A program made the position numbers and the translations under genes. 64,000 nucleotides of DNA from a virus, in IMG/VR virus record IMGVR_UViG_3300018984_000002, positions 1 to 64,000 of that record. The stretch is one strand, 5' to 3'. The notes under the pieces were generated by a model. The model was not told the origin of the DNA and ran no database searches. It worked only from the letters and a program-made list of their open reading frames with translations. Positions 1-64,000 of this stretch are shown here, piece by piece (within the stretch, counting starts at the first letter, position 1; every line of letters begins with the position of its first letter).

Positions 1-219
1 TAGACTTTTTTCTCCAAAGTTAAGATCGTTAATATAACAATCTGTAAAGTCATGCTTATTTAATCTCCTTCCTAATTTTTTTTCACAACATTCAATACAT
101 ACCATTCCATCTTTAGAATTATGTATCAAATTCCATACACAAGACTTAAGGTAAAAATGTTCGTATTTAGTGTCTACTTTGCAATAGACGCATAGCCATT
201 TTTTGTCTCGCTTAGGCAT
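1..219 (-). CDS. Zinc-ribbon-like phage protein, 3' part cut by window edge
   Basis: The reading frame starts at an ATG at 219 and stays open to position 1, so the C-terminus is outside the window. The 73 visible residues hold two cysteine pairs, C-V-Y-C near the N-terminus and C-I-E-C-C near residue 43, followed by KKLGRRL and a D-F-T-D motif. This layout resembles a family of small uncharacterised phage proteins with a presumed zinc ribbon. No function is assigned. It starts 1 base after the stop of the upstream gene, so it belongs to the same minus-strand operon. Confidence 0.65.
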   Translation of the reverse strand, partial: MPKRDKKWLCVYCKVDTKYEHFYLKSCVWNLIHNSKDGMVCIECCEKKLGRRLNKHDFTDCYINDLNFGEKSL

Positions 220-220
220 T

Positions 221-418
221 TTATCTTTCTAAGATAGCTTTAAGTACTACTAAAGCTTCTACTAATTCATTTGTATCAACAGTATAAGAACTTTGCGTAT
301 TACCTAACTTATCCACTACTTGAATAGTGGTGCTATTCCCATATGGAGAGATAATAAGTTCGTTAGAATCGTAGCAACCTTCCTTATGGAATGCTTTTAA
401 AATTAATTTAGTTTTCAT
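221..418 (-). CDS. Hypothetical protein, 65 aa
   Basis: Short reading frame in the minus-strand block, tightly spaced with the zinc-ribbon-like gene downstream. The protein is of mixed alpha/beta character with a C-terminal helix rich in Leu, Val and Glu. I recognise no family. A clear Shine-Dalgarno is not visible upstream, so the start is the only convenient ATG rather than a proven one. Confidence 0.55.
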   Translation of the reverse strand: MKTKLILKAFHKEGCYDSNELIISPYGNSTTIQVVDKLGNTQSSYTVDTNELVEALVVLKAILER

Positions 419-473
419 TAAAGAGTCTTTGTCGTATTCAAAGTTAGTACAGCCTAAATTTAGGCATAATTAA

Positions 474-491
474 GAGTCCGAAATAATAGGG
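474..491 (+). repeat. Dispersed AGTCCGAAA element, intergenic copy
   Basis: Full-length form GAGTCCGAAATAATAGGG between two minus-strand genes. It matches the copies at 33522-33539, 17201-17218 and 56380-56397 (reverse). Confidence 0.85.
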
Positions 492-502
492 CTTACTAAA
501 TC

Positions 503-706
503 TCAGTTAGGATCTTCACCTATATCTGTTCCATCAGAGTTCCATTCACAATCTCCGTATCCAGGTATATACCCTGTTAAATAATACATACCTACATTAC
601 TTTCATCCCAGCATTTTGACTGGTCTTCTGGTATAGAAACTATTTCTGTGACAATGGCTGTTTTGTTGTTTCTAGTTAAATAATTACCAGGTTTAAATTC
701 TTTCAT
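503..706 (-). CDS. Hypothetical protein, 67 aa
   Basis: Small acidic protein with a predicted beta-rich core (repeated Tyr, Gly and Trp) and no recognised family. Its ATG lies one base after the stop of the 50-aa gene upstream (TAA-G-ATG), which suggests translational coupling within the minus-strand operon. Confidence 0.6.
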   Translation of the reverse strand: MKEFKPGNYLTRNNKTAIVTEIVSIPEDQSKCWDESNVGMYYLTGYIPGYGDCEWNSDGTDIGEDPN

Positions 707-707
707 C

Positions 708-860
708 TTATTCTTCTTCTGTTTGTGCGTCTTGTATTTCTTCTTGTTTCACAGCATCCATAGTATCTGCCCAATCTGCATAAGTGTAAGCCTTTTCAGG
801 ATTCCCACTCTCTACAGCTTCTGAGGCTTTTTTACGCCAATCATCTGAAGTATTAGTCAT
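708..860 (-). CDS. Hypothetical acidic protein, 50 aa
   Basis: Reading frame of 50 codons from ATG at 860 to TAA at 708, filling the gap between two better supported genes. The protein is helical and acidic, with SDDWRKKASEAVESG near the start and a Glu-rich tail (TEEE). The repeated Ala and Trp spacing resembles a short helical repeat. Coupling to the next gene, one base away, supports that it is real. Confidence 0.55.
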   Translation of the reverse strand: MTNTSDDWRKKASEAVESGNPEKAYTYADWADTMDAVKQEEIQDAQTEEE

Positions 861-876
861 GTGTGCTTTACCTTTA

Positions 877-1245
877 CTAAATTAGCTTCAACTTTTTAAC
901 GTAACTTTCTTTTACATACACAACCATCTTATCCTCAAACAGTTGTTTAACTATTGCAGAGGAAGGAACTTTACCTTTTAGTGGCAGATAGTTTTTACTT
1001 ACTAAATCATTTAACTTAAATACCCTAATGCGTCGATTTGTTTTAGGGCACTTAATCATTTTAGGTACAAGTCCAGTATTACAGTATCGCTCGATTCTTT
1101 GTTTAACTTCAAACTGTTTACACCAAGTAAGTTGAGCATCGTAATACTGAAGAGAAAATAGGGTAAGTGTTTTACGTCCTGCAAACACCTGTATTTCGGA
1201 CAATTCATTGTTTAGTTGATTTTTGACAATGGTACTAAATGACAT
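877..1245 (-). CDS. Hypothetical basic protein, 122 aa
   Basis: Start chosen at 1245 because a perfect Shine-Dalgarno (AAGGAG) lies about 6 bases upstream on the minus strand. The protein is Lys/Arg-rich and carries C-P-K-T-N-R-R-I-R-V in the middle, which could be a nucleic-acid binding loop. No family is recognised. It follows a rho-independent terminator, so it probably heads its own transcript. Confidence 0.7.
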   Translation of the reverse strand: MSFSTIVKNQLNNELSEIQVFAGRKTLTLFSLQYYDAQLTWCKQFEVKQRIERYCNTGLVPKMIKCPKTNRRIRVFKLNDLVSKNYLPLKGKVPSSAIVKQLFEDKMVVYVKESYVKKLKLI

Positions 1246-1258
1246 AGTGAACTCCTTA

Positions 1259-1300
1259 ATTACAAAAAAAATAGCTTACTAGATAAACCAGTAAGCTATG
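1259..1300 (-). terminator. Rho-independent terminator
   Basis: Arms ATAGCTTACT (1271-1280) and AGTAAGCTAT (1290-1299) form a 10-bp stem. On the minus strand it is followed by a run of eight T. It ends transcription of the 167-aa gene at 1328-1831. Confidence 0.85.
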
Positions 1301-1327
1301 ACAATCCTTACGAGAAAGTTAAGTTGC

Positions 1328-1831
1328 TTAATCCCAATGCTGAATTAATGATGTGAACAACCTAATCAGAAATGCTTCTTCAACAAACTTGCTACTATTC
1401 TTAGTCTCTTTCAATTCTTGAAGATCAAGAATAATCCCACGCACAGTATTATTCTTTTCAAGGTATTCTTGAAAGGTAAAAGAATTGGTAACAGAATTAT
1501 AACTAAAAAGTGGATTTACAACTACTTCTATTAAATGTTTTCTAGCTGATAATAAATTACTATAAGGACTTGGTGGAGCTATCCATTTTGAACAACCATT
1601 TTCTAAGGGAATAAAATAATTCTCATTAAAAGAATTAACATCATATTCTTCATCATCAAATAAATAAGTTAAGTAATCTTCAGGTTCAACTAAAATACCC
1701 GATGCTTTTCTAAACTCCAAAGATTCGTTTCTAAATACACGAAAATAATCGTTAGTTTTATCTATTTCAAATACACATTTGACATAAATATCACTTTCAC
1801 GTTCTTCGACAATTAATTCAACAATTTGCAT
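1328..1831 (-). CDS. Hypothetical protein, 167 aa
   Basis: Acidic, aromatic-rich protein of 167 residues with no recognised domain. The N-terminal half has alternating hydrophobic residues that suggest beta strands (VELIVEERESDIYVKCVFE). The gene is followed by a clear terminator at 1259-1300, so it is the last gene of its transcript. Function unknown. Confidence 0.65.
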   Translation of the reverse strand: MQIVELIVEERESDIYVKCVFEIDKTNDYFRVFRNESLEFRKASGILVEPEDYLTYLFDDEEYDVNSFNENYFIPLENGCSKWIAPPSPYSNLLSARKHLIEVVVNPLFSYNSVTNSFTFQEYLEKNNTVRGIILDLQELKETKNSSKFVEEAFLIRLFTSLIQHWD

Positions 1832-1904
1832 AGTAGTTAAATAAACTCTATTAGTGGCTTATACAAAGCCACCATACAATTTACTTAAACAAACAATTTA
1901 AGGT

Positions 1905-1919
1905 AGTCCGAAACAATAG
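1905..1919 (+). repeat. Dispersed AGTCCGAAA element, variant copy
   Basis: AGTCCGAAACAATAG in the gap between the 167-aa and 55-aa minus-strand genes. One base differs from the consensus. Confidence 0.7.
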
Positions 1920-1934
1920 TGTGTAAGACGAGGT

Positions 1935-2102
1935 TTACGGTTTTTCTAGGTATACCCTCAAACAAGCACAAACAATCCAACTAAGAAGAAATACGTGCAT
2001 AAGCGGAGCGTAAGCTACCCAACCTATCTGCACAAGAAAAGAAATAACTCCCACACTAATTAGTGCTGTAATCAAATCAATCGCAAGCCAAGTATAGTTC
2101 AT
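1935..2102 (-). CDS. Small membrane protein, 55 aa
   Basis: Reading frame of 55 codons from ATG at 2102. Two hydrophobic segments are visible (residues about 5-25 and 33-50), separated by a short Gly/Trp turn, so a two-pass membrane protein is likely. A holin-like or superinfection role is possible, but the gene is far from the endolysin. It starts 13 bases after the upstream stop. Confidence 0.5.
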   Translation of the reverse strand: MNYTWLAIDLITALISVGVISFLVQIGWVAYAPLMHVFLLSWIVCACLRVYLEKP

Positions 2103-2115
2103 AGTTTTTAATACT

Positions 2116-2322
2116 TTAATTTAAGACAAAAGCTTTAAAAGTATTCTTTTTATAAATACTTGCTATGTCCTGAATTCCGCCATTTAAATCAACCAATTCT
2201 TTGATTGTTAAACTAGGTTTAAGATAAGGTTCATCGTATTCAGGATTGAAAATAAATACTTCTAAATCACCGTGCTGTTGTTTTAGTTCCTGAATTTTCT
2301 TTTCAAGATCACTAAGCTTCAT
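2116..2322 (-). CDS. Hypothetical protein with N-terminal helix, 68 aa
   Basis: Start at 2322 is supported by an AAGGTAA Shine-Dalgarno-like sequence upstream. The first 20 residues are a charged helix (LSDLEKKIQELKQQHGDLEV), followed by Y-x-x-P-x-L-K and a short hydrophobic tail. The pattern is common in small phage proteins that begin with a K-L-x-D-L-I-x-x-L helix; no function is known. Confidence 0.6.
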   Translation of the reverse strand: MKLSDLEKKIQELKQQHGDLEVFIFNPEYDEPYLKPSLTIKELVDLNGGIQDIASIYKKNTFKAFVLN

Positions 2323-2335
2323 AGTAATTACCTTG

Positions 2336-2352
2336 CTATTATTTTCGGACTC
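2336..2352 (-). repeat. Dispersed AGTCCGAAA element, intergenic copy
   Basis: CTATTATTTTCGGACTC on the plus strand, between minus-strand genes. It is an exact match to the core and its A/T tail. Confidence 0.85.
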
Positions 2353-2386
2353 TCGCGTAATTATCTTATGACTACTAAATTAATTT

Positions 2387-2728
2387 TTAATTTATTTCCT
2401 TAAACCAAGGTCTTAAAATTTTACGTATGTTGATACCTATAAAATTACGCTTAAAATCTAATGCATAATCTGGAGCGCTAACTACTTCATTATTAATATC
2501 AAATCCCAAAGTATCATAATAATCTTCTTTCCCAATATCAAAGAAACACATATACATAGTAATTTTGTTTTCTAAATACTCAATAGTTTTTTCTTTTAGT
2601 ATAGGAAATACTTCATCTTGAAAATCACTAGTTACTAGAATATCAGGAATCTCTGATACAAAACCAGTAAAATAACCAGTTTCAGGAGTGTATTGAATAG
2701 TGTATGTAAATGTATCTGCTAATAACAT
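2387..2728 (-). CDS. Hypothetical protein, possibly HicB-like fold, 113 aa
   Basis: The N-terminus (YTIQYTPETGYFTGFVSEIP, residues 9-28) followed by a helix (VFPILKEKTIEYLE) resembles the strand-strand-helix layout of HicB-type antitoxins, which usually read Y-x-P-x-x-E-G-G-Y-x-A-x-x-P. The C-terminal half, rich in aromatic residues, is unrelated to anything I recognise. No HicA toxin gene is next to it. The HicB reading is a weak inference. Confidence 0.5.
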   Translation of the reverse strand: MLLADTFTYTIQYTPETGYFTGFVSEIPDILVTSDFQDEVFPILKEKTIEYLENKITMYMCFFDIGKEDYYDTLGFDINNEVVSAPDYALDFKRNFIGINIRKILRPWFKEIN

Positions 2729-2753
2729 TAAACAACTTCTTTAAAGAAAACAT

Positions 2754-2783
2754 ATTAGCCCCCTAAGTAAAGAGGGCTATTTA
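2754..2783. terminator. Hairpin, possible terminator
   Basis: AGCCCCCT and AGAGGGCT form a short GC stem in the gap downstream of the 80-aa minus-strand gene. The T-run is better on the plus strand than on the minus strand, so the direction is uncertain. Confidence 0.45.
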
Positions 2784-2791
2784 TTTACTAG

Positions 2792-3034
2792 CTAGACTAT
2801 TGATAATGTACCTTGTTTCACCCAGCCATCGAAATGTAAAGGATTTACATTAGAATTTAACTTCATTGAATCTGTACATTCCATTATCTCTGTACTAGGT
2901 AGTAAACCTACAGCATCATTTGTTAAACCTAATTTGTCACTTTCGTCTGGTTGAATAATATATTTGCCTACAGTTGCAGACACATAGTAAATATTACCAT
3001 CACGTTTTATTGTGCCTGAGATTTGCATTGGCAT
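2792..3034 (-). CDS. Hypothetical protein, 80 aa
   Basis: Small beta-rich protein that begins with an M-Q-I-S-G-T-I-K-R-D-G pattern, close to that of small phage regulatory beta-barrel proteins. No family is recognised. Two ATG codons are in frame at the start (residues 1 and 3); the second could be the real one. It sits 2 bases from the next gene upstream. Confidence 0.55.
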   Translation of the reverse strand: MPMQISGTIKRDGNIYYVSATVGKYIIQPDESDKLGLTNDAVGLLPSTEIMECTDSMKLNSNVNPLHFDGWVKQGTLSIV

Positions 3035-3036
3035 TA

Positions 3037-3258
3037 TTAAGCCCCATCTATACCATGTTGACGTAACTCTGCATCTACACGGTGTTTTTGGTTATTAGCT
3101 TGTATGTATCTTTCGTCGTCTACGTATAGTTGATTAAACAAGGCGTCTTCTTTTTCTTCTTGATACGCCCTAGATAAAGCAATTATATTCTCGACTTGAT
3201 TATGTTTGTCTTGGTAGTCTTGGTTTTTATTACACATATAGCTATTACTCCATTTCAC
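3037..3258 (-). CDS. Hypothetical helical protein, 73 aa
   Basis: Hydrophilic, mostly helical protein rich in Gln, Asn and Tyr. It overlaps the upstream gene by 14 bases, typical of translationally coupled phage genes. Its start lies inside the end of the 77-aa gene. Function unknown. Confidence 0.55.
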   Translation of the reverse strand: MKWSNSYMCNKNQDYQDKHNQVENIIALSRAYQEEKEDALFNQLYVDDERYIQANNQKHRVDAELRQHGIDGA

Positions 3259-3478
3259 TCTCTATCTTGAGCAATTCTTCCTCAGTATCTAACTGATCTA
3301 TATAGCAATTTTCTATTGTTACTAGTAAATCCAACAAATCGCTTTCTACTTTTGTAAGAGTGTCTTTAGTCATTAAGTCATTTATGTTGTGAATTAATTG
3401 GCTGTATTCTTTGTGATTTGAAACTGGTTTAGGTTGATACTGAATTAATAAATCCATGTACGATTTTTCTTCAATCAT
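3245..3478 (-). CDS. Hypothetical protein, 77 aa
   Basis: Acidic helical protein with heptad-like Leu/Ile spacing in the C-terminal half (LLDLLVTIENCYIDQL), so a coiled coil is likely. It lies one base after the stop of the cytidylyltransferase-deaminase fusion and was probably co-transcribed with it. Function unknown. Confidence 0.6.
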   Translation of the reverse strand: MIEEKSYMDLLIQYQPKPVSNHKEYSQLIHNINDLMTKDTLTKVESDLLDLLVTIENCYIDQLDTEEELLKIESEME

Positions 3479-3479
3479 T

Positions 3480-4277
3480 TTATTGGTTTATTACTTGACT
3501 ATTTTTTAACAAACTTAAGTAATCAGGATTACCCTGCTTAAAACAAACTACTCTATTTATCTTTTTCTCAAGTATTAGTTGAGTACATAAATAACAAGGA
3601 GTATAACTAATAAATAAATCATCTCCTGGTTTTGAATATTCTAATACGACTTGTTCAGCATGAGGGAAAGCACAACTAGGTTTGTTACTATCGCGTAAAC
3701 CAAAAGTATTATTGACTAAATTATATTCACATCTTTTACAATACTTACCCACATTACTAGCGTTAGACCCACTAGCAACTGGAACACCATCTCTGACTAA
3801 AACTGCCCCTACTTTCTTAGTAATACAAATACTATTGTTTTCGGACTCTAACAATAACTTTTCTATGTCACTTGTATGATAACTAGTGGTTTCAGAATTA
3901 CAAAATTTAACTTTAAAACCATTACTTTCTAATCGATAAGAAAAAGTAGATTCTAAGTTAGTAGTCCTAGGTATACCTTTAGGTCTTGCTGTAATTACTA
4001 ATAGGTTTTCGTCTATATACCCTTTCTCGTATTTGTCTATAGTTAGTTGTTCGATTTGGTATCTAATATTTAATGTAGTTAAAAATTTAACTAAATCTTG
4101 TTCTCTCCAATCATAAGTAAATAGTGGTCGGGTATTACCTTTACGTTGTTTTATACGTTCGTCTGTCCACAATCCTACAACTATCTCAGTTAAGTTATAT
4201 TCTGCAATTACTTTTTGAATATAACTTTTGTGTCCTGGATGCAATACATCAAAACAACCATGAATTAATGCTTTCAT
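3480..4277 (-). CDS. Cytidylyltransferase-like / dCMP deaminase-like fusion protein
   Basis: I chose the ATG at 4277 because the first recognisable strand of the enzyme begins there; a longer frame starts at 4310. Residues 1-140 are a nucleotidyltransferase of the cytidylyltransferase type, with the HxGH signature in H-G-C-F-D-V-L-H-P-G-H (6-16) and a late S-E-T-T-S motif like the STT loop of that family. Residues about 145-265 are a zinc-dependent cytidine/deoxycytidylate deaminase, with the HAE motif (P-H-A-E-Q) and the P-C-Y-L-C motif that hold zinc and the catalytic glutamate. An extra C-K-R-C pair lies just before, as in dCMP deaminases with an inserted zinc site. Both halves look intact. 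The fusion may couple nucleotide activation with deamination, perhaps for dUMP supply or for making a modified nucleotide, but the substrate cannot be read from the sequence. Confidence 0.75.
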   Translation of the reverse strand: MKALIHGCFDVLHPGHKSYIQKVIAEYNLTEIVVGLWTDERIKQRKGNTRPLFTYDWREQDLVKFLTTLNIRYQIEQLTIDKYEKGYIDENLLVITARPKGIPRTTNLESTFSYRLESNGFKVKFCNSETTSYHTSDIEKLLLESENNSICITKKVGAVLVRDGVPVASGSNASNVGKYCKRCEYNLVNNTFGLRDSNKPSCAFPHAEQVVLEYSKPGDDLFISYTPCYLCTQLILEKKINRVVCFKQGNPDYLSLLKNSQVINQ

Positions 4278-4400
4278 ACAAAAACTAAAAAACTTACAAA
4301 TACTTCTCAATTACATCGGCTATTTCTAGAAAAATAGCACCGTTATCCTAATAAATAAAAACAGAAGTATTAACATTCACAGTACAGTCAGAGTACTTAT

Positions 4401-4601
4401 TTACTTTCTGTTTTTTGTTTCAGTAAATGTTACAGTCCCATCTATACCACGTTGCACAACCGTTGTTTTAATAGAGTCTTCTTGTTTAACAACAACAGTT
4501 AAAGTATTAGTATTAGATATTTCTTCTGTAGGTTCCAAAAATACTTTTTGTGCAGATTTTATTAAAGCTTCGCTTAGATGTTGTCCTAATGAGTCTGTCA
4601 T
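4401..4601 (-). CDS. Hypothetical protein, 66 aa
   Basis: The N-terminal helix (TDSLGQHLSEALIKSAQKVF) is followed by two Val/Thr-rich strands. No family is recognised. It is preceded on the minus strand by a 108-base gap that holds only a possible gene remnant. Confidence 0.5.
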   Translation of the reverse strand: MTDSLGQHLSEALIKSAQKVFLEPTEEISNTNTLTVVVKQEDSIKTTVVQRGIDGTVTFTETKNRK

Positions 4602-4709
4602 ATGTTTTTTCCTAGGTAATGTTCTTAAAATTATATTAGTAAATACTGTTGTAGTAGTCTAAAGCTTCTTTTAAAGTATCAAAGGTTTAATTGCTAAATA
4701 CCTTATAAG

Positions 4710-4871
4710 TTAATGAGTTGTAATAAGGGTAAACTGTAATTTCTTACAGCCATTACTAACTATTATTTGTGATAACTCACAATCACGTAAAAGTTCTATG
4801 TCTACTTCGTGCATTTTAAACCCTGATATATTTTTGGCTTCACCGTCTTCGCACACAAAGAAACTACTCAC
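4710..4871 (-). CDS. Possible small protein with GTG start, 53 aa
   Basis: Open frame of 53 codons that would start at GTG 4871; an internal ATG gives a 34-residue form. The sequence runs V-C-E-D-G-E-A-K-N-I-S-G-F-K then a charged strand-turn segment and ends I-T-T-H. No ribosome binding site is evident. The frame fills a gap between two genes, which is the main support. Confidence 0.35.
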   Translation of the reverse strand: MSSFFVCEDGEAKNISGFKMHEVDIELLRDCELSQIIVSNGCKKLQFTLITTH

Positions 4872-4905
4872 CCAGACTAACCGAGTGAGTAATTATAGTT
4901 AATAT

Positions 4906-5124
4906 TTAAACTGTTTTATCAACCAAACCTGATGGCTCAGTTTCTGGAGGTAACAACTTTCCATCTTGTGCATATTCTTCTTTAATCATTTCAAACACAC
5001 CAAACAAATTAGCAAAAGCCAGTTGGGGTGTATCTCCCATAGCATGACATCCTGGGATTGCTGGTATATAAGCAACGGATGTACCATTGCTGTCTGGGTG
5101 AATAACTATAACGTAGTTTTTCAT
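4906..5124 (-). CDS. HicB-like protein (orphan antitoxin fold)
   Basis: Start set at ATG 5124, which has AGGAA about 11 bases upstream; the longer frame needs a TTG at 5181. The protein shows the HicB/UPF0150 pattern: Y-V-I-V-I-H-P-D, then A-Y-I-P-A-I-P-G-C-H-A-M-G-D-T, then a helix with A-x-x-N-L. HicB proteins neutralise HicA mRNA interferases and often carry a DNA-binding tail. Here the DNA-binding tail and any adjacent HicA are missing, so it may be an anti-toxin decoy or simply a reused fold. Confidence 0.65.
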   Translation of the reverse strand: MKNYVIVIHPDSNGTSVAYIPAIPGCHAMGDTPQLAFANLFGVFEMIKEEYAQDGKLLPPETEPSGLVDKTV

Positions 5125-5186
5125 TTGGGTTTTATTCCTAATTACTAAAGCTCTGTCTTCCCAGGTTGTGGGAAGAGACAACTTAG

Positions 5187-5507
5187 TTATATGTTTTTAT
5201 GTTGTTGAGCTATAAGCTGGCGATGTTCATCTGATGGAGTAAAAGCATTACACCTCTGTACATAGAAAGGTATACCCTCTGGAGACTTTACTAACGACAC
5301 ATGATGGTCGTCAAAATATCGACTAACTTTATGTTCGTCAGCAAACTGGGTAAACTTCTTAATGATGTGTATTTCTATTCGTGGTGTATCGTAAAAAGTT
5401 TGACTCATGCAATACTCTTTGGCTAGTTCCAACACACTAGCTATATCGTTAGTCGGGGCATATAAAGCTCCTATTACCTTAGCAGAATCGTCTTTAAGAA
5501 ATTGCAT
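5187..5507 (-). CDS. Hypothetical protein, 106 aa
   Basis: Mixed alpha/beta protein with a helix near residues 20-35 and a His-rich centre (D-D-H-H-V-S-L). No catalytic pattern or family is recognised. It lies between the HicB-like gene and another unknown gene in the same orientation. Confidence 0.6.
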   Translation of the reverse strand: MQFLKDDSAKVIGALYAPTNDIASVLELAKEYCMSQTFYDTPRIEIHIIKKFTQFADEHKVSRYFDDHHVSLVKSPEGIPFYVQRCNAFTPSDEHRQLIAQQHKNI

Positions 5508-5572
5508 GGTTGCACCTCAAAACAACAAAGAAAAAATTCCTACCCAAGGTAATAAAAAGCCCTCTAGAGAAG

Positions 5573-5833
5573 TTATACCTTCTCTGATTTGATGATGGTT
5601 TGAACTTCAATCCAGTCGTACTTCCCTTCTTGAGCATCCTTAAAGCTACTCAATCCTGGATAAGTCCAAGCTCTAAGTTCTTCACTCCAGTAACTAGGAC
5701 TTCTTTGGGCTTGTAAACCTTTGACAAAATCCTCTTGGGAACAATGCAACTGTTCCCCATACATTGCATTATCCACAAAAGCCAGAAGTTGTTCGCCCCG
5801 TCTTGTGAATTCAACTTTAATCGTGTTATTCAT
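5573..5833 (-). CDS. Hypothetical protein, 86 aa
   Basis: Small protein with a Trp-rich centre (Y-W-S-E-E-L-R-A-W-T-Y). The stop codon lies inside a hairpin (AGAGAAG and CTTCTCT, near 5560-5580) followed on the minus strand by GGGCTTTTT, so termination probably occurs right at the gene end. Function unknown. Confidence 0.6.
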   Translation of the reverse strand: MNNTIKVEFTRRGEQLLAFVDNAMYGEQLHCSQEDFVKGLQAQRSPSYWSEELRAWTYPGLSSFKDAQEGKYDWIEVQTIIKSEKV

Positions 5834-5891
5834 GGTTTTGCTTCAAAATTACAAAGAAAAAAAATACTACGTGAAGCCCCACCACACAAAC

Positions 5892-5925
5892 AAAAAAAGC
5901 ACTAAGTCAACCCTGACCTAGTGCC
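5892..5925 (-). terminator. Rho-independent terminator
   Basis: GCACTAAGTCA (5899-5909) pairs with TGACCTAGTGC (5914-5924) with one mismatch. On the minus strand it is followed by seven T. It ends the transcript of the 255-aa gene. Confidence 0.85.
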
Positions 5926-5971
5926 TTGTGGTTATTTAGTGGCTATAGCGTATGTCTTACTTAGAAATAGA

Positions 5972-5989
5972 CCCTTATATTTTCGGACT
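5972..5989 (-). repeat. Dispersed AGTCCGAAA element, intergenic copy
   Basis: CCCTTATATTTTCGGACT immediately downstream of the 255-aa minus-strand gene. It is identical to the copy at 17243-17260. Confidence 0.85.
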
Positions 5990-6755
5990 ATTTGTTCTTA
6001 GGCTTCTCAGCCATAGCTACGGCAACTTGTGTAGCGTCTTTATCTACTACTGGTGAAACACTAGCTTCGATAGCTTTAGATTCGCTGTAGCCTGGTAGAG
6101 ACTGGATTCTAGTAGCAATCTTTTTGTGGCTGTCAGATACATAAGCCTTATGGTCACTAAGCTTAGTGTATGTATCCAGAGTCAAACGTAACAACTCATC
6201 TTGACTTAGTGGTGCTAAACCTTCTTTAAGTTGAATGTCCTTATCGCTACCCGACACTTGCGAATCGTTTTTCATTCTGGCAAGTATCTCAATACCAACA
6301 AGTAACCAACTTGAGAACCTTGCACCTAGACACTGTGGGTCTAACAGTTTTTGTACCGCTTTAGGCAATACCACAGTATTGATACAATGCAAGTGATTTT
6401 GTACTACTGTCTCAATACGCTCACCCGCTTCGTTGTAGTGGGCGATTTTGCCCCCCTTGCCTACAGTTTCACTTTTCAAGTGGTGTTGTTCTAGGGATGG
6501 CATAAAGTTCTTGTCAAAGGTAACTGCTACTACTGGCTTGTACTGGGTTTGAGTAATAGCCTTTGTTTTGTATCCTGGTAGATTTTTTTCAGGGGTTAAG
6601 TTGGTAGGAGTACCAAAGGATACCGTAATCCCTAATTGAGGGAAGTCGGAATGAACCTCGATCATGTAGTAATGGTCTTTGTATTTTTCGTTATCCATAC
6701 GTAATGCAACGGGGACAACGATGTTTGTGTCTAGAAAACCAATTGAGTGAGACAT
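5988..6755 (-). CDS. Hypothetical protein, 255 aa
   Basis: Complete gene of 255 codons ending at a strong terminator. The first 120 residues are predicted beta-rich and the C-terminal half helical, ending in a Val/Ala/Lys-rich tail. No catalytic motif is visible. It follows the 765-aa unknown gene, separated by about 95 bases with a copy of the dispersed repeat. The two may act together in replication or DNA metabolism, but this is only a positional guess. Confidence 0.65.
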   Translation of the reverse strand: MSHSIGFLDTNIVVPVALRMDNEKYKDHYYMIEVHSDFPQLGITVSFGTPTNLTPEKNLPGYKTKAITQTQYKPVVAVTFDKNFMPSLEQHHLKSETVGKGGKIAHYNEAGERIETVVQNHLHCINTVVLPKAVQKLLDPQCLGARFSSWLLVGIEILARMKNDSQVSGSDKDIQLKEGLAPLSQDELLRLTLDTYTKLSDHKAYVSDSHKKIATRIQSLPGYSESKAIEASVSPVVDKDATQVAVAMAEKPKNK

Positions 6756-6776
6756 GATAAAAGAGTCCTTTCAGGT

Positions 6777-6793
6777 AATCCGAAAATAATAGG
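6777..6793 (+). repeat. Dispersed AGTCCGAAA element, variant copy
   Basis: AATCCGAAAATAATAGG, one base off the consensus, just upstream of the 255-aa gene start. Confidence 0.7.
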
Positions 6794-6850
6794 TGTACTA
6801 CAGTTGGTAAGTAGTTTATACCGTCTTGCTTAGGACAAGGAATTAAAAGC

Positions 6851-9148
6851 TTAATCAGTGCAATCTTTTAGCATTAAACCACCGTTTAATTTAGCCTTAG
6901 TAGGAACACCGTTAATTAGTATTTGTTTGTGTTCACTAAACGGGCTACGCTCTAACATCTGAATAGCATCGTTTAGTGTAATCGCCGTTACTGCTTTACC
7001 ATAAGACATTAAATAACGGTAAACACTATTGCACCATTGTGTAAATGGTTTATCTGTATTGTCGTTATAGTGTGTAAGATTACCGTTATTTAAAACTGCT
7101 AATTCTACACCACCGTAAGTTCTTAGTAATTTAAGCAAAGTCACAGCGTAGTTGTCATTACTTACTAACAAAGTTGGAGTGAAAAGACACGCTAGTTTTT
7201 CTGTAGGTGGATAAGTGTCTAACACACGTTGCGCTATACGTGTTATTTGTTTCTTAGTTAGTGATTCACCATCAGTTAAAACTAAGCGTCCTAAATACTC
7301 AGTTTTATCACGGTCTTTAAAGATGCCTTCTCCAGTAAAACGAGTCAACATTTTAGTGATGTATTTAAGGTCACTTTTATTGCTGATAGGTTTTACATTT
7401 CTGTTAGGCTTAACGCAATCACTAATACGGGTTTTAGTAGTGATGTTGTTTAACCCTAATACAAATTTAGAGTTAAGTAAGTTACCTGGTAAAGACAATA
7501 CCCAGGTATTAGCAACCGCTACAATACGCTCTGGACATTTAGCATTAGGATGTAAAACTACCTTATGCTTAACCGTGTCTCTTTTAGCAATTAAAAGCTT
7601 GCTACCGTAAAGCTCTCCACTAATTAGCTCATTACTTACTTTTAAATCGTGAATTTTAAGTGGTTTACCATCGAGTGTTTTAAGCTCATTAAGAAACGTG
7701 GTAATTGCATTTACATTATCGAGGCTTACTAGATTTAGTTTTTCACTAATCCAGTTAAAGCGTTCTAGTCTTGCTTCACTACCCCCGCGTACCATATCTA
7801 ACGTTAAGTTACGCCATTGTTTATGTGAGAATTCAAGGACTTCTAAATAACCTACATCTTGTAGTAGTCTGCCATTTACTAAGTCATTAGCACTTACATT
7901 ATGAGGAGTTTCTCCAGCTACGTCACCGTGAGGTAATGACCAAAGCCTGACACGGTTGGTTTTGTCTAACTCAAAGCAAAATGTTTTATCGCCGTCTTTA
8001 AAGCTAGGTGAAAAGCCGTTGTGTATTTTTCCTCTTAAGTGGGTGAAACTACGTTGACTTACTTTCTGTTGTGCAATGTCTTTACGACGCTTGTAGGTCT
8101 TTACTTCAGCTACCTGTGCATCGGTTAATGGGTCATCCGTTTTCTTATGGTCAAACAGAAACTTGATTGCTTGAGGGGAAAGCTTATCTATTGCAGGATG
8201 ATTTTCAGGTAAGGCAGATATAAGACTGCAAGGATAGACCTGCATACCATTAACAGATATGGTGTCAATACCCTCTACATTGGCTTTACCGTCTCTGATA
8301 AATGGTTCGCTAAGGAATCTTGCAGCCCTAAATAACACTGATTCCTTGACACTTGGTTGACCTACATTACGTCCTGGACTTTCTGTAGTATCCATAATGG
8401 TTTTGCGGCGATTACCGTAACCATTATTTACTTGCTTTTGTTTTTCGGTACGCTTAATCTTTTGATCATTCACACCTTCAACCACAATGGTCTTTGGTTT
8501 CATCTTGATAGACACAACTGACCTAGAATAATCAAACTTCTTGACATCTGGCAGAATGCTATTCAGTGTCTCTAGAAGTTCGAGTAAGTCACGCTTATCA
8601 TACTTATCTGTGACTGGCTTATATCCCCCGCTAACAGCATGGTCAATGTAATACCATGCAAACAGCTTTGTAGGTGTGACTACTAGCTTGATAGATAGTA
8701 ATGTTTTAGCGACATAGCTTGTTTCAGCGTAGAGATACACTGCCAGTGCTATGTATTCAGCTAAGACAGACTTGAGGATATACGTTGACAAAGGATACTT
8801 GGATGTAGAAGAGACAATATTGGAGTCCGAAAAATAAGTAGTGTCTAGCGGGGGCTTAATTTCTATTTCTACTTCTGGGACAGGGGGTGTAGTAACTTGT
8901 TCCTTTGTCTCCTCTACTATGTCACTGTTAGGTATAACACCAGAGGTAATCTGATTCCACACACTAAAGTCGCCGTCTAGAGAAGGTGTAATAACTACGT
9001 ATTCATTAGCCTTATTGTTTTCGGTCTCTTCTAAAGCAACTAAACTATCAATCATTTGTTGCTTTGTAGACTGCCAAGTTAATGCAGTTAATTGTGCTTC
9101 TTTAACTAATGACCAAAGCTGTGATTTAGATAGTGAAGAGTAATCCAT
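6851..9148 (-). CDS. Large protein of unknown function, 765 aa
   Basis: Largest gene of the left block. Residues 1-45 look like a SAP/LEM-type helix-turn-helix (LSKSQLWSLVKEAQL, then STKQQMIDSL), which in other proteins binds nucleic acid. Residues 50-110 are acidic and low in complexity. The rest is a globular alpha/beta region of about 640 residues with a basic stretch near 225-250 (K-I-K-R-T-E-K-Q-K-Q). No Walker, nuclease or polymerase motif is visible. Two copies of the dispersed repeat (exact near 8826, variant near 9018) lie in the N-terminal coding part. Its size and position suggest an early DNA-associated protein, which is inference. Confidence 0.65.
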   Translation of the reverse strand: MDYSSLSKSQLWSLVKEAQLTALTWQSTKQQMIDSLVALEETENNKANEYVVITPSLDGDFSVWNQITSGVIPNSDIVEETKEQVTTPPVPEVEIEIKPPLDTTYFSDSNIVSSTSKYPLSTYILKSVLAEYIALAVYLYAETSYVAKTLLSIKLVVTPTKLFAWYYIDHAVSGGYKPVTDKYDKRDLLELLETLNSILPDVKKFDYSRSVVSIKMKPKTIVVEGVNDQKIKRTEKQKQVNNGYGNRRKTIMDTTESPGRNVGQPSVKESVLFRAARFLSEPFIRDGKANVEGIDTISVNGMQVYPCSLISALPENHPAIDKLSPQAIKFLFDHKKTDDPLTDAQVAEVKTYKRRKDIAQQKVSQRSFTHLRGKIHNGFSPSFKDGDKTFCFELDKTNRVRLWSLPHGDVAGETPHNVSANDLVNGRLLQDVGYLEVLEFSHKQWRNLTLDMVRGGSEARLERFNWISEKLNLVSLDNVNAITTFLNELKTLDGKPLKIHDLKVSNELISGELYGSKLLIAKRDTVKHKVVLHPNAKCPERIVAVANTWVLSLPGNLLNSKFVLGLNNITTKTRISDCVKPNRNVKPISNKSDLKYITKMLTRFTGEGIFKDRDKTEYLGRLVLTDGESLTKKQITRIAQRVLDTYPPTEKLACLFTPTLLVSNDNYAVTLLKLLRTYGGVELAVLNNGNLTHYNDNTDKPFTQWCNSVYRYLMSYGKAVTAITLNDAIQMLERSPFSEHKQILINGVPTKAKLNGGLMLKDCTD

Positions 9149-9187
9149 GATTAACTAACCTTTATAGTTACTGGAGTAGAGCTAGTA

Positions 9188-9240
9188 AATTAACTCTGTC
9201 TAGGGAAGTTTAGATAATCCCTAGAAACAATTAATTAACT
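9188..9240. repeat. Hairpin-bearing intergenic repeat, copy 1
   Basis: Starts AATTAACTCTGTCTA and ends ATTAATTAACT, with an inner stem CTAGGGA (9200-9206) / TCCCTAG (9218-9224). Its outer ends match those of copy 2 at 9605-9670, while the stem sequence differs. Confidence 0.65.
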
Positions 9241-9555
9241 TGCAAAGCTTGTTCTGTGTATCCCTTTTGCGTAATTAGGATATACCATATCTCTAGTTAT
9301 TCTTTCTCCAGTCATTAAATCAACCTGTAAACAATCATCGTAACCATTCCAATTTTCTCTGTAACGATGCACAGAAGCACTTTTACAATCATCTGAGATA
9401 ATACAAAAACAACGTCCATAACCAAGAAAGTACTTTATGTTCGGAATCATTGTAGTAGCATAATATGCCTCTACAAACATTTCGTAGTTAGGTCTATCCC
9501 AATCATCAAAGCCAATTAAACAATTACGCCCATTAAACTTGTCAATGTGTATCAT
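9235..9555 (-). CDS. Hypothetical protein, 106 aa
   Basis: Compact protein rich in aromatic residues and cysteines (G-Y-G-R-C-F-C-I-I-S-D-D-C). The spacing of the cysteines does not match a known zinc finger. It lies between the two copies of the hairpin repeat, so it may form its own transcription unit. Function unknown. Confidence 0.6.
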   Translation of the reverse strand: MIHIDKFNGRNCLIGFDDWDRPNYEMFVEAYYATTMIPNIKYFLGYGRCFCIISDDCKSASVHRYRENWNGYDDCLQVDLMTGERITRDMVYPNYAKGIHRTSFAS

Positions 9556-9604
9556 TTTTTTCTGCTGCTAAAGTGTGAACATTTAGAGTTATTTACATGA
9601 GGCT

Positions 9605-9670
9605 AATTAACTCTGTCTAAAGTAATCTAAATGTTTTAATTTAAACTACTTTAGAGACAATTAATTACTT
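9605..9670. repeat. Hairpin-bearing intergenic repeat, copy 2
   Basis: Outer ends AATTAACTCTGTCTA and ACAATTAATTACTT match copy 1, but the stem is TCTAAAGTA (9616-9624) / TACTTTAGA (9647-9655). Compensatory change with conserved pairing points to a structured element. Confidence 0.65.
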
Positions 9671-9676
9671 CGTGAA

Positions 9677-9895
9677 TTAACTGATTACCATGCTTTCTAA
9701 AACTACTTCACTAACAACCATTGTTTGGTGGTCAGGTTCAAACACACCATTTAAGCAGTAATAACGTGTTTGACTATCTATGTGATTACCCACATCTAAT
9801 CTCCAAGTAGGGTTAGTTGCAACTGCCATTAAATCGCCTTTGTTATTTCTGTATTCACGAGTAGTTGCGTTGATGTACTTTGTGGTGAATTCCAT
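9677..9895 (-). CDS. Hypothetical protein, 72 aa
   Basis: Beta-rich small protein (alternating Thr, Tyr, Val) with no recognised family. The frame at 9829-10020 on the same strand overlaps it and was rejected. It is flanked upstream by a copy of the dispersed repeat at 9936-9951. Confidence 0.55.
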   Translation of the reverse strand: MEFTTKYINATTREYRNNKGDLMAVATNPTWRLDVGNHIDSQTRYYCLNGVFEPDHQTMVVSEVVLESMVIS

Positions 9896-9935
9896 TGTGT
9901 ATCTCCAATAATGGTGGTGTAAGCTTTAGGACTGA

Positions 9936-9951
9936 CTATTATTTCGGACTC
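9936..9951 (-). repeat. Dispersed AGTCCGAAA element, intergenic copy
   Basis: CTATTATTTCGGACTC at the end of the 70-aa membrane protein gene. Confidence 0.85.
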
Positions 9952-10163
9952 TACCAAACGTGATAAACACGACCTAATGCCCCAATTAAGCCACCAGTTA
10001 CAGTACTTAAAATCACACAACTAAAAGCCACTTTGTAACTAGGATATTTAGCGAGAGTTTTATTTGTTAAAACATATGCTAAATAACAGACTAGGAAAGT
10101 CATTAACGTTGATGCAACATTGAAGTCAGAAGTACGTAAAACATCAGCCATTAAAGTAGACAT
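9951..10163 (-). CDS. Small two-pass membrane protein, 70 aa
   Basis: Two hydrophobic segments are visible: residues about 18-34 (STLMTFLVCYLAYVL) and 46-64 (VAFSCVILSTVTGGLIGAL). Between them is a short positively charged loop (NKTLAKYPSYK). This is the first gene of the minus-strand block, next to the non-coding divergence. It could be a holin-like or superinfection-exclusion protein; nothing in the sequence decides this. Confidence 0.6.
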   Translation of the reverse strand: MSTLMADVLRTSDFNVASTLMTFLVCYLAYVLTNKTLAKYPSYKVAFSCVILSTVTGGLIGALGRVYHVW

Positions 10164-10541
10164 AGTAAACCTCGTAAGGAATAATCGAGCTAATTAGGCT
10201 CTATAAGTCCAGAGAAACTATAGCCCTCTTAGACTGTACAGCCTAGTGCTGTGGGCATCTGGGTGTGTAGCTCAACCTTTATGAGCCGTTCCAGATAGTG
10301 TTAGCCGTCGTCTCCTTTTGGGAATCGCAAGACCCTTCGCTTGCCATGTATTAAAGATACCCTTACACCATTCGTATGTCAGTAGGTGGTACAAATGGCT
10401 GTAACCTATACGTGGTAAGGGTTTGAGGTGATAGGGGATTTGTTACTTTTGGTGGAAACTTTACACACTATACAAACATCTACCAATCACAACAAAAAGG
10501 TACACTTAATACATACCTTTCACCCTAATCCCACACTAAAT
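10164..10541. other. Structured non-coding divergence upstream of the terminase genes
   Basis: About 380 bases with no convincing gene, between the divergent minus block and the terminase operon. It is less AT-rich than its surroundings and full of inverted repeats. ACAGC/GCTGT lies near 10237-10251. A nested long hairpin joins CCCTTACACCA (10360-10370) with TGGTAAGGG (10413-10421), CGTAT (10373-10377) with ATACG (10408-10412), and AGGT with ACCT inside. A GTG-started extension of the next gene into 10428-10541 is possible but low in complexity. Candidate roles are a packaging (cos/pac) site, an origin or a structured leader RNA. Confidence 0.5.
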
Positions 10542-11315
10542 ATGCCAAGAAATGACAATAACATATCTATAGTTCCAGACCCGAATCTCATCAGTAATAC
10601 AACAGCCCCAAGCGAAGCCACAAGAGTAGGTCGTCGTCAGATAGATTGGATAACAATCGAAGCAGAATACATACACGGCAGTCTAAAAATAGACCCTGAA
10701 AGTGGTTTACGTACAATGCATTTTCCAACCAATGACGAATTAGCTGGAAAATATAGTGTACCCATATATTCTGTTAGACAAAGATGCACAGAAAATAAAT
10801 GGGTCGAACGGCGTGAGCTATACAAACAAAAAATTAAACGTGCAATTGGTCAAGAAAGAGTGCATTCATTAATGAGTGAAAGCTCACGATATGATGCAAA
10901 AAATCTTATTCTTTTAGATAGAATTTATGACCAAGTAGAAAGATGGTTAGATGCACACGAAGTCGAAGACTATGATGATGAAACAGGTAAACCCAGCATA
11001 AACCGTAACCACATGAAAGATATAGATTTAGCAATAACTATATTAAACAAAGGTCATGTGTTAGTAAGAAATATAATGGGAGAACCAATAAACGCCGAGA
11101 AAATAGTTAACGAACTAATGCAATTACAAAATGACGAACAAAAGCAAATACAAAAACAAGGTAAAAATACAAAGAAAAAGATTAACAATTTGTTAAAACA
11201 AGTAGAAGACCGTCAAGATATCCTCAACAATTTAATGACTAAAAAGCGTCAAATTGAGGGTGAAATAAAAGATGTGATGACATTAGATGTAGCAAGCACG
11301 AGTGAAAACGAGTAA
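10542..11315 (+). CDS. Probable terminase small subunit
   Basis: Start set at ATG 10542; a GTG frame extends to 10428. Residues about 35-105 form a helix-turn-helix type DNA-binding region (I-D-W-I-T-I-E-A-E-Y, then A-G-K-Y-S-V-P-I-Y-S-V-R-Q-R-C-x-x-N-K-W), the pattern used by small terminases and other phage adaptors to recognise packaging sites. The rest is long helix and coiled coil up to a Lys/Gln-rich end, as expected for an oligomerising subunit. It lies two genes upstream of TerL and right after the structured region at 10164-10541. The assignment rests on layout and context, not on a definitive motif. Confidence 0.6.
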   Translation: MPRNDNNISIVPDPNLISNTTAPSEATRVGRRQIDWITIEAEYIHGSLKIDPESGLRTMHFPTNDELAGKYSVPIYSVRQRCTENKWVERRELYKQKIKRAIGQERVHSLMSESSRYDAKNLILLDRIYDQVERWLDAHEVEDYDDETGKPSINRNHMKDIDLAITILNKGHVLVRNIMGEPINAEKIVNELMQLQNDEQKQIQKQGKNTKKKINNLLKQVEDRQDILNNLMTKKRQIEGEIKDVMTLDVASTSENE

Positions 11316-11334
11316 GCAACAAACAATAACAATA

Positions 11335-12108
11335 ATGAGTAGTCAACGAATGTTAATGAGTAATAGTAATACCAAAGAGCCTATTATTTCGGTCAGTCCT
11401 AGTCCTGGTGTTTCGCCACCACCAATAAACGTAAATTTGCGAGACAAGATATTTATTGTAGGTAGCCAATCGTTAGGTGTGCTTACGTTACTAATTTTGG
11501 TATGGGTACACAAGTACATACTGCAACCTAGATTAGCCAGTGTAAAACGCACACTGTCCTTACCACTAGAAGTAGATCGTAGTATCAACCAAATGTTGGG
11601 TAATTTGCTTGAAAAGTCCAATGCCAGTAGAGTTATGGTGGCACAATTTCACAACGGACAGAAATATTATTCGGGGTATAGTTACGAGAAACTAACAATG
11701 ACTCACGAAGCAGTAGAAAATGGTGTGTCGGCGTTTGCTCTAACATTGCGAGACATACCGCTTAGTTTTTACTCAGAAGAAATATTGTTGGCTAAGAAAA
11801 ACAAAGAATACAACAAAATCACATTTATCACGCCAGACACGTTGGTCAACAGTACGAGCAAACAACGTATGTTGCGTAATGGTGTCGAGGGTTATTACTG
11901 TTTTATGCTTCAGACTGAAATCGATGGGGAAGTGCGGGACATAGGAGTAATATTTATCCAGTATCTAGACTTACATTGTGTGCGTGAAATAACTTCTGAT
12001 ATGAGCAATTTAATTGCAACTATCGAAAGTTATCTTAGTCCTAACGAAAGTGAAAATAATGTAAGCAAACTGTTTGGCGAATTGTTCGGGGTGTTTAATA
12101 AAAAGTAA
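11335..12108 (+). CDS. Membrane-anchored protein with GAF-like cytoplasmic domain
   Basis: Start at ATG 11335 (a GTG at 11302 would add 11 residues and overlap the previous gene). One transmembrane segment lies near residues 38-58 (GSQSLGVLTLLILVWVHKYI). It is followed by a domain of about 170 residues starting R-V-M-V-A-Q-F-H-N-G-Q-K-Y-Y-S-G, which resembles small-molecule sensing GAF/PAS-like domains found in some phage membrane proteins. It sits between the terminase subunits, which is odd for a sensor. A copy variant of the dispersed repeat overlaps its N-terminus. Function unknown. Confidence 0.55.
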   Translation: MSSQRMLMSNSNTKEPIISVSPSPGVSPPPINVNLRDKIFIVGSQSLGVLTLLILVWVHKYILQPRLASVKRTLSLPLEVDRSINQMLGNLLEKSNASRVMVAQFHNGQKYYSGYSYEKLTMTHEAVENGVSAFALTLRDIPLSFYSEEILLAKKNKEYNKITFITPDTLVNSTSKQRMLRNGVEGYYCFMLQTEIDGEVRDIGVIFIQYLDLHCVREITSDMSNLIATIESYLSPNESENNVSKLFGELFGVFNKK

Positions 12109-12109
12109 T

Positions 12110-13726
12110 ATGCCTACACAACGTGAGTTACAGCGCGAACTTGAAAAAATCGAGTCAGAGATAAGGCGACTACAAGGTGAGGAAGCTGAACACGAAAGTC
12201 AGCTAGAAAGTCTGCTCACCGAAGAACTAAATATGTTGGCGGAAGGCAACCTTTATCATTTTGTGGTGGCTGCATGGCGTTATATCGCGAAAGGCGAATT
12301 CAAGGACAATTGGTATGTCGATGCTATTTGTGCCCATCTGGAGGCTTTACAGCGCGGAGAGATACGTAAATTAGCTATTGCAATCTCACCAAGGCTGGGC
12401 AAGTCCACCATTTGTAGTGTCGCGTTTCCGGTATGGTGTTGGTTACAGGACCCTGGACACACATTTATCACTGCTAGTTACGGGGCTGATCTTGCATTGC
12501 GTGATGCAGTAAAAAGTCGTAGCTTAATTACTACAAGTTGGTTTCAGAGTTTGTGGGGTGATAAGTTTCACCTTAAAAGCGGTAGTAACCAAAAAAGTAA
12601 ATACGAAAACAATTATGGCGGTTTCCGCCTAGCTACAAGCGTCGAAGGACGGGGTACTGGTGAAGGTTCTAAGTTCTTAGTAATAGATGATCCACACAAA
12701 GCACAAGAATCACAAAGTAAAGCTGCCAAAGATAATGTGGCAGATTGGTACTTTGATACTATGTCTTCTCGTTGGGAAAGCCCAGATACTTTTACTCAAC
12801 TAATCATTCACCAGCGATTAGCTGAAGACGATTTAATTGGCAGAGTATTGTTGCAAGACGAAGGTTGGGAGTATTTTGCATTACCGATTGAGTACGACCC
12901 TGACATTACTTACAGTACTTCAATTGGTTTTAGCGACCCTCGTAGAGGAGAAGGTGAGCTACTTTGTCCAAATATCTTAGATGAGAAAACAATACTATCC
13001 GAAAAGAAAAAGGGTGAATGGAGGTGGGCAAGTCAGTTTCAACAGCAACCAGTGCCCAAAGGCGGCGGGTATGTTAAGGCTGAACAGATACTAGAATATG
13101 GTCCAAATGCTTTGCCAGACCATTTTGATATGTTAATTTGTTCGTGGGACTTAGCTGAAAGCACTAAAGGGGATTATTCGGTAGGGACTGTGTGGGGCAA
13201 AATAGGCAGTAAAAAGTATCTGTTAGATTGTGTGCGTCGCAAGATGACATTTCCGCAACAAATAGAAGCTATTATCAATTTGCGATTAAAATATCCAGAT
13301 TGCCGAGGGATATTAATAGAAAAGAAAAGTAATGGTCAAGCAGCTATGGATACTTTGCAGCAATACATAAGCGGTATAGTACCAATGGAACCTAAAGAGT
13401 ATGGTGGAGATAAAGAAGTAAGATTAGAAGCTACAACACCACAATTTGAAGCAGGTAATGTATATTTTCCATTACCTAACAGTGAGAATCGTAGTTGGCT
13501 AAAAGAATGCACAGCAGAGTTATTAATGTTTCCTAAAGCTAAGAATGACGATTTTGTTGACACATTAAGCTATGCTTTGTTGTATTTAGCAAAATACGGA
13601 CAAACACTTAAACAATACGTCACGGTAGACACCAACGCTACTAAAGAAGAATCGGTAATTGATTTATTTGATGTGCGACTAATCGACAATAATGCTGGTT
13701 ATTATAATAATTTGTTTGGCAGGTAA
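12110..13726 (+). CDS. terL: Terminase large subunit (packaging ATPase and nuclease)
   Basis: The ATG at 12110 begins one base after the previous stop and gives 538 residues, normal for TerL. The ATPase domain has a Walker A variant S-P-R-L-G-K-S-T (93-100) and Walker B F-L-V-I-D-D-P (189-195). An R-W-x-x-P-D-T-F-T motif (221-229) is followed by the coupling region L-I-I-H-Q-R-L-A-E-D-D. The C-terminal RNase H-like nuclease shows Asp347 in S-W-D-L-A-E, Glu403 in I-L-I-E-K-K-S-N-G, and the Asp cluster D-D-F-V-D (480-484). The protein drives DNA into the prohead and cuts the concatemer. Usually the portal gene follows directly; here an ATPase gene and cargo genes come next. Confidence 0.95.
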   Translation: MPTQRELQRELEKIESEIRRLQGEEAEHESQLESLLTEELNMLAEGNLYHFVVAAWRYIAKGEFKDNWYVDAICAHLEALQRGEIRKLAIAISPRLGKSTICSVAFPVWCWLQDPGHTFITASYGADLALRDAVKSRSLITTSWFQSLWGDKFHLKSGSNQKSKYENNYGGFRLATSVEGRGTGEGSKFLVIDDPHKAQESQSKAAKDNVADWYFDTMSSRWESPDTFTQLIIHQRLAEDDLIGRVLLQDEGWEYFALPIEYDPDITYSTSIGFSDPRRGEGELLCPNILDEKTILSEKKKGEWRWASQFQQQPVPKGGGYVKAEQILEYGPNALPDHFDMLICSWDLAESTKGDYSVGTVWGKIGSKKYLLDCVRRKMTFPQQIEAIINLRLKYPDCRGILIEKKSNGQAAMDTLQQYISGIVPMEPKEYGGDKEVRLEATTPQFEAGNVYFPLPNSENRSWLKECTAELLMFPKAKNDDFVDTLSYALLYLAKYGQTLKQYVTVDTNATKEESVIDLFDVRLIDNNAGYYNNLFGR

Positions 13727-13771
13727 ACTATAATAGAAAAGCAAATATCCTAAATAACCACCTAACAAACA

Positions 13772-14452
13772 ATGAACAATTGCAATTACGGTATACTTTC
13801 CAATTACTCAGATAATATAGAAAACCCAACTTATGTTGGAGGATTATTTCCTAAAGGTTATTTATCAGCAGTAGTAGGAGAAAGTAGTATTGGGAAAAGT
13901 TTATTAGTATTAACAGCTACTATGCCAGGTAAAAAACACTTTTATCCAATAAATCCTTTAAAAATAAATAACTACCATCAAGTACTTCTTATTGAAACAG
14001 AAAGTAAATTACCTAGATATGTAAAATACCTAAACAAACTACAAGCTGATTTAAATTGTTATTACACACCTTATAGTAATACTAATTATCTGTGTAATTT
14101 TAATGATGAACAAGATAGACAACAGATAATATCTAGTATTAAAAGTATCCAACCAGAAGTACTTATTGTAGATAGTATTACGGCATTTTGTGAAGGTGAG
14201 ATAATACCTTATTCTTTACAGTGGTTATCTAGATTAGCTAGTAAATATAATATTGCAGTAGCAATTACAAATCTACTTGATAGAGAAATTCTAAGAAGAT
14301 ATAGTTTGATCTACAGACACTCTAAAGTTGTTTATGAAATGTCAGAACCTAATGACTCTAATAAAAAAATTAAACAGCTAACTAAATTAAAAGATATAGG
14401 TCAGGAACCAGTAGAGGTGAAAACTATATTTGAATTTCCTTATTTAGACTAA
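13772..14452 (+). CDS. RecA-like P-loop ATPase, short paralogue (226 aa)
   Basis: Walker A is G-E-S-S-I-G-K-S (36-43) in the AAA_25/RepA-like context G-G-L-F-P-K-G-x-L-S-x-V-V. Walker B is V-L-I-V-D-S (130-135). It is clearly related to the minus-strand proteins at 14794-15675 and 46722-47618, sharing I-E-T-E-S after strand 2 and the Y-Y-x-P segment. It lacks the histidine (T-H-Y-L-N or T-H-F-L-N) and the I-R-G-H-S/M-R-G-H-S region seen in the other two, reading T-N-L-L-D instead, and it ends about 70 residues early. It may have lost helicase activity. It is the only plus-strand copy and sits where a portal gene would be expected. Confidence 0.75.
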   Translation: MNNCNYGILSNYSDNIENPTYVGGLFPKGYLSAVVGESSIGKSLLVLTATMPGKKHFYPINPLKINNYHQVLLIETESKLPRYVKYLNKLQADLNCYYTPYSNTNYLCNFNDEQDRQQIISSIKSIQPEVLIVDSITAFCEGEIIPYSLQWLSRLASKYNIAVAITNLLDREILRRYSLIYRHSKVVYEMSEPNDSNKKIKQLTKLKDIGQEPVEVKTIFEFPYLD

Positions 14453-14474
14453 AGTAGTTTCTTAAAACTACTGA

Positions 14475-14505
14475 AAAGAGATGTATTTGTGGTACATCTC
14501 TTTTT
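14475..14505. terminator. Bidirectional rho-independent terminator
   Basis: AAAGAGATGTA (14475-14485) pairs with TACATCTCTTT (14493-14503), with T-runs on the plus side and A-runs on the other. It separates the convergent ATPase gene and the 93-aa gene. Confidence 0.9.
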
Positions 14506-14507
14506 AT

Positions 14508-14789
14508 TTAAATTAAATGTGTATACTCACTTAAGAAATGAGGTTTATGTTTAGGTAATTCAAATGTTGCCCAATCTTCAGGTTGTTTAACTCTTAAAAT
14601 TTCTAGCATTTCTTCTGGAGATTTATTCTCACATAAAGCATAGCAATTTAAATAATCTATTTGATATCTAAATAACCATACTTTATGTTCTTGATCCCAC
14701 ATACCATTTGATGCCGCAATATCTTTACGATAACTGTAAGTATTACGATGTTTTAATTCCCATACACCAGGATAGTTTTTGCTTTTCAT
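14508..14789 (-). CDS. Hypothetical protein with DUF5710-like pattern, 93 aa
   Basis: The N-terminal half reads Y-P-G-V-W-E-L-K-H-R-N-T-Y then M-W-D-Q-E-H-K-V-W-L-F. This is close to the pattern of small domains that contain G-x-x-W-D-x-x-x-K-x-W-x-V and are common beside phage replication or mobilisation proteins. It lies 4 bases after the minus-strand ATPase gene and was probably co-transcribed. Function unknown. Confidence 0.6.
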   Translation of the reverse strand: MKSKNYPGVWELKHRNTYSYRKDIAASNGMWDQEHKVWLFRYQIDYLNCYALCENKSPEEMLEILRVKQPEDWATFELPKHKPHFLSEYTHLI

Positions 14790-14793
14790 AATA

Positions 14794-15675
14794 TTATTTT
14801 TTACGTTTTCTTTTGACCCAATTGATTAGGTTGTAAATAGTTTGATTAGGTTCTTTCTGCTGTATTAGTAATGCTATCTGCTTATCCGACTTAGTTATAT
14901 TATCTGCATATATTTTATTTCGGACTCCTTTAGTCCCAGTTTCTATTTGTTGTTCGGCGATATCTGCAAAAACTATCTGATTATTTTTAACTGTAAATTT
15001 GTGAACAGTAGTATCTAAATTATTTAAATTATTTTTTATTTGATAAAGCTTTCTTAGTAAGGTATCTTCTTTTTCTAATGCCCAAATTAGTTGCGGTAAT
15101 TGGTTATAAGTTGAATGACCCCGAATATTGTTAACAGATATTCTTTTGTTAACTAAAGTTTTATTTAAGTAATGGGTACATACTACAGCTATATTAAATT
15201 GTTCTGCAATATCAGCCAATACACACATACCTGGACCAACAGCAACTGTATTCTCATCTACTCCCATATTAAAACCCAATAAACTATCCACAATAATTAA
15301 TTCAGGTGGTCTGGCTTCAATGTCCGAATAAATAGCCTTGATGTCTTCTTTGTTATTGCCATTGATTGTATCGTTAATTGTTTTTGGAATATAATACCGA
15401 CTCATATTAGCTTCTAGATTAACTAGTCGTCTTATCCAGTCGCGTTTGCGGCTTTCTGTCTCTATTAACATTACGTAGCCTTGATCTGTAACGTAATGAT
15501 TGCCAGGTAATAAACTTTTACCTGCCGTAACTGCCAAACTAGCATGAAGCATTAATTCTGTTTTACCAATATCTCCTTCTGCAACAATCATAGATAACTT
15601 TCCTTTAGGAAATAATCCACCAATGTATTGTGTATCATTATCCATATCATTTACATATTCACTCAAATATTTCAT
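14794..15675 (-). CDS. RecA-like / RepA-type P-loop ATPase (293 aa)
   Basis: Full-length member of the AAA_25-type family of RecA-like ATPases that includes plasmid RepA helicases. Walker A is A-E-G-D-I-G-K-T (32-39), Walker B L-I-I-V-D (126-130). A T-H-Y-L-N motif follows and an N-I-R-G-H-S-T motif lies where RepA/RadA proteins contact DNA or nucleotide. The C-terminus is basic (KRKRKK). It likely acts on phage DNA as a replicative helicase or recombination mediator. Its 5' flank at 15676-15870 holds several TGATAA boxes. The paralogue at 46722-47618 keeps the same organisation. Confidence 0.8.
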   Translation of the reverse strand: MKYLSEYVNDMDNDTQYIGGLFPKGKLSMIVAEGDIGKTELMLHASLAVTAGKSLLPGNHYVTDQGYVMLIETESRKRDWIRRLVNLEANMSRYYIPKTINDTINGNNKEDIKAIYSDIEARPPELIIVDSLLGFNMGVDENTVAVGPGMCVLADIAEQFNIAVVCTHYLNKTLVNKRISVNNIRGHSTYNQLPQLIWALEKEDTLLRKLYQIKNNLNNLDTTVHKFTVKNNQIVFADIAEQQIETGTKGVRNKIYADNITKSDKQIALLIQQKEPNQTIYNLINWVKRKRKK

Positions 15676-15870
15676 TATTGCTCTTTATTAATTATCAGTT
15701 ATTACAATTATACTATATATAATATAGAAAACTGATAAATAAAATGATAGCCTTACCACATAAGGGTTTCAGGCTATCAAAATTGATAAATTATCAGTTT
15801 GGGTTTGATAAATTTAATAATCTGTCCTCTTACACTACAATAAGTAATTAGTACTACTAGTTATTTATTC
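15676..15870. promoter_or_regulatory. Divergent regulatory region with TGATAA boxes and a hairpin
   Basis: The region lies between the divergent ATPase and first cargo gene. It has TTATCAGTT (15692-15700) facing AACTGATAA (15730-15738), a palindrome TGATAAATTATCA (15784-15796), and another TGATAA further on. Between them TGATAGCCT (15745-15753) pairs with AGGCTATCA (15771-15779). A TATAAT-like sequence lies near 15717-15723. The repeated boxes suggest binding sites for one regulator and a promoter in each direction. Confidence 0.5.
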
Positions 15871-16251
15871 ATGTATTACTTAAGTGACATCTCAGAATTT
15901 GCTCGTAAGAAAGGTAGTAAAGATAAGCAAAAAAGAAAAGTAGGATTATTTGACACCAATAAACCAAGTGTTGTTGGTCAAAAGTCTTTTAAGTTTGGAC
16001 CAAAAAAAGGTAAATATATGAGTAAAGCTCAGGGAGCAGGGTGGGTTGGTTTAGGCACAACATTGGGTAGTGTTGTGGGAGGTACACTTGGTTTAGGCAA
16101 TATGCTGGTTAACAAAAAATACAGTACAAAAGGTATGTTGTCTACTGTAGGAACTGGTGCAGCATTAGGAGCAGCATTAGGTGGTGGAAGTGTATACAAC
16201 GAACACCGTAACAGTAAATACAGTTCACTATATAAAGGTAAAAAGAAATAA
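15871..16251 (+). CDS. Leader-bearing basic glycine-rich protein (cargo family), 126 aa
   Basis: Begins MYYLSDISEF then A-R-K-K-G-S-K-D-K, so the putative cut after Phe10 would leave a new N-terminus of nine Lys/Arg in the first 13 residues. Two glycine/alanine-rich segments follow (about 53-75 and 95-112) with the G-x-x-x-G spacing of glycine-zipper membrane proteins. The end is again basic (KGKKK). I infer that it is packaged in the head and acts on DNA or membrane during ejection. It heads the plus-strand run that leads into the MuF-like gene. Confidence 0.7.
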   Translation: MYYLSDISEFARKKGSKDKQKRKVGLFDTNKPSVVGQKSFKFGPKKGKYMSKAQGAGWVGLGTTLGSVVGGTLGLGNMLVNKKYSTKGMLSTVGTGAALGAALGGGSVYNEHRNSKYSSLYKGKKK

Positions 16252-16284
16252 CTTAAAATTAATATAATTATTACTAACAATCTT

Positions 16285-17202
16285 ATGTATTATTTATCAG
16301 ATATTAGTGAAGCACAGTTTGCAAGAAAAAAAGGATCTAAAGATAAAAGGAAAAGAAAAGGTAAATCGCTACTAAAAGGTGCAGCAATTGGAACATTGGC
16401 GTTAGGAGCTTTAGGGTTAGGTGCTTATGCATTAGCTAAAGGAAAAAGATTACCAATTAAAAATCAACCTATAACTGTTAACTCGCCAATTGACAAAATT
16501 CCTATTACTCCGGAAATGATAAAAGATCAAGAAAAAACAAAAACATATTTAAGACGCTCAAAACTTATGAGCAGAGAATTAAAACAAATGGGTAAGCCTA
16601 ATGTATCTAAAATTCAAACACAAAGAGACAGATTAAATAAAGCATTAAAAAAAGTAAGAAATGATCCAAAATTAAACACTGAAGCTAAAGTAAGAATAGA
16701 AAGTAAAATAAAAAAACGTATTAAGTCTAATCAACAATTACAAAGAACAGCTGCTTTAAATGCTGTTAAAAACAATGCAGATTATAGTTTATTTTTAGGG
16801 GATTATGTAGCACAATTTGCAAGGAAGAAAGGTAGTAAAGATAAAAAGAAAAGACAAAGTAAATTAGGTAAATTCCTTAATGGAGAGTTAAACGCTAAAA
16901 CTGGTAAACGTAATGTCACACTAAGAGAACCTGTTATTAAACGTGCTGCTGTAGGAGCCGGAGTTGGGGCAGCTGGTTTAAGTACTTTAGGTTTAACTAA
17001 AGGAATTGAACTAATAAAACAAGCTCCTCACTTAAATAAACAAGCAGCTAAAAGATTAATAATGGGTAATACCAAATTAGGTTTAATAGCAGGGGGAATA
17101 GTTGGAGGAACACTAGGAGCTGGTTTAGGAGTAGTAAAATATGTGGGTAGAAAAAATACTTTAAAAGATGTTAAGCGCTACGAAATAAAAGCTAAAAAAT
17201 AG
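16285..17202 (+). CDS. Cargo-family protein with two leader modules, 305 aa
   Basis: The N-terminus MYYLSDISEAQF is followed by A-R-K-K-G-S-K-D-K-R-K-R-K. The same module recurs inside as D-Y-V-A-Q-F (173-178) followed by A-R-K-K-G-S-K-D-K-K-K-R. Each module precedes hydrophobic glycine-rich segments (31-52; 218-235 and 262-284). Between them is a Lys-rich helical region. If the junctions are cut, one gene yields two packaged proteins, like a polyprotein. Its TAG stop is formed by the first bases of a dispersed repeat copy at 17201. Confidence 0.7.
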   Translation: MYYLSDISEAQFARKKGSKDKRKRKGKSLLKGAAIGTLALGALGLGAYALAKGKRLPIKNQPITVNSPIDKIPITPEMIKDQEKTKTYLRRSKLMSRELKQMGKPNVSKIQTQRDRLNKALKKVRNDPKLNTEAKVRIESKIKKRIKSNQQLQRTAALNAVKNNADYSLFLGDYVAQFARKKGSKDKKKRQSKLGKFLNGELNAKTGKRNVTLREPVIKRAAVGAGVGAAGLSTLGLTKGIELIKQAPHLNKQAAKRLIMGNTKLGLIAGGIVGGTLGAGLGVVKYVGRKNTLKDVKRYEIKAKK

Positions 17203-17260
17203 TCCGAAATAATAAGGGTTTAGCTACCAATTAAACTGTTACCCCTTATATTTTCGGACT
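17201..17260. repeat. Inverted pair of the dispersed element forming a long hairpin
   Basis: AGTCCGAAATAATAAGGG (17201-17218) faces CCCTTATATTTTCGGACT (17243-17260), with two mismatches in an 18-bp stem and a 24-base loop. It lies between the convergent cargo gene and HU-like gene and may serve as a terminator for both. Confidence 0.85.
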
Positions 17261-17279
17261 CTTATTGTATTTATTTTTC

Positions 17280-17627
17280 CTAATCAACCAATATATCTTT
17301 ATTCTCTTGTCTAGTGCCTCCTTTTTCTACTAGTTGTTTAAACTTTTCTCCACTACGGAATGTGGGTACTTGGTGAGTTGGAATGTAGTAACTTTGATTC
17401 TTAATAGGATCTTTACCATTACGCTCTTTAAACGTATAGCTGTCATAAGTACCGTGTCCATATATACTTACACGCTCACCACTAGCCACAGTGGTATGAA
17501 TCATATATAAAAAAGAATTCAAAATAAACTTAATCTTGTGCCGTGCAATCTTTTCTCCATACTCACGGTATGTTTTTTCTTGCAACATACATACTAAATC
17601 GTCAATTGTCTTTGAGTTAATGTTCAT
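17280..17627 (-). CDS. HU/IHF-like DNA-binding protein
   Basis: The preferred start is ATG 17627; a longer frame to 17675 adds 16 residues without a binding site. The protein follows the HU order: two N-terminal helices, then G-E-R-V-S-I-Y-G-H-G-T-Y (like the G-x-x-V-x-I-x-G-F-G-x-F of HU), an arm region with K-E-R-N-G-K-D-P, P-T-H-Q-V-P-T-F-R-S-G-E-K-F-K matching the P-x-F-x-x-G-x-x-L-K end, and a charged tail. It would bend or compact phage or host DNA. It is inserted against the direction of the head genes. Confidence 0.8.
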   Translation of the reverse strand: MNINSKTIDDLVCMLQEKTYREYGEKIARHKIKFILNSFLYMIHTTVASGERVSIYGHGTYDSYTFKERNGKDPIKNQSYYIPTHQVPTFRSGEKFKQLVEKGGTRQENKDILVD

Positions 17628-17714
17628 GGCTAAATAGTAATCTGGGATAGTCGTAATTATAACAGGTAAACACAAATGATTTAGTATTAGTAAATATACT
17701 AGAGTTCATTATTT

Positions 17715-20700
17715 ATGCCTGTTTATAATTTAGAAACTACTTTCCCACCAGAAACTAAGACTAAAAATATACTAAAAGAATTAGATGGTATTACAGATAG
17801 TTTTACTGGTAGTCTTGTTAATCAAATAAATAAACTATTACTACACCACATTACCAGTAATAGTACTAAGACTTGGGACGACGCTTTAGCTGGTTTAGAT
17901 AGTAAAAAATTAAAGCCACTAATATATAACCACATTAGTCAGCTCTGGCAGAGTAGTTGGAGTGTAGGTAGTCTTCATGGTAGAAAAGATATTCTGTCCA
18001 TCTACAAGAAAAACAAAGTTAAACGGTTTAATGAACAACTAAATTTAGCTACTTTCGCTACACAAAACAACGATGGTTTAATTGGGCGTTTAAGTAAACA
18101 AATTGAAAATGCAATAAAAGGTCAACAAGAAGTTGGCAAAAAACAAGAAGACTTAGATAGCAGTATTTCTAAATTACAACAAGGTATTAATAATCCCACT
18201 AAATACGCTAAAAATAATATTAATCGTGACAGAAGTTTTAGTCCTGAAGAACAAGAAACTATTAGAAATACTTTATCTAATAGATTAACTGAATTAAATG
18301 CTGAGAAACTAGCGTTAAATAAACAATCGAAAGCACTTAAACAACAAGAAGAATTTGCACGTTATCAGTTAACTAAAGCTGCCAATAATCAGCCGCTTAC
18401 TAATACACAACAACCAACTGTACTTAGTCAAGAAGAAATACAACAACTAAGGAGAGACAAAAAACAGCGACAGCTACTACAAAAAAATGAAAGACAAAGT
18501 ACCAAAGAATTAGAACGTCAACAACAATTACTTATCCCATTAGAAAGTAATAAATCTTTGGCATCCCAAGTTACAAAAGATATTCGTAACCGTAGAATAC
18601 TAGAATCGCAACGTAACAGAGATGTAAGTAATCAATTAAAAGTACCAATTAGTTTAAAAGACGAAACTGAGTTTGGTAAATACTTAGATAAAAGGTATGA
18701 ATATATTGCAAAAAAACTAAGTGACGATGTTAGTGAATCAACTAAACAAAATATACAAAGTTTAATTGGAAATACTAAAAATAAAATTGCCACCTATTTA
18801 TCGAGTACTGAGCAGAAGAGAGAGCGTAATTTGTTACAAGCTTTAAGTCCACTGTATCCAGACTATGGTGCTGAAGCAAGGAAGATTATTAAAGAAAAGA
18901 AAGATAGTCTGTTAACTAAAAAAGAAATACAAGCCCAGCAAGAGATTATTAATAATACTTTTAACCCGCGAGAAAAACGTGCGTTGCAAGAAAAACTAGA
19001 CAGAGATTTGTCTCAAGGTATTACATTAAGTCAAGACCAAGCAAGACGATTAGGTCTTACCAGCAACAAAATAAGCCAAAGAGATCTAGAACAACTATCT
19101 AAAAAGAAATCTGTTTTGCCGCGCATAAAACGTACAGCATTAACAGAGTTGTCAGCAGCTTACAACTATGGACGCTTTGCACACTACGAAGCAGACGGCA
19201 TAGAACTAGTGCGTTGGGTAGTTAGCGTTGAACACTTACGTATGGAAAGACAAACTAAGAAGCCATACAGTGGGCAAGGAGTGGTGTGTGAAATGTGTGT
19301 GGGTATGGCAGATAGGGATACAGGATATGGTCAAGGGGTGTATGATACCTTATTATTTCGGACTGACCGGATGATACCTCCACCAATTCACCCTAACTGT
19401 AATTGTTATCTCGAACCTGTTGAAGGTAAAAGAAATAAAGGTTTATTATCAGGTGGACAATTGGCTAGTGCAGCAATTCTGGGAGGTGTGGCGTTAGCTA
19501 GTATTGGTTTACTAAATAGAATGTTTAATCGTACTCGACCTAGTGTAGCTAGAGCAGCTTTAAATGACTTACTAGAAGATGTTCCTAGATCTGTACTACA
19601 AGAACTTACTGTTCCTACCCAAAATCTTTATAATGTATTGACTGTTAAACATAAAGAAAACTTAAATATACAACTACAAGCTCCAAGTCCCACTTCACAA
19701 CCTATACGTTTATCTAATGAAGAAGATATACTAACCGCTAATCGTGTAATAGAAGATTTAGAAAAACCTATTGTTAATGCTAAGTCAAAATATAGTATTG
19801 GGCAAACAATTAAAGGTCGTAATAATCGTGTATTAACTGAAGGACAACGTGCATTAGGAAATGACATTCAGACTATAAACAAAGCACAACAGTTAATCAG
19901 GGAGTCCGAAAATAAAAGAGCATTATTCAAGGAAAGGTTTCAAGCGGCAGAAGGTAATGTGCAATTACAAAATCAACTACTAAATCAATACAGTAAATAC
20001 ATTAGCGATTTAAACAAAACTATTAACAGTTTGGATATTAGTCAAATTAAATTAGTTAATGCTTACAACAGTGCAAATAATGCACTAGAAGAAACCAAAC
20101 AAACAATGCAAAGATACAGAGCTGTAGATGCTTTGTCACCGGGTTTAGTAAATGCAGATGATTTAGTTAATAATACTAATTCTGTTAAAGTACTTAATAA
20201 TCAAAGTAATAGACTTTATAACAACATAAATAATACACAACAACAACGTAATGAATTTAGAGATACTTTATTAAATACTAAAAACAGTTTAATAAATGAC
20301 ACTAGTATGTCACAGTTGTATCTTCAGAATAAATCAAAAGAATTGAACTATCTAAATGAAATACTTACAGATAATTTAGGTCGTAGTACATTAGAAACTA
20401 ATTTATCTATTGCAGAAGAATATATAAATGTAGTGCGTCAAAGAGTAGTAAATCAGGCGGCGACTAACCCCAGAGATTACACCAAAAGTTTAGCGGATTT
20501 AGAAAATGCAGTAGAGCAACTAAATTTAGTGCGTAGTAGTACAGATAGTTTTAATTTAGATATGGAACTACTGGATCGTGCAGCTAATAACCCAACTGCA
20601 AATATAAACGGTGTTAGTAGTAATCCTAATCAGCAAATAGCCCAAGTAGTAAAAGCGAAGCTCGATAGATTGTCTCAACTAGAAGTAGAAAGTAATAATC

Positions 20701-21005
20701 TGCAAGTACAACTAAAACAGTTAAAAGAGAATAGTCCTAAAGCAAAAGACCAAATATCTATCAATCCAAGACAATTAAATAAAGAAGTACTGTTAAACAA
20801 TATTACACGGCAGATGGGTAGTTTGGCTTACGAGCAACAAAGCTTAAATCCTACTAACCCTAGGTACAATGAAATTAGTAATTTAATTAATGAACTTAAT
20901 GTGCAAAAGAATCAAATAGATAATGCTTATTTCAAACGTGTATTAAATACAGAGTTAATTCAAATAAAACAACCTAAGAAAAGGATTACGGTAAATGGCA
21001 GATAA
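17715..21005 (+). CDS. Minor head protein with MuF-like domain, 1096 aa
   Basis: The centre (about 480-568) carries the SPP1 gp7/Mu gpF signature: W-V-V-S-x-E-H-L-R, C-E-M-C-V-G, then P-P-P-I-H-P-N-C-N-C. These proteins sit at the portal vertex and help head assembly or DNA ejection. The flanks are unusual: about 480 residues of Gln/Lys-rich coiled coil before it, a glycine-rich hydrophobic segment at about 578-605, and a second coiled-coil region to the end. L-N-L-A-T-F (109-114) followed by A-T-Q matches the [LIV]-A-x-F junction of the cargo leaders. Copies of the dispersed repeat are read through in frame near 19351 and 19902. Typical MuF proteins are 250-500 residues, so this one is greatly enlarged. 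Confidence 0.8.
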   Translation: MPVYNLETTFPPETKTKNILKELDGITDSFTGSLVNQINKLLLHHITSNSTKTWDDALAGLDSKKLKPLIYNHISQLWQSSWSVGSLHGRKDILSIYKKNKVKRFNEQLNLATFATQNNDGLIGRLSKQIENAIKGQQEVGKKQEDLDSSISKLQQGINNPTKYAKNNINRDRSFSPEEQETIRNTLSNRLTELNAEKLALNKQSKALKQQEEFARYQLTKAANNQPLTNTQQPTVLSQEEIQQLRRDKKQRQLLQKNERQSTKELERQQQLLIPLESNKSLASQVTKDIRNRRILESQRNRDVSNQLKVPISLKDETEFGKYLDKRYEYIAKKLSDDVSESTKQNIQSLIGNTKNKIATYLSSTEQKRERNLLQALSPLYPDYGAEARKIIKEKKDSLLTKKEIQAQQEIINNTFNPREKRALQEKLDRDLSQGITLSQDQARRLGLTSNKISQRDLEQLSKKKSVLPRIKRTALTELSAAYNYGRFAHYEADGIELVRWVVSVEHLRMERQTKKPYSGQGVVCEMCVGMADRDTGYGQGVYDTLLFRTDRMIPPPIHPNCNCYLEPVEGKRNKGLLSGGQLASAAILGGVALASIGLLNRMFNRTRPSVARAALNDLLEDVPRSVLQELTVPTQNLYNVLTVKHKENLNIQLQAPSPTSQPIRLSNEEDILTANRVIEDLEKPIVNAKSKYSIGQTIKGRNNRVLTEGQRALGNDIQTINKAQQLIRESENKRALFKERFQAAEGNVQLQNQLLNQYSKYISDLNKTINSLDISQIKLVNAYNSANNALEETKQTMQRYRAVDALSPGLVNADDLVNNTNSVKVLNNQSNRLYNNINNTQQQRNEFRDTLLNTKNSLINDTSMSQLYLQNKSKELNYLNEILTDNLGRSTLETNLSIAEEYINVVRQRVVNQAATNPRDYTKSLADLENAVEQLNLVRSSTDSFNLDMELLDRAANNPTANINGVSSNPNQQIAQVVKAKLDRLSQLEVESNNLQVQLKQLKENSPKAKDQISINPRQLNKEVLLNNITRQMGSLAYEQQSLNPTNPRYNEISNLINELNVQKNQIDNAYFKRVLNTELIQIKQPKKRITVNGR

Positions 21006-22596
21006 AACAGTAAAAGTAAAATCTTCAGTACGTAAAGGAAAGATTGTTAAAGGATACAACCGTAGTAAAGGTAAAAATACTAGAGCTAGTTTAGTAGGTT
21101 TGTCTACATTAGCTGGAGCTGCTGGTGGTTTTGTAGCAGGTAGTAAAGTAGGCGCTAGTCATCCATTAATTGGCGGACTAATGGGCACTATAGGTGGTAC
21201 TATTGCAGGGACTGTTGCCGCAAACAAATTATCCAGTACTTTGTTTTTAGATAAAGAACAAAAGAAACAAAAAAAACAACAATTAAACAAAATACAATCT
21301 ACGCAGATTAAAGCTCAAGGATTTAAAGACCCTATACAACAAGCAGCTAAAAGTGGAATCAATCAAGCTATCTTGGGAGGTACTATAGCTGGGGGTATCT
21401 CTTTAACTTTGTCAGATAAAAAATCAGGAGGTTATTTAAGAAGCTTAGTAGGTGGAGGAGATAAAAAGAAAATAGTCACTTTTGAACCTACTTTTGGAGG
21501 ATACGAAGCTACAACAGTTTTGGCTCCAGATCTAAAAAATATGGACAATAAACTGTACTCTAAAATGGGTGGAAAATTAGATGCAGATTTAAACAAAAAG
21601 TCTATTCCTGTTTACGAAAAGCCTCATTCAAAAACACTTCCAAAAATTGCAGACAATATAGATAGTTTTGTAAATCAAAATAATCTTAAGCGAGGAGATA
21701 TATACCAGTTAGACCCTCAAGGATTAAACAAAAGATTTGCTAATAAGTATTTAGCAAAAGTAGCAATTAAAGCACGTAAAGCAGCTGTTGTAGGAGCGGT
21801 TGGTTTAGGAACATACAGTGCTATTAAAACTTACTTAAAAACAAAAGATAATAACAAAAAATATAAGCTAGAAAGAAAATTTAATAAAGTAACTATCCCC
21901 AATCATTTAGCTGAATTCAGTACAAAGCGTGTTACTGTTAAATCTTCTATTCGTAAAGGAAAAATAGTTAAAGGATATGACAGAAATCAACGTTCTAGAG
22001 TAAACGGAGTAATAGATGTAGGTGCTGCAACTATAGGAACAGGATTAGCTTATAAAGGAATAAAGTCTTATTTAAATACAACTACAGAGCTGGCTAATAA
22101 ACCTTACACAGATTCTTTAAGACAACAAAAAAATTACTTTAATGAACCTACTGTAGTAAGCAATAAAGCTAATGCGATTAAAGATAACTACAAAAACAAA
22201 GGATTACAACAATTAAATGAATACAAACGTAAATTAGATAATGCAAAAAATATTACAGATGTAATTGATCCAGGGACAATTAAACCAAATAGTAAAATAA
22301 GTAGTTTAGCTATTCGAGATACACAAAACACTTTAACTGATGAAGTTAAAGATAGTTTGTTACGACAGAAAGTAAAAACAGTAGCCAGTGAACAAGGTAG
22401 ACGCGCCAAAGTAGCTGTTAAATTAGAACAATTAGCTAGTGATAAATATATTAAAAATATGGGTAAGATACCGAAAATCAGTAATAAAGTTACAGCTATA
22501 GGTTTAGCAGGACTAATTGGTACAACCGTAGGTATAGGAGCTGTTAACAGTGTTAGGAAAGTAATAAATAATCGTCGCAGTAGAAAAAATAAATGA
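20995..22596 (+). CDS. Cargo-family protein with duplicated basic module, 533 aa
   Basis: Overlaps the MuF-like gene by 11 bases. The N-terminus has V-K-S-S-V-R-K-G-K-I-V-K-G-Y, followed by a glycine-rich segment (about 34-75). An internal junction H-L-A-E-F (304-308) followed by S-T-K-R leads into a second V-K-S-S-I-R-K-G-K-I-V-K-G-Y. It thus has the second type of basic block, repeated, again as if two products were joined. The middle (150-250) and the C-terminus are Lys-rich and unlike anything I know. The C-terminal 40 residues hold another hydrophobic stretch (IGLAGLIGTTVGIGAV). Confidence 0.65.
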   Translation: MADKTVKVKSSVRKGKIVKGYNRSKGKNTRASLVGLSTLAGAAGGFVAGSKVGASHPLIGGLMGTIGGTIAGTVAANKLSSTLFLDKEQKKQKKQQLNKIQSTQIKAQGFKDPIQQAAKSGINQAILGGTIAGGISLTLSDKKSGGYLRSLVGGGDKKKIVTFEPTFGGYEATTVLAPDLKNMDNKLYSKMGGKLDADLNKKSIPVYEKPHSKTLPKIADNIDSFVNQNNLKRGDIYQLDPQGLNKRFANKYLAKVAIKARKAAVVGAVGLGTYSAIKTYLKTKDNNKKYKLERKFNKVTIPNHLAEFSTKRVTVKSSIRKGKIVKGYDRNQRSRVNGVIDVGAATIGTGLAYKGIKSYLNTTTELANKPYTDSLRQQKNYFNEPTVVSNKANAIKDNYKNKGLQQLNEYKRKLDNAKNITDVIDPGTIKPNSKISSLAIRDTQNTLTDEVKDSLLRQKVKTVASEQGRRAKVAVKLEQLASDKYIKNMGKIPKISNKVTAIGLAGLIGTTVGIGAVNSVRKVINNRRSRKNK

Positions 22597-22994
22597 AAAC
22601 CCTATTTATTTCGGACATAGATATATTATTTTCTAGACCTAAAGGAAGCAAAGACAAAACCCCTCGTAAAAAAAGAATCGGGTTAGGTTCAGTGTTGGCA
22701 GGCAGTGCAGTTGCAGGTGGAACTAGAGGTGCTTTGGTTGCACATTTAAAAATGAGAAAAGGATTTAATTTAGTCTTAGCTAATAATGAAGATAATTTTA
22801 AAAAAGCTATTAAGTCAGGAAATCCTCACGCAAATATAATTTATCCAAGTAAAGCCAAATTAAAACAAATTTACATCAAGAAGTTAAGCGGTAGAGCGGG
22901 AAAAAGTGCATTAACTAGTGCAGTATTATCTGGGGCAGGTTACGGAGCATACAACTTAATATCTAAGCATTTAGATAAGAAAAAAACAGAATGA
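22593..22994 (+). CDS. Cargo-family protein, 133 aa
   Basis: Starts in an ATGA overlap with the previous gene. The leader MKTLFISDIDILF is followed by S-R-P-K-G-S-K-D-K-T-P-R-K-K-R, the variant closest to AT-hook-like R-P-K-G-S-K motifs. Two glycine/alanine-rich segments (33-50 and 105-125) flank a middle region with no known fold. The FISD codons of the leader are a copy of the dispersed repeat (22602-22617). Confidence 0.7.
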   Translation: MKTLFISDIDILFSRPKGSKDKTPRKKRIGLGSVLAGSAVAGGTRGALVAHLKMRKGFNLVLANNEDNFKKAIKSGNPHANIIYPSKAKLKQIYIKKLSGRAGKSALTSAVLSGAGYGAYNLISKHLDKKKTE

Positions 22995-24199
22995 AAACAT
23001 TATTTATTTCAGATATAAACACCAATTTCGCGAGAGAAATAAAAGTTAAATCAAGTATACGCAAAGGAAAGGTTGTTAAAGCACATATTCGTAAAGGAAA
23101 AGATAAGAGATTAATTAGCAATGCCCAAGTTGCTGCTATAGGTAGCTCGGCTTTACTTGGTTTAGGGTTAGGTACTTACGGGATTTTAAAGGCAAGATAT
23201 AACTTAAATATAAAAATATCTGCCAAAGAAGCTTTAGAATTATCTAAAAAAATAAAACCTGCTCAATTATCTACAGCAGAGCTTAATCGTCCGAATATAA
23301 ATTATGCGGTTGCTGGGCTTAATTATGGTGCAGAAGCAAAAAGTAGTAGTCAGCTATCTAAATACATCCACAGCAAAGTAAAGGGACATACTATTGCTAT
23401 TGATACTAGAAGTATGAATAACCTTCCAGATACTCCACCTGGAAATAGTGCTAGACAACTATTTGACTTAACAACAACTGCGGCTAAAAAAGGCATTTTA
23501 AAAGGCTATAATCCAACAGCTAGAGAATTAGCGGCAACTGTCAAAGCCAATATGGATATGTATCCTGATAAAATACAAACTTTGCATGGACACAGTTCTG
23601 GGGGATACGTAACTAATGAAGCTATGCATATCCTAAAACAAATGGGTGTAGACACTAACAAATTAAAACAAGTAACTTATGGGGCAAATAGCCATGGTAT
23701 TTTACCACCAGCTAAAAATTCGCTACACATACTAGATAAAAACGATTGGCAAGCAGGACCATTTAAGTTTCCAGGTGCTGTAATTATTAATAAAAATAAT
23801 AAAAAGAAACCCGGTAAATTTGTGGATAGATATATGTCTGACCACGGAGCTTACCACTACTTATCTAATGATGAAAGTAATAAACTAGTTAAAGACTTTG
23901 TTATTCCTAAAGATTACGTAGCACCTAAACTAATTACAGTAAAACCTAAACCCACAGTAACTGTAAATAGTGAAAAACCTTTAGCAAATGAAATACAGCA
24001 AATAAAGCAAAGTGGTAAGAATCTAAAAGAAATCAAAGCTAAATACGATAAGGCAGCTAGTAACACCAATATCCCAGAAGACAAAAAAGAAGCAGCATTA
24101 AAATCTGCCAAAAAGAAACTAGTTAATGCACAAAATATTTATAACAATAGTAAAAAAGCTGTAAAAGATAAAGTAGATGCAAACCGCAAATCCAAATAA
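22991..24199 (+). CDS. Cargo-family protein with alpha/beta-hydrolase domain, 402 aa
   Basis: Leader MKTLFISDINTNF, then A-R-E and the second-type basic block (V-K-S-S-I-R-K-G-K-V-V-K-A). One hydrophobic segment follows (about 45-68). Residues about 100-300 look like a serine hydrolase: the nucleophile elbow L-H-G-H-S-S-G-G-Y near 197-205, a possible acid in H-I-L-D-K-N-D-W, and a possible catalytic His in S-D-H-G-A-Y-H-Y. It could be a lipase or esterase acting on host membrane or envelope during DNA entry. The Lys-rich C-terminus is a coiled coil. Overlaps its neighbour by ATGA. Confidence 0.6.
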   Translation: MKTLFISDINTNFAREIKVKSSIRKGKVVKAHIRKGKDKRLISNAQVAAIGSSALLGLGLGTYGILKARYNLNIKISAKEALELSKKIKPAQLSTAELNRPNINYAVAGLNYGAEAKSSSQLSKYIHSKVKGHTIAIDTRSMNNLPDTPPGNSARQLFDLTTTAAKKGILKGYNPTARELAATVKANMDMYPDKIQTLHGHSSGGYVTNEAMHILKQMGVDTNKLKQVTYGANSHGILPPAKNSLHILDKNDWQAGPFKFPGAVIINKNNKKKPGKFVDRYMSDHGAYHYLSNDESNKLVKDFVIPKDYVAPKLITVKPKPTVTVNSEKPLANEIQQIKQSGKNLKEIKAKYDKAASNTNIPEDKKEAALKSAKKKLVNAQNIYNNSKKAVKDKVDANRKSK

Positions 24200-24204
24200 T
24201 AAAA

Positions 24205-24433
24205 TTAGTGTATGTATTTAGCTATTGTTGTATTTGTTATTTGCACTATTTGGGTGACACCCAACTTAAGACTATTATTTTCGGACTCCTAAAACATATT
24301 GGCTATAAACATTAGGGTATTTATCTTTAATTTGTTTTGCTAAACCATCTCCCATTACACCTTTTAAATTAACTTGATGTGCAATTAAGCCTTTTGTTAT
24401 GTCTAATAAATCTCCATTTATAACATTAAGCAT
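24205..24433 (-). pseudogene. Macro-domain gene broken by a dispersed-repeat copy
   Basis: ATG at 24433 overlaps the stop of the XRE-like gene (TAATG). The first fragment, 52 codons to the TAA at 24275, shows I-N-G-D-L-L, then I-A-H-Q-V-N-L-K-G-V-M-G-D-G-L-A-K-Q-I-K and Y-P-N-V-Y-S-Q-Y, the N-terminal half of an ADP-ribose-binding macro domain (Poa1-like). The repeat copy at 24272-24289 supplies the stop. Past it, in another frame, the minus strand reads K-L-G-V-T-Q-I-V-Q-I-T, matching the next macro strand (L-G-x-V-Q-x-V), before a stop at 24205. The rest of the domain is missing. Confidence 0.7.
24272..24289 (-). repeat. Dispersed AGTCCGAAA element inside the macro-domain gene
   Basis: CTATTATTTTCGGACTCC, exact consensus, located at the break between the two macro-domain fragments. 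Confidence 0.85.
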
Positions 24434-24678
24434 TATCTATCTTTACCTTCATCATCAAAGTTACTTAAAAAATACATAGGACTTACATTTAACAACTTAC
24501 TGAAATAAATAAGATTATCTATAGTCAAATTACGTTTACCTGTTTCTAGTAAACTTAAACCACCTTGGTTATACCCAGATATTCTGCTAAATTCTCCCTG
24601 AGAATAACCACATTTCTCTCTGGCTTTTTTAAGCTTAATTCCCACTCTTTTGTTTAAGCTTATTTGTTTTTTATACAT
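24433..24678 (-). CDS. XRE-family helix-turn-helix regulator
   Basis: 81 residues, the size of a minimal Cro/C1-type repressor. The HTH is L-K-K-A-R-E-K-C-G-Y-S-Q-G-E-F-S-R-I-S-G, then L-S-L-L-E-T-G-K-R-N and F-S-K-L-L-N-V, all standard positions. It lies divergently from the prohead protease gene with about 70 bases between, so it may bind there. The macro-domain remnant follows in the same operon. Confidence 0.85.
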   Translation of the reverse strand: MYKKQISLNKRVGIKLKKAREKCGYSQGEFSRISGYNQGGLSLLETGKRNLTIDNLIYFSKLLNVSPMYFLSNFDDEGKDR

Positions 24679-24751
24679 TGCAGCAAGTAATTAAGTATCC
24701 TTATTTTAATATATCTGTGTTTAGTATTTAGGATATATAGTGAATTAAATT

Positions 24752-26011
24752 ATGACTACACGCACAAGTAAAAAAAGAAATATTAATAATACAGTGCCAG
24801 TCACACATTTTGAGGCACAACCATTATCTGCCGAATTTAAGGAAGCAGATGGACATATTCAGACTAGTGCGTTGATATTAGTCGAAGGCGAACATATTGA
24901 CAGTAAACAACGTAAGCATATTTTCTCAGCAGAGAGAATTCAAAAAATAGCAGACAATACAAATCGCTTACTACAAATGGGTACACGAGTACCTTTTTTA
25001 GCTGATCATATTAAGGCTCAAGACAAAACTTATGGTGATTTAGATGGCTCTATCGAAACTCGTGTAATTACACCAGAAGATATTGGAGATTCTAGATACA
25101 ATCATTTAGTAGGAAAATTTGGTGCTTTTGCTAATCAAATAACAATTAAATCCCGGCAAGCCATAGAACAGTACAGAGATAAGCTACTATCAACTATTAG
25201 TCCTGGTATAGATATTGTTTCGGACTGTATTAGAGAAATTAGTGCAACAAGTACACCAGCAATTGTTGGTCTAAGACTATTTAAAGGTCATGATGCTGGA
25301 TTAGCTACATTTGCTTTATCGTTTGACGAACTAGAAAATAGTGACGATCAAGTAGATCAAGTAAAACAGCAATACGACGAACTTACTGAGGATTTGTGGT
25401 TGGTTTTGGCAAGTATTCTTACTGCAACTGACGAAGCACTAAATGGTCAAGATCAAAGTCAATTAATGGAAAAAGCATTAGATGATTTTGAAACTCGACT
25501 GTTAGAAGTATTAGGTGTACAACCTGAAGACGAAGAATCGGAGCAACAACCTACAACACCAGCTCAAGAAGACACCAAAGCTCAACAAAGTGCTGGTATG
25601 CCAAGGACACTATCTCAACGTGGTAGTCAGGCACAATACAGTCTGCCAGAATCAAACCAAGTATTAGCAGCTTTTACTTTGGATGAGATGGAAAAGTTGG
25701 CTGAGTTTGGTATAGGAAGTGCATTTAAAACAGCACGGGCAGCTTTAGGAGGTGCTGCTAAAAAAGTAGCTACTGAAGCTAGCAAAACTAAAAATATGTC
25801 TAAATTAGGTTTTGGTATTTCCAAAGCCAAAGCCTCTCTGTCAGGAAAAGGTAGACTGAAATCTAATCTAGCTGGTATTGGTGGTGCGGCTAAAGCGGCT
25901 TATGGTACTACTGGTGGTAAAATTGCTGCTGGTGGTTTAGGTGTAGCCGCAGTAGGAGGAACAGCCATGGGAGTAAATAAACTACGTAAACCCAAAAGAC
26001 CCAAATTTTAA
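24752..26011 (+). CDS. Prohead (capsid maturation) protease with cargo-like tail, 419 aa
   Basis: Residues 30-165 resemble Mu gpI-type prohead proteases. They have F-L-A-D-H-I with His86, an alternating strand region, and the serine-containing L-L-S-T-I-S-P-G-I (145-153), the equivalent of the K-x-x-S-I-S-P-x-I motif of the assemblin-like fold. It would cut scaffold and head proteins during maturation. The protein itself contains candidate cut sites L-S-A-E-F29, L-A-T-F187, L-A-A-F308 and L-A-E-F319. After the last site comes a basic glycine/alanine-rich tail of 100 residues like that of the cargo proteins. A maturation role fits its place upstream of the capsid gene. Confidence 0.75.
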   Translation: MTTRTSKKRNINNTVPVTHFEAQPLSAEFKEADGHIQTSALILVEGEHIDSKQRKHIFSAERIQKIADNTNRLLQMGTRVPFLADHIKAQDKTYGDLDGSIETRVITPEDIGDSRYNHLVGKFGAFANQITIKSRQAIEQYRDKLLSTISPGIDIVSDCIREISATSTPAIVGLRLFKGHDAGLATFALSFDELENSDDQVDQVKQQYDELTEDLWLVLASILTATDEALNGQDQSQLMEKALDDFETRLLEVLGVQPEDEESEQQPTTPAQEDTKAQQSAGMPRTLSQRGSQAQYSLPESNQVLAAFTLDEMEKLAEFGIGSAFKTARAALGGAAKKVATEASKTKNMSKLGFGISKAKASLSGKGRLKSNLAGIGGAAKAAYGTTGGKIAAGGLGVAAVGGTAMGVNKLRKPKRPKF

Positions 26012-26035
26012 TTTACAAAATAAAGGATAAATAGT

Positions 26036-26626
26036 ATGTCAAAGTCAGTTGTTGCAGCATTTAGTATGTCGGATTTAGAAAGCCTTAATGGTTATTCTCA
26101 TCTGGCTAACTTTGCTCGTAAAAAAGGTAGCAAAGATAAAAAGAAAAGAATGAGTAAAGGGGGCATTGCTGCTGGTTTAGCCGGAGCGGGTGCTTTAGGT
26201 GCTGCTGGAGCTAGATATGGTGGAGGTGCTGCTGCTAAAGTTTATGGTGGATTAAGAAAAGGTGGTGTAGGTCGTAAAGAAGCTGCCAAATCTGCTCGTG
26301 ATGTAGGAGCATTTGTTGGTAAAAACAGATTAAATCAAGATGTGTCAGCTTTAAAAAATATGCCCAGACAAGTGGGTAAAGCTGGTGGACGTTTACTTGA
26401 CTCATTAAAAAGAGCCGGAGGTGCGGCTAAGTCCGGTTTACAAACTCCAACAGGAGCAGGTGGAACTAATGCAGGTAAGCTACGTGAACCACTAAACCGT
26501 TTAGGTAATGCTGCCAAAGGTGGATTAAGTACTAAAGGTGGCAAACTTGGAGCTGGTTTATTAGCTGCTGCTGCTGTAGGTGGAGCTGGTGCTGCCGCAT
26601 TACGTAGCCGTAAAAAAAGGAAATAA
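26036..26626 (+). CDS. Cargo-family protein, 196 aa
   Basis: Preceded by an AAAGGA binding site. The long leader ends S-H-L-A-N-F26, followed by A-R-K-K-G-S-K-D-K-K-K-R, the consensus basic block. The rest is extremely rich in Gly, Ala, Lys and Arg, with a final hydrophobic stretch and R-S-R-K-K-R-K at the end. Its C-terminal third resembles the tail of the protease just upstream, suggesting duplication or domain sharing. Confidence 0.7.
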   Translation: MSKSVVAAFSMSDLESLNGYSHLANFARKKGSKDKKKRMSKGGIAAGLAGAGALGAAGARYGGGAAAKVYGGLRKGGVGRKEAAKSARDVGAFVGKNRLNQDVSALKNMPRQVGKAGGRLLDSLKRAGGAAKSGLQTPTGAGGTNAGKLREPLNRLGNAAKGGLSTKGGKLGAGLLAAAAVGGAGAAALRSRKKRK

Positions 26627-26629
26627 CTA

Positions 26630-26917
26630 ATGTTACTAAGTGAAGCTACTTTTGCCACATCAACTTTAGGTATTACCAAACCCCGCAAAAAGAAACTAGT
26701 TGGGTTAGGAAGTGCTGCTACTAGTGGTGCTATTTCTGGAGGTGGAACTGGTGCTTTGGTTGGGCTACTAGCTAAACATAGTAATAGTGGTTTTCAACGT
26801 AATGCTGCAGCAGCAGGAGCAGCAATAGGAGCTGGTATGAGTATAGCTAAAAAGCTTAAATCTACTAAACCTAAGACACCCAAAATACCCAAACCCAAGA
26901 AAACAAAAACAATATAA
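26630..26917 (+). CDS. Diverged cargo-family protein, 95 aa
   Basis: Starts MLLSEATFATSTLG, with T-F-A in place of the usual N-F-A junction, and lacks the full GSKDK block but has K-P-R-K-K-K. A glycine-rich segment (31-50) and an alanine-rich helix follow, then a Lys/Pro tail (P-K-T-P-K-I-P-K-P-K-K-T-K). It lies 3 bases after the previous gene. I place it in the family on layout rather than on the leader. Confidence 0.6.
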   Translation: MLLSEATFATSTLGITKPRKKKLVGLGSAATSGAISGGGTGALVGLLAKHSNSGFQRNAAAAGAAIGAGMSIAKKLKSTKPKTPKIPKPKKTKTI

Positions 26918-26930
26918 GGAATCAAAGATT

Positions 26931-27890
26931 ATGGCAGGTTTACAACAACTACAAAATACTGAAGAGATTACTGATATTCAGTATCACATGGGACTTTACG
27001 AAGAGTTAATTGAGAATCTTGACAATGCTGTTGAAGCTGGAGTTATGGATGAAGCAACAGCTAAAGCTCATAAAGCACAAGCAATTATTGACCTTAATAA
27101 CCGTTTGTTAGAGTCCGAAAATATTGATGAAGAAGAACTACAAGCAATATACGGCGACTCAGAATATTCGCAAGGTGATGAAGGTGTGGCTAATTTTAGT
27201 ATTGGTAATCGTTTTGGGGCTGCATTAATTGAATTAGGCGAACAAGCAGGTTACGACGATATAAAGTCATTGGTGTATGACATAGCCGAACTCACAGAAA
27301 ATGACCCTGAAGACATTGCAGGACTAATTACTGGGGACAGCGAACCGGACGATAATTTAGCCATTTACCTAGCTCGTTGCTTTGAGCTTGACGAAGAATA
27401 TACTACAGATCTTCGTTTGGCAGCTATGGAAGCTCGTGGTGAAACTCTAGAAGATTACGAAGACAGTGATGAAGATGAAGACGAGGAAGACGCCGAATAT
27501 TCTCAAGTTACGGAACTAAATAACCGTATTGCTGAATTTGAGCAAAACCAACAAATTCGTGATGCTTTAAATGAACTAGAACTAAAAGCCAAACAAGTAA
27601 TGCCTCCGAGTGCAGTCAAAGTATTGTTTGGCGATTTTCAGCTTGAGAGCGATCGTGTTGCTGCATTTTCTCGTACAGCAGATCTTAATGGTGTAGGTGT
27701 TGCAGAAGAACTTTATGCAATGCAAAAAACCATTGAATTGTTCGAGAAAAGTGGACTCAACAAACTAGCCATGTTTCAGTCTTATTCTACTGGTACTGCT
27801 ACAGAAGTGACCGACGAAGACGCTGAAATTGAAGCACAAGCAAAACGTAATTTTGAGTTACGTAAAGCCCGTAGTCACAACTTAATTTAA
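26931..27890 (+). CDS. Probable scaffolding protein, 319 aa
   Basis: Good binding site (AAGGAA) upstream. The protein is very acidic and largely helical, with an Asp/Glu run near residues 155-175, as in many head scaffolds. It lies between the protease and the decoration and capsid genes, the usual place for a scaffold. It contains several candidate protease junctions: G-V-A-N-F89/S, R-V-A-A-F246/S and K-L-A-M-F/Q. Cleavage would release it from the prohead. A helical segment (about 100-150) resembles a Cro-like fold (A-E-L-T-E-N-D-P-E-D-I-A-G-L-I), so a regulator-derived origin is possible. Confidence 0.6.
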   Translation: MAGLQQLQNTEEITDIQYHMGLYEELIENLDNAVEAGVMDEATAKAHKAQAIIDLNNRLLESENIDEEELQAIYGDSEYSQGDEGVANFSIGNRFGAALIELGEQAGYDDIKSLVYDIAELTENDPEDIAGLITGDSEPDDNLAIYLARCFELDEEYTTDLRLAAMEARGETLEDYEDSDEDEDEEDAEYSQVTELNNRIAEFEQNQQIRDALNELELKAKQVMPPSAVKVLFGDFQLESDRVAAFSRTADLNGVGVAEELYAMQKTIELFEKSGLNKLAMFQSYSTGTATEVTDEDAEIEAQAKRNFELRKARSHNLI

Positions 27891-27905
27891 AAAGGACTCC
27901 CACAA

Positions 27906-28742
27906 ATGTTAAACCGTGTTAGATACAACAGTGACCCACAAATCATTGCTTTTGCAGATATGCAAGAAGCACCAGTGAGTGCAACTGTAAATGCTACTTT
28001 TATTTCACCAGATGTAGACGGACGTAAAAATGTCCCGGCGGGTATGTGGATTGCTCGTCGTAAAGGTAGCGCTGAACTATGTTTTTTACCTCGTGCGACC
28101 ACAACTCAAGCTACAGACACTAATTCAAACACACTCAGACTCAACATTATTGCTCCTTTTGTTCCGGGCGATAAGTTGTATGTGATTGAACCTTACGCAA
28201 GTGTGAGTGTTACAGGCGTTAGTGTAGGACAAACATTAATTATCACAGTTAATGGTCGTGCCACTACAGTTACTGCTACCACAACGTCTATTTCTGATTT
28301 GATTAATCTAGCAGCACAAGCATTACTTAATAGCCAAGTCCGGGCAGTTCCAGATACCACTAACAATAAGTTGTATTTGTTCTCTAAAAACAAGAGTGAA
28401 TATCCACTAACTGTTACTGGTACGGCAACTGCATCTGCTAGTGACAGCAAATTGACTACACCTGCATCTGAGCTTGGCACTATTCAGTCAATTAATCCAA
28501 CTACTAAAGAGGTTACTTTGACTGGTAATGCTGGGTATGTATTACCTGTTGGTAGCCACATAGGAAGTCCTGTAGAAGACATTCTTGGTTTGAATGTACA
28601 TTCTCACGATTTCTCTACCACACTGTCTAAACACATTAATGGCTTGACTGGAGCAATTGGTGTGTATCAAAGTGCATTACCTTATCTTGATGATGAGATT
28701 AAGGATCGGTTTCCCAAGATGTTGTTCCGTTCACGTTTTTAA
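27906..28742 (+). CDS. Probable head decoration or capsid-associated protein, 278 aa
   Basis: Strong AAAGGA site. The sequence is beta-rich with low charge. Its start (V-R-Y-N-S-D-P-Q-I-I-A-F then A-D-M-Q) fits the [LIV]-A-x-F junction, with I-I-A-F16. A region near residues 100-145 (S-V-G-Q-T-L-I-I-T-V-N-G, then T-T-T-S-I-S-D-L) looks like a short beta-sandwich. Its place just before the capsid gene is that of decoration proteins in Mu- and lambda-like phages. Confidence 0.6.
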   Translation: MLNRVRYNSDPQIIAFADMQEAPVSATVNATFISPDVDGRKNVPAGMWIARRKGSAELCFLPRATTTQATDTNSNTLRLNIIAPFVPGDKLYVIEPYASVSVTGVSVGQTLIITVNGRATTVTATTTSISDLINLAAQALLNSQVRAVPDTTNNKLYLFSKNKSEYPLTVTGTATASASDSKLTTPASELGTIQSINPTTKEVTLTGNAGYVLPVGSHIGSPVEDILGLNVHSHDFSTTLSKHINGLTGAIGVYQSALPYLDDEIKDRFPKMLFRSRF

Positions 28743-28777
28743 TTTGAAGTAATAATTTAGGACACTAAATAAAGAAT

Positions 28778-29935
28778 ATGGGATACATTGCCAATTGGCT
28801 AAATGATAAACAACAAGCTAAAGAAGCTGACTGGATTATTGAGTCAACACTCACGACTCTTAAACAACGGTCAGGTATTCTTGACCCGTATATGCCTATC
28901 AAGCAATACGATTCTAGAAACTTCTTGGCTTATGTTGTAGAGCAGATTAACACTATTGCAAGTGTCGTTGCTTATGGGTCTAATATTCCCCTCACACGAC
29001 ATAATGCAATTCAGAAACTGACTATTCAGATGGTCAAGATTGCATTGAGTAGGGTTTACGACGAGCCTACTCAGTGGGATATGCGTGACAGTATGATGTT
29101 TGCTAAGGGAGCAGCTGTTACAGTACAAGACCAAAAGATGTCTGACGGTAGTGTTGTTAAAGGTACTAACAACGATTTAGCTAATTACCTTTGGGGAAGT
29201 ATTGAGCAACTAGTTAAATCGTGTATGGATACCTTAAATGTAATGACATGGCAGTTATTACAGACTGGTACTGTTAATTTTACAGATACTCGAACAGAGA
29301 CTACTACTGTAATTAACTTTGTAGACCCACAAGCTGATTACAATCATTTTCCTGAAACATTAGTACAAACAGGAGCTAATGCTAATCCCCAAGATAATGT
29401 TTGGAGTGATTATGAGTATGCTAACGGACTACAGCGATTGTTCTTGGATGTAGATACCTTTATAGATACTAATGGTAATCCCCCCGACCTCATTGTAATG
29501 AGCCGTAGAGCGCGTAATGATTTACTGAATCAAAAGACTACCAAGGAAGCTGCAAGGCAGATGATGGCTAGTACTCAGGTGGGTACGGTGTCTCCAGATA
29601 TGTTGAAGAACATTCTTAGCGCTAGAGAGTTACCAGAGATTAAAACCTTTGATGAACTATATCAGATTGAGAATGTTAATAAGCAGATTACTAAGGGGCG
29701 GTTTTTGAATGATAATCGCTACTGTTTCTTGGTAGAAAATGCTGGAGTTAGGGCAGTGGGACCAACTTTGGAATCGGCAAACGGAGCATTGGACCTGAAT
29801 CCTAAATCCGGTGTTTATGTGTCTACAAGGGAAGTAAACAAAGAGCCTCCGATTGATTGTACTACTGCAATTATGACTGGCGTACCTTTTGTGGGAGATC
29901 CAAAGAAGCTGTTTTCTAGACAAGTCAAAGCATAA
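28778..29935 (+). CDS. Major capsid protein
   Basis: 385 residues, right for an HK97-fold capsid. The C-terminal part has the pattern of the lambda gpE/Mu-like capsid group: P-P-D-L-I-V-M-S-R-R-A-R, then G-R-F-L-N-D-N-R-Y-C-F-L-V-E-N, A-V-G-P-T-L-E, and the end G-V-P-F-V-G-D-P. Position after the protease, scaffold-like and decoration-like genes agrees. A strong terminator follows, as often after the most highly expressed gene. I see no obvious cleaved N-terminal delta domain. Confidence 0.75.
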   Translation: MGYIANWLNDKQQAKEADWIIESTLTTLKQRSGILDPYMPIKQYDSRNFLAYVVEQINTIASVVAYGSNIPLTRHNAIQKLTIQMVKIALSRVYDEPTQWDMRDSMMFAKGAAVTVQDQKMSDGSVVKGTNNDLANYLWGSIEQLVKSCMDTLNVMTWQLLQTGTVNFTDTRTETTTVINFVDPQADYNHFPETLVQTGANANPQDNVWSDYEYANGLQRLFLDVDTFIDTNGNPPDLIVMSRRARNDLLNQKTTKEAARQMMASTQVGTVSPDMLKNILSARELPEIKTFDELYQIENVNKQITKGRFLNDNRYCFLVENAGVRAVGPTLESANGALDLNPKSGVYVSTREVNKEPPIDCTTAIMTGVPFVGDPKKLFSRQVKA

Positions 29936-29964
29936 TTCTTTTTCAGTTTCTTGTTACCAAAATG

Positions 29965-29997
29965 AACCTCTCTAGATTATTCCAGAGAGGTTTTTCT
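29965..29997 (+). terminator. Rho-independent terminator after the capsid gene
   Basis: AACCTCTCT (29965-29973) pairs with AGAGAGGTT (29984-29992), followed by TTTTTCTTT. Confidence 0.92.
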
Positions 29998-30001
29998 TTG
30001 T

Positions 30002-30007
30002 TATAAT
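30002..30007 (+). promoter_or_regulatory. Consensus -10 box for the homing endonuclease gene
   Basis: Perfect TATAAT 34 bases before the GIY-YIG start and just after the capsid terminator. TTTCAGTTTCTTGTTACC (29941-29958) is nearly inverted at 30013-30034, flanking the terminator and promoter. Confidence 0.6.
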
Positions 30008-30040
30008 ATAGGTAGGTAACAAGACAAGTACTGAAAGAAC

Positions 30041-31114
30041 ATGATTATTTACGAACATTGCCCGATTCTGTATATTTATGCATTACTCGACCCAATCACA
30101 TCTGAAGTGAGATATGTAGGTCAAACTAAAAATCCACGCAAAAGGTTACTAAGCCATATATCTCTAGCTAGAACAGGACGAGAACGTAATCATAAGGCTT
30201 GTTGGATTAAGGGCTTACTTAGTAAAGAATTAGAGCCTATTCAGAAACTACTGGAAACTTGTGAAATAGAAATAGGACATAATCAAGAAGATTTTTGGAT
30301 TAAGTATTACCAGGATAAAAACCACAGAATACTAAATACAGAGGCTCCTGCAAAAACACCTTGCTTGAATCGCCCTCAAACTGACTCTGAAGTACAGGTT
30401 AACCGAGAACGTCAGTTAAGTCGCAATAGTAAAACTCGTGCAGTTTCTTATCACGGAGTACACATTCATGCTAAGAACTCAAATGTACCTTATCGTGCAT
30501 CCCTTCGTATTAAAACAGTAAGACATCATCTAGGTCAATGGGATAACCCCGAAGAGGCAGCACGAGCCTGGGACAGTGCTATGGCTTATTACTTTCCAGA
30601 CCACAAGATATTTAATTTTCCAGATAGTGTTGTCCCTTTAAGTATAGATGAGATCAAAAAAACTAGAACAGCATTAGTCAATCAAACGTCTCAACATAGG
30701 GGTGTGACTTTAATTAAAAAATCTGGTCTTTGGGCAGTTAGTTGTTCTTTCGATAATAAAAAGACCAAGGTAGGTACTTTTGAAACAGAAGAAGTAGCGG
30801 CTATGTATCGAGATAGCTTGGAATTATACTATAACCCAGATAAGCCTAAGCTTAATTTTCCTGATAAAAGTAATAAAGCACTATCTATTGAGGAAGTCCG
30901 AATAATAAGCAGGCAGCTAAAAGGTTTATCCGACACCCAAACATCTAAATATCCTTATATCTTTTACCAGAAACGAGAAAACAAATGGGCATTTGAAATT
31001 AATAAATATCGTAAGTCTGGGTTCCAAACAGAACTAGAAGCAGCAAGGGCGCTTAACACCTACCTCACTATAAACAAAATAAACAAACCAATACTTAAAC
31101 TACAAACCTCCTAA
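30041..31114 (+). CDS. GIY-YIG homing endonuclease with AP2 domains, 357 aa
   Basis: N-terminal GIY-YIG nuclease: Y-I-Y-A-L-L-D (11-17) and R-Y-V-G-Q-T (24-29), then the arginine of R-K-R-L-L-S-H-I. After residue 130 come two AP2-type DNA-binding repeats. The first reads Y-H-G-V-H-I-H to N-F-P-D, with G-Q-W-D-N-P-E-E-A-A-R-A-W-D. The second reads H-R-G-V-T to L-N-F-P-D. A weaker third follows. It is a selfish free-standing gene inserted after the capsid gene, with its own -10 box and terminator. A dispersed-repeat copy is read through near 30894. Confidence 0.9.
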   Translation: MIIYEHCPILYIYALLDPITSEVRYVGQTKNPRKRLLSHISLARTGRERNHKACWIKGLLSKELEPIQKLLETCEIEIGHNQEDFWIKYYQDKNHRILNTEAPAKTPCLNRPQTDSEVQVNRERQLSRNSKTRAVSYHGVHIHAKNSNVPYRASLRIKTVRHHLGQWDNPEEAARAWDSAMAYYFPDHKIFNFPDSVVPLSIDEIKKTRTALVNQTSQHRGVTLIKKSGLWAVSCSFDNKKTKVGTFETEEVAAMYRDSLELYYNPDKPKLNFPDKSNKALSIEEVRIISRQLKGLSDTQTSKYPYIFYQKRENKWAFEINKYRKSGFQTELEAARALNTYLTINKINKPILKLQTS

Positions 31115-31143
31115 AAACTTTTAATACTAACTACCTACAATTT

Positions 31144-31170
31144 AAAGAGGGTGGACTCCCTCTTTTTTTT
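31144..31170 (+). terminator. Rho-independent terminator
   Basis: AAAGAGGG (31144-31151) pairs with CCCTCTTT (31158-31165), followed by a long T-run. It ends the GIY-YIG gene. Confidence 0.9.
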
Positions 31171-31201
31171 TACTACAATTAAATTAAAACTAAAAAATAA
31201 T

Positions 31202-31501
31202 ATGTATTATTTATCTGACTTTAACACTGCTAATTTTGCTAGAAAAAAGGGTTCTAAAGATAAAAAGAAAAGAACTTTAAAAAATCCATTAAAAGCAGGC
31301 TTAATTACTGGAGGATTAGTAGCTGCTACTCCAACAATGATTGGTTTAATGGACAAGGATATTAATAAACTAAAACGTGTACCCGCAAAATACAAGCTAG
31401 CAGCTGCAATTGGGGGATTAGGTGTAGGTGGATTAGTTGGATTAAAAACTAGACAAGAAATGAAAAATGGTGGTAAGTATATTACACCATTACAAAAATA
31501 A
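31202..31501 (+). CDS. Cargo-family protein, 99 aa
   Basis: Start at ATG 31202, where the leader MYYLSDFNTANF begins; the open frame extends further upstream through the terminator and is not used. After Phe12 comes A-R-K-K-G-S-K-D-K-K-K-R, then two hydrophobic glycine-rich segments (36-50 and 70-85). It is a compact example of the family: leader, basic block and membrane-hairpin-like region. Confidence 0.7.
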   Translation: MYYLSDFNTANFARKKGSKDKKKRTLKNPLKAGLITGGLVAATPTMIGLMDKDINKLKRVPAKYKLAAAIGGLGVGGLVGLKTRQEMKNGGKYITPLQK

Positions 31502-31510
31502 CTAAAACAA

Positions 31511-31538
31511 AAAGAGATAGCTATTAAACTATCTCTTT
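31511..31538. terminator. Bidirectional rho-independent terminator
   Basis: AAAGAGATAG (31511-31520) pairs with CTATCTCTTT (31529-31538) between the convergent cargo gene and ClpP-like gene. Confidence 0.88.
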
Positions 31539-31548
31539 GCTTTATTAT

Positions 31549-32049
31549 CTAAATAATCTCCTTAACAATACCTAAATCTAAAGCTTGTTTGGCGTTAATA
31601 TAAACTTCTTTATTTTCCCAACCAATCGGGGTTTTTAATTTCTGATTTTCTATCTCTAAACACACTTTAGTTAATTCTTCACATTCAGCTACATAGCTAA
31701 TTGCGTCTGGCTGTTTAACATCATAAAGTGAAAAACTAATTGGGTGAAACAACAACCTTGCATTTTTATACATACTTACATTTTCAGTAGCAAATAAACA
31801 CATAGTTGCTGCACTTGCACAAAATCCACACACAACAATAGAAAAAAGTGCGGGGTTTTGTTGTGCAATTAAATCATATAAAAATAAACCTGCATAAACT
31901 TCGCCGCCACCCGAAGTAATATAAAATGTACTTTTCTTTTCAGTGTCTAAATTATCTAGACACTGTTTTAAATACATTATTCCTTCTTGACATATTCTGC
32001 CTGAATAATAAATAGTGTTGTTGTTTCTGTTGCAAGTATAATCTGGCAT
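31549..32049 (-). CDS. ClpP-like serine protease, 166 aa
   Basis: Minus-strand gene with an AAGAGGT binding site. The ClpP pattern is clear: I-T-S-G-G-G-E-V-Y-A-G-L (45-56), the nucleophile Ser79 in G-F-C-A-S-A-A, and His102 in R-L-L-F-H-P-I. The acidic residue of the triad is not certain. Some phages use ClpP-like proteins as prohead proteases, but a better candidate exists at 24752, and this gene is reversed relative to the head genes. It may instead act on host proteins or subvert the host Clp system. Confidence 0.8.
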   Translation of the reverse strand: MPDYTCNRNNNTIYYSGRICQEGIMYLKQCLDNLDTEKKSTFYITSGGGEVYAGLFLYDLIAQQNPALFSIVVCGFCASAATMCLFATENVSMYKNARLLFHPISFSLYDVKQPDAISYVAECEELTKVCLEIENQKLKTPIGWENKEVYINAKQALDLGIVKEII

Positions 32050-32175
32050 AATAAACCTCTTAATTTAAAACAAGTATAGCAAAGTATCTAGCCATCTAGC
32101 TAGCTAAAAAAACAACAGTTAATTTTTGCTATTTTAATAACTAAAATATAAGTATTACTAGTGTTTAAATAATGT

Positions 32176-33183
32176 ATGTATTTTATTTCTAATATTCAAA
32201 ACAATAAAATAGCTAATTTTAAGACTAAAGAAAAAAAGAAAAACAACAGAGTAGCTATAACTAGCGGTATTGGCGCAGCTTACTTAGGACAAAAAACAAT
32301 TAGATCAGGTATACCTCGTTTGTTAGGTGTACGCTTAGAGTCACATAGTACTAGTAAAAAGACTGCTAAAGAAATACTTAAAAATGGTGGTATTTTAGAT
32401 CCAAATAAAAGTGGTAGCGGAGCTATACGTGCTTTAGAATCTAATGCCGCAGGTGTGGGGACTGATATTAATAAGGCAAAAAATAAAGTATACATAACTG
32501 GTATTCACAAAAATGCTATTGCCCGTGAAATGCCATCTCCTATGGGATTTGGTACTGTTACTGTTGATGCCAAAAAAGAAAACCCGCTTCAGCAAGTTAT
32601 TAACCGAGCAGACCAACGTAGAGGTTATAGAGGTCAAAGCACTATTGATTGGGATTTTGTTAATAAAGATTCTAAAAGGTTTCAAGAATTAGATAAACAA
32701 ACTTTTCAAACACCTTTTGGAAAATCGTTACCTAATCAGCAATTAGCTGATGAGTACACAAATATATTAAAAGGTAATCAAGAAAGACTTGCAGGTGAGC
32801 GTAGTAAAGCCGTATTAAAAGGACAACTACCCACAACAGGTCGTAGTTTATATATTGGTGGTAGCGACGAGTTTTTTAATAAAAACTTTAAGCCTGACTT
32901 CGACGATCCTAGAGCAATGTATTCTGAAGAAAAAGTAAAAGTGTATGGTAATCGTTTAAAAGCCACAGCAGCAGCAATTAAAAAAGAAGGTTTACTAAAA
33001 CTGATGAAAGGTAATCCTAAACGAGTATTAGCAGGAGCAGCAATAACAGGTCTTGGTGGCTTAGGTACGGGTATTTTAGCTAAACGTGCTATTGACAATA
33101 GTATTGGGGAAATTAAAGTAAAAGACTTTTTTAGACGTGGCAAGAAAGTAAAAGGTTATTCACGTAAAAAGAAAAAGAGATGA
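32176..33183 (+). CDS. Cargo-family protein with possible ADP-ribosyltransferase-like region, 335 aa
   Basis: Leader MYFISNIQNNKIANF15, then K-T-K-E-K-K-K. A hydrophobic stretch follows. Residues about 50-90 read L-E-S-H-S-T-S-K-K-T-A-K-E-I-L-K-N-G-G, close to the H-x-T-x-x-x-x-A-x-x-I-x-x-x-G start of ADP-ribosyltransferase-like domains, and later K-V-Y-I-T-G. The catalytic Glu cannot be identified. The C-terminus has a glycine-rich segment and the second-type basic block (K-V-K-D-F-F-R-R-G-K-K-V-K-G-Y). The enzyme reading is weak; family membership is better supported. Confidence 0.55.
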   Translation: MYFISNIQNNKIANFKTKEKKKNNRVAITSGIGAAYLGQKTIRSGIPRLLGVRLESHSTSKKTAKEILKNGGILDPNKSGSGAIRALESNAAGVGTDINKAKNKVYITGIHKNAIAREMPSPMGFGTVTVDAKKENPLQQVINRADQRRGYRGQSTIDWDFVNKDSKRFQELDKQTFQTPFGKSLPNQQLADEYTNILKGNQERLAGERSKAVLKGQLPTTGRSLYIGGSDEFFNKNFKPDFDDPRAMYSEEKVKVYGNRLKATAAAIKKEGLLKLMKGNPKRVLAGAAITGLGGLGTGILAKRAIDNSIGEIKVKDFFRRGKKVKGYSRKKKKR

Positions 33184-33521
33184 CCACACTATTTATTTCG
33201 GACTGCATTACATTTAGTAGAAAACTAGGAAGTAAAAACAAACGAGTAAAATACAAAGGACAAACCTTTGAAATAAGTAGACCAAAATCAGCTACACAAA
33301 AAGGTAAGAAAAAACAAGTAACTGTACGCAACACAAGTACTGGACGAACAAAAACAGTAGCATACGGTGCTAAAGGTTATTCTGATTTTAGAAAAAATAA
33401 AAACGACAAACGTCGAGATAACTATCATGCTAGACACAAAGGTATTAAATTAAAAGATGGTAGTCGAGCTACAGATAATCCATTACAACCCGCATATCAC
33501 TCTTTACGGGATTTATGGTAA
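33180..33521 (+). CDS. Cargo-family protein without membrane segment, 113 aa
   Basis: ATGA overlap with the previous gene. Leader MTTLFISDCITF12, then S-R-K-L-G-S-K-N-K-R-V-K. Unlike its relatives it has no glycine-rich hydrophobic part; the rest is basic and hydrophilic (K-K-K-Q-V-T-V-R-N-T-S-T-G-R-T-K). The leader FISD codons are a dispersed-repeat copy (33190-33204), and another copy starts right after the stop. Confidence 0.65.
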   Translation: MTTLFISDCITFSRKLGSKNKRVKYKGQTFEISRPKSATQKGKKKQVTVRNTSTGRTKTVAYGAKGYSDFRKNKNDKRRDNYHARHKGIKLKDGSRATDNPLQPAYHSLRDLW

Positions 33522-33539
33522 GAGTCCGAAATAATAGGG
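33522..33539 (+). repeat. Dispersed AGTCCGAAA element, intergenic copy
   Basis: GAGTCCGAAATAATAGGG directly after the TAA of the 113-aa gene. Confidence 0.88.
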
Positions 33540-33589
33540 TTTAGGTGTTTATCGTTTAAAATAAAATTAACTATACAATACTAATATTT

Positions 33590-35077
33590 ATGGCTAGTCT
33601 ACCCAGTAAACAAGATGTTATTGATAATCTAAATACTTTTTATGGCGTTAATAGATACACAGACTTTGACAAAATACCTTTTGAAGAATTAGCTTTAAGT
33701 ATATTAATTCATTTAAATAGTAATAGTTCTGGCGGCGGTGGAATTGTTGGGGATAGTGTTAGTGTTAGTAACTTTCCTAGTAATCAAACAATATCTGGTA
33801 ATGTAAGTGTAAATAATTTTCCAGAAACACAAGCAGTAGTTGGTGTTGTTAGTGTTAGTAATTTACCCACAACACAACCTGTTAATGGTACAGTTAATAT
33901 TGGCAACTTCCCAAGTACCCAAGCTGTTTCTGGCAATATCAGTATCACTAATTTACCAGAAAACCAGACTGTAAATGGTACTGTAAATATTGGAAATTTT
34001 CCTACTACACAACCAGTTAGTGCAAGTAGTTTACCTTTACCCACCGGAGCTGCAACAGAAACGACTTTAAGTAATTTACTTACTAAATTACCAACCAATT
34101 TGTCTGGGGGGAGATTGTCGGTAGATGGTAGTGGAGTAACGCAACCAGTAAGTGGGTCAGTAACTGTTAGCAATTTTCCAAACACACAACCCGTAAGTTT
34201 AGTTAGTTTACCTAGTTTACCAACTGGTAACAATAGTATCGGCAGTGTAACAGTTAGTAACTTTCCTAATAATCAAAGTGTTAGCGTCACAGCATTGCCC
34301 TCAATACCCTTACCAACTAATGCAGCTACTGAAACTACGTTATTAAATATTGTTAGCAAGCTACCTAGTGAACTTAGTAGCGGTGGTAGATTAATTATTG
34401 ATGGCAGTGGGGTTACTCAGCCAGTAACTGCTAGTAGTCTACCGTTACCAACAGGAGCCGCGACTGAGACTACCTCAAATAACATTAAAAATAGATTGCC
34501 ACCCAATCTAGGAAGTAACGTAGTTGCAAATAGTCTGCCTGTAACTTTAGCAACAGATGGTATATTTGCCGTAGCGTTTGGCGCTAGGAATGATGTACAA
34601 GCTACTAGTGATACTGCTGACACAGGTTATATATCGTTATTTAAACGATTTTTAACAAAACTTACTAGCTATTTCCAAGGTGTAGCAGGTAGTCCCAACA
34701 ATAACGTTATCACAGTACAAGGACATACTTCGGGTATACCCCAAAATGTAGACCAGTCACGTAATTTAGTTAGTGCAACAATAACCTTTCCGGCAGGTAC
34801 TACATCTAACACTTTTACTATTGATAACAGATTAGCAATTATTTTTTGTCCACCAATAACTGGCGCACCAACATTAACTTTACAAGTTAGCTTTGATGGA
34901 ACAAATTGGGCGAATACCAGTGTGGCGTTACTAGCAGATGCGAGTAACTGGAAACTAATTGAAGCAGACTCGTTAGCCAAAGTATCTGGAGCTTTTGGGT
35001 TGACAAATGCCTTTAGATTTATTAGTTCAGTATCAATTACGGCTGTCACTTTGCGTGTTCGGAGCATTACAAAATGA
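33590..35077 (+). CDS. Repeat-rich virion surface or fibre protein, 495 aa
   Basis: After a 45-residue N-terminal region and a Gly hinge (S-G-G-G-G), residues about 60-330 consist of many copies of a unit like V-S-V-S-N-F-P-x-x-Q-x-V-x-G, mixed with L-P-L-P-T-G-A-A-T-E-T-T-L. Such N-F-P-x-x-Q repeats are typical of phage appendage proteins and probably form a beta-rod. The final 160 residues are a globular beta domain. It lies upstream of two carbohydrate-binding-like proteins, which suggests a host-binding structure, perhaps on the capsid given the position. Confidence 0.7.
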   Translation: MASLPSKQDVIDNLNTFYGVNRYTDFDKIPFEELALSILIHLNSNSSGGGGIVGDSVSVSNFPSNQTISGNVSVNNFPETQAVVGVVSVSNLPTTQPVNGTVNIGNFPSTQAVSGNISITNLPENQTVNGTVNIGNFPTTQPVSASSLPLPTGAATETTLSNLLTKLPTNLSGGRLSVDGSGVTQPVSGSVTVSNFPNTQPVSLVSLPSLPTGNNSIGSVTVSNFPNNQSVSVTALPSIPLPTNAATETTLLNIVSKLPSELSSGGRLIIDGSGVTQPVTASSLPLPTGAATETTSNNIKNRLPPNLGSNVVANSLPVTLATDGIFAVAFGARNDVQATSDTADTGYISLFKRFLTKLTSYFQGVAGSPNNNVITVQGHTSGIPQNVDQSRNLVSATITFPAGTTSNTFTIDNRLAIIFCPPITGAPTLTLQVSFDGTNWANTSVALLADASNWKLIEADSLAKVSGAFGLTNAFRFISSVSITAVTLRVRSITK

Positions 35078-35544
35078 GTTTAGGGCTTATTGTTTGTGGA
35101 ACCCCTTTATTTTCTGTTACATATACCTACACTCTTTTAAATAGAAATGGCTGGACTGCAACAGCTTCTAATGAAAGCTCAGACTCATTTATTAAAGCTC
35201 AAGCATCAATAGACTCAGATACTGGCAGTCGCTATTTATCTCAGACAAATCAATATGTAGGAATGTGGGTTGAATTTAATTTCAATGCTTTGATTTCTAT
35301 TGCACAAATAGAAATTCAATGGAGCGGAAATCATTGGGCTAGAGGTTTTAGGTTATTACCCTCCGTAGATGGGGTAAATTATAATACTCAAATTTTTTCT
35401 GGATCAGGTATAAATCCTAGTGTTATACCTACTCAAAAAATTCAGTTTTCTCCTATCGAAGTTAGAAAAATTAAACTAGAAATTACGCAATCTTTTGGGG
35501 ATTGGTTAAGCTTCTTTGAATTCCAAGCTTATAAGGCTGTGTAG
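35074..35544 (+). CDS. Discoidin (F5/8 type C)-like protein, 156 aa
   Basis: ATGA overlap with the repeat protein. Residues about 20-150 follow the F5/8C order: W-T-A-T-A-S-N-E-S, A-S-I-D-S-D-T-G-S-R-Y, W-V-E-F-N-F, I-A-Q-I-E-I-Q-W, V-D-G-V-N-Y-N, V-R-K-I-K-L-E-I-T and the final F-F-E-F-Q-A-Y. These domains bind sugars on cell surfaces. It probably decorates the appendage encoded upstream and helps the virion attach to the host or its sheath. Confidence 0.75.
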   Translation: MSLGLIVCGTPLFSVTYTYTLLNRNGWTATASNESSDSFIKAQASIDSDTGSRYLSQTNQYVGMWVEFNFNALISIAQIEIQWSGNHWARGFRLLPSVDGVNYNTQIFSGSGINPSVIPTQKIQFSPIEVRKIKLEITQSFGDWLSFFEFQAYKAV

Positions 35545-35578
35545 TGGTATGCCAAACACTAAAGAAGAATAATAAAAA

Positions 35579-36058
35579 ATGAGTATAGGAATAAGTGTTT
35601 TTGGTATTCCAATTTTTAACCCTATAAATCTTATTTCTACAAACGCAGGCTTTGAACAAGATTTTACGGGTTGGTCACGTTTTTCTGGGGATTATAGTTC
35701 AAATAACCTAGATATTGTAAATAGTCCTGTTCATTCAGGACTTAAAGCATTTAAATTTGGGGGAATATCCCCAAATACATACACTTTTAGAACTATAAAT
35801 AACGTAGCTACAGGCAGTTATACCTTGGGTTGTTGGTATTTAAATAGCAGTCCTTCTGGTAATATTTATATGTATAGAAAAAATAGAACAAATGGGGCAG
35901 ATAGCTTAGTACTACTTAATACATTAAGTACAACATACTTGCAAATAGCTTTTACGTTTTCAACAGATGCTGGAACTTTAGAAATCGGCTTTGGAATAGA
36001 TAACGCCACAAATACTAATCCCGTATACATAGATGATGTTTTTTTGTATAAAAACTAA
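35579..36058 (+). CDS. Carbohydrate-binding-module-like protein, 159 aa
   Basis: Its first 18 residues resemble the start of the preceding gene (S-I-G-I-S-V-F-G-I-P-I-F versus S-L-G-L-I-V-C-G-T-P-L-F), so both probably share an attachment tag. The rest has the jelly-roll pattern of CBM4/9-type modules: N-A-G-F-E-Q-D-F-T-G-W, H-S-G-L-K-A-F-K-F, Y-T-L-G-C-W-Y, and the end Y-I-D-D-V-F-L-Y. Probably an exchangeable receptor-binding tip. Confidence 0.7.
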   Translation: MSIGISVFGIPIFNPINLISTNAGFEQDFTGWSRFSGDYSSNNLDIVNSPVHSGLKAFKFGGISPNTYTFRTINNVATGSYTLGCWYLNSSPSGNIYMYRKNRTNGADSLVLLNTLSTTYLQIAFTFSTDAGTLEIGFGIDNATNTNPVYIDDVFLYKN

Positions 36059-36149
36059 TGTTTTTAAATTTTAATATACTTAGTGAAAAAACAATTTCAG
36101 ACCTTAATTTATTTATGTGTATAATGTAAATGCAACCAAGATGATATTT

Positions 36150-36509
36150 ATGAACAAACAACTAGATACAACTAAACCTATTATTCTTACTCGTTCTTTT
36201 CATAATTCTAGAGGTAATTATTACCCCGCTAAACAAACACCTTACTATCCAGGTGAAATTACTACAGATGCTTGGGAATTTCAACACAGTATTCAATACA
36301 CAGAACAAGTAAAAGTAGAGTCCGAAAATAAGGCTTTAGTACCGGAGCCTGATGTTATTATTACTAATAAACCACAAGTTGAAGTTTTTGTAGAGCCAGA
36401 GCCAAAACCAACTATTGATTTAGAAATAACAGAACCAAGTGAAGTTCGGGAATTAACACCGTCTGGTAATAAAACAATTAAAGCCAAAGTAATTAAGCAC
36501 TCTAACTAA
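36150..36509 (+). CDS. Hypothetical virion-region protein, 119 aa
   Basis: Start at ATG 36150 (an upstream in-frame ATG at 36117 adds 11 residues). The N-terminal half is Tyr/Pro-rich (G-N-Y-Y-P-A-K-Q-T-P-Y-Y-P-G-E-I); the rest is a Pro/Glu-rich linker (V-E-P-E-P-K-P-T-I). A dispersed-repeat copy encodes E-S-E-N-K within it. A terminator follows. Function unknown; the composition suits a flexible structural linker. Confidence 0.6.
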   Translation: MNKQLDTTKPIILTRSFHNSRGNYYPAKQTPYYPGEITTDAWEFQHSIQYTEQVKVESENKALVPEPDVIITNKPQVEVFVEPEPKPTIDLEITEPSEVRELTPSGNKTIKAKVIKHSN

Positions 36510-36528
36510 AAACAGATAAACATTAATT

Positions 36529-36553
36529 AAGGGGCTAAATTGGCTCCTTTTTA
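36529..36553 (+). terminator. Rho-independent terminator
   Basis: AGGGGC (36530-36535) pairs with GCTCCT (36543-36548) with one G-U pair, followed by TTTTT. Confidence 0.75.
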
Positions 36554-36555
36554 TT

Positions 36556-36939
36556 ATGGATATAAAAGATAGTTACACACCTAAAATAGTGCAACGCTAC
36601 AAACACCTTTTATTTTCGGACTCTACATTACTCAATAATGCAGAAGCACAAATATTTCGTAGTGGAGGTTGCAGTACGCGACTTAAACTACTATCCACAA
36701 ATGGAGTATTAAAACATTGTACTAGTGCAGATTTACATGGAGTTGTTACTAGTGATTATATATGTGAGTTTATTAACAGTAATTTAGATAGTCAAACACT
36801 AAAAGACTATATTACTACTATTAGTAAGCAAGAAAAAACAAATACAGAAATAGATAATATTTTAAATCTAAATACAGTACCTCGTAGTGTTTGGATAATA
36901 GTTAGTTTTTATAAGCAATACATAAATGCAAATTACTAG
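36556..36939 (+). CDS. Hypothetical protein, 127 aa
   Basis: Starts 3 bases after the terminator T-run and overlaps the HNH-like gene by 14 bases. Mostly helical, with Asn/Thr/Ile-rich composition. The dispersed repeat is read as L-L-F-S-D-S near residue 20. No family is recognised. It may be part of a small inserted unit together with the HNH gene. Confidence 0.5.
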   Translation: MDIKDSYTPKIVQRYKHLLFSDSTLLNNAEAQIFRSGGCSTRLKLLSTNGVLKHCTSADLHGVVTSDYICEFINSNLDSQTLKDYITTISKQEKTNTEIDNILNLNTVPRSVWIIVSFYKQYINANY

Positions 36940-37255
36940 TCGTAAGTTATTCGAGAAATGGAAACGCAATAAAAGTGAATATTTAAGTGTAATTACAGTA
37001 CTACTGCGAGAAAGTAAATACCTTTGTCCTAAGTGTTTAACTAATTTAGATATTTCCACAGCACACTGTTCACATATAGTTAGCTGTAAAACACTAGATA
37101 AATACAAAGCGTTTTGTTTAGCTACTAATATAAATAATCTAACTGTATGTTGTAAGACTTGTAATTTGAAACAAGGTAGTAAAACAGAAACAGATTTAAT
37201 TAGTGAAAAACTCTTAGTACAACTAAAAGAATATAATTTTAGTATCAGTAACTAA
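36926..37255 (+). CDS. HNH-like nuclease, 109 aa
   Basis: Contains the paired cysteines and histidines of a zinc-binding HNH fold: C-P-K-C-L-T-N-L, then T-A-H-C-S-H-I-V-S, then N-N-L-T-V-C-C-K-T-C-N-L-K-Q-G-S. The order C-x-x-C ... H-x-x-H ... N-L ... C-x-x-C-N-x-x-K matches HNH homing-type nucleases. It is small and free-standing between cargo and tail-fibre genes, so it is probably a homing or packaging-related nuclease; the former seems likelier given the other endonucleases here. Confidence 0.7.
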   Translation: MQITSRKLFEKWKRNKSEYLSVITVLLRESKYLCPKCLTNLDISTAHCSHIVSCKTLDKYKAFCLATNINNLTVCCKTCNLKQGSKTETDLISEKLLVQLKEYNFSISN

Positions 37256-37262
37256 ATATAAT

Positions 37263-37691
37263 ATGCAAACACTATTTATTTCGGACATTCAAACTGCTAG
37301 TTTTGCTAGAAGAAAAGGTAGTAAAGACAAAACTAAACGAAAAGATAGATCAACTATAGGTAGATTAGTGGGAGCGGGTGTTGGTGCTGCTGGAGGAGGA
37401 GCTTTAGCCACAGCAGGTGTTGGTATAGCCGGAATGTATTTAGCTAAAAAAGCTGGTGTAGGTGCTGCGGCTGGTGCTTTAGGAGATTTAAAAGCAGCAA
37501 GTAGATTAGCCATGCTGAAAAAACACCGTAAAGCTATTGTGTTAGGTGGAGCTGCTTTGGGTGCTACAGCTGGTGCTACTGCTAATACAGAACAGTTACA
37601 AGAGGGAAGACGTATTGTTAGTACAGGAAATAGAACTTCACAGGAGCTTCGTGGTTTTCTGTCGCTTGGAAAACGATATGGGGTACTGTAG
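37263..37691 (+). CDS. Cargo-family protein, 142 aa
   Basis: Leader MQTLFISDIQTASF14, followed by A-R-R-K-G-S-K-D-K-T-K-R-K. Two strongly glycine/alanine-rich segments follow (residues 35-62 and 96-115). The end is hydrophilic. The leader FISD codons form a copy of the dispersed repeat (37272-37287). An overlapping plus frame at 37546-37776 was rejected as a shadow. Confidence 0.7.
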   Translation: MQTLFISDIQTASFARRKGSKDKTKRKDRSTIGRLVGAGVGAAGGGALATAGVGIAGMYLAKKAGVGAAAGALGDLKAASRLAMLKKHRKAIVLGGAALGATAGATANTEQLQEGRRIVSTGNRTSQELRGFLSLGKRYGVL

Positions 37692-37708
37692 TTCCACAGT
37701 AAGGTTTA

Positions 37709-37736
37709 CGTGTTATAATCAAATTAACACGTTTTT
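37709..37736 (+). promoter_or_regulatory. Overlapping terminator and -10 box
   Basis: CGTGTTA (37709-37715) pairs with TAACACG (37725-37731), followed by TTTTT, forming a terminator. TATAAT at 37714-37719 overlaps the stem and may be the -10 of the GIY-YIG gene at 37749. Confidence 0.6.
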
Positions 37737-37748
37737 CGCGAATATCTT

Positions 37749-38747
37749 ATGCAAGGAACATATATTTACTGCTTAAAAGATCCTGTAGATTTTTCTATTA
37801 AATATATAGGCAAAAGCAATAATCCCAAAGATAGATACGTTAATCATATATCTGAAGCTCGTACAAACAAAGGAATTAATTCCGAGAAAGATAAATGGAT
37901 ACAAAACTTGCTCGGTAAAAATTTAGCACCAACACTAGAAGTAGTTGAAGAAGTTACTTTTGATAACTGGGAAGAGAAAGAAAGATATTGGATAAAAAAA
38001 TATAAAGGAGAAAATCAACCTTTATTAAATAAAGCGTTAGGTGGATATGGTAGTTTTGCTTGTCTTAAAGGTAAAACATCCAAATATATTAAAGTAACTT
38101 TTGCTAAAGATAAAACAAAATATCCTTGGCTTGTCCAGTTTCACTTACCAAATAAAGATAAAGTAGTTCATGTAGGACACTTTGCTACAGAAATAGAAGC
38201 GGCAAAAATAGCTGACTCATTATATCTTTACTACTACGGAGAAACACCAAATAAAGAATTATATCCAGATGATTTTAATGAACAATGCAGTGGTATTTAT
38301 CCTATTAGTTTTAAAGATATTAAAGAACAACTAAAACAACGAGAACTAGATGACCGTCCAGAATATCTTATTTACTACGACAAATTTGCTAAACGTTGGA
38401 TAGCTCATAAGACGGTTATTGGTCGTAGTAATGGTATTCGCAGACATAACATTACTATTGAAGAGGCTATTACTTTAGCTGAATCTTGGTTTAACAGAGT
38501 CCCTAATCAACAGGAGATAGAAGTTATTAAACAACAAATATTAAACAATCAAAATAAACAATCCTCTAAATACAAAGGAGTTAGTTTCAAAAAAGATGGA
38601 CGTTATTACGTAGAAACTCGTGTTAAAGGAAAACGGTATTATGGTGGTGCTTTTTTAAACGAAATAGATGCAGCTCTTGCATATAATAAATTAGTTCTAG
38701 AGAATAATCTAAATAAAGAATTAAATGTAATAAATACAGCTAACTAA
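37749..38747 (+). CDS. Second GIY-YIG homing endonuclease, 332 aa
   Basis: The N-terminus has T-Y-I-Y-C-L-K-D (4-11) and K-Y-I-G-K-S (near 20-25), the GIY-YIG core, then R-Y-V-N-H-I. The middle (110-180) and the end (275-325) contain AP2-like DNA-binding repeats: S-K-Y-I-K-V-T, V-G-H-F-A-T-E-I-E-A-A-K, and S-K-Y-K-G-V-S-F-K-K-D-G-R-Y-Y-V to L-N-E-I-D-A-A-L-A-Y-N. It is related to the gene at 30041 but clearly diverged, so the two probably have different target sites. Confidence 0.87.
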   Translation: MQGTYIYCLKDPVDFSIKYIGKSNNPKDRYVNHISEARTNKGINSEKDKWIQNLLGKNLAPTLEVVEEVTFDNWEEKERYWIKKYKGENQPLLNKALGGYGSFACLKGKTSKYIKVTFAKDKTKYPWLVQFHLPNKDKVVHVGHFATEIEAAKIADSLYLYYYGETPNKELYPDDFNEQCSGIYPISFKDIKEQLKQRELDDRPEYLIYYDKFAKRWIAHKTVIGRSNGIRRHNITIEEAITLAESWFNRVPNQQEIEVIKQQILNNQNKQSSKYKGVSFKKDGRYYVETRVKGKRYYGGAFLNEIDAALAYNKLVLENNLNKELNVINTAN

Positions 38748-38767
38748 AAAAAAACAATCATAAAGCG

Positions 38768-38804
38768 TTAAAAGACTTAGTTGAAATATAACTGAGTCTT
38801 TTAA
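38768..38804 (+). terminator. Rho-independent terminator
   Basis: TTAAAAGACTTAGTT (38768-38782) pairs with AACTGAGTCTTTTAA (38790-38804), one G-U pair. Ends the second GIY-YIG gene. Confidence 0.85.
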
Positions 38805-38814
38805 TATTCCACAA

Positions 38815-38831
38815 GAGTCCGAAATAATAAG
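38815..38831 (+). repeat. Dispersed AGTCCGAAA element, intergenic copy
   Basis: GAGTCCGAAATAATAAG between the terminator and the connector gene. Confidence 0.87.
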
Positions 38832-38864
38832 CATTACAATAGTATTAAACTGTTCTACTAAAAC

Positions 38865-39533
38865 ATGAAATACACAACAATAGAACAATTAGCTGAAAAA
38901 GTAAGAGGACGATTATCTCTTATTGCGGGGCTTAATTCCAATACACCTTATCCAATAAATAATCCTACTACTCCGGTATCGGCGTTATTACTACAAGATA
39001 TTGCTAATGAGAAAGAGGCGTTTGTAGATATTGTTTTAAGTAATCTTTATGTTTTACCATTACGTAATACTCACATTATTATTACTGAAATAGTAGAAGC
39101 ATTAATAGTAAGTGATTTAGTTAGTTTTAGTTATTGGGATAACACATCTACTATGCCAACTGATGTGACTCAAGGATTAAAGAATCACGCTTATATGTTG
39201 TTAGGTATGCTTACTGCGGGGCTTAATTTTCAAATACCTGGAGTAATGACTCAACCAGTTAGTCCTGGCATGATGCCACCTAAACGTATTGAATTGATGG
39301 GTGAAATACCAGTTAGTGTGGCTCAAACTAAAGTGTTGGTAAATAATGAAACAATAGTTAGACAAAGTGTTCGTAGCAAAGAAGTCACTGATTTTACTAT
39401 TGATCCTAGATTTAATCGTGGTGTTGCTTTAGGAGCTAATGCCGATTATTATCATAACTACGATTCACAACTTACTGACCCTAATCTAAGAGTAATTGGC
39501 GGCGAAGAAAACAGTTTAGATAAAAATGATTAA
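38865..39533 (+). CDS. Head-tail connector, Mu gp36 (DUF1320)-like, 222 aa
   Basis: The N-terminal 120 residues follow the pattern of Mu gp36/DUF1320 adaptor proteins: T-T-I-E-Q-L-A-E-K-V-R-G, an acidic helix (D-I-A-N-E-K-E-A-F-V-D-I-V-L), N-L-Y-V-L-P-L, and a long helix with I-T-E-I-V-E-A-L-I. Such proteins sit on the portal or connector and join the tail. The C-terminal 100 residues are an extra, flexible region ending near the next gene. Context (capsid before, tail terminator and tube after) agrees. Confidence 0.65.
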   Translation: MKYTTIEQLAEKVRGRLSLIAGLNSNTPYPINNPTTPVSALLLQDIANEKEAFVDIVLSNLYVLPLRNTHIIITEIVEALIVSDLVSFSYWDNTSTMPTDVTQGLKNHAYMLLGMLTAGLNFQIPGVMTQPVSPGMMPPKRIELMGEIPVSVAQTKVLVNNETIVRQSVRSKEVTDFTIDPRFNRGVALGANADYYHNYDSQLTDPNLRVIGGEENSLDKND

Positions 39534-39537
39534 ATAA

Positions 39538-40242
39538 ATGCATTATTTTATTTCGGACTTTGATACTAAGTTTGCTAGAAAGCAAGGATCTAAAGATAAA
39601 ATTAAACGTAAATCCAAGTTAGGAATAGGAATAGCAGCATTAGGTACAACCGCAATATTAGGAGGAGGAGCTTATTTAGCTTTAAGAAATAAAAAGAAAC
39701 CAACTTTACCTACTTCATCAATTGGTGTTCCTGTATCTAAACCTAAACCAATTAGATTAAGTGTTAAACAATATCCTAGAGTAACTACTAAAAAATTAAA
39801 TAATAAAACAACATCTGAAATAGATAATTTAGTACAAGGAGGTTACAAACAAGTAAAAGCTGGTAGATTATTTAACAGTGTTCAAAGGGGAATTCAAAGA
39901 AGTAAAGGTAGCAAAATAAGGCGACAGAAATCTAAGAAAATAAATTTTAGTTCAAGTCTTACTAACTTGGTATTATTTGCCAGGAAACTAGGAAGTAAAG
40001 ACAAACGCAAACGAAAAACTTATGCTGGTTTAAATCCTATTAGTATCGGAGGTGCAACTAGTTTATTAGGTTTAACAGGAGGAATGCTGGTAGGTAATGA
40101 TTTAGATAATATGGGAACTAAAATTAAAAATCCTATTGCTAAAAGTATGATAATTGGAGCTGGTCTTGCAGGAACGGCTGGTTATTTAAGTGCTAAGAAC
40201 TTTAACAAGAAACTAGGTTTAACACCAAGAAGGGGATTATAA
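39538..40242 (+). CDS. Cargo-family protein with two leader modules, 234 aa
   Basis: Leader MHYFISDFDTKF12, then A-R-K-Q-G-S-K-D-K-I-K-R-K, a hydrophobic segment (about 28-48) and a Lys-rich region. A second junction, L-V-L-F near residue 146 followed by A-R-K-L-G-S-K-D-K-R-K-R-K, precedes a second hydrophobic part (165-180 and 200-218). As in the 305-aa protein, two complete units are joined in one gene. The first leader is encoded over a dispersed-repeat copy. Confidence 0.7.
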   Translation: MHYFISDFDTKFARKQGSKDKIKRKSKLGIGIAALGTTAILGGGAYLALRNKKKPTLPTSSIGVPVSKPKPIRLSVKQYPRVTTKKLNNKTTSEIDNLVQGGYKQVKAGRLFNSVQRGIQRSKGSKIRRQKSKKINFSSSLTNLVLFARKLGSKDKRKRKTYAGLNPISIGGATSLLGLTGGMLVGNDLDNMGTKIKNPIAKSMIIGAGLAGTAGYLSAKNFNKKLGLTPRRGL

Positions 40243-40246
40243 ACAA

Positions 40247-40303
40247 ATGTACTATTTTATTTCGGACTACCGTGCAGTGGACTTTCAAGCTAATCTAATT
40301 TAA
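40247..40303 (+). CDS. Leader-only mini-gene, 18 aa
   Basis: ATG at 40247 to TAA at 40303 reads MYYFISDYRAVDFQANLI, i.e. a cargo leader (Y-F-I-S-D) with F-Q-A near its end but no basic block. It starts 4 bases after the previous gene and ends directly against the ATG of the next (TAAATG). It may be a decayed cargo gene, a competitor for the protease, or a coupling peptide. Confidence 0.5.
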   Translation: MYYFISDYRAVDFQANLI

Positions 40304-40810
40304 ATGGATAACAACAACCGTTTACCTAATGAACCAAATATCTTTTTTGACGAACCTTGTCAGAAAATAGCAGTGTTTTTAAAAGAACGACTAAATGAGG
40401 CAGTAGTTCGTTCCAATACTAAACCTGCTATTTACGATTGTGCAAACAACGAAATTCCTATTACTGATAATTTTCAAATTGTTAATGGTATTCGTAGTTG
40501 GAAAGATCGTAGTGTACCTAACATGGAATACCCATTACTAAAAGTTTATCGTATTAGAGATAATTTTCAAAGTAATAAAACAATGCGAGAAACAAGTGGA
40601 GTTATTAGTTATTCACTAATAATGCCTAATCAACTTGCATTAACACCTATTTTGCAATGGGTAAGTTACGAGATTAATTACTACTTAATAGACAGTTATC
40701 AACGTATTGGTATTTTTATTAGTGAGACTGGACGTAGCGCTGAATATATTACAGAAGCGGGTAGTCCTAGTTTTGAACACCTTAATTTTTATATTACTTT
40801 TAATAATTAA
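40304..40810 (+). CDS. Probable tail terminator/completion protein, 168 aa
   Basis: Size and position match the Mu gp37/lambda gpU-type tail terminators that follow the gp36-like adaptor. The sequence has two N-terminal helices, then P-L-L-K-V-Y-R-I-R-D-N-F and a beta region ending N-F-Y-I-T-F-N. Those proteins share little sequence, so the assignment rests on gene order. Confidence 0.5.
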   Translation: MDNNNRLPNEPNIFFDEPCQKIAVFLKERLNEAVVRSNTKPAIYDCANNEIPITDNFQIVNGIRSWKDRSVPNMEYPLLKVYRIRDNFQSNKTMRETSGVISYSLIMPNQLALTPILQWVSYEINYYLIDSYQRIGIFISETGRSAEYITEAGSPSFEHLNFYITFNN

Positions 40811-40849
40811 TAAATAGTATAATTAATTTAAATTCGGAAAATAACTACA

Positions 40850-41437
40850 ATGCCAATTTCTGCTAATATTAGCCGACCTAAATTAGCAACTACTACAACT
40901 GTACCGATTACTTTAGACATTAAAGAAGCAACTCTTAGTGGAAATAAAGTAAATTTACCAGTTGTATTAACTGATTTAGGTGTCGATCCATTTACTATTA
41001 CTGGCTGTACTATCACTAGCGGTACTGCAACTGTAAGTAAAGCAGTTGATGCATTTAAAAGTGTGCGACCTGGAGATAGTGTAACTGGAACTGGTATCCC
41101 CGCGAATACCAAAGTTTTGAGTGTAACTGTCAATGGTTCTAGTATAGTTTTAACGGCAAATGCTAGTGAAACTGGAACGCCCGATCTTACATTTACACAA
41201 CCACCCGTAGATGCCACACTGTACATCTTGAGTATCGATCATATTGTTAATGGAAGTCAACTTAGGATTGTCCCTAGGTTATATCAATTTGATGGTACTC
41301 AAGTTAAAGATACTGGTAGTGGATCAGATGATGCAAGTATTACCAGTCCAAATGCTAATTTGGTAGACCTTAATGCATCAACTTTGAATTTAGATGATTA
41401 CTTGTCTAAAGCCCGTAAACCTCGTAGCAATAGTTAA
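40850..41437 (+). CDS. Probable tail-associated beta-rich protein, 195 aa
   Basis: Thr/Val/Ser-rich, with a region G-D-S-V-T-G-T-G-I-P-A-N-T-K-V-L-S-V near the middle that recurs in phage tail and surface proteins with Ig-like or beta-sandwich folds. It lies between the terminator-like gene and the tail tube. It may be a tail-tube partner or decoration; no precise function can be given. Confidence 0.55.
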   Translation: MPISANISRPKLATTTTVPITLDIKEATLSGNKVNLPVVLTDLGVDPFTITGCTITSGTATVSKAVDAFKSVRPGDSVTGTGIPANTKVLSVTVNGSSIVLTANASETGTPDLTFTQPPVDATLYILSIDHIVNGSQLRIVPRLYQFDGTQVKDTGSGSDDASITSPNANLVDLNASTLNLDDYLSKARKPRSNS

Positions 41438-41459
41438 ATAAAAAGGAACTAAATCTGTT

Positions 41460-42263
41460 ATGGCAGTCGTATTTAACGATATTAACCGGACATTTAAAGG
41501 CTTGGCGGATTTGCGACTACGCAGATTATCCGATGGTCTTATTTGGTGTCTTCCTACCCCGTCTACATTCGCTGTAGATAACGGTATTGAGCAGAAGGTA
41601 CAAATGACACGTAACCAGCTTGGTGAGATGACACGGGCTGGTAGCTATGTATCTGGACGTACTCCTACTCTTCGACTTAACTATGGCGCAATTCAACCTG
41701 AGTTATTGCAATTTCGTATTGGTAACTATTTTCAAACTAAAGCTAATACTGAGCTTAGTTTGTCAAAGGCTGTAGACGTATTTCAAACAGAATATCCTGG
41801 AGCATTAAATGCTACTCAGCTAGGTTTTACTATTGTAGCTGATGTAGAAAGTCAAGCTAGCGTTGTTCAGGATAATAAATCCGTTGAACTGACTCAAGCA
41901 CCTTTTGCTGCTTTTGCACCTGCAACTCCTTTAACCTTTGCAGTTGGAGACGCTGGAGCTTTAAAGTTTAGTGATGATCTCAAAGCAGCTAGTGCCCGTG
42001 TGTCTCTGCTAATTCCTTACACCATCAATACGTATGGGATTGGTAGTCAGATTGTTGGACCACACAGCATTTTTGCAACCATGATTACTAACGAAGGCGA
42101 GGTAGTTATTTTCCGTTGCAAGAAAGCAGTACCTAACTTTGATGGTAGTGGTTTTGATACTGGAGCAGAAACCATAGAAATTCCCTGGTTCGTCCAGGGA
42201 GTAGCTGGGGACTGTGGACCTGGGTACGATCTTGAGTACACGAATCTCAGAGTCAGTTGCTGA
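41460..42263 (+). CDS. Tail tube (major tail) protein, 267 aa
   Basis: Strong binding site (AAGGAA). Length and composition (balanced, beta-rich, few Lys) suit a major tail protein. It starts A-V-V-F-N-D-I-N-R-T-F-K-G-L-A-D-L-R-L-R, with a central region matching the beta-barrel of tube subunits (Q-M-T-R-N-Q-L-G-E-M-T, then L-R-L-N-Y-G). Codon use resembles that of the capsid gene, with less AT than its neighbours, consistent with high expression. Confidence 0.65.
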   Translation: MAVVFNDINRTFKGLADLRLRRLSDGLIWCLPTPSTFAVDNGIEQKVQMTRNQLGEMTRAGSYVSGRTPTLRLNYGAIQPELLQFRIGNYFQTKANTELSLSKAVDVFQTEYPGALNATQLGFTIVADVESQASVVQDNKSVELTQAPFAAFAPATPLTFAVGDAGALKFSDDLKAASARVSLLIPYTINTYGIGSQIVGPHSIFATMITNEGEVVIFRCKKAVPNFDGSGFDTGAETIEIPWFVQGVAGDCGPGYDLEYTNLRVSC

Positions 42264-42325
42264 TAAGGATTTCAGCCTTTTAGTTTTCATAAAATAACCA
42301 GATTGCACAAATACGGGAAATCAGT

Positions 42326-42331
42326 TATAAT
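42326..42331 (+). promoter_or_regulatory. -10 box for the LAGLIDADG gene
   Basis: Perfect TATAAT 27 bases before the start codon at 42358. No well matched -35 is visible. Confidence 0.55.
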
Positions 42332-42357
42332 AAGAGAGTAAGCCAAAACCTCTTATC

Positions 42358-43464
42358 ATGAAAGCTAAATACACGTCCGAAACAACAAAAGCAGAAATAG
42401 TAGCTAAGTACCAGTCAGGTGAAAGCCTTAAGGACTTAGCTTCTTTTTATGGTCTGACAGGAACAACTATAGTTAAATATTTAAATGCAGCTAGTGTGCC
42501 TACACGAGAAATACGTAGTGGTAGCCGTGCAGAAAAAGCTAAACGTAATGAACAAATAAAAGCTGACTTTTTAGCTGGTTTAACTACTACAGAAATAATG
42601 GAAAAAAGAGGACTATCTCGTGATGTTGTAAATGACGTTACTCAAAAACTAAGGTCAGCCCAACAAAAAGAAAGAAATGATAATATTATTGCTGACTTTC
42701 AGCAGGGAATGTCTATTAGTGCAATTAGTCGTAAATACAATATAGTTCATGTCGGAATCCGGTATATTCTTGATCAAAATAATATTGAACGTAAAAGATT
42801 TCCATATCTAACTATTAGCCACAACAAATTAATACAAGAAACCCCTGAATTAATGTATTGGATAGGCATGGCTTTAGCCGATGGCTCAATGCATTTTGAA
42901 CATGAATCTTATCCACGATTTACTTTATCGCTCAAGAAAAGTGATGTAGAAATAATACAAAAGCTACGAGATTTTATTGAAGCAGACCGTTGTACTATTA
43001 AGTTTGAGAAAGTATCTAACCATCAGATTATGGGAAAAGAAGTTAAACGAGAAGGACAAGCTATCTTATCTTTTAGTTCTCCTAATTTAAATGTGTGGGT
43101 AGACAAATACGGTGTTGTCCCTAACAAGACCTATAACTTTAAAACTCCAGAAATACCAGACGAATTATTTGGGCACTGTTTAAGAGGCTGGATAGATGGA
43201 GATGGGCATATCAGTATCACTCCCAAAAATAATTGTTACACCGTAGGAATTACTGGCAACTTAGATGCTTTAAGCTGGTTAAAACAAAAGTTAGAATCCT
43301 TTAATTACCCAGGTACTATCTGTTATCGCAAACGCAATGAAATCTACGGTGTTATCTCAATGCAAGGAAAAGATAATATAGGTTGGCTATACAACTTCTG
43401 TGACGCTAGTAACCCCCTAAGACTTGATCGTAAATGGTCTAAATTAGATACCTACTACAAATAA
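42358..43464 (+). CDS. LAGLIDADG homing endonuclease with three N-terminal HTH repeats
   Basis: Two LAGLIDADG motifs are visible: M-Y-W-I-G-M-A-L-A-D-G near residue 166 and L-R-G-W-I-D-G-D-G near 275, each with its catalytic acid. So it is a monomeric two-motif enzyme. The first 140 residues hold three related resolvase-like HTH units (each with a helix, L-A-x-x-Y or similar, and a recognition helix). A terminator follows. It is a third independent free-standing homing gene in the late region, placed right after the tail tube gene. Confidence 0.9.
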   Translation: MKAKYTSETTKAEIVAKYQSGESLKDLASFYGLTGTTIVKYLNAASVPTREIRSGSRAEKAKRNEQIKADFLAGLTTTEIMEKRGLSRDVVNDVTQKLRSAQQKERNDNIIADFQQGMSISAISRKYNIVHVGIRYILDQNNIERKRFPYLTISHNKLIQETPELMYWIGMALADGSMHFEHESYPRFTLSLKKSDVEIIQKLRDFIEADRCTIKFEKVSNHQIMGKEVKREGQAILSFSSPNLNVWVDKYGVVPNKTYNFKTPEIPDELFGHCLRGWIDGDGHISITPKNNCYTVGITGNLDALSWLKQKLESFNYPGTICYRKRNEIYGVISMQGKDNIGWLYNFCDASNPLRLDRKWSKLDTYYK

Positions 43465-43482
43465 ACAAACACAAATATAATA

Positions 43483-43514
43483 CCCTTCTAGTTATTAGCT
43501 AGAAGGGCTTTTTA
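43483..43514. terminator. Bidirectional rho-independent terminator
   Basis: CCCTTCTAG (43483-43491) pairs with CTAGAAGGG (43499-43507), followed by TTTTT, between convergent genes. Confidence 0.9.
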
Positions 43515-43521
43515 TTATCTT

Positions 43522-43965
43522 TTATTCTTTACTTCCTACCACCTTAAACTCCATAACAGGCTTCATTGCTACTTCTATTTCCAACAAATAACAATCGTTC
43601 ATCCAGTCTACAGCTTCAGGTTCTCCATGTTTTCCACCACCATACCAATACGTCCAACCAATCCACTTATCAGACCTTGTAATCTGTTTAGCAACTTCTT
43701 TAGATTCGTAATAACGGTCACTATATCTTTCAAGTAACCCTGTGTCTATACCTGAATATCTGTAGTCCGAAATATAAGGGTCAAGTATATCTAACTCAAC
43801 ACACTTATCCCATAACTCTTCAATAAATTCAGCGGGTTTATTGCTGGGCATAAAGCTCATGTCGCTTAGTTTTAAATACTCTTCATATATTTCTAAGTTG
43901 TCTATTAAATCATCTTCGTCAACTAACAACAGTATTTCGCGCTTTAAATAGTTAATTGGTTTCAT
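43522..43965 (-). CDS. Hypothetical protein, 147 aa
   Basis: Acidic, aromatic-rich protein. The dispersed repeat is read in frame (43764-43780 on plus) as Y-I-S-D-Y-R, interestingly the same residues as in the cargo leader mini-gene. A Trp-rich centre (W-I-G-W-T-Y-W-Y-G-G-G-K) might be a ligand site. No family is recognised. Confidence 0.6.
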   Translation of the reverse strand: MKPINYLKREILLLVDEDDLIDNLEIYEEYLKLSDMSFMPSNKPAEFIEELWDKCVELDILDPYISDYRYSGIDTGLLERYSDRYYESKEVAKQITRSDKWIGWTYWYGGGKHGEPEAVDWMNDCYLLEIEVAMKPVMEFKVVGSKE

Positions 43966-43982
43966 ACTTTCCCTAAGTAATC

Positions 43983-43998
43983 TTATTATTTCGGACTC
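43983..43998 (-). repeat. Dispersed AGTCCGAAA element, intergenic copy
   Basis: TTATTATTTCGGACTC just upstream of the 147-aa minus-strand gene. Confidence 0.86.
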
Positions 43999-44077
43999 TT
44001 GTTACTATTTCTAACCCACTTAAAAACTAACTTTCTACTCAACACCAAAAATTGTCGACGCGATATGCCAGTAAACG

Positions 44078-45712
44078 CTAATCTAGATTCCCAGACTTCC
44101 ATCTCATAAACCTCTCATTTGATTGTGATAAACGTCGTAACAAACCTCTAGAAGGACGATAAGCTGGTTTAGTTCTACTTACATATACTCCTAAATCACC
44201 TTTCTTGCCATAGAACTTACCTCCTTGTTGTTCCATGCTAGATATATTTTGAACAATACTATTTGGAGTGTTTCTTGCAGTTCTAACTGTTACTCTTGTT
44301 TTACTAATAGTACCTTTAGCAGCATACAAACCATCTTTAGGTTTCTTGGTAACTTCTTTAACTACTTTTTGACCAGTCTTTTTAAATAATTGTCTTCTGC
44401 CTAAAACATCATTACCACTATTTTCTAATTCATCAGAGTATCTAGTAAGTTGTTCGGCACGGCTTTTAATATCTTCTTTAACGTAGTGGATTTTTCCTAA
44501 CAGTGGATTTACTTTGTTTAATGCTTGTATTTCGGTATTCTTTTTAGCTTCTTTTTTCGCGGCTTTAGTAAGGTTTTGTGCAGCTTCATTTTTAGGTACT
44601 ATTTTTTTTAGTTCATTATCTATGTTTGTGCCTACTGTTTTCTTAGCTTTTTCAACAGCATCTTTGGCTACGCCGACTTGTTTTTTAACTGCATTTCCGG
44701 CATTAGATATAGTGTCACTATTATTTTTAATAACTCGTCTAGCTGTTGATTCTGCTTTTTGTATAGTAGATGTAACATCTGGGAGTTCTGCATCTTTTAG
44801 AGTTTTAGGGATAAAAAGAGTTAATAAATCTCTTCTACTACCTTTAACTTTTTTTACTGTTGCAGCTTCAGCTTTACTACGTATTTCCCCAACTTTTTTG
44901 GCAGCTTTAGCTATACGTGTTTCTAGACCTAAATCTTCAGCTTTAGCATTAGGTTTAGTACTATTAAAATTATCAACAAAGCTATCTAAATTCTTTTTAA
45001 CATTTACTGTAACTTTCTTTTTACTACCAACACCTACAGTTTTTTCTATATTAGAACTTACTTTCTTTGCTTTTCTAAGGGTACGGCGATAAAGCTGGCG
45101 CTGGGATTGTTGTTGCTTAATTAAACCTAAAGCACGTTGATTATCAGATATACTTCCAGTACCTTTAGATTGTGCTAATTCTAATACATTGTTGTCAGTA
45201 ACTAATTTTTTGTCCCAAGCAGTCTTACCTTTGTGTACTACCCTTAGTCTTCCATGCCCCCTATTTACACCATTTAGTTGTTTACCTTCAAGTACAAGTC
45301 CTGGAGCTTCTACTTTGGTAGGGGTAGCTGGTACAGACGGAATATCTACCTTAGCTGGTGGTAATAATTTCTGAGGACTGCTAGTACTAACTTTACTTGC
45401 TACTGGAGCAGATACTACTTTCTTAGTAACTGTATTGTCTAACCACGGGTCAGGTAGTTCTTTTACTTTATTTGGTGCATTAACTAATGCTTCTCTTACA
45501 CTGACAGTAGGCTTTTTTTTAAACGGTAAACTAATACCTTTACTTTTTAATATTGCAGCTCCCCCAAGTAAAACACCTGCACCCAGAGTACCTAAAACAG
45601 CTGTTTTTAATAATGTATTATTCTTTTTCTTTTCGCCTTTTCTACTAAAAGGATTAACTATTGTCACTCCTTTTTTAGTACGTCTTTTATATCCTTTAAC
45701 TTGGATAGCCAT
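44078..45712 (-). CDS. Cargo-like basic protein on the minus strand, 544 aa
   Basis: Starts M-A-I-Q-V-K-G-Y-K-R-R-T-K-K-G, related to the V-K-G-Y end of the second-type basic block, then S-R-K-G-E-K-K-K-N and a single glycine/alanine-rich hydrophobic segment (about 33-55). The remainder is highly basic and helical (Lys/Ala/Val-rich), with a Pro-rich stretch near 110-135. It has the layout of the cargo proteins (basic block, membrane segment, large C-terminal part) but is the only one on the minus strand. A plus frame at 44514-45092 is its shadow. Confidence 0.6.
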   Translation of the reverse strand: MAIQVKGYKRRTKKGVTIVNPFSRKGEKKKNNTLLKTAVLGTLGAGVLLGGAAILKSKGISLPFKKKPTVSVREALVNAPNKVKELPDPWLDNTVTKKVVSAPVASKVSTSSPQKLLPPAKVDIPSVPATPTKVEAPGLVLEGKQLNGVNRGHGRLRVVHKGKTAWDKKLVTDNNVLELAQSKGTGSISDNQRALGLIKQQQSQRQLYRRTLRKAKKVSSNIEKTVGVGSKKKVTVNVKKNLDSFVDNFNSTKPNAKAEDLGLETRIAKAAKKVGEIRSKAEAATVKKVKGSRRDLLTLFIPKTLKDAELPDVTSTIQKAESTARRVIKNNSDTISNAGNAVKKQVGVAKDAVEKAKKTVGTNIDNELKKIVPKNEAAQNLTKAAKKEAKKNTEIQALNKVNPLLGKIHYVKEDIKSRAEQLTRYSDELENSGNDVLGRRQLFKKTGQKVVKEVTKKPKDGLYAAKGTISKTRVTVRTARNTPNSIVQNISSMEQQGGKFYGKKGDLGVYVSRTKPAYRPSRGLLRRLSQSNERFMRWKSGNLD

Positions 45713-45728
45713 TAATTAGTATTATGTA

Positions 45729-45748
45729 TAGTGCTTAACACTATTATA
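45729..45748 (-). promoter_or_regulatory. Candidate promoter/operator for the 544-aa gene
   Basis: On the minus strand TATAAT (45748-45743) lies 31 bases before the ATG and overlaps an inverted repeat TAGTG (45729-45733) / CACTA (45739-45743). Confidence 0.45.
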
Positions 45749-45750
45749 TT

Positions 45751-45782
45751 AAACCGTAGCTTCAACTAAAAAACTACGGTTT
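45751..45782. terminator. Hairpin between minus-strand genes, probable terminator
   Basis: AAACCGTAG (45751-45759) and CTACGGTTT (45774-45782) form a 9-bp stem downstream of the YopX-like gene. The T-run is short. Confidence 0.6.
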
Positions 45783-45807
45783 CTTTTACAATAACTATCT
45801 CTAACTG

Positions 45808-46083
45808 CTAAGCAACTATTTCGCAATTACCATCGTGTAATAAGCACATAGCATGATTTAAATACTTAATATCATAAGCACTGTTCCAATCTGTTTCTAT
45901 ATCTAATGCCCAATTATCAATTCTAGTATCATAATAAACTTTGTAAATATCTTCAGTTTTATCAAAAACCCAACCATTAGGTAAACTGCCAAAACTATCG
46001 TCAGTAGTCATACCTTGTAAACCTACATAATCCCCTTCTTTAATTTCATTGTTATTACAATCAAATAATCCTGTTAATTTCAT
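45808..46083 (-). CDS. YopX-like protein, 91 aa
   Basis: Begins L-T-G-L-F-D-C-N-N-N-E-I-K-E-G-D-Y-V, which matches the R-T-G-L-x-D-x-x-G-x-x-I-x-E-G-D start of YopX-family phage proteins. The end (N-H-A-M-C-L-L-H-D-G-N-C-E-I-V) is close to the usual V-I-G-N-I-Y-E-N-P-E-L type tail only in shape. YopX proteins are common small phage proteins of unknown role. The gene starts directly at the stop of the exonuclease gene. Confidence 0.65.
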   Translation of the reverse strand: MKLTGLFDCNNNEIKEGDYVGLQGMTTDDSFGSLPNGWVFDKTEDIYKVYYDTRIDNWALDIETDWNSAYDIKYLNHAMCLLHDGNCEIVA

Positions 46084-46710
46084 TTATTTAAACACATCCT
46101 TCCAAATAACTTTTAAACGATTATCACATCTTTTTAAATATTCCCATTGTTTCTTTAAATGCAAAGCATCTGATAATGCATCGTGATTACCAGTTAATTG
46201 TTTAGGTAAAGCTGGATTTCCACATTGAGCAGACCATTGTTGTAAGTCATTAATGTACATTGGAAACCCTTCTGGTAAGTCAATCATTTTTCCAAATAAC
46301 TGACAAAGTACAACCCAATCGTAAGCTCCATAATCTGCCCAAAATTCAGGCTTTGGTTTACCGGGCTTTAAACAATAACTAACTTTAGGTTTTAATAGTC
46401 CGAAACTAAATAGCAATTCCTCCCAAAACCGTAACCACATATTATTTCGGAAAATATATTCTACAACCTTTTCACAACCACAGAATATAGCAACTTCATC
46501 TCGAATAGTTTCTTTGTTCTTCCATAAATTACTATCGCGGCTTGGTAACTGATTTAATACATTATCTTTTACCCACTGATTAGCTTTACTAAAATTACAA
46601 TCACGGTTAATAGCGTAATAAGTACGATTGTCTTCGGTGATTAAAGCAATGCTTATAAGATCTACGGTAGAGCCATTTTCTACAAATTCTGAGTCTAAAA
46701 ATATCTTCAT
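46084..46710 (-). CDS. DEDDh-type 3'-5' exonuclease, 208 aa
   Basis: Exo I is F-L-D-S-E-F with Asp6 and Glu8. Exo II is D-Y-G-A-Y-D-W (126-132). Exo III is H-D-A-L-S-D-A (His176, Asp181). The set matches the Rv2179c-like/RNase AS branch of small DEDDh exoribonucleases, which act on RNA 3' ends. It probably trims or degrades host or phage RNA. Two repeat-like sites are read in frame near 46396 and 46440. The next gene upstream is an ATPase, 11 bases away. Confidence 0.8.
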   Translation of the reverse strand: MKIFLDSEFVENGSTVDLISIALITEDNRTYYAINRDCNFSKANQWVKDNVLNQLPSRDSNLWKNKETIRDEVAIFCGCEKVVEYIFRNNMWLRFWEELLFSFGLLKPKVSYCLKPGKPKPEFWADYGAYDWVVLCQLFGKMIDLPEGFPMYINDLQQWSAQCGNPALPKQLTGNHDALSDALHLKKQWEYLKRCDNRLKVIWKDVFK

Positions 46711-46721
46711 TGTTGTAGTTC

Positions 46722-47618
46722 CTATTTTTTATTTTTATATCGTTTTACCCAAGCAATCAAATTATGCAAATAGCTTTCAGGTTCTGTTGCTTGAATTAAT
46801 GTGGCTATTTCCCTCTCAGATTTATTTACATTTTCTTCGTAAATTTTAATTCGATTAGCTTTGGTATCTGTCTCATTAGTATTTGAATCTAAAATAAATT
46901 CTGCACTTGCATCTGTTAATTTAAACTTGTAAACTGTCTCATCTAACTCAGTAATATTATTTTTAATTTGATAAAGTCTTTTAATTTTCTCAGAACCTTT
47001 CTCTTTGTCTATAGCCCAAATCAGTTCCATGTATTGTTGACAAGAAGAATGCCCTCTCATATTCTCAGTTGTAATTCTTCCTGTTATTTCGGACTTATTT
47101 AAAAAGTGTGTTATTACAATTGCTTTATTATATTTCTGAGCCAAACTTCCCAACCATTTTATAGACTCACTAGCTGCAATACTGTTTTCGTCTATACCTC
47201 CGTTAAAGCCAGCTAGACTATCTACAATGACCATTAAAGTATTTTCATCTTGAATCTCTTCTTCGATTGATTCTTTATCACGTTTATCAAAGTAAGAGAT
47301 ATTGGAACACAAACTTTCAGCTGGTACATAATATCTTTCTAAATTACCACCAGCCAGCTCTACTCTTTCACAAAATGAAAAAGCTCTGTTCTCGGTGTCT
47401 ATAACCATTACATCCTTGTCATCAAAAATAGGATAATCATCTTTAGGTAAAAAACGTTGTCCATTCGTAATTGATAAACTTGCTAACAGAACAGAAAAAC
47501 TTTTACCTACTCCACCATTTCCTACTAGAGCAGATACTTTTCCTACCGGAAACATACCTCCAACGTATATAGGTTGCACGACCTCATAACCCACGAATGT
47601 TCTCATGACAGTCTTCAT
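46722..47618 (-). CDS. RecA-like / RepA-type P-loop ATPase (298 aa)
   Basis: Paralogue of the gene at 14794-15675. Walker A is G-N-G-G-V-G-K-S (33-40), Walker B L-M-V-I-V-D (128-133), with T-H-F-L-N and N-M-R-G-H-S-S following as in RepA-like helicases. It keeps the shared context Y-V-G-G-M-F-P-x-G-K. The C-terminus is shorter in basic residues. Having two complete copies and one short copy in one phage is unusual; they may work on different substrates or form a hetero-oligomer. Confidence 0.8.
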   Translation of the reverse strand: MKTVMRTFVGYEVVQPIYVGGMFPVGKVSALVGNGGVGKSFSVLLASLSITNGQRFLPKDDYPIFDDKDVMVIDTENRAFSFCERVELAGGNLERYYVPAESLCSNISYFDKRDKESIEEEIQDENTLMVIVDSLAGFNGGIDENSIAASESIKWLGSLAQKYNKAIVITHFLNKSEITGRITTENMRGHSSCQQYMELIWAIDKEKGSEKIKRLYQIKNNITELDETVYKFKLTDASAEFILDSNTNETDTKANRIKIYEENVNKSEREIATLIQATEPESYLHNLIAWVKRYKNKK

Positions 47619-47760
47619 AATTAAATAATGATTTTATAGGGTATTAAATACATACTTATTTATTTGTAATTATAACATAATGAATAATTAGGGGGTACGC
47701 TGATTTGTAATTTATTTTTAATATGATGCTAAGAGCAAATATATAATTATTCAACAAAAC

Positions 47761-47788
47761 ACCCTCTCAACCAATAAGCCAAGAGGGT
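47761..47788 (-). terminator. Probable rho-independent terminator
   Basis: ACCCTCT (47761-47767) pairs with AGAGGGT (47782-47788). On the minus strand it is followed by GTTTTGTT. Ends the 171-aa gene. Confidence 0.65.
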
Positions 47789-47790
47789 AA

Positions 47791-47806
47791 GAGTCCGAAA
47801 ATATAG
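47791..47806 (+). repeat. Dispersed AGTCCGAAA element, intergenic copy
   Basis: GAGTCCGAAAATATAG between the 171-aa gene and its terminator. Confidence 0.84.
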
Positions 47807-47810
47807 TACT

Positions 47811-48326
47811 CTATTCTATTACTTCATTTTCAGGATGATAAGGGTTTTCTTTGTGGTCATACAATGTGCCTTCTTGCTTACGGCGTTCTAGTCTTTGATT
47901 CATTAAATCAATTACCTTCTTGAGTCTTTCTATCTTTAACTCTCGTTTACCAGCAATTACTAGTCCTAACTCATAAATAGCTAACTCATTTTCTTTGCAT
48001 GGAAAACATTCATGCTTGTGTATAAATTCATCCAAACAAGCCCGTAAAATATCATCTGGTTTAGCTTGCAGATTAGTTGCTCCTACACCAGTGTCCCAAG
48101 CAATTGTGTATCCAATACCAGTAGACACACTACAAAAGAATCCAAGCTTTAGTTTATCTAAACAGCTTTCTAGTACCTCAATTAAAAATGCACCATTACG
48201 TGATTGTTTTAGCAGCGAACCTCTTTGCCAAGCTATAGTAAATCCTGTCCCATAGCTTTGTCCACCATCGGGCTTACCTTCAGAGGTGGTAAAATGGTGG
48301 GCAGTATATCCTTTTTGAGTTGTCAT
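47811..48326 (-). CDS. Widespread phage family protein (G-F-T-I-A-W-Q type), 171 aa
   Basis: Contains G-T-G-F-T-I-A-W-Q-R-G then R-N-G-A-F-L-I-E-V-L-E-S, and later F-P-C-K-E-N-E-L-A-I-Y-E-L and L-E-R-R-K-Q-E-G-T. This is the order of a small phage protein family that I know as G-T-G-F-T-I-x-W-Q ... N-G-A-F-V-E-x-V ... E-N-x-x-A-L ... R-G-V-E-G-T-H. Here the first strand unit is repeated (G-I-G-Y-T-I-A-W-D), making it longer. The start codon is 7 bases from that of the divergent Acb2-like gene. A helical hairpin at the end could be related to Acb2/Tad1 hairpins, so an anti-defence role is possible but unproven. Confidence 0.6.
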   Translation of the reverse strand: MTTQKGYTAHHFTTSEGKPDGGQSYGTGFTIAWQRGSLLKQSRNGAFLIEVLESCLDKLKLGFFCSVSTGIGYTIAWDTGVGATNLQAKPDDILRACLDEFIHKHECFPCKENELAIYELGLVIAGKRELKIERLKKVIDLMNQRLERRKQEGTLYDHKENPYHPENEVIE

Positions 48327-48333
48327 AAAACTA

Positions 48334-48528
48334 ATGCCTACTAACGTTGATAAATATTTTACTTACAATCATTTACCTGAAAATCTGCAAAAAATTAGCA
48401 AACCTATTGCTGATCTTGCACAATTAATGGAAACAACTTTGCCAGATGGTCCAGAAAAATCTACAGGTATGCGTAAGTTACTTGAAGCTAAAGATTGTTT
48501 TGTAAGAGCAGCTTTAGATTTAAAGTAA
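48334..48528 (+). CDS. Acb2-like cyclic-nucleotide sponge candidate (anti-CBASS), 64 aa
   Basis: The sequence Y-F-T-Y-N-H-L-P-E-N-L-Q-K-I then A-D-L-A-Q-L-M-E-T-T-L-P-D-G-P-E-K-S and M-R-K-L-L-E-A-K-D-C-F-V-R-A-A matches the small phage family carrying the Acb2/Tad1 helical-hairpin domain. Its members typically read F-x-Y-H-x-P, a helix, C-P-D-S-x-E-x-S/T, and L-E-A-K/L-E-E-A. Acb2 proteins bind cyclic oligonucleotides and so block CBASS (and, for some, Thoeris) immunity. Length is typical. It has its own terminator. Recognition is from memory of the family; a structural match would be needed to fix the ligand. Confidence 0.65.
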   Translation: MPTNVDKYFTYNHLPENLQKISKPIADLAQLMETTLPDGPEKSTGMRKLLEAKDCFVRAALDLK

Positions 48529-48534
48529 AAAACT

Positions 48535-48556
48535 AATCCCCTTCTTGGGGATTTTT
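48535..48556 (+). terminator. Rho-independent terminator
   Basis: AATCCCC (48535-48541) pairs with GGGGATT (48547-48553), followed by a T-run. Ends the Acb2-like gene and faces the methyltransferase gene end. Confidence 0.9.
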
Positions 48557-48557
48557 A

Positions 48558-49115
48558 TTATTTTTTTTTACTTTTGCGTTTATCTCTTTTTACCCAAGTA
48601 CAAATAGTATTTGGGGCTTTTTCTTTAGTCCAAATTAACCAATCACAACTACAATTATCTAATTTACCATCTCCGGTAAAAGAAACTCTAGGACAAAATA
48701 TTATTTGGGCTAAATGTTCTTGATAGTCTTGCAACCAATCTTGCCTATCAAATGTAGGTTCTGTTATTGTTTTTCGGACATACAAAGCCAATCCTATATT
48801 TACGTGGTTAAAAGCTAATGGTAGTAACTGATTAACACTAGTAAAAGGAGGATTAGTAATTATCCAGTCTACTTTAGGTAATTCTAAATAAGAGTCTGGT
48901 TTAGTAATGTCTAAGTGATAATCTGTATCTAGATTTGTATTAATATCATTTGTTATTACTGTTAATCCAATATCTCTTAAGGGATTAACTATTGCATTAT
49001 CACCTGAAGCACATTCTAGTACTGTACCTTCAATACATACAGGGATATTGTCTAATAGCCATTTAGTAACTGAAGGTGGAGAATAATAAGCATCAAGACT
49101 TTTTCTTTGTTTCAT
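48558..49115 (-). CDS. Class I SAM-dependent methyltransferase (N6-adenine-like), 185 aa
   Basis: Start at the ATG at 49115, giving M-K-Q-R-K-S; a second in-frame ATG lies 2 codons earlier. Motif I is V-L-E-C-A-S-G-D-N (32-40), the acidic strand end T-N-D-I-N (56-60), and motif IV D-W-I-I-T-N-P-P-F (83-91), typical for adenine N6 or related amino methyltransferases. There is no separate target-recognition domain. It could methylate phage DNA against restriction, or a small RNA or protein target. Basic C-terminus (KRDKRKSKKK). Confidence 0.75.
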   Translation of the reverse strand: MKQRKSLDAYYSPPSVTKWLLDNIPVCIEGTVLECASGDNAIVNPLRDIGLTVITNDINTNLDTDYHLDITKPDSYLELPKVDWIITNPPFTSVNQLLPLAFNHVNIGLALYVRKTITEPTFDRQDWLQDYQEHLAQIIFCPRVSFTGDGKLDNCSCDWLIWTKEKAPNTICTWVKRDKRKSKKK

Positions 49116-49278
49116 TATCATTATCTTTTTTGTTAATCTTAATCTGATTGTCTTTTTCTAATTCTTCTCTTAAATCCTGTAGATTAAGCTCAAGATACCT
49201 AATAGAATCTGGATTTACATTATGTTCTTTAGCTAGTTCTATTTGGTGTTCTATTTCTTCTGGTGTTAAATTGCACAT
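49093..49278 (-). CDS. Small helical protein, 61 aa
   Basis: ATG at 49278 preferred, with an AGGGTGA Shine-Dalgarno 5 bases upstream; a GTG at 49287 is possible. Charged helix (L-T-P-E-E-I-E-H-Q-I-E-L-A, then a long Leu/Glu helix) and a Lys/Asn-rich tail. It overlaps the methyltransferase start by about 23 bases, so both are probably translated together. Function unknown. Confidence 0.6.
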   Translation of the reverse strand: MCNLTPEEIEHQIELAKEHNVNPDSIRYLELNLQDLREELEKDNQIKINKKDNDNETKKKS

Positions 49279-49307
49279 AGTAGTCACCCTGATGAAAAAT
49301 TAGTAGT

Positions 49308-49586
49308 TTAGATAGAGTATGTCAAAATACATTTATTTTCCGGTACATATACTCTTACTACTCTGTCAGGCTTATTATCCCACAACCGATAATAATAATC
49401 TACAATGTGTTTCTTTACTTTTACTTTTCTGTAAGACAAATAACCTGCTTTGTTTAAACGTTGGTCAACTACTTCAAAACTTTCTCCACCTACAAATACA
49501 AGTGGATACACAGTCATTATTTGCAGATAAACTTGTTCGATAAGTTTGACTGCTAGGTTTTTTAAATTAATCATAGTTAATAGCAT
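49308..49586 (-). CDS. Hypothetical protein, 92 aa
   Basis: Mixed alpha/beta protein, with basic strands near the middle (Y-R-K-V-K-V-K-K-H-I-V-D-Y-Y). The start is at ATG 49586 or the next one at 49574. No family recognised. Lies between the RNA ligase and the small helical gene. Confidence 0.55.
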   Translation of the reverse strand: MLLTMINLKNLAVKLIEQVYLQIMTVYPLVFVGGESFEVVDQRLNKAGYLSYRKVKVKKHIVDYYYRLWDNKPDRVVRVYVPENKCILTYSI

Positions 49587-49590
49587 TTAA

Positions 49591-50571
49591 TTACTCTGAC
49601 TTTAATAAAAATTTATTTGAGATAACTTTAAAAGAAATTCGCGAGTATATATCGTCAGACACCAAAACCAAACCTTCGCGTTCTGTCTTACTATTCAACA
49701 TACTCTTATCTTCAGCTAAAGATAAGATGTAATCTAACTTTGTTGTTTCAGGAAATACAAGGTTAGAAGATATTACAGGTACAAATTTTAGCCCCAAACT
49801 ATCTGCTACATCTTGAGCATCAACTGGATTTAAATAACCTTGAGCTTTGATGTTAAATACATTAAATACATAAAGTTCTCTTTTATCTAAACCATATTTA
49901 TTTTTACGAATTCCAGGTCCAACTATTTCACCTTGAATAGCTAAATTAGTACCCTTTAAACTATTCTCTAATTTATATTCGTTAATGATTGCCCGAAAGT
50001 ATGTATCTAACCCTGAATCGATAGAAGCTGATTTTTTAGAACAAATACCAAAGGTATCTTTATACCAGTAAGCTGTAAATGAAATACCGTCTAATTTCTC
50101 GGTAATAGTCCAACTACGGTGAATTAAATCTGGAAGCTGAGAATTTATATTTTGAATACGCTCTAAAGTAGTACTAGGAATAAACCCAGGTAAACTACCC
50201 TCTGTTTGTGCATCATAATGAGTAATTCCTAATTCAGCTGTTACATCATCACCAATCTCTAAATATCTTTCTAGTCCACCTGTAGGTAAAACTAAACCTT
50301 GAGAAATTTGTCCTCGTAATTTAATAGTCTTAATGCGAAATCCTTCTTTACCATCTGCTAATTTACGATAGCAAGAGTTTCTTAAAAATTCGTATTCAGG
50401 TCTTACTGGTAAGAAAGAATCTATCTCACAATAAATAACTATATCACCTGGCTTATATTCTCCTTTCTTAACTACAGCTTGCCAACCATCAATAATAGCT
50501 AGTTCCAAATTGTCTGCATTAAGTATCTGTTTAATTTCAGATATTTGACGAATACTTGCAAGTTTACGCAT
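49591..50571 (-). CDS. RNA ligase (DRB0094/Rnl5-like), 326 aa
   Basis: C-terminal 175 residues form the nucleotidyltransferase core: motif I E-K-L-D-G (158-162) with the adenylated Lys159, motif III F-G-I-C-S-K-K region, motif IIIa/IV G-E-I-V-G-P-G (214-220), E-G-L-V-L (299-303), and motif V F-K-V-I-S-N-K-F-L (314-322). The N-terminal 130 residues are an OB-like region (V-K-K-G-E-Y-K-P-G-D-I-V-I-Y) typical of the Deinococcus DRB0094 family. It joins RNA ends, often repairing tRNA or rRNA cut by host defence. Next to it are an exonuclease-bearing and a methyltransferase-bearing operon. Confidence 0.85.
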   Translation of the reverse strand: MRKLASIRQISEIKQILNADNLELAIIDGWQAVVKKGEYKPGDIVIYCEIDSFLPVRPEYEFLRNSCYRKLADGKEGFRIKTIKLRGQISQGLVLPTGGLERYLEIGDDVTAELGITHYDAQTEGSLPGFIPSTTLERIQNINSQLPDLIHRSWTITEKLDGISFTAYWYKDTFGICSKKSASIDSGLDTYFRAIINEYKLENSLKGTNLAIQGEIVGPGIRKNKYGLDKRELYVFNVFNIKAQGYLNPVDAQDVADSLGLKFVPVISSNLVFPETTKLDYILSLAEDKSMLNSKTEREGLVLVSDDIYSRISFKVISNKFLLKSE

Positions 50572-50826
50572 TTAAAACTCCTTCGTTAAATTAATTAACT
50601 TTCTTAAGTCCGAAATATAAGTAGCTGTACGTTCTGTTAAATTTGAGCAATCTTTTTCTATACAGGTAACTAGTCTGTCTATGTTTTCTAACAACACGGG
50701 AGCTAATGATATTAGATTAGCTATACGTAAGTCACTATCTGCAATGCAAATTATTTCTTTTGTTTCGGCATCAACAATATCATAAATAATACCGTCACAC
50801 CAACTTTCTTGTACTTCCCACTTCAT
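50572..50826 (-). CDS. Hypothetical protein, 84 aa
   Basis: N-terminus beta-rich (W-E-V-Q-E-S-W-C-D-G-I-I-Y-D-I-V-D-A), C-terminus helical, with N-L-I-S-L-A-P-V-L-L-E-N-I-D-R-L. The pattern recurs in small phage proteins of unknown role. Directly abuts the RNA ligase start and the next gene, so it is part of one operon. Dispersed-repeat copy read in frame at 50607-50621. Confidence 0.6.
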   Translation of the reverse strand: MKWEVQESWCDGIIYDIVDAETKEIICIADSDLRIANLISLAPVLLENIDRLVTCIEKDCSNLTERTATYISDLRKLINLTKEF

Positions 50827-51069
50827 TTAATTATTCTCGCTATTAAGTGCTAATTCTAGTCTGCGTAATTCTTCTTTAACAGCTTCAATGTTGTTTTCAC
50901 ATTCGTCTCTATCTAAAATATATTGATCTTGTAGATCACTAAGTTTCTGTATATCTTCAGTAGATAATCTATCTAATTTTATATCATACAATTCGCTTAG
51001 TAATCTTTGGCGTTTTTCTAGTTGACTTAATTGTTTTCTAAGTATATTAATATAATTCTGCATTATCAT
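50827..51069 (-). CDS. Hypothetical coiled-coil protein, 80 aa
   Basis: Almost entirely heptad-like (L-R-K-Q-L-S-Q-L-E-K-R-Q-R-L-L then I-E-A-V-K-E-E-L-R-R-L-E), so an antiparallel coiled-coil hairpin is likely. ATGA overlap with the upstream gene. Function unknown. Confidence 0.6.
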   Translation of the reverse strand: MIMQNYINILRKQLSQLEKRQRLLSELYDIKLDRLSTEDIQKLSDLQDQYILDRDECENNIEAVKEELRRLELALNSENN

Positions 51070-51254
51070 TTCTTTTTATTGTTATAACCATCTTCAGCTA
51101 ATTCAATTAATGCGTTTACTATTTCTTTTTTTATATCAGGATCGTCAGTTAAACTTAAACTATTACTAAGTTCATTGGACGCTGCCTGAATATCATCTTC
51201 TTCTACATATTGTCTTGCTCTTTCTACACTTTGTTTTAGTTCCTCTTCTGTCAT
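51066..51254 (-). CDS. Hypothetical protein, 62 aa
   Basis: Short acidic helical protein (T-E-E-E-L-K-Q-S-V-E-R-A-R) with a Lys tail. ATGA overlap with the next gene. Head of the small operon that runs to the RNA ligase. Function unknown. Confidence 0.55.
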   Translation of the reverse strand: MTEEELKQSVERARQYVEEDDIQAASNELSNSLSLTDDPDIKKEIVNALIELAEDGYNNKKK

Positions 51255-51301
51255 TGCTTTGTCCTGATTTGATTTAGTGTTGTTTGGGTGTTAAAAAAAA
51301 T

Positions 51302-51335
51302 AAATCCTCCTAGTAAATAAAAACTAGGAAGATTT
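51302..51335 (-). terminator. Rho-independent terminator
   Basis: AAATCCTCCTAGT pairs with ACTAGGAAGATTT, one G-U pair, followed on the minus strand by TATTTTTTTT. Ends the 46-aa gene. Confidence 0.85.
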
Positions 51336-51352
51336 TAAGTTAACTAATTTAA

Positions 51353-51493
51353 TTAAACTATACCTAAAGCCTTAAGAAAAAATCCCACATCTTCAAATCT
51401 ATCAAAAATATGTTCTCTTTCTGAGCCAGAAAACTGCAATACATATTCCCAACTTTCGCCGTTTTGTTTGTAATGTAAATTAAATTCTCTCAT
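51353..51493 (-). CDS. Hypothetical protein, 46 aa
   Basis: ATG at 51493, TAA at 51353. Reads R-E-F-N-L-H-Y-K-Q-N-G-E-S-W-E-Y, then a helix with a Phe-rich end. Position in front of a good terminator supports it. No family recognised. Confidence 0.5.
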   Translation of the reverse strand: MREFNLHYKQNGESWEYVLQFSGSEREHIFDRFEDVGFFLKALGIV

Positions 51494-51500
51494 AATACTT

Positions 51501-51513
51501 ATATTTCGGACTA
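51501..51513 (-). repeat. Dispersed AGTCCGAAA element at a gene end
   Basis: ATATTTCGGACTA; its last bases form the TAG stop of the 50-aa gene, as also seen at 17201. Confidence 0.8.
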
Positions 51514-51663
51514 TTCTTTATTGGAATCTTTTGATTTAAAAATAGTAATCTTAGGCAGTGGAGATGGGAACACTATTGGTTTTATGTATTCTTCTTCTTT
51601 TATCACACTAGATACATTTATCTCTAATAATTGATGTATGTAGTTTTTAATTTTGTTAATCAC
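51511..51663 (-). CDS. Possible small protein with GTG start, 50 aa
   Basis: GTG at 51663, TAG at 51511, lying 2 bases after the preceding gene. Reads I-N-K-I-K-N-Y-I-H-Q-L-L, then a Pro-rich strand. No strong binding site beyond AAGAAGAA. Supported mainly by packing. Confidence 0.4.
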   Translation of the reverse strand: MINKIKNYIHQLLEINVSSVIKEEEYIKPIVFPSPLPKITIFKSKDSNKE

Positions 51664-51665
51664 TT

Positions 51666-51836
51666 TTATTCTTCTTTTATTTTTGGATATTCTATCTCTG
51701 CTTTCTGCCCGTCTGTTCTATCACTATCATCGTAATGTCCACGATAAGTAGTCCATTCGGCATCTTCTAAATTATTACAATCTTCTTTAGGTAAAGAATC
51801 ACCAGTTTTGTTTTCGTTATTTTTTGGGGTTGACAT
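51666..51836 (-). CDS. Hypothetical hydrophilic protein, 56 aa
   Basis: ATG at 51836 gives M-S-T-P-K-N-N-E-N-K. The protein is charged and probably disordered. Its start codon overlaps the divergent start of the KTSC gene (CATG). The open frame extends 5 codons further upstream, into that gene. Confidence 0.55.
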   Translation of the reverse strand: MSTPKNNENKTGDSLPKEDCNNLEDAEWTTYRGHYDDSDRTDGQKAEIEYPKIKEE

Positions 51837-52086
51837 GATTACTAATTTCACTCAAAACAAAGATAGTTTTATTCTTGCTTATTCGTATTCAGAACTAATA
51901 AATAGTCTGACAGTAATTATTAACAAACCCAATAACGCTTATCAGTATATAGGAGTCCCATTATCTGTGGTTAGTGAGTTTGCTAATAGCGAACATAAAG
52001 GTAAATACTTTAGTCAATACATTAAACCTAAATATCCTGTTCGTAAATTAAGTCCTGGGGAGTTTCGTTATGAGCTAAGAAATTAG
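51835..52086 (+). CDS. KTSC-domain-like protein, 83 aa
   Basis: ATG at 51835. The pattern A-Y-S-Y-S-E-L-I-N-S-L-T-V, then Y-Q-Y-I-G-V-P-L-S-V-V-S-E-F, S-E-H-K-G-K-Y-F and I-K-P-K-Y matches the KTSC domain (named after its K-T-S-C motif), found in small phage and bacterial proteins; the eponymous Ser/Cys is not kept. Role unknown, possibly a nucleic-acid-related accessory. Its 3' end overlaps a convergent gene by 12 bases. Confidence 0.65.
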   Translation: MITNFTQNKDSFILAYSYSELINSLTVIINKPNNAYQYIGVPLSVVSEFANSEHKGKYFSQYIKPKYPVRKLSPGEFRYELRN

Positions 52087-52236
52087 TTTCCAAGCTTGAT
52101 TAGTAAATTTTAAAAATGTACTACATTCAAAACAATACATTAAAGTATCTTCTTTATCAACTAAAGGCGGGGTCTTACTTATCTTAGTTAAACAACACCG
52201 TTTTAGCGGCATTACTACTGCACTGTTAATTGCCAT
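52075..52236 (-). CDS. Small cysteine-rich protein, 53 aa
   Basis: ATG at 52236, TAG at 52075. Reads M-A-I-N-S-A-V-V-M-P-L-K-R-C-C-L, then C-F-E-C, so a small zinc site is possible. Convergent with and overlapping the KTSC gene. Supported by composition and spacing only. Confidence 0.45.
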   Translation of the reverse strand: MAINSAVVMPLKRCCLTKISKTPPLVDKEDTLMYCFECSTFLKFTNQAWKLIS

Positions 52237-52246
52237 ATTTTTAAGC

Positions 52247-52262
52247 CCCAGTTAAGGGGCGT
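52247..52262. terminator. Short GC hairpin, possible terminator
   Basis: AGCCCC and GGGGC with a 6-base loop between two minus-strand genes, followed by GTTTTA on the plus strand. Direction unclear. Confidence 0.4.
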
Positions 52263-52266
52263 TTTA

Positions 52267-52413
52267 CTACTTATTGCCTTTTTCTGGTTCGGGTTTAGGT
52301 TCAGGTCTTTTCCATAGTTTATAACGCTGCATTTTAGGCGGTAGTTCTTGAAACTCTGTAAGAGTAACAGGGATTTGAGTCATGCCCTTTTCGTCGCGTA
52401 TTTCTTTATTCAT
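52267..52413 (-). CDS. Hypothetical protein, 48 aa
   Basis: ATG at 52413 overlaps the stop of the 27-aa frame upstream (ATGA). Reads M-T-Q-I-P-V-T-L-T-E-F-Q-E-L-P-P-K-M-Q-R-Y, then a Lys/Pro/Glu tail. Short but well packed. Confidence 0.5.
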   Translation of the reverse strand: MNKEIRDEKGMTQIPVTLTEFQELPPKMQRYKLWKRPEPKPEPEKGNK

Positions 52414-52493
52414 TGCTCATCCTCTTCTTCATCTTCCTGAGTATCATTATCTGTTGGATCATAACCCGGATATGTGTCTGTAGAATAAGTCAT
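52410..52493 (-). CDS. Possible acidic mini-protein, 27 aa
   Basis: ATG at 52493 to TGA at 52410. Reads M-T-Y-S-T-D-T-Y-P-G-Y-D-P-T-D, then seven acidic residues. ATGA overlap with the next gene suggests translational coupling. Confidence 0.4.
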   Translation of the reverse strand: MTYSTDTYPGYDPTDNDTQEDEEEDEQ

Positions 52494-52497
52494 ATTA

Positions 52498-52803
52498 CTA
52501 CTTCATTGCAATGTTATAAGCTTTGTCCCACACATACTGCGGTAATTTATATTCACGTCCATGATCTGGATAATTACCTAACATATCTTTACTAACTACT
52601 TTAGCGGCATCACTAATATCTTCTAACTGTTTTTTAGTTAACTGTTGTTTTTCTGGCGCTAATGATGCAATGTATTGACGGCGAGTTACAACTGAAAGAG
52701 AGTATGGTTGTTCAGTTTTAAAACCCCTACTAGTAGTTGGAAATTCTCTTTTAACACATTCTTGAATATAATTAATAGCTCTGGTTAATACGTTATCTTT
52801 CAT
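52498..52803 (-). CDS. Hypothetical protein, 101 aa
   Basis: Helical protein with K-Q-L-E-D-I-S-D-A-A-K-V-V-S and D-H-G-R-E-Y-K-L-P. The pattern is seen in small phage proteins of unknown role. Located in the minus-strand group before the RHH-like gene. Confidence 0.6.
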   Translation of the reverse strand: MKDNVLTRAINYIQECVKREFPTTSRGFKTEQPYSLSVVTRRQYIASLAPEKQQLTKKQLEDISDAAKVVSKDMLGNYPDHGREYKLPQYVWDKAYNIAMK

Positions 52804-52849
52804 GTTTAATTATCGTTGTTTTAAATTTACAGATTTAGTTATTTAAAAA

Positions 52850-53044
52850 CTAATAACTACTTTCAGCCATGTCATCTAAATCAAAATGAACTATTTTATC
52901 TTTACTTTTTACATCTATACAGTCCTCATCTTTAGCGGGTGGTGTAAGTTCTGGAGGTCCTTCCCAGTCTTCTGGTTCAATACCAGTGACATTACCTATT
53001 TTGTGTATATCACTTGAGTGTATTCTTCCACCTGTTTTTGACAT
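52850..53044 (-). CDS. Hypothetical acidic protein, 64 aa
   Basis: Contains E-P-E-D-W-E-G-P-P-E-L-T-P-P-A-K-D-E-D; probably disordered. 8 bases after the RHH-like gene and likely co-transcribed. Function unknown. Confidence 0.55.
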   Translation of the reverse strand: MSKTGGRIHSSDIHKIGNVTGIEPEDWEGPPELTPPAKDEDCIDVKSKDKIVHFDLDDMAESSY

Positions 53045-53052
53045 AATTTTAT

Positions 53053-53619
53053 TTAATAGCTAGTTAACCCAGTATTAATTTTGACTCCATGATTACTTGG
53101 CACAATATACGGAAATAATTCCATATTGTTTATCAACTCATAAGCTTTAAATCCCCCTATATTACAACCACCTTGACCTGTGTTATCAGAGTTAGAAGTT
53201 AATATATAATCTATCTGACTGCTTGGATGTATTGTTAAAACCAAAGTATTTTTTCTATCAAAATAATGTAGTTTTATGCCAGTAAATTTTGGTTCCAACA
53301 AAAATATTGGTGTAATTTTTGTATCCGCAACTATGCGTCTAGCTACATTTATTGCTGTCTTAGATATTGGTAATGTACCATAATTGTCCCAGTTTATAGG
53401 AAAAGATTCTATTTTATTTAGTTGTTCAAGAACATAAGAAGATAGCTCAGTGTTGTAGATATTTTCGGACTCTTGTTGTGGGCTTACTTTAGGTTCAGGT
53501 AAATTATCTATCAAATTAGACAAATAATTAGTCATTGTTGTTTCTTTTTCTTTAGCAAGCTGTCGTAGCTTGTCTAATCTTCTATTACTAATTTTTACAC
53601 TTAATCTGCTGGTTTCCAT
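53053..53619 (-). CDS. Ribbon-helix-helix-like DNA-binding protein with C-terminal domain, 188 aa
   Basis: The first 45 residues follow the RHH pattern: a basic strand (T-S-R-L-S-V-K-I-S), helix L-D-K-L-R-Q-L-A-K-E-K, a turn T-T-M-T-N, and a second helix Y-L-S-N-L-I-D-N-L. The C-terminal region starts L-N-K-I-E-S-F-P-I-N-W-D-N-Y-G-T-L-P-I-S, a pattern seen in small proteins of unknown function that pair with toxins or phage regulators. It could repress the block or act as an antitoxin. A dispersed-repeat copy is read as E-S-E-N. Confidence 0.65.
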   Translation of the reverse strand: METSRLSVKISNRRLDKLRQLAKEKETTMTNYLSNLIDNLPEPKVSPQQESENIYNTELSSYVLEQLNKIESFPINWDNYGTLPISKTAINVARRIVADTKITPIFLLEPKFTGIKLHYFDRKNTLVLTIHPSSQIDYILTSNSDNTGQGGCNIGGFKAYELINNMELFPYIVPSNHGVKINTGLTSY

Positions 53620-53728
53620 ATTGCTACCTAGTTGATAAAGTTATGCTATCATAAAACAAGCCACAAGAGCTAGTGATTAAACAACTCTTATGGCTAAAGT
53701 AAAACAATTCACTTTGATACATTATATC

Positions 53729-54451
53729 ATGTTTGAAATTCAAAATATTGACGGAGAGTTAGTTGTTGATTCTCGTTTGATTGCTCAAGAGTTTGGCATA
53801 CTGCATAATTCGCTTAAAGACACAATCAATGACAATGCAACAGATATAGAAGAAGATTTTGGTGTCATCCGTCGTGAATCCAAACCTTCTTTTACGTCAA
53901 ATCAAAATGAAACAGTATATTTTCTTACTGAGGATCAAGCGACATATATAATGACTCTTTCCAGAAATACTCCCCAAGTTAAAAAAGCTAAACGAAATTT
54001 GGTTCTTGCATTCACCAAAGCTAAGAAAATTATTCAAGATCAACAAATTGACATGAAAACAGTGTTAGGAATGCTACAAGGTATGCAGGATAAACTAACC
54101 CAACAAGAACAAACTATGCTACAGCTCACAGCCCGTACACAGCGGCTAGATGAACTCGAACAACAAGAACGTAGTTTTGGTCAAGCCGCACAAATACATT
54201 CTGGTTGTGCAGAAGTGCTAGTAGATCAAATGGAAAATGCTATTGACGATCAGCAAATGACTGCTATTGAATTTACACGTTATGCAGGTATAGATTCTAG
54301 TTACGCTCGTAAAATTGCCCGTACTGCAAGTGCATTTGAGAAATGTGGAAAAGGAATTGAAAGATGTCCGAAACAATATGGCACTAATCACTTATTGCTT
54401 GAAATGCGTTATTTAAAACAAGCAGCTAAAGTTGTTTTAAAACTAAATTAA
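53729..54451 (+). CDS. rha: Rha-family phage regulatory protein, 240 aa
   Basis: Start at ATG 53729; a longer frame begins at 53690. The N-terminal domain has the Rha pattern: D-S-R-L-I-A-Q-E-F-G-I-L-H, then Y-F-L-T-E-D-Q-A-T-Y-I-M-T-L-S-R-N-T-P-Q-V and K-R-N-L-V-L-A-F. Then a coiled coil (about 125-150) and a C-terminal domain with C-P-K-Q-Y-G. Rha proteins control lysogeny-linked or host-specific infection. It is the first gene of the right plus-strand block. Confidence 0.85.
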   Translation: MFEIQNIDGELVVDSRLIAQEFGILHNSLKDTINDNATDIEEDFGVIRRESKPSFTSNQNETVYFLTEDQATYIMTLSRNTPQVKKAKRNLVLAFTKAKKIIQDQQIDMKTVLGMLQGMQDKLTQQEQTMLQLTARTQRLDELEQQERSFGQAAQIHSGCAEVLVDQMENAIDDQQMTAIEFTRYAGIDSSYARKIARTASAFEKCGKGIERCPKQYGTNHLLLEMRYLKQAAKVVLKLN

Positions 54452-54492
54452 TATAATTAAATTAGCTTACTTTGCCACCTTGGTAAACCACG

Positions 54493-54523
54493 CCCGTAGT
54501 ACTAACTGCGGGTTTTTTATTAT
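54493..54523 (+). terminator. Rho-independent terminator
   Basis: CCCGTAGT (54493-54500) pairs with ACTGCGGG (54505-54512), one G-U pair, followed by TTTTTT. Ends the Rha-like gene. Confidence 0.9.
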
Positions 54524-54556
54524 AGATACAATAAACATAGATAATATTTTACTTTT

Positions 54557-54928
54557 ATGTCTAAAGAGAAACTAGAACCGTCACAGTGGGTAATAGATTA
54601 TGAAGCTTTCATTACAGCTACTGGAACAGCTCTTAGTGAGGGAGGAAACACAATAACAACTCTGGCAGGTATTACTTTAGCTGGTAGTGTGTTAATTACT
54701 TGTATAGTTTTACGGGCAGAACTTCAAGGGTCACTACAAGTATTGCTTAGTGGTATTGTTGGCGGCGCAATAGTTAGTGACCCTAAAAAAGGATTAAGTC
54801 AAACTTTTCAACGTCCTGTAGAAAATGCTATTGCTAGTACAAATCCACAAAACACTATTGTAAATACTTCTAGTACACAAACTGAAGATGACGAAGAATG
54901 GTTTGCACCTGAAGATATAAAACTATGA
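54557..54928 (+). CDS. Holin candidate, 123 aa
   Basis: Two hydrophobic segments (about 32-52, L-A-G-I-T-L-A-G-S-V-L-I-T-C, and 57-75, S-L-Q-V-L-L-S-G-I-V-G-G-A-I-V) and a hydrophilic acidic C-terminus. It is two genes upstream of the endolysin with ATGA overlaps, the standard place for a holin. Holins share no common sequence, so the call rests on topology and position. Confidence 0.6.
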   Translation: MSKEKLEPSQWVIDYEAFITATGTALSEGGNTITTLAGITLAGSVLITCIVLRAELQGSLQVLLSGIVGGAIVSDPKKGLSQTFQRPVENAIASTNPQNTIVNTSSTQTEDDEEWFAPEDIKL

Positions 54929-55167
54929 TTGATTTAGAGTTAGAGCTAGGGATAGCCTGGAAAGACAAAGCTAAAACTGATTACGAGTTGTATGCTGCAA
55001 TTGTCGAGAGATATAGCCATACAATACTGCCAAGCTGGGAAGAGTTACCTACTGAGTCACAATTGGCTTGGGAACTACCAGCAAGAGACACCGAAGCCCG
55101 TTTAAATGGCACTACTCATCCTCGTGATATATGGTACAAATTTGCAGAACGTCGTCTTAACAAATGA
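54925..55167 (+). CDS. Hypothetical protein in the lysis cassette, 80 aa
   Basis: Between the holin candidate and the endolysin, overlapping both by ATGA-type junctions. Reads L-E-L-E-L-G-I-A-W-K-D-K-A-K and ends W-Y-K-F-A-E-R-R-L-N-K, fully soluble. It might regulate lysis or belong to the tail; no family is recognised. Confidence 0.6.
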   Translation: MIDLELELGIAWKDKAKTDYELYAAIVERYSHTILPSWEELPTESQLAWELPARDTEARLNGTTHPRDIWYKFAERRLNK

Positions 55168-56378
55168 AAGTATGTGCAGCTGGAATTGAGTTAATAAAGA
55201 AGTTTGAAGGCTTACGTCTAGATGCATATTTAGATGCTGTTGGTGTTTGGACAATTGGTTATGGTAGTACAGGTAGTCGTGTGTACCCTGGTTTAAGTAT
55301 CAATCATGCGACAGCCCTACAATGGTTATATGACGACTTAACTATATTTGAAAATGCAGTTAACAGTTTAGTCAAAGTTCCCTTGAATGAAAATCAGTTT
55401 GCAGCTTTAGTTTCATTTGCTTACAACTGTGGAGCATCTGCATTAGCTAATTCAACAGCATTAAAACGACTAAATAATGAAGATTATGTTGGCTGCTGTG
55501 AAGCTATGCAATGGTACAACAAAGGTGATAACAAAATACTGCAAGGATTAGTGAATAGACGTAAAGCAGAAGTAGAGTTATTTAATAGTCCAGTAAATAT
55601 AACTAAAATGACTAGTACTAAAAATGTTGTGGGGGGCAAATGTAAAATTAAAACTTTGCGAGATACTACCTTTAATCACAGTGATTCAGATCGTGCAGGT
55701 GTTCGTGCTAATACCCAATTTAAAGTTTTAGCTTGGAAAAACATAGATGATTATTTAGTCATTACATTAGATAATCAGACACTAAAAGGTAAAAATACTT
55801 GGCAGGTTAAACAATCCGATGTTGTAATGAGTTTACCTAAAAATGACAATATACCTATTAAAACTAATAATACAAAAATACTTAAAGTACCCTATCTAAG
55901 TCAGTTAGATAACACCGAAGATCCTTATAGTACTTGTAACGTAACTAGCGTGGCAATGTGTATGGGTTATTTTGGACATCCATTAAGACGAAATAATGTG
56001 CAACTTGAAGATGAACTAAATCAGTATTGCACAAACAATAATTTAGATCGCCATGTCCCAGAAGATCTTGCTCATTTGTTTAAGGTGTATAGCTATGTAG
56101 ACAATTTTTCTCGTGCTGCAAAATGGTCAGATGTAAAATCTTGGTTGGATAGTGGTAATCCTACAATTGTTCACGGTTGGTTTACAGCTTCAGGACATAT
56201 TATCGCGATTATTGGTTACAACCAAAAGGGCTGGATTGTCCACGATCCTTACGGGGAGTGGTATCCAGAGGGGTATGACACGAATAGGCGTGGTGCTGGT
56301 TTAACCTATTCCTATGAAATGATGAAGCGGGTTTGCGGTACGGACGGAGATTTATGGATTCATTATGTTTCTAAATAA
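55164..56378 (+). CDS. Two-domain endolysin: GH24 lysozyme plus C39-like peptidase, 404 aa
   Basis: Residues 1-145 are a T4/lambda-type lysozyme (GH24) with the catalytic triad pattern Glu15, Asp24, Thr30 (E-x8-D-x5-T in K-F-E-G ... Y-L-D-A-V-G-V-W-T-I-G-Y-G). It cuts the glycan strands. A basic linker (about 150-225) looks SH3-like. Residues about 235-404 match C39-type papain-like peptidases (Peptidase_C39_2): Cys258 in S-T-C-N-V-T-S-V-A-M, His345 in S-G-H-I-I-A-I-I-G-Y, Asp361 in V-H-D-P-Y-G-E-W. The second domain probably cuts peptide stems or cross-bridges. A repeat copy follows directly after the stop. Confidence 0.85.
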   Translation: MKVCAAGIELIKKFEGLRLDAYLDAVGVWTIGYGSTGSRVYPGLSINHATALQWLYDDLTIFENAVNSLVKVPLNENQFAALVSFAYNCGASALANSTALKRLNNEDYVGCCEAMQWYNKGDNKILQGLVNRRKAEVELFNSPVNITKMTSTKNVVGGKCKIKTLRDTTFNHSDSDRAGVRANTQFKVLAWKNIDDYLVITLDNQTLKGKNTWQVKQSDVVMSLPKNDNIPIKTNNTKILKVPYLSQLDNTEDPYSTCNVTSVAMCMGYFGHPLRRNNVQLEDELNQYCTNNNLDRHVPEDLAHLFKVYSYVDNFSRAAKWSDVKSWLDSGNPTIVHGWFTASGHIIAIIGYNQKGWIVHDPYGEWYPEGYDTNRRGAGLTYSYEMMKRVCGTDGDLWIHYVSK

Positions 56379-56379
56379 A

Positions 56380-56397
56380 CCCTATTATTTCGGACTA
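56380..56397 (-). repeat. Dispersed AGTCCGAAA element, intergenic copy
   Basis: CCCTATTATTTCGGACTA immediately after the endolysin stop codon. Confidence 0.88.
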
Positions 56398-56444
56398 TTA
56401 TAATTCACACTAAAATATAACTATATTAAAAAGATTATAATTTT

Positions 56445-59400
56445 ATGTCACAGTTGGCTGCTGGAATAAATGAAATTGGAATGCCAGATCCATCTCAATT
56501 AGATGGGTTAGGAAAAGCAGTACAATCATACAATCAACAGATTATCAAACTGCAAACAACACAAGCAGCCGCACAAGCTAGTTTTTGGGGCATACAAAAA
56601 GCCACTGAAGCTGCTAGCAAAACATTTGCAAGTAGTGTACCTACCATAAAAACTTCAGCAGAAGTATTTGAAAAGCTACAAATAAGTACTGGAAACTTGG
56701 GAAAAGTACTGCAAAAAGGATTTGAGGTAGGACAGATATTAAAAGTATTTAATATCTTACAAGAAGGTGCAATCAAAATGATTGCCCAATTTGATAGAAT
56801 CCCGCAAGCATTATCTTTAATGAATGCTAGTGGAGTAAGCACAGGAGTTATAGATGAATTTAGTCAAATTACTGAAGCACTTAAATTAAACGGAGCAGCC
56901 ATAGACCAATTTAGTTTAAATGCAGTTGCACGTTTTAATGAATTTAATGCTGGTCTTACTAGAGTTCAAACTTTATTTACAAAAGAAAGCGGTTTTAATG
57001 TTGAAAAATATGGAGAAGATCTACAAAAATTAGTTGATGGTCCACTTAAAAATAGTATTACAAGTATTGAAGCACTTGATGGTGCATACAACGCTATTTC
57101 GGCAGGTTTCACTAAAGCAGCAGACTCACAAGCTGTAATGACAGCAGGTTTGAAGTTAGCTAAAGCTGGTGGCGCAGATAGTGCAGACGTAATGCGATTA
57201 CTAGGTGCAACACTAAACGCTTACGGTAAAAGTGCTAGTGAAGCTGGCAAGGTTGGCGCACAGCTTAACCTGATTGTACAGAAAGGTATTACTACCATCC
57301 CGGAATTAGCTGGTGGTTTCGCTGAGACTGCTACTACAGCTAAAAGTGCTGGAGTATCCCTCGAAGATTTATCAGCCGCTGTGGCAGTATTAACCACTAA
57401 AGGTAATAGTACTCCCAGTGCTTTAACTGGTATTGAATCTATTTCACGTAACATTATTGCCAAAACACCTGAAGCAACTAAAGCATTAGAAGGATTAGTA
57501 GACGCCGCAGGTAAACCAGTTAAGTTTGATATTACCGAAATAAAAGCAGATGGTTTAGCTAAATCACTTCAGCGATTAAATCAAGCTGTTGGTGGCAACG
57601 TTGTCAAACTAAAAGAGATTATTCCTGAATCGAGAGCTTATTCAACTGCATTAGCGTTAATGCAAAATAACTCTAAAGATTTAGCTGATATTAGTTTGCA
57701 AATGGGTCAAACAACAGCTAAAGCATTAGACGAAGTATTTGGTCAACAAATTGCACAGAAAAGTGAAAAGTTTGTGCAAATTGTAAATCGATTTGGCGAA
57801 GTAATGATTAAGTTAGGTAAAAGCCTAACACCTGCATTTGAAAGTGGACTTAAAGTATTAGACACCGTATCAGAAACTATCGCTAAAATTCCAGATGGCG
57901 TAAAAGAAAATATTGCACAATTTTTATTAGCAGGTTTAGCATTTAAACAAACTACTGGGGCTGTTGGTGTATTCACAGCCACACTAGTTAAAGCCTTTTT
58001 AGCATACCAAGGCTTTCGTTTAAGTACGATGGCTTTTAATGGCGAATTATTTAAACAAATAGATATTATTGGAAAACTGTATAAAGCAAACGCAGGATTA
58101 TTGCCTGTTGCACTTCAATTATTTGGTGTAGACCAACAACGTATTTTAGCTGAAAAAGATTTATTGGTTGGCGGTGAAAAAAATGTAGTAGTAACTAAAA
58201 CTAGAGTACAAGCTGCAAAAGAATTAGCTACTGAAAAGAAAGATTTAGTAGGCGCATTAAAAACACTGATTGGTTTAGATCGCGAAGCATTAATTGTTTC
58301 GAGCAGCGTAGCTAAAAGTTACGACGAACAAGTAGCTGCCATACAACCACTTGTTGATTTAAATAAGCGTGTTAAAAAATCACGCGAAGAAGCAACTAAA
58401 GCTAATAGTGATTTTGTCAAAGCAGAAGAAACACTAAATAGTAAGCGGGAAAAGTTTAGTCAACTAGAAGAAGAATTACTAAAGAAGAAAGAAGCACAAA
58501 AACAACTACAAGAAGAAGCTAGTAAATTACTACAAAGCAAAGATACTACGCCAGAAGTCCGAAAACAAGTAGTAGAAAAAGTAGAAACAATTAAAAGCGA
58601 TGTTGGTAAGTCTGAAACTGAACGGTTAATTCGGCTTAAAGAAATTCAACGACAAGAAGAGTTAGTTGGGAAAGCAAAAAATAAAGTAGCGGAAACAACT
58701 AAAAAAGAAGCAGACACAGTTGCTCAAGTTACTAAAGACCAACTAGAACTAGTATCTGCTCGTCGTAATGCTGCCGCTTTAGCCCAAAAAGCTAAAGAAG
58801 CTGAAACATTAGCAGAGATTGCAAACACAGAAGCAAAAACAGCTAATGCCTTAGCAAGCAAAAGTGGTTTTAAAGATGTTGCATTAAACACAGCTGCTGA
58901 AGAAGCAAACACAATTGCTAAAACACAAAATGCAATAGCAAGTAAATCCAGGGTTGCGGCTACAGAAGCAGATATAGCAGTCCGAAAAATAAATACAGGA
59001 TTACTGCAATCAGAAGCAATCGCTGAAAATAAACTAATAGAAACAAAGTTATTAGGACTAAAAACTACTGTTGGTAATAATGCAATTACAAAACTATTTA
59101 CTACTAATATTTCGGACTTATTAAGTGACTTAAGTAAAACTGTAAGTACCACCCTTGGATTTACGACAGATAAATTTAAAGATTTCTTTGGTTTTCTAAG
59201 TCAAAAAAGTGGCAGTAAAGGATTCTTTGTTGGGCTGAAAGAAGATTTTGTATCTAACTTTAAAGAAATAAAGAAAAGTATAGAGAATCCTGTAGATAGC
59301 TTTAATAAACTAAAATCTGGAGCAATAGATAGTTTTAGTGCAATCACTGAAGCCAGTAAAAATTTAGGTACAGGTGGTAGTGGTTTCTTTAGTGGTTTAC

Positions 59401-62400
59401 TTACTAGTGCTACTGGATTTTTTGAGACTATTAAAAAAGGCACTAAAGATGTTGCGTTAGGGTTAGCCGATATTGCTGTAGGACTAAAAGATGGAGCAGT
59501 AGGAGCACTTAAGTCTGTAAAAGAAATGGAATTTTCTTTTGGAGGCTTAAAGAAAGCAATGAGTGGAGGATTAAGTGGTGTAGTTGGCTTGCTTACCACT
59601 GGGTTATCTGCGGCTATTGCAGGGGCAAGTACTGCCTTTGGCGTATTAGCTACTGCCGCTAAATTTGCATGGGCTGCTGTAAGTGGTCCAATGGCTCCAT
59701 TGTTATTAGTGTTAGGAGCTGTGACAGCTGGAGTAGCGTTACTTTATGACAAATTCTTTGGTTTCGGTAAAGCAGCAGATAATTTAAATAAAGAATTTGA
59801 AAATATCAGCAAAGAAACATCTAAGTCTTTAGAAGAAGTAGATAAAACTTTTGAGGCAACAGCTAAAGCCGCTGATGAAACTTTGCTTAGTTCTTTTAAA
59901 AAACTAGGTGAAGAAGCTCCTAAATCAGTCTTAGGTATTGAAGATTCTATTAAGCCTCTCAAGAATGAAATAGAAATACAAAAAGGAGCTTTTGGTAGTC
60001 TTTTAGATATGATTAAAAATGGTTTTAAAGACCCACTTAAAGCTATTAAAGATTTTATATTAAACATTACAGGACTAGGCAAAGCTATAGATGTAGTGAG
60101 TAGTGCTAGTAATAATCTAGGTGGATTTTTCAATAAAATAACAGACTTTATTAAAAAAATACCTTTAATTGGGGATGCTGTTGAATTACTTGAAAATGTC
60201 GGTAAAACTATTGGTGGTTTGGTAGATGGTGTCGGCAAATTCTTTGGGGGTATCAAAGAAGCTTATGAATTAGACCAGATAGTAGAACCTGTTAGTAAAC
60301 TGCGTAAAGCCGGAGAAGATTTAGCTACTGATCAATTACGTGCAAGTAAAGCTATTGGAGCATACAACAAAGGATTATTCCAAACCAAAGAACTAAATGA
60401 GTTAGTACTAAAAGGAAATAAATTAAGCACTGAACAAGTAGCTATTAAAACAGCTTTACTTGAAAAAGAATCAGCTGCAATGCAAAGGCTAGTAGATAGA
60501 GCTAATGCAGAAACAGGTGCTAACAACAAACGTATTGAAGAAGCTCAAAAGTTAGCTGATCAATATAAAAAAGTAACTAAAGATGCTAGTGGAAACGAAG
60601 TAGAAGATTTAAAAAATCAGGATATAAGGCGTGTAAAACTACTCGAAGAAATAGAGATCATTGAAGCTAAAAACAAAAAGCTACAAGACTCTGTTTCTCA
60701 AGCAAAAGAAGAACTTCAACTAGTAATTAAATTACAACAAGAGCGAGAAAGACTGCAAGAACGAGTCCGAAATAATAAGGGAGATGATTTAGATCCTACC
60801 AAAGGTGACGTAGCAGGTGAGAACTACATCAAAAACTCTCTAAATCGGGGCTTACAGGCTAGCACAGAAGAGTTGGATAATTACTCAAAGAAAGTACAAG
60901 CAGTATTAGATGGCACGGGTAAGTACCTAGAAACCACCACAGACAAGACGGGTAATAAGATTACTACCCTGACAAAGATCAAGCTCACAGACTTAGAAGG
61001 AGCAACAGACAAGCTTGACGAGAAAGTCATGGGGGCTGTTGGAGCTGTAGACGCACTGTTTGAACAAGGATATATTGACAGTGACAAAGCTGCTGAAAAG
61101 ATTACAGAGACATTAGAGAAGACGGTTACCGGATCTACTGGTAAGATACAAAAGCTTAAAGAACTGTTAGACCCACAAACTCAAATCGACTTAATTAATC
61201 AAGTAGTTGACTATCAACAAAAAGCAAGTCAAAGTCAAATCGGCTTAAAAACCAAAGAAATAGAAAAACTGAAATCATTAGACGAAGCACGTTTAGCTAA
61301 CTCTAGTGAAGTAGCAAAAAATATACGTAAGATTGAAGCTGAACAAATGGAGATTCAGCGCACTACGCTTGAAAAACAAATAGCGGCTTTAGTAAATTCA
61401 AAGCAAGGTAGTCCACAAAAGATCAAAGAATTGACAGCAGACCTTGAAAAACTAAAGTCAGATCAAAAAGGTCAACAAATAAGAAATAGTGTTAGTGACG
61501 CTAACCAAGAAAACAATGATAGAAAACAACAGTTAGATAAAGACTTAGAACTACAAAAAACGTATGAAGCAGCAAAAATAGGCAGTGTAGAAGCAACTAG
61601 TAAAAAGATTCGCCAGATAGAAGAAGAACAATTAGGTATTCAAAGAAAGAATCTACAAAATGAAATAGACGTATTAACAGCAGCTGGAAGTGATCCTAAA
61701 AAAATAGCCGAACTACAAAAGAGTATGGAAAAACTCAATGTGGAATCTCGTGCTAAACAAATGAAAGATAAGATAGATGATGCTACAAAAGAAACAGAAG
61801 CCACAAGAGAAAAATTAGGTAATCAACTAGAACTAGAACGTACATTCCAACAAGCTCGTATTGGAGATAATGTTGAAACTACCAAAAAGATAAATCAGTT
61901 AGAACTACAACAACTCCAAGCTTCTAAATTAGCACTAGAAGCTAAAGTTAAAATAATGAAACAAACTGGCGTTGATCCTGAAGAGATTAAAAAAGTAGAA
62001 CAACAAATAACTTTAATTACAGCACAAGAAAGTGCTAAACGTATTACTAACATTCAGTCTGAAATGGCTGCAAGAGTAGCCAAAGTAAAACAAGCTACAG
62101 AAAAACAAATTAGCTTAGACGAATTAGCAAGACTTAAAGGTGAAAAGTCATTCAAAGATGCTAGTGATAATGCAATAAAATTACGTCAGGAAACCAATGC
62201 AAAAGAACAACAACTGTTATTAGAACAAATTAACCGTACTAAGTCTGCTGGTGGAAATACAGACGAATTACAAAAACAGTTAATTGATAAACAAATAGAG
62301 TATCAAAAAATACTTACTGAAAAAATACAAAAAGAAGTAGAACGCCGTAAACAGATACTTAGTAATAGTGTTAATGAACAAGTATTAGAACAAACTAAAT

Positions 62401-64000
62401 TACTTAATAGTTTGGACGCTCAGAGTAAGAGTTTGGAGTCCGAAAATAAGCTACAAGATAGTCGTAAATCCCTACTAGAAGCCCAAAACCAGTACCAAGT
62501 AGCTATGCTGCAGAACCAGCTTAAGACTACTAATGACGTGGTAGTAAGAGCTGATATAGAAAAACAAATTGCAGAACGTAATTTTAAAAATCTACAAGAC
62601 CAACAAAGTAGTGAATTAGCTTCCTTACAAGTACAAGAACAACAAAACAAACTTGCGGCTGAACGCGAACAGATTCAATTACGTTTAAGTAAGCTACAAA
62701 ATCAGTTAAGTCAAGATCAACTTAAATTAGACATTGAAACAGCTACTCGTACTCGCAGTAAAAGCGAAGAAGAAATAGTTGCTATGAACAATCAGTTAGC
62801 TACGCTGGCTGAACAAGGTAATGTATTAGAACAACAACAAGGTTTATTAGAAAAAAATAGTCAACAACAACAAGAAATTACAAAAAATAATCGACTACAA
62901 CTAGAATACAAACAACGTAGTGCTAGAGAGTCTGCAAGTATTGATTTAGAGTTGGCTAAAAATAAACAACAATTAGCTGTGTTTGAGAAGATGGCTCAGA
63001 CAGCTAAGATACGTGCAGATATTACTCAAACTGTTGCAGACATAGAACTTAAATCTGCAACTGCTATTGGTAAATTAAATGAAAATAGAACTAAACTATT
63101 AAACCAACAAAAAGAAATTATAGATGATTCTCTTAGTGCTAGTCAAAATAGTTACCAAATAGCTGCCGATCTTACTACTGACGAAAAAGAAAAAGCGCAA
63201 ATCCAAAAAGAAGCATTAATGGTACGCGCAGCCACTCTTGACAAACAACAAAGTATTGAAAAAGAGTTACTTGAGATACAGTTACAACAAAATAAACTAG
63301 CCCAAGAACGTCAAAAGATAGAAGCAGATATTGCTGTTATTCGTAAAAGTGCAGAACTACAAGCTGTTATCGCAGAAGACAAACGTATTCAAGCAGATAA
63401 AACTAAATCTAAAGAAGAAAAAGAAGCTAGTAGTGCAACAGTAGCGGCAAAACAAGTTGACGTGGCAGCAGCAAATTATGAACGAGACATCTTAACTAAA
63501 CAACAAGAACTGACCAAAAAAGACGAAGAAATACAAAGACGTAAATTAAGTAATAAACAATTTCAAGAAACTCAAGGACTACAAGTTGAGTTAGCTAAAT
63601 CTACTGAAGATAAAAACGACGATATTGTAGTACGTAATAATGCATTAGCTAATGCACGTAGTAACGCCAGTTTGGTGTCAGATACTCCTGTTAAAGTAGC
63701 GAACACAGAGTTACCTAAATTTGCCGATTATATAAAGCAATTAAATATAAGCTTACCTAAATTAAGTGATTTAACTCAACAATCTGTTAAGGAGGTAAGT
63801 AACAATACTAGTAGTGTCCGAAATAATAATAGTACTAGTAATGTAAATAACAATAGTGCAGTTAAACAAGGGGATATAAAAGTTGATGCCCCAATTACTA
63901 TTAATATTGAAAAAGCTAAAGATAACGATATTGCAGTAGAAACAGGTAGTGAAGTTTACAATGTACTGTATGATGTATTCCGTAAAGTGGAACAAAGAGT
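56445..64000 (+). CDS. Tape measure protein, 5' part (at least 2518 aa)
   Basis: One open frame from ATG 56445 to the end of the window, 2518 codons with no stop. The N-terminal part (about 60-430) resembles phage tail tape measure domains (TP901-type): A-L-K-L-A-K-A-G-G-A-D, L-L-G-A-T-L-N-A-Y-G-K, L-V-Q-K-G-I-T-T-I-P-E-L-A and S-L-E-D-L-S-A-A-V-A. Near 1050-1105 is a hydrophobic stretch (A-I-A-G-A-S-T-A-F-G then P-M-A-P-L-L-L-V-L-G-A-V) fit for membrane passage. From about 1350 to 2400 it is almost pure Gln/Lys/Glu coiled coil. It sets tail length and guides DNA ejection. At the usual 0.15 nm per residue the visible part alone implies a tail over 370 nm. Several dispersed-repeat copies are read in frame. 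Confidence 0.9.
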   Translation, partial: MSQLAAGINEIGMPDPSQLDGLGKAVQSYNQQIIKLQTTQAAAQASFWGIQKATEAASKTFASSVPTIKTSAEVFEKLQISTGNLGKVLQKGFEVGQILKVFNILQEGAIKMIAQFDRIPQALSLMNASGVSTGVIDEFSQITEALKLNGAAIDQFSLNAVARFNEFNAGLTRVQTLFTKESGFNVEKYGEDLQKLVDGPLKNSITSIEALDGAYNAISAGFTKAADSQAVMTAGLKLAKAGGADSADVMRLLGATLNAYGKSASEAGKVGAQLNLIVQKGITTIPELAGGFAETATTAKSAGVSLEDLSAAVAVLTTKGNSTPSALTGIESISRNIIAKTPEATKALEGLVDAAGKPVKFDITEIKADGLAKSLQRLNQAVGGNVVKLKEIIPESRAYSTALALMQNNSKDLADISLQMGQTTAKALDEVFGQQIAQKSEKFVQIVNRFGEVMIKLGKSLTPAFESGLKVLDTVSETIAKIPDGVKENIAQFLLAGLAFKQTTGAVGVFTATLVKAFLAYQGFRLSTMAFNGELFKQIDIIGKLYKANAGLLPVALQLFGVDQQRILAEKDLLVGGEKNVVVTKTRVQAAKELATEKKDLVGALKTLIGLDREALIVSSSVAKSYDEQVAAIQPLVDLNKRVKKSREEATKANSDFVKAEETLNSKREKFSQLEEELLKKKEAQKQLQEEASKLLQSKDTTPEVRKQVVEKVETIKSDVGKSETERLIRLKEIQRQEELVGKAKNKVAETTKKEADTVAQVTKDQLELVSARRNAAALAQKAKEAETLAEIANTEAKTANALASKSGFKDVALNTAAEEANTIAKTQNAIASKSRVAATEADIAVRKINTGLLQSEAIAENKLIETKLLGLKTTVGNNAITKLFTTNISDLLSDLSKTVSTTLGFTTDKFKDFFGFLSQKSGSKGFFVGLKEDFVSNFKEIKKSIENPVDSFNKLKSGAIDSFSAITEASKNLGTGGSGFFSGLLTSATGFFETIKKGTKDVALGLADIAVGLKDGAVGALKSVKEMEFSFGGLKKAMSGGLSGVVGLLTTGLSAAIAGASTAFGVLATAAKFAWAAVSGPMAPLLLVLGAVTAGVALLYDKFFGFGKAADNLNKEFENISKETSKSLEEVDKTFEATAKAADETLLSSFKKLGEEAPKSVLGIEDSIKPLKNEIEIQKGAFGSLLDMIKNGFKDPLKAIKDFILNITGLGKAIDVVSSASNNLGGFFNKITDFIKKIPLIGDAVELLENVGKTIGGLVDGVGKFFGGIKEAYELDQIVEPVSKLRKAGEDLATDQLRASKAIGAYNKGLFQTKELNELVLKGNKLSTEQVAIKTALLEKESAAMQRLVDRANAETGANNKRIEEAQKLADQYKKVTKDASGNEVEDLKNQDIRRVKLLEEIEIIEAKNKKLQDSVSQAKEELQLVIKLQQERERLQERVRNNKGDDLDPTKGDVAGENYIKNSLNRGLQASTEELDNYSKKVQAVLDGTGKYLETTTDKTGNKITTLTKIKLTDLEGATDKLDEKVMGAVGAVDALFEQGYIDSDKAAEKITETLEKTVTGSTGKIQKLKELLDPQTQIDLINQVVDYQQKASQSQIGLKTKEIEKLKSLDEARLANSSEVAKNIRKIEAEQMEIQRTTLEKQIAALVNSKQGSPQKIKELTADLEKLKSDQKGQQIRNSVSDANQENNDRKQQLDKDLELQKTYEAAKIGSVEATSKKIRQIEEEQLGIQRKNLQNEIDVLTAAGSDPKKIAELQKSMEKLNVESRAKQMKDKIDDATKETEATREKLGNQLELERTFQQARIGDNVETTKKINQLELQQLQASKLALEAKVKIMKQTGVDPEEIKKVEQQITLITAQESAKRITNIQSEMAARVAKVKQATEKQISLDELARLKGEKSFKDASDNAIKLRQETNAKEQQLLLEQINRTKSAGGNTDELQKQLIDKQIEYQKILTEKIQKEVERRKQILSNSVNEQVLEQTKLLNSLDAQSKSLESENKLQDSRKSLLEAQNQYQVAMLQNQLKTTNDVVVRADIEKQIAERNFKNLQDQQSSELASLQVQEQQNKLAAEREQIQLRLSKLQNQLSQDQLKLDIETATRTRSKSEEEIVAMNNQLATLAEQGNVLEQQQGLLEKNSQQQQEITKNNRLQLEYKQRSARESASIDLELAKNKQQLAVFEKMAQTAKIRADITQTVADIELKSATAIGKLNENRTKLLNQQKEIIDDSLSASQNSYQIAADLTTDEKEKAQIQKEALMVRAATLDKQQSIEKELLEIQLQQNKLAQERQKIEADIAVIRKSAELQAVIAEDKRIQADKTKSKEEKEASSATVAAKQVDVAAANYERDILTKQQELTKKDEEIQRRKLSNKQFQETQGLQVELAKSTEDKNDDIVVRNNALANARSNASLVSDTPVKVANTELPKFADYIKQLNISLPKLSDLTQQSVKEVSNNTSSVRNNNSTSNVNNNSAVKQGDIKVDAPITINIEKAKDNDIAVETGSEVYNVLYDVFRKVEQR

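Follow-up and report, generated by a model that had tools for sequence, protein, structure and literature searches.

The window studied here, 64,000 nucleotides in all, makes up the first half of a virus record (G000) of 127,110 bases. On the minus strand of this window, a gene for an XRE-family (HTH_3) regulator of 81 amino acids (24433..24678; Pfam HTH_3, E=6.9e-11) is followed by a 52-codon ORF (24275-24433) whose ATG overlaps the TAA stop of the regulator gene as TAATG. The first 46 codons of this ORF (MLNVINGDLL...YPNVYSQY, 24296..24433, minus strand) encode the N-terminus of an ADP-ribose-binding macro domain. They match PHROG 335, annotated 'phosphatase' (E=1.8e-12), PDB entry 5m3i (E=2e-4) and 375 phage macro/Appr-1-p records (E<=0.01, best identity 56%), with matches in 199 IMG/VR stretches. 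Identity to intact phage macro proteins is 52-57%, and the N-terminal macro segment GDLL..HQVN..GVMG.G.A..I...P..Y is present. A sequence-only reading of this DNA had recognized a macro N-terminus on the minus strand ahead of a repeat and had described the gene as coupled to the XRE regulator; the former is borne out by these matches and the latter is real as an arrangement of the two genes.

Beyond the last conserved macro codon (Tyr) lie seven nucleotides (24289..24295, read directly on the minus strand) and then a plus-strand copy of a repeat motif, GACTATTATTTTCGGACTC (24270..24288), which includes TATTATTTTCGGACTC at 24273-24288 and sits, as the sequence-only reading had placed it, at the break in the macro gene. 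Past this copy and one frame on, the minus strand reads the next macro strand, LKLGVTQIVQIT; the frame-shifted downstream piece, SLKLGVTQIVQITNTTIAKYIH (24273-24208), does align with that strand of intact macro proteins, and it continues for about 20-22 residues before a stop. A complete macro domain of about 140-170 amino acids in a single frame is absent: the locus consists of the 52-codon ORF, a frame change, some 22 codons and a stop, and the remnant ends about 70-100 codons short of intact homologues, which are 142-173 amino acids long. Compared with the PHROG 335 phage macro (Appr-1-p processing) proteins, the remnant corresponds in its first 46 residues, in the next strand and in the invariant Tyr and Gly, whereas its frame is broken and its last 70-100 residues are missing.

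It is most improbable that this stretch is not a macro gene and that its downstream piece is a chance match. Pfam Macro alone does score the remnant weakly (E=0.11) and the downstream piece is short, but the first 46 residues carry the strong PHROG match and the invariant Tyr and Gly columns are kept at their natural spacing. A near-perfect 15-bp palindrome, TTGGGTGACACCCAA, lies beside the motif inside the remnant (24251-24265). The LGVTQ stretch is read from it, and its presence may be due to chance. On the plus strand a convergent neighbour gene (22991..24199), with a weak lipase-like match (Lipase_3, E=0.02), ends where it abuts the remnant.

The sequence-only reading took the break as evidence that the element, or a repair event that left it, had come after the gene, with the repeat introducing the stop; against an intact orthologue it expected a clean insertion or a replacement of about 10-15 residues. 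We compared the linker at this position with that of about 75 intact macro homologues (142-173 amino acids) from viral contigs, in which it is bounded by the invariant Tyr and the invariant Gly with 9-21 residues between them (median 13). In the remnant both invariant columns are kept and the spacer between them, repeat included, measures 34 nt (11.3 codons). Since this falls within the range of the intact homologues, nothing of the length of the repeat has been added at the locus, and a clean insertion is not supported.

Whether the repeat introduces the stop depends upon the frame considered. After the Tyr codon (24298-24296), the frame of the N-terminal piece enters the repeat and terminates as VLGVRK-stop, and for this piece the earlier statement stands. 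It fails for the downstream piece, in whose frame the repeat is open, reading E-S-E-N-N-S, and whose limiting stop is a TAG at 24291-24289, ahead of the repeat. Because the repeat is open and the bounding stop precedes it, a change of frame between the two macro pieces is required whatever the repeat did, and the break does not tell us that the element is younger than the gene or that it moved. The frame change is most simply placed at 24289-24295 or at the motif edge, since the stop found there is the one that bounds the downstream frame. At the macro locus taken alone, a replacement that brought in the motif and shifted the frame together is conceivable. The gene was decaying in any case, because its last 70-100 codons have also been lost; it is an ordinary decaying pseudogene.

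The relatives were examined at the same position. A 96% relative (G003) is identical to the window over 23901-24900 (1,000 bp) and therefore offers no empty site. In a distant relative, G001, the corresponding position has an XRE orthologue (53% identity) that no macro gene follows; an intact macro gene lies elsewhere in that genome. The nearest intact macro orthologues among viral contigs and plasmids (best 70% over 44 residues, with one record in the 60-80% band) are too distant to be suitable for an empty-site comparison.

The copy in the macro linker is one of many in this genome. The repeat has the consensus CCTTATTATTTCGGACT(C/A)TTA, and its core, TTTCGGAC, occurs 85 times in the 127 kb of G000 against 1.5 expected, and 101 times in the 111 kb of G001, where 84 G000 proteins have a match. 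The window alone holds 15 repeat sites with <=3 mismatches (0.94 expected) and 37 exact copies of TTCGGACT (0.86 expected). Near-matches are in graded excess from zero to three mismatches, and reversed controls show none. The motif was found in two independent genomes only. Scans with the major head protein and the terminase returned the same virus, the 96% relative, G001 and one remote terminase (28% identity), too few relatives for a family-wide survey. A search of 84,980 species genomes for the inverted-pair pattern (that is, for the paired form only) gave one stretch. The window is without any Rfam match, which speaks against a known RNA element, and since no tRNA was found a tRNA association was dropped.

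Such dense, dispersed copies, together with inverted pairs of hairpin potential and a copy located at the macro break, would fit a mobile mini-element of the MITE, REP or bypass type whose insertion disrupted the macro gene, and the sequence-only reading had judged the element probably mobile. The copies inside genes argue otherwise. We could align 55 of them to an orthologue in the other virus, G000 or G001, and 51 of these alignments were ungapped (93%, as against 94% at random positions). One of the 55, at 36319, coincides with a six-residue gap in the orthologue, which favours insertion. The one copy lost between close relatives over alignable sequence, also that at 36319, differs by two substitutions. 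Graded near-matches are typical of substitution, no length has been added at the macro locus, and the spacing of same-strand copies is even (see below). Among the G000 proteins scanned, which are part of the proteome, no transposase was seen. On the basis of the 55-copy alignment and the macro spacer length we rejected mobile insertion, and we consider a mobile mini-element quite improbable. Taken as a whole, what the sequence-only reading observed is partly confirmed and what it made of the observation is partly supported.

Two lines of evidence concern the persistence of copies. First, copies occur at the same codon in G000 and G001 (19903 and G001 38635; 30895 and G001 28132). Second, between G000 and G003 only 2 of 272 motif bases differ, compared with 970 of 26,768 other bases (p=0.005).

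About 60% of the core copies lie inside genes, and genic copies are not biased towards one strand (same/opposite strand, 23/28 and 25/36). In the gaps between divergent genes TTCGGACT is absent (0 against 7.0 expected, p=6e-4) and TTTCGGAC has one copy, in G001; these intergenic counts are approximate because a simple ORF method was used to call the genes. With neither an orientation bias nor TTCGGACT in divergent gaps, a promoter role was rejected.

The same distribution bears on whether the motif is a phage repressor or silencer site, of the stoperator or SPBRE/MrpR type, by which the genome would be shut down in lysogeny. There are likenesses. The stoperators of cluster A mycobacteriophages (PMC6550527, PMC9283540) are many sites over one phage genome, in L5 likewise asymmetric and scattered (PMC6550527); the SPBRE/MrpR sites of SPbeta are a phage-wide repeated element of about 15 bp (PMC10516654); and regulator-like genes (XRE, Rha, Bro-N) are present in our virus. 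Stoperators are, however, oriented with transcription (PMC6550527), whereas our motif is unbiased, and MrpR-bound SPBRE lies in promoter regions (PMC10516654), whereas our motif avoids divergent gaps and is frequent within genes, on both strands. Of the scanned proteins, none was identified as an integrase. A repressor site is thus an unlikely explanation, if not a negligible one.

Where two motifs lie less than 120 bp apart, they are arranged AGTCCGAA...TTCGGACT in 15 of 15 cases. The folding energies of these inverted pairs are -13 to -35 kcal/mol, and most of the pairs lie within 45 nt after stop codons. One pair (AGTCCGAA..TTCGGACT, 17201..17260) lies between convergent genes, and the orthologous gene end in G001 has one too. 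Orthologues have copies at their 3' ends in common more often than chance predicts (3 shared, p=0.017), which does not hold for copies at their 5' ends. Together with the avoidance of divergent gaps, these features would suit a transcription terminator or mRNA 3'-end hairpin, with lone copies as half-sites. Most copies, however, are single and asymmetric and cannot fold, and most lie within genes, in either direction. The tails of the pairs are mixed (CTTATTG, ATTACTT) and lack the regular U-tract that, behind a G+C-rich hairpin, marks an intrinsic terminator, and a terminator scan covering 16-26 kb made no call at the 17.2 kb pair, although a pair of this kind may fall outside the loop limit of 8 used in the scan. 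We therefore regard it as improbable that the motif as a whole is a terminator or 3'-end hairpin.

Copies on the same strand are evenly spaced. The coefficient of variation of same-strand spacing is 0.59-0.61, where chance gives 0.96-0.98 (p of about 0.001 or lower in each of four strand sets), and gaps of less than 500 bp number 4 where 33 are expected. A first test, on TTCGGACT with the strands merged, was not significant (0.84 versus 0.92); the even spacing was seen per strand with the better core, TTTCGGAC, which was chosen after that first look. Even spacing and the short-range exclusion of direct copies could in part reflect deletion between close direct repeats and not function.

In its statistics the motif resembles the uptake sequences of bacteria, or Chi, and is confined to one phage lineage. 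The strong excess, the presence on both strands, the gain by substitution and the inverted pairs by which uptake sequences are recognized are all found here. Like the DUS/USS and DUES of Neisseriaceae and Pasteurellaceae (PMC1939737, PMC2346458), the motif is short and asymmetric, is in large excess on both strands with unbiased orientation, occurs both in and between genes and forms inverted pairs as a minority; even spacing and an origin by point mutation have been reported for those sequences as well, and a graded excess of near-matches has been described for them (PMC1939737). In contrast to them, our motif belongs to a phage lineage and has another sequence, its paired form occurs in one stretch among about 85,000 species genomes, and the likeness is one of sequence statistics. 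Chi offers a second parallel. In lambdoid phages making use of host RecBCD, Chi is over-represented (PMC3784561), and in those without recombinases it is likewise a short asymmetric signal accumulated by selection. The median observed/expected ratio for Chi in such phages is, however, about 2-5 (PMC3784561), whereas for our motif it is above 50; our motif is also longer, and our phage encodes recombination-type genes (RuvC, PD-(D/E)XK nuclease, AAA_24). We found no closer phage-wide motif of this kind in the literature.

The explanation that we favour, and think probable, is that the macro remnant is a pseudogene whose linker happens to hold one copy of an independent, genome-wide DNA signal, kept by selection and read by a protein. 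It draws on what was observed: the number of copies, the absence of insertion, the indifference to strand, the scarcity in divergent gaps, the single geometry of the pairs, and the regular spacing and persistence of the copies. Under this explanation the reading frame of the macro gene would have been lost in the linker that follows the first third of the domain, and the gene's last 70-100 codons would have gone as well. Copies would be gained through point substitutions at places where they are tolerated, as in linkers, in SE[N/I] or ISD readings and in gaps after stops, and selection would then retain them. The copy in the macro linker most likely sat in frame as E-S-E-N-N-S and became a stop once the frame was lost upstream. 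The same reading recurs often in genic copies that oppose their gene (RESENK, LLESEN, VKVESENK, KSEIIS, GESEII). Inverted pairs behind genes may double as 3'-end hairpins.

A putative protein, encoded by phage or host, would read one copy in every 1-3 kb or so of each strand, and by analogy with uptake sequences and Chi such reading may give DNA belonging to the phage an advantage in replication, recombination or processing. Since G000 encodes RuvC-like, PD-(D/E)XK nuclease and AAA_24 proteins as well as a DNA polymerase III alpha, the motif could be linked to recombination or replication. More tentatively, the phage lineage might carry a self-recognition tag by which a phage enzyme tells its own DNA apart in replication, recombination or packaging; we see this as a possibility and not as the expected outcome. 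If it were true, the motif would be a viral counterpart, with its own private sequence, to uptake sequences or Chi; should a phage protein read it, this would amount to a viral tag for self-DNA. In either event the account of a gene disrupted by a mobile element gives way to a testable one, that of a selected private DNA signal in dozens of copies.

Several observations were made elsewhere in the genome. In the structural region many genes begin with common N-terminal modules (LFISD..., FARKKGSKDKKKR), in the window at 16285, 22593, 22991, 26036, 33180, 37263 and 39538; these are perhaps a sorting or capsid-targeting signal, and the DNA behind their LFISD part is motif-like. Three regulator-like proteins (Rha, Bro-N and one unassigned; window 53690-54451 and G000 73755-74483 and 116714-117430) have a similar C-terminal region and are possible candidate readers of the motif. 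A very long ORF of 2519 codons, which occupies 56445-64000 of the window and extends beyond it, carries five motif copies on both strands.

An endonuclease gene (window 37749-38816), with GIY-YIG and HNH-type PHROG matches, is absent from G003, and a motif copy stands at its boundary in both G000 and G003 despite their differing flanks. At G000 91385-93409 a Hint/LAGLIDADG segment splits an AAA_24 ATPase gene; the segment is probably an intein that carries a homing domain. Finally, two G000 ORFs (106237-107298 and 108701-109957) both match a single G001 protein (90043-93066), a ribonucleotide reductase, and the G000 gene looks as if it has been split by an insert.
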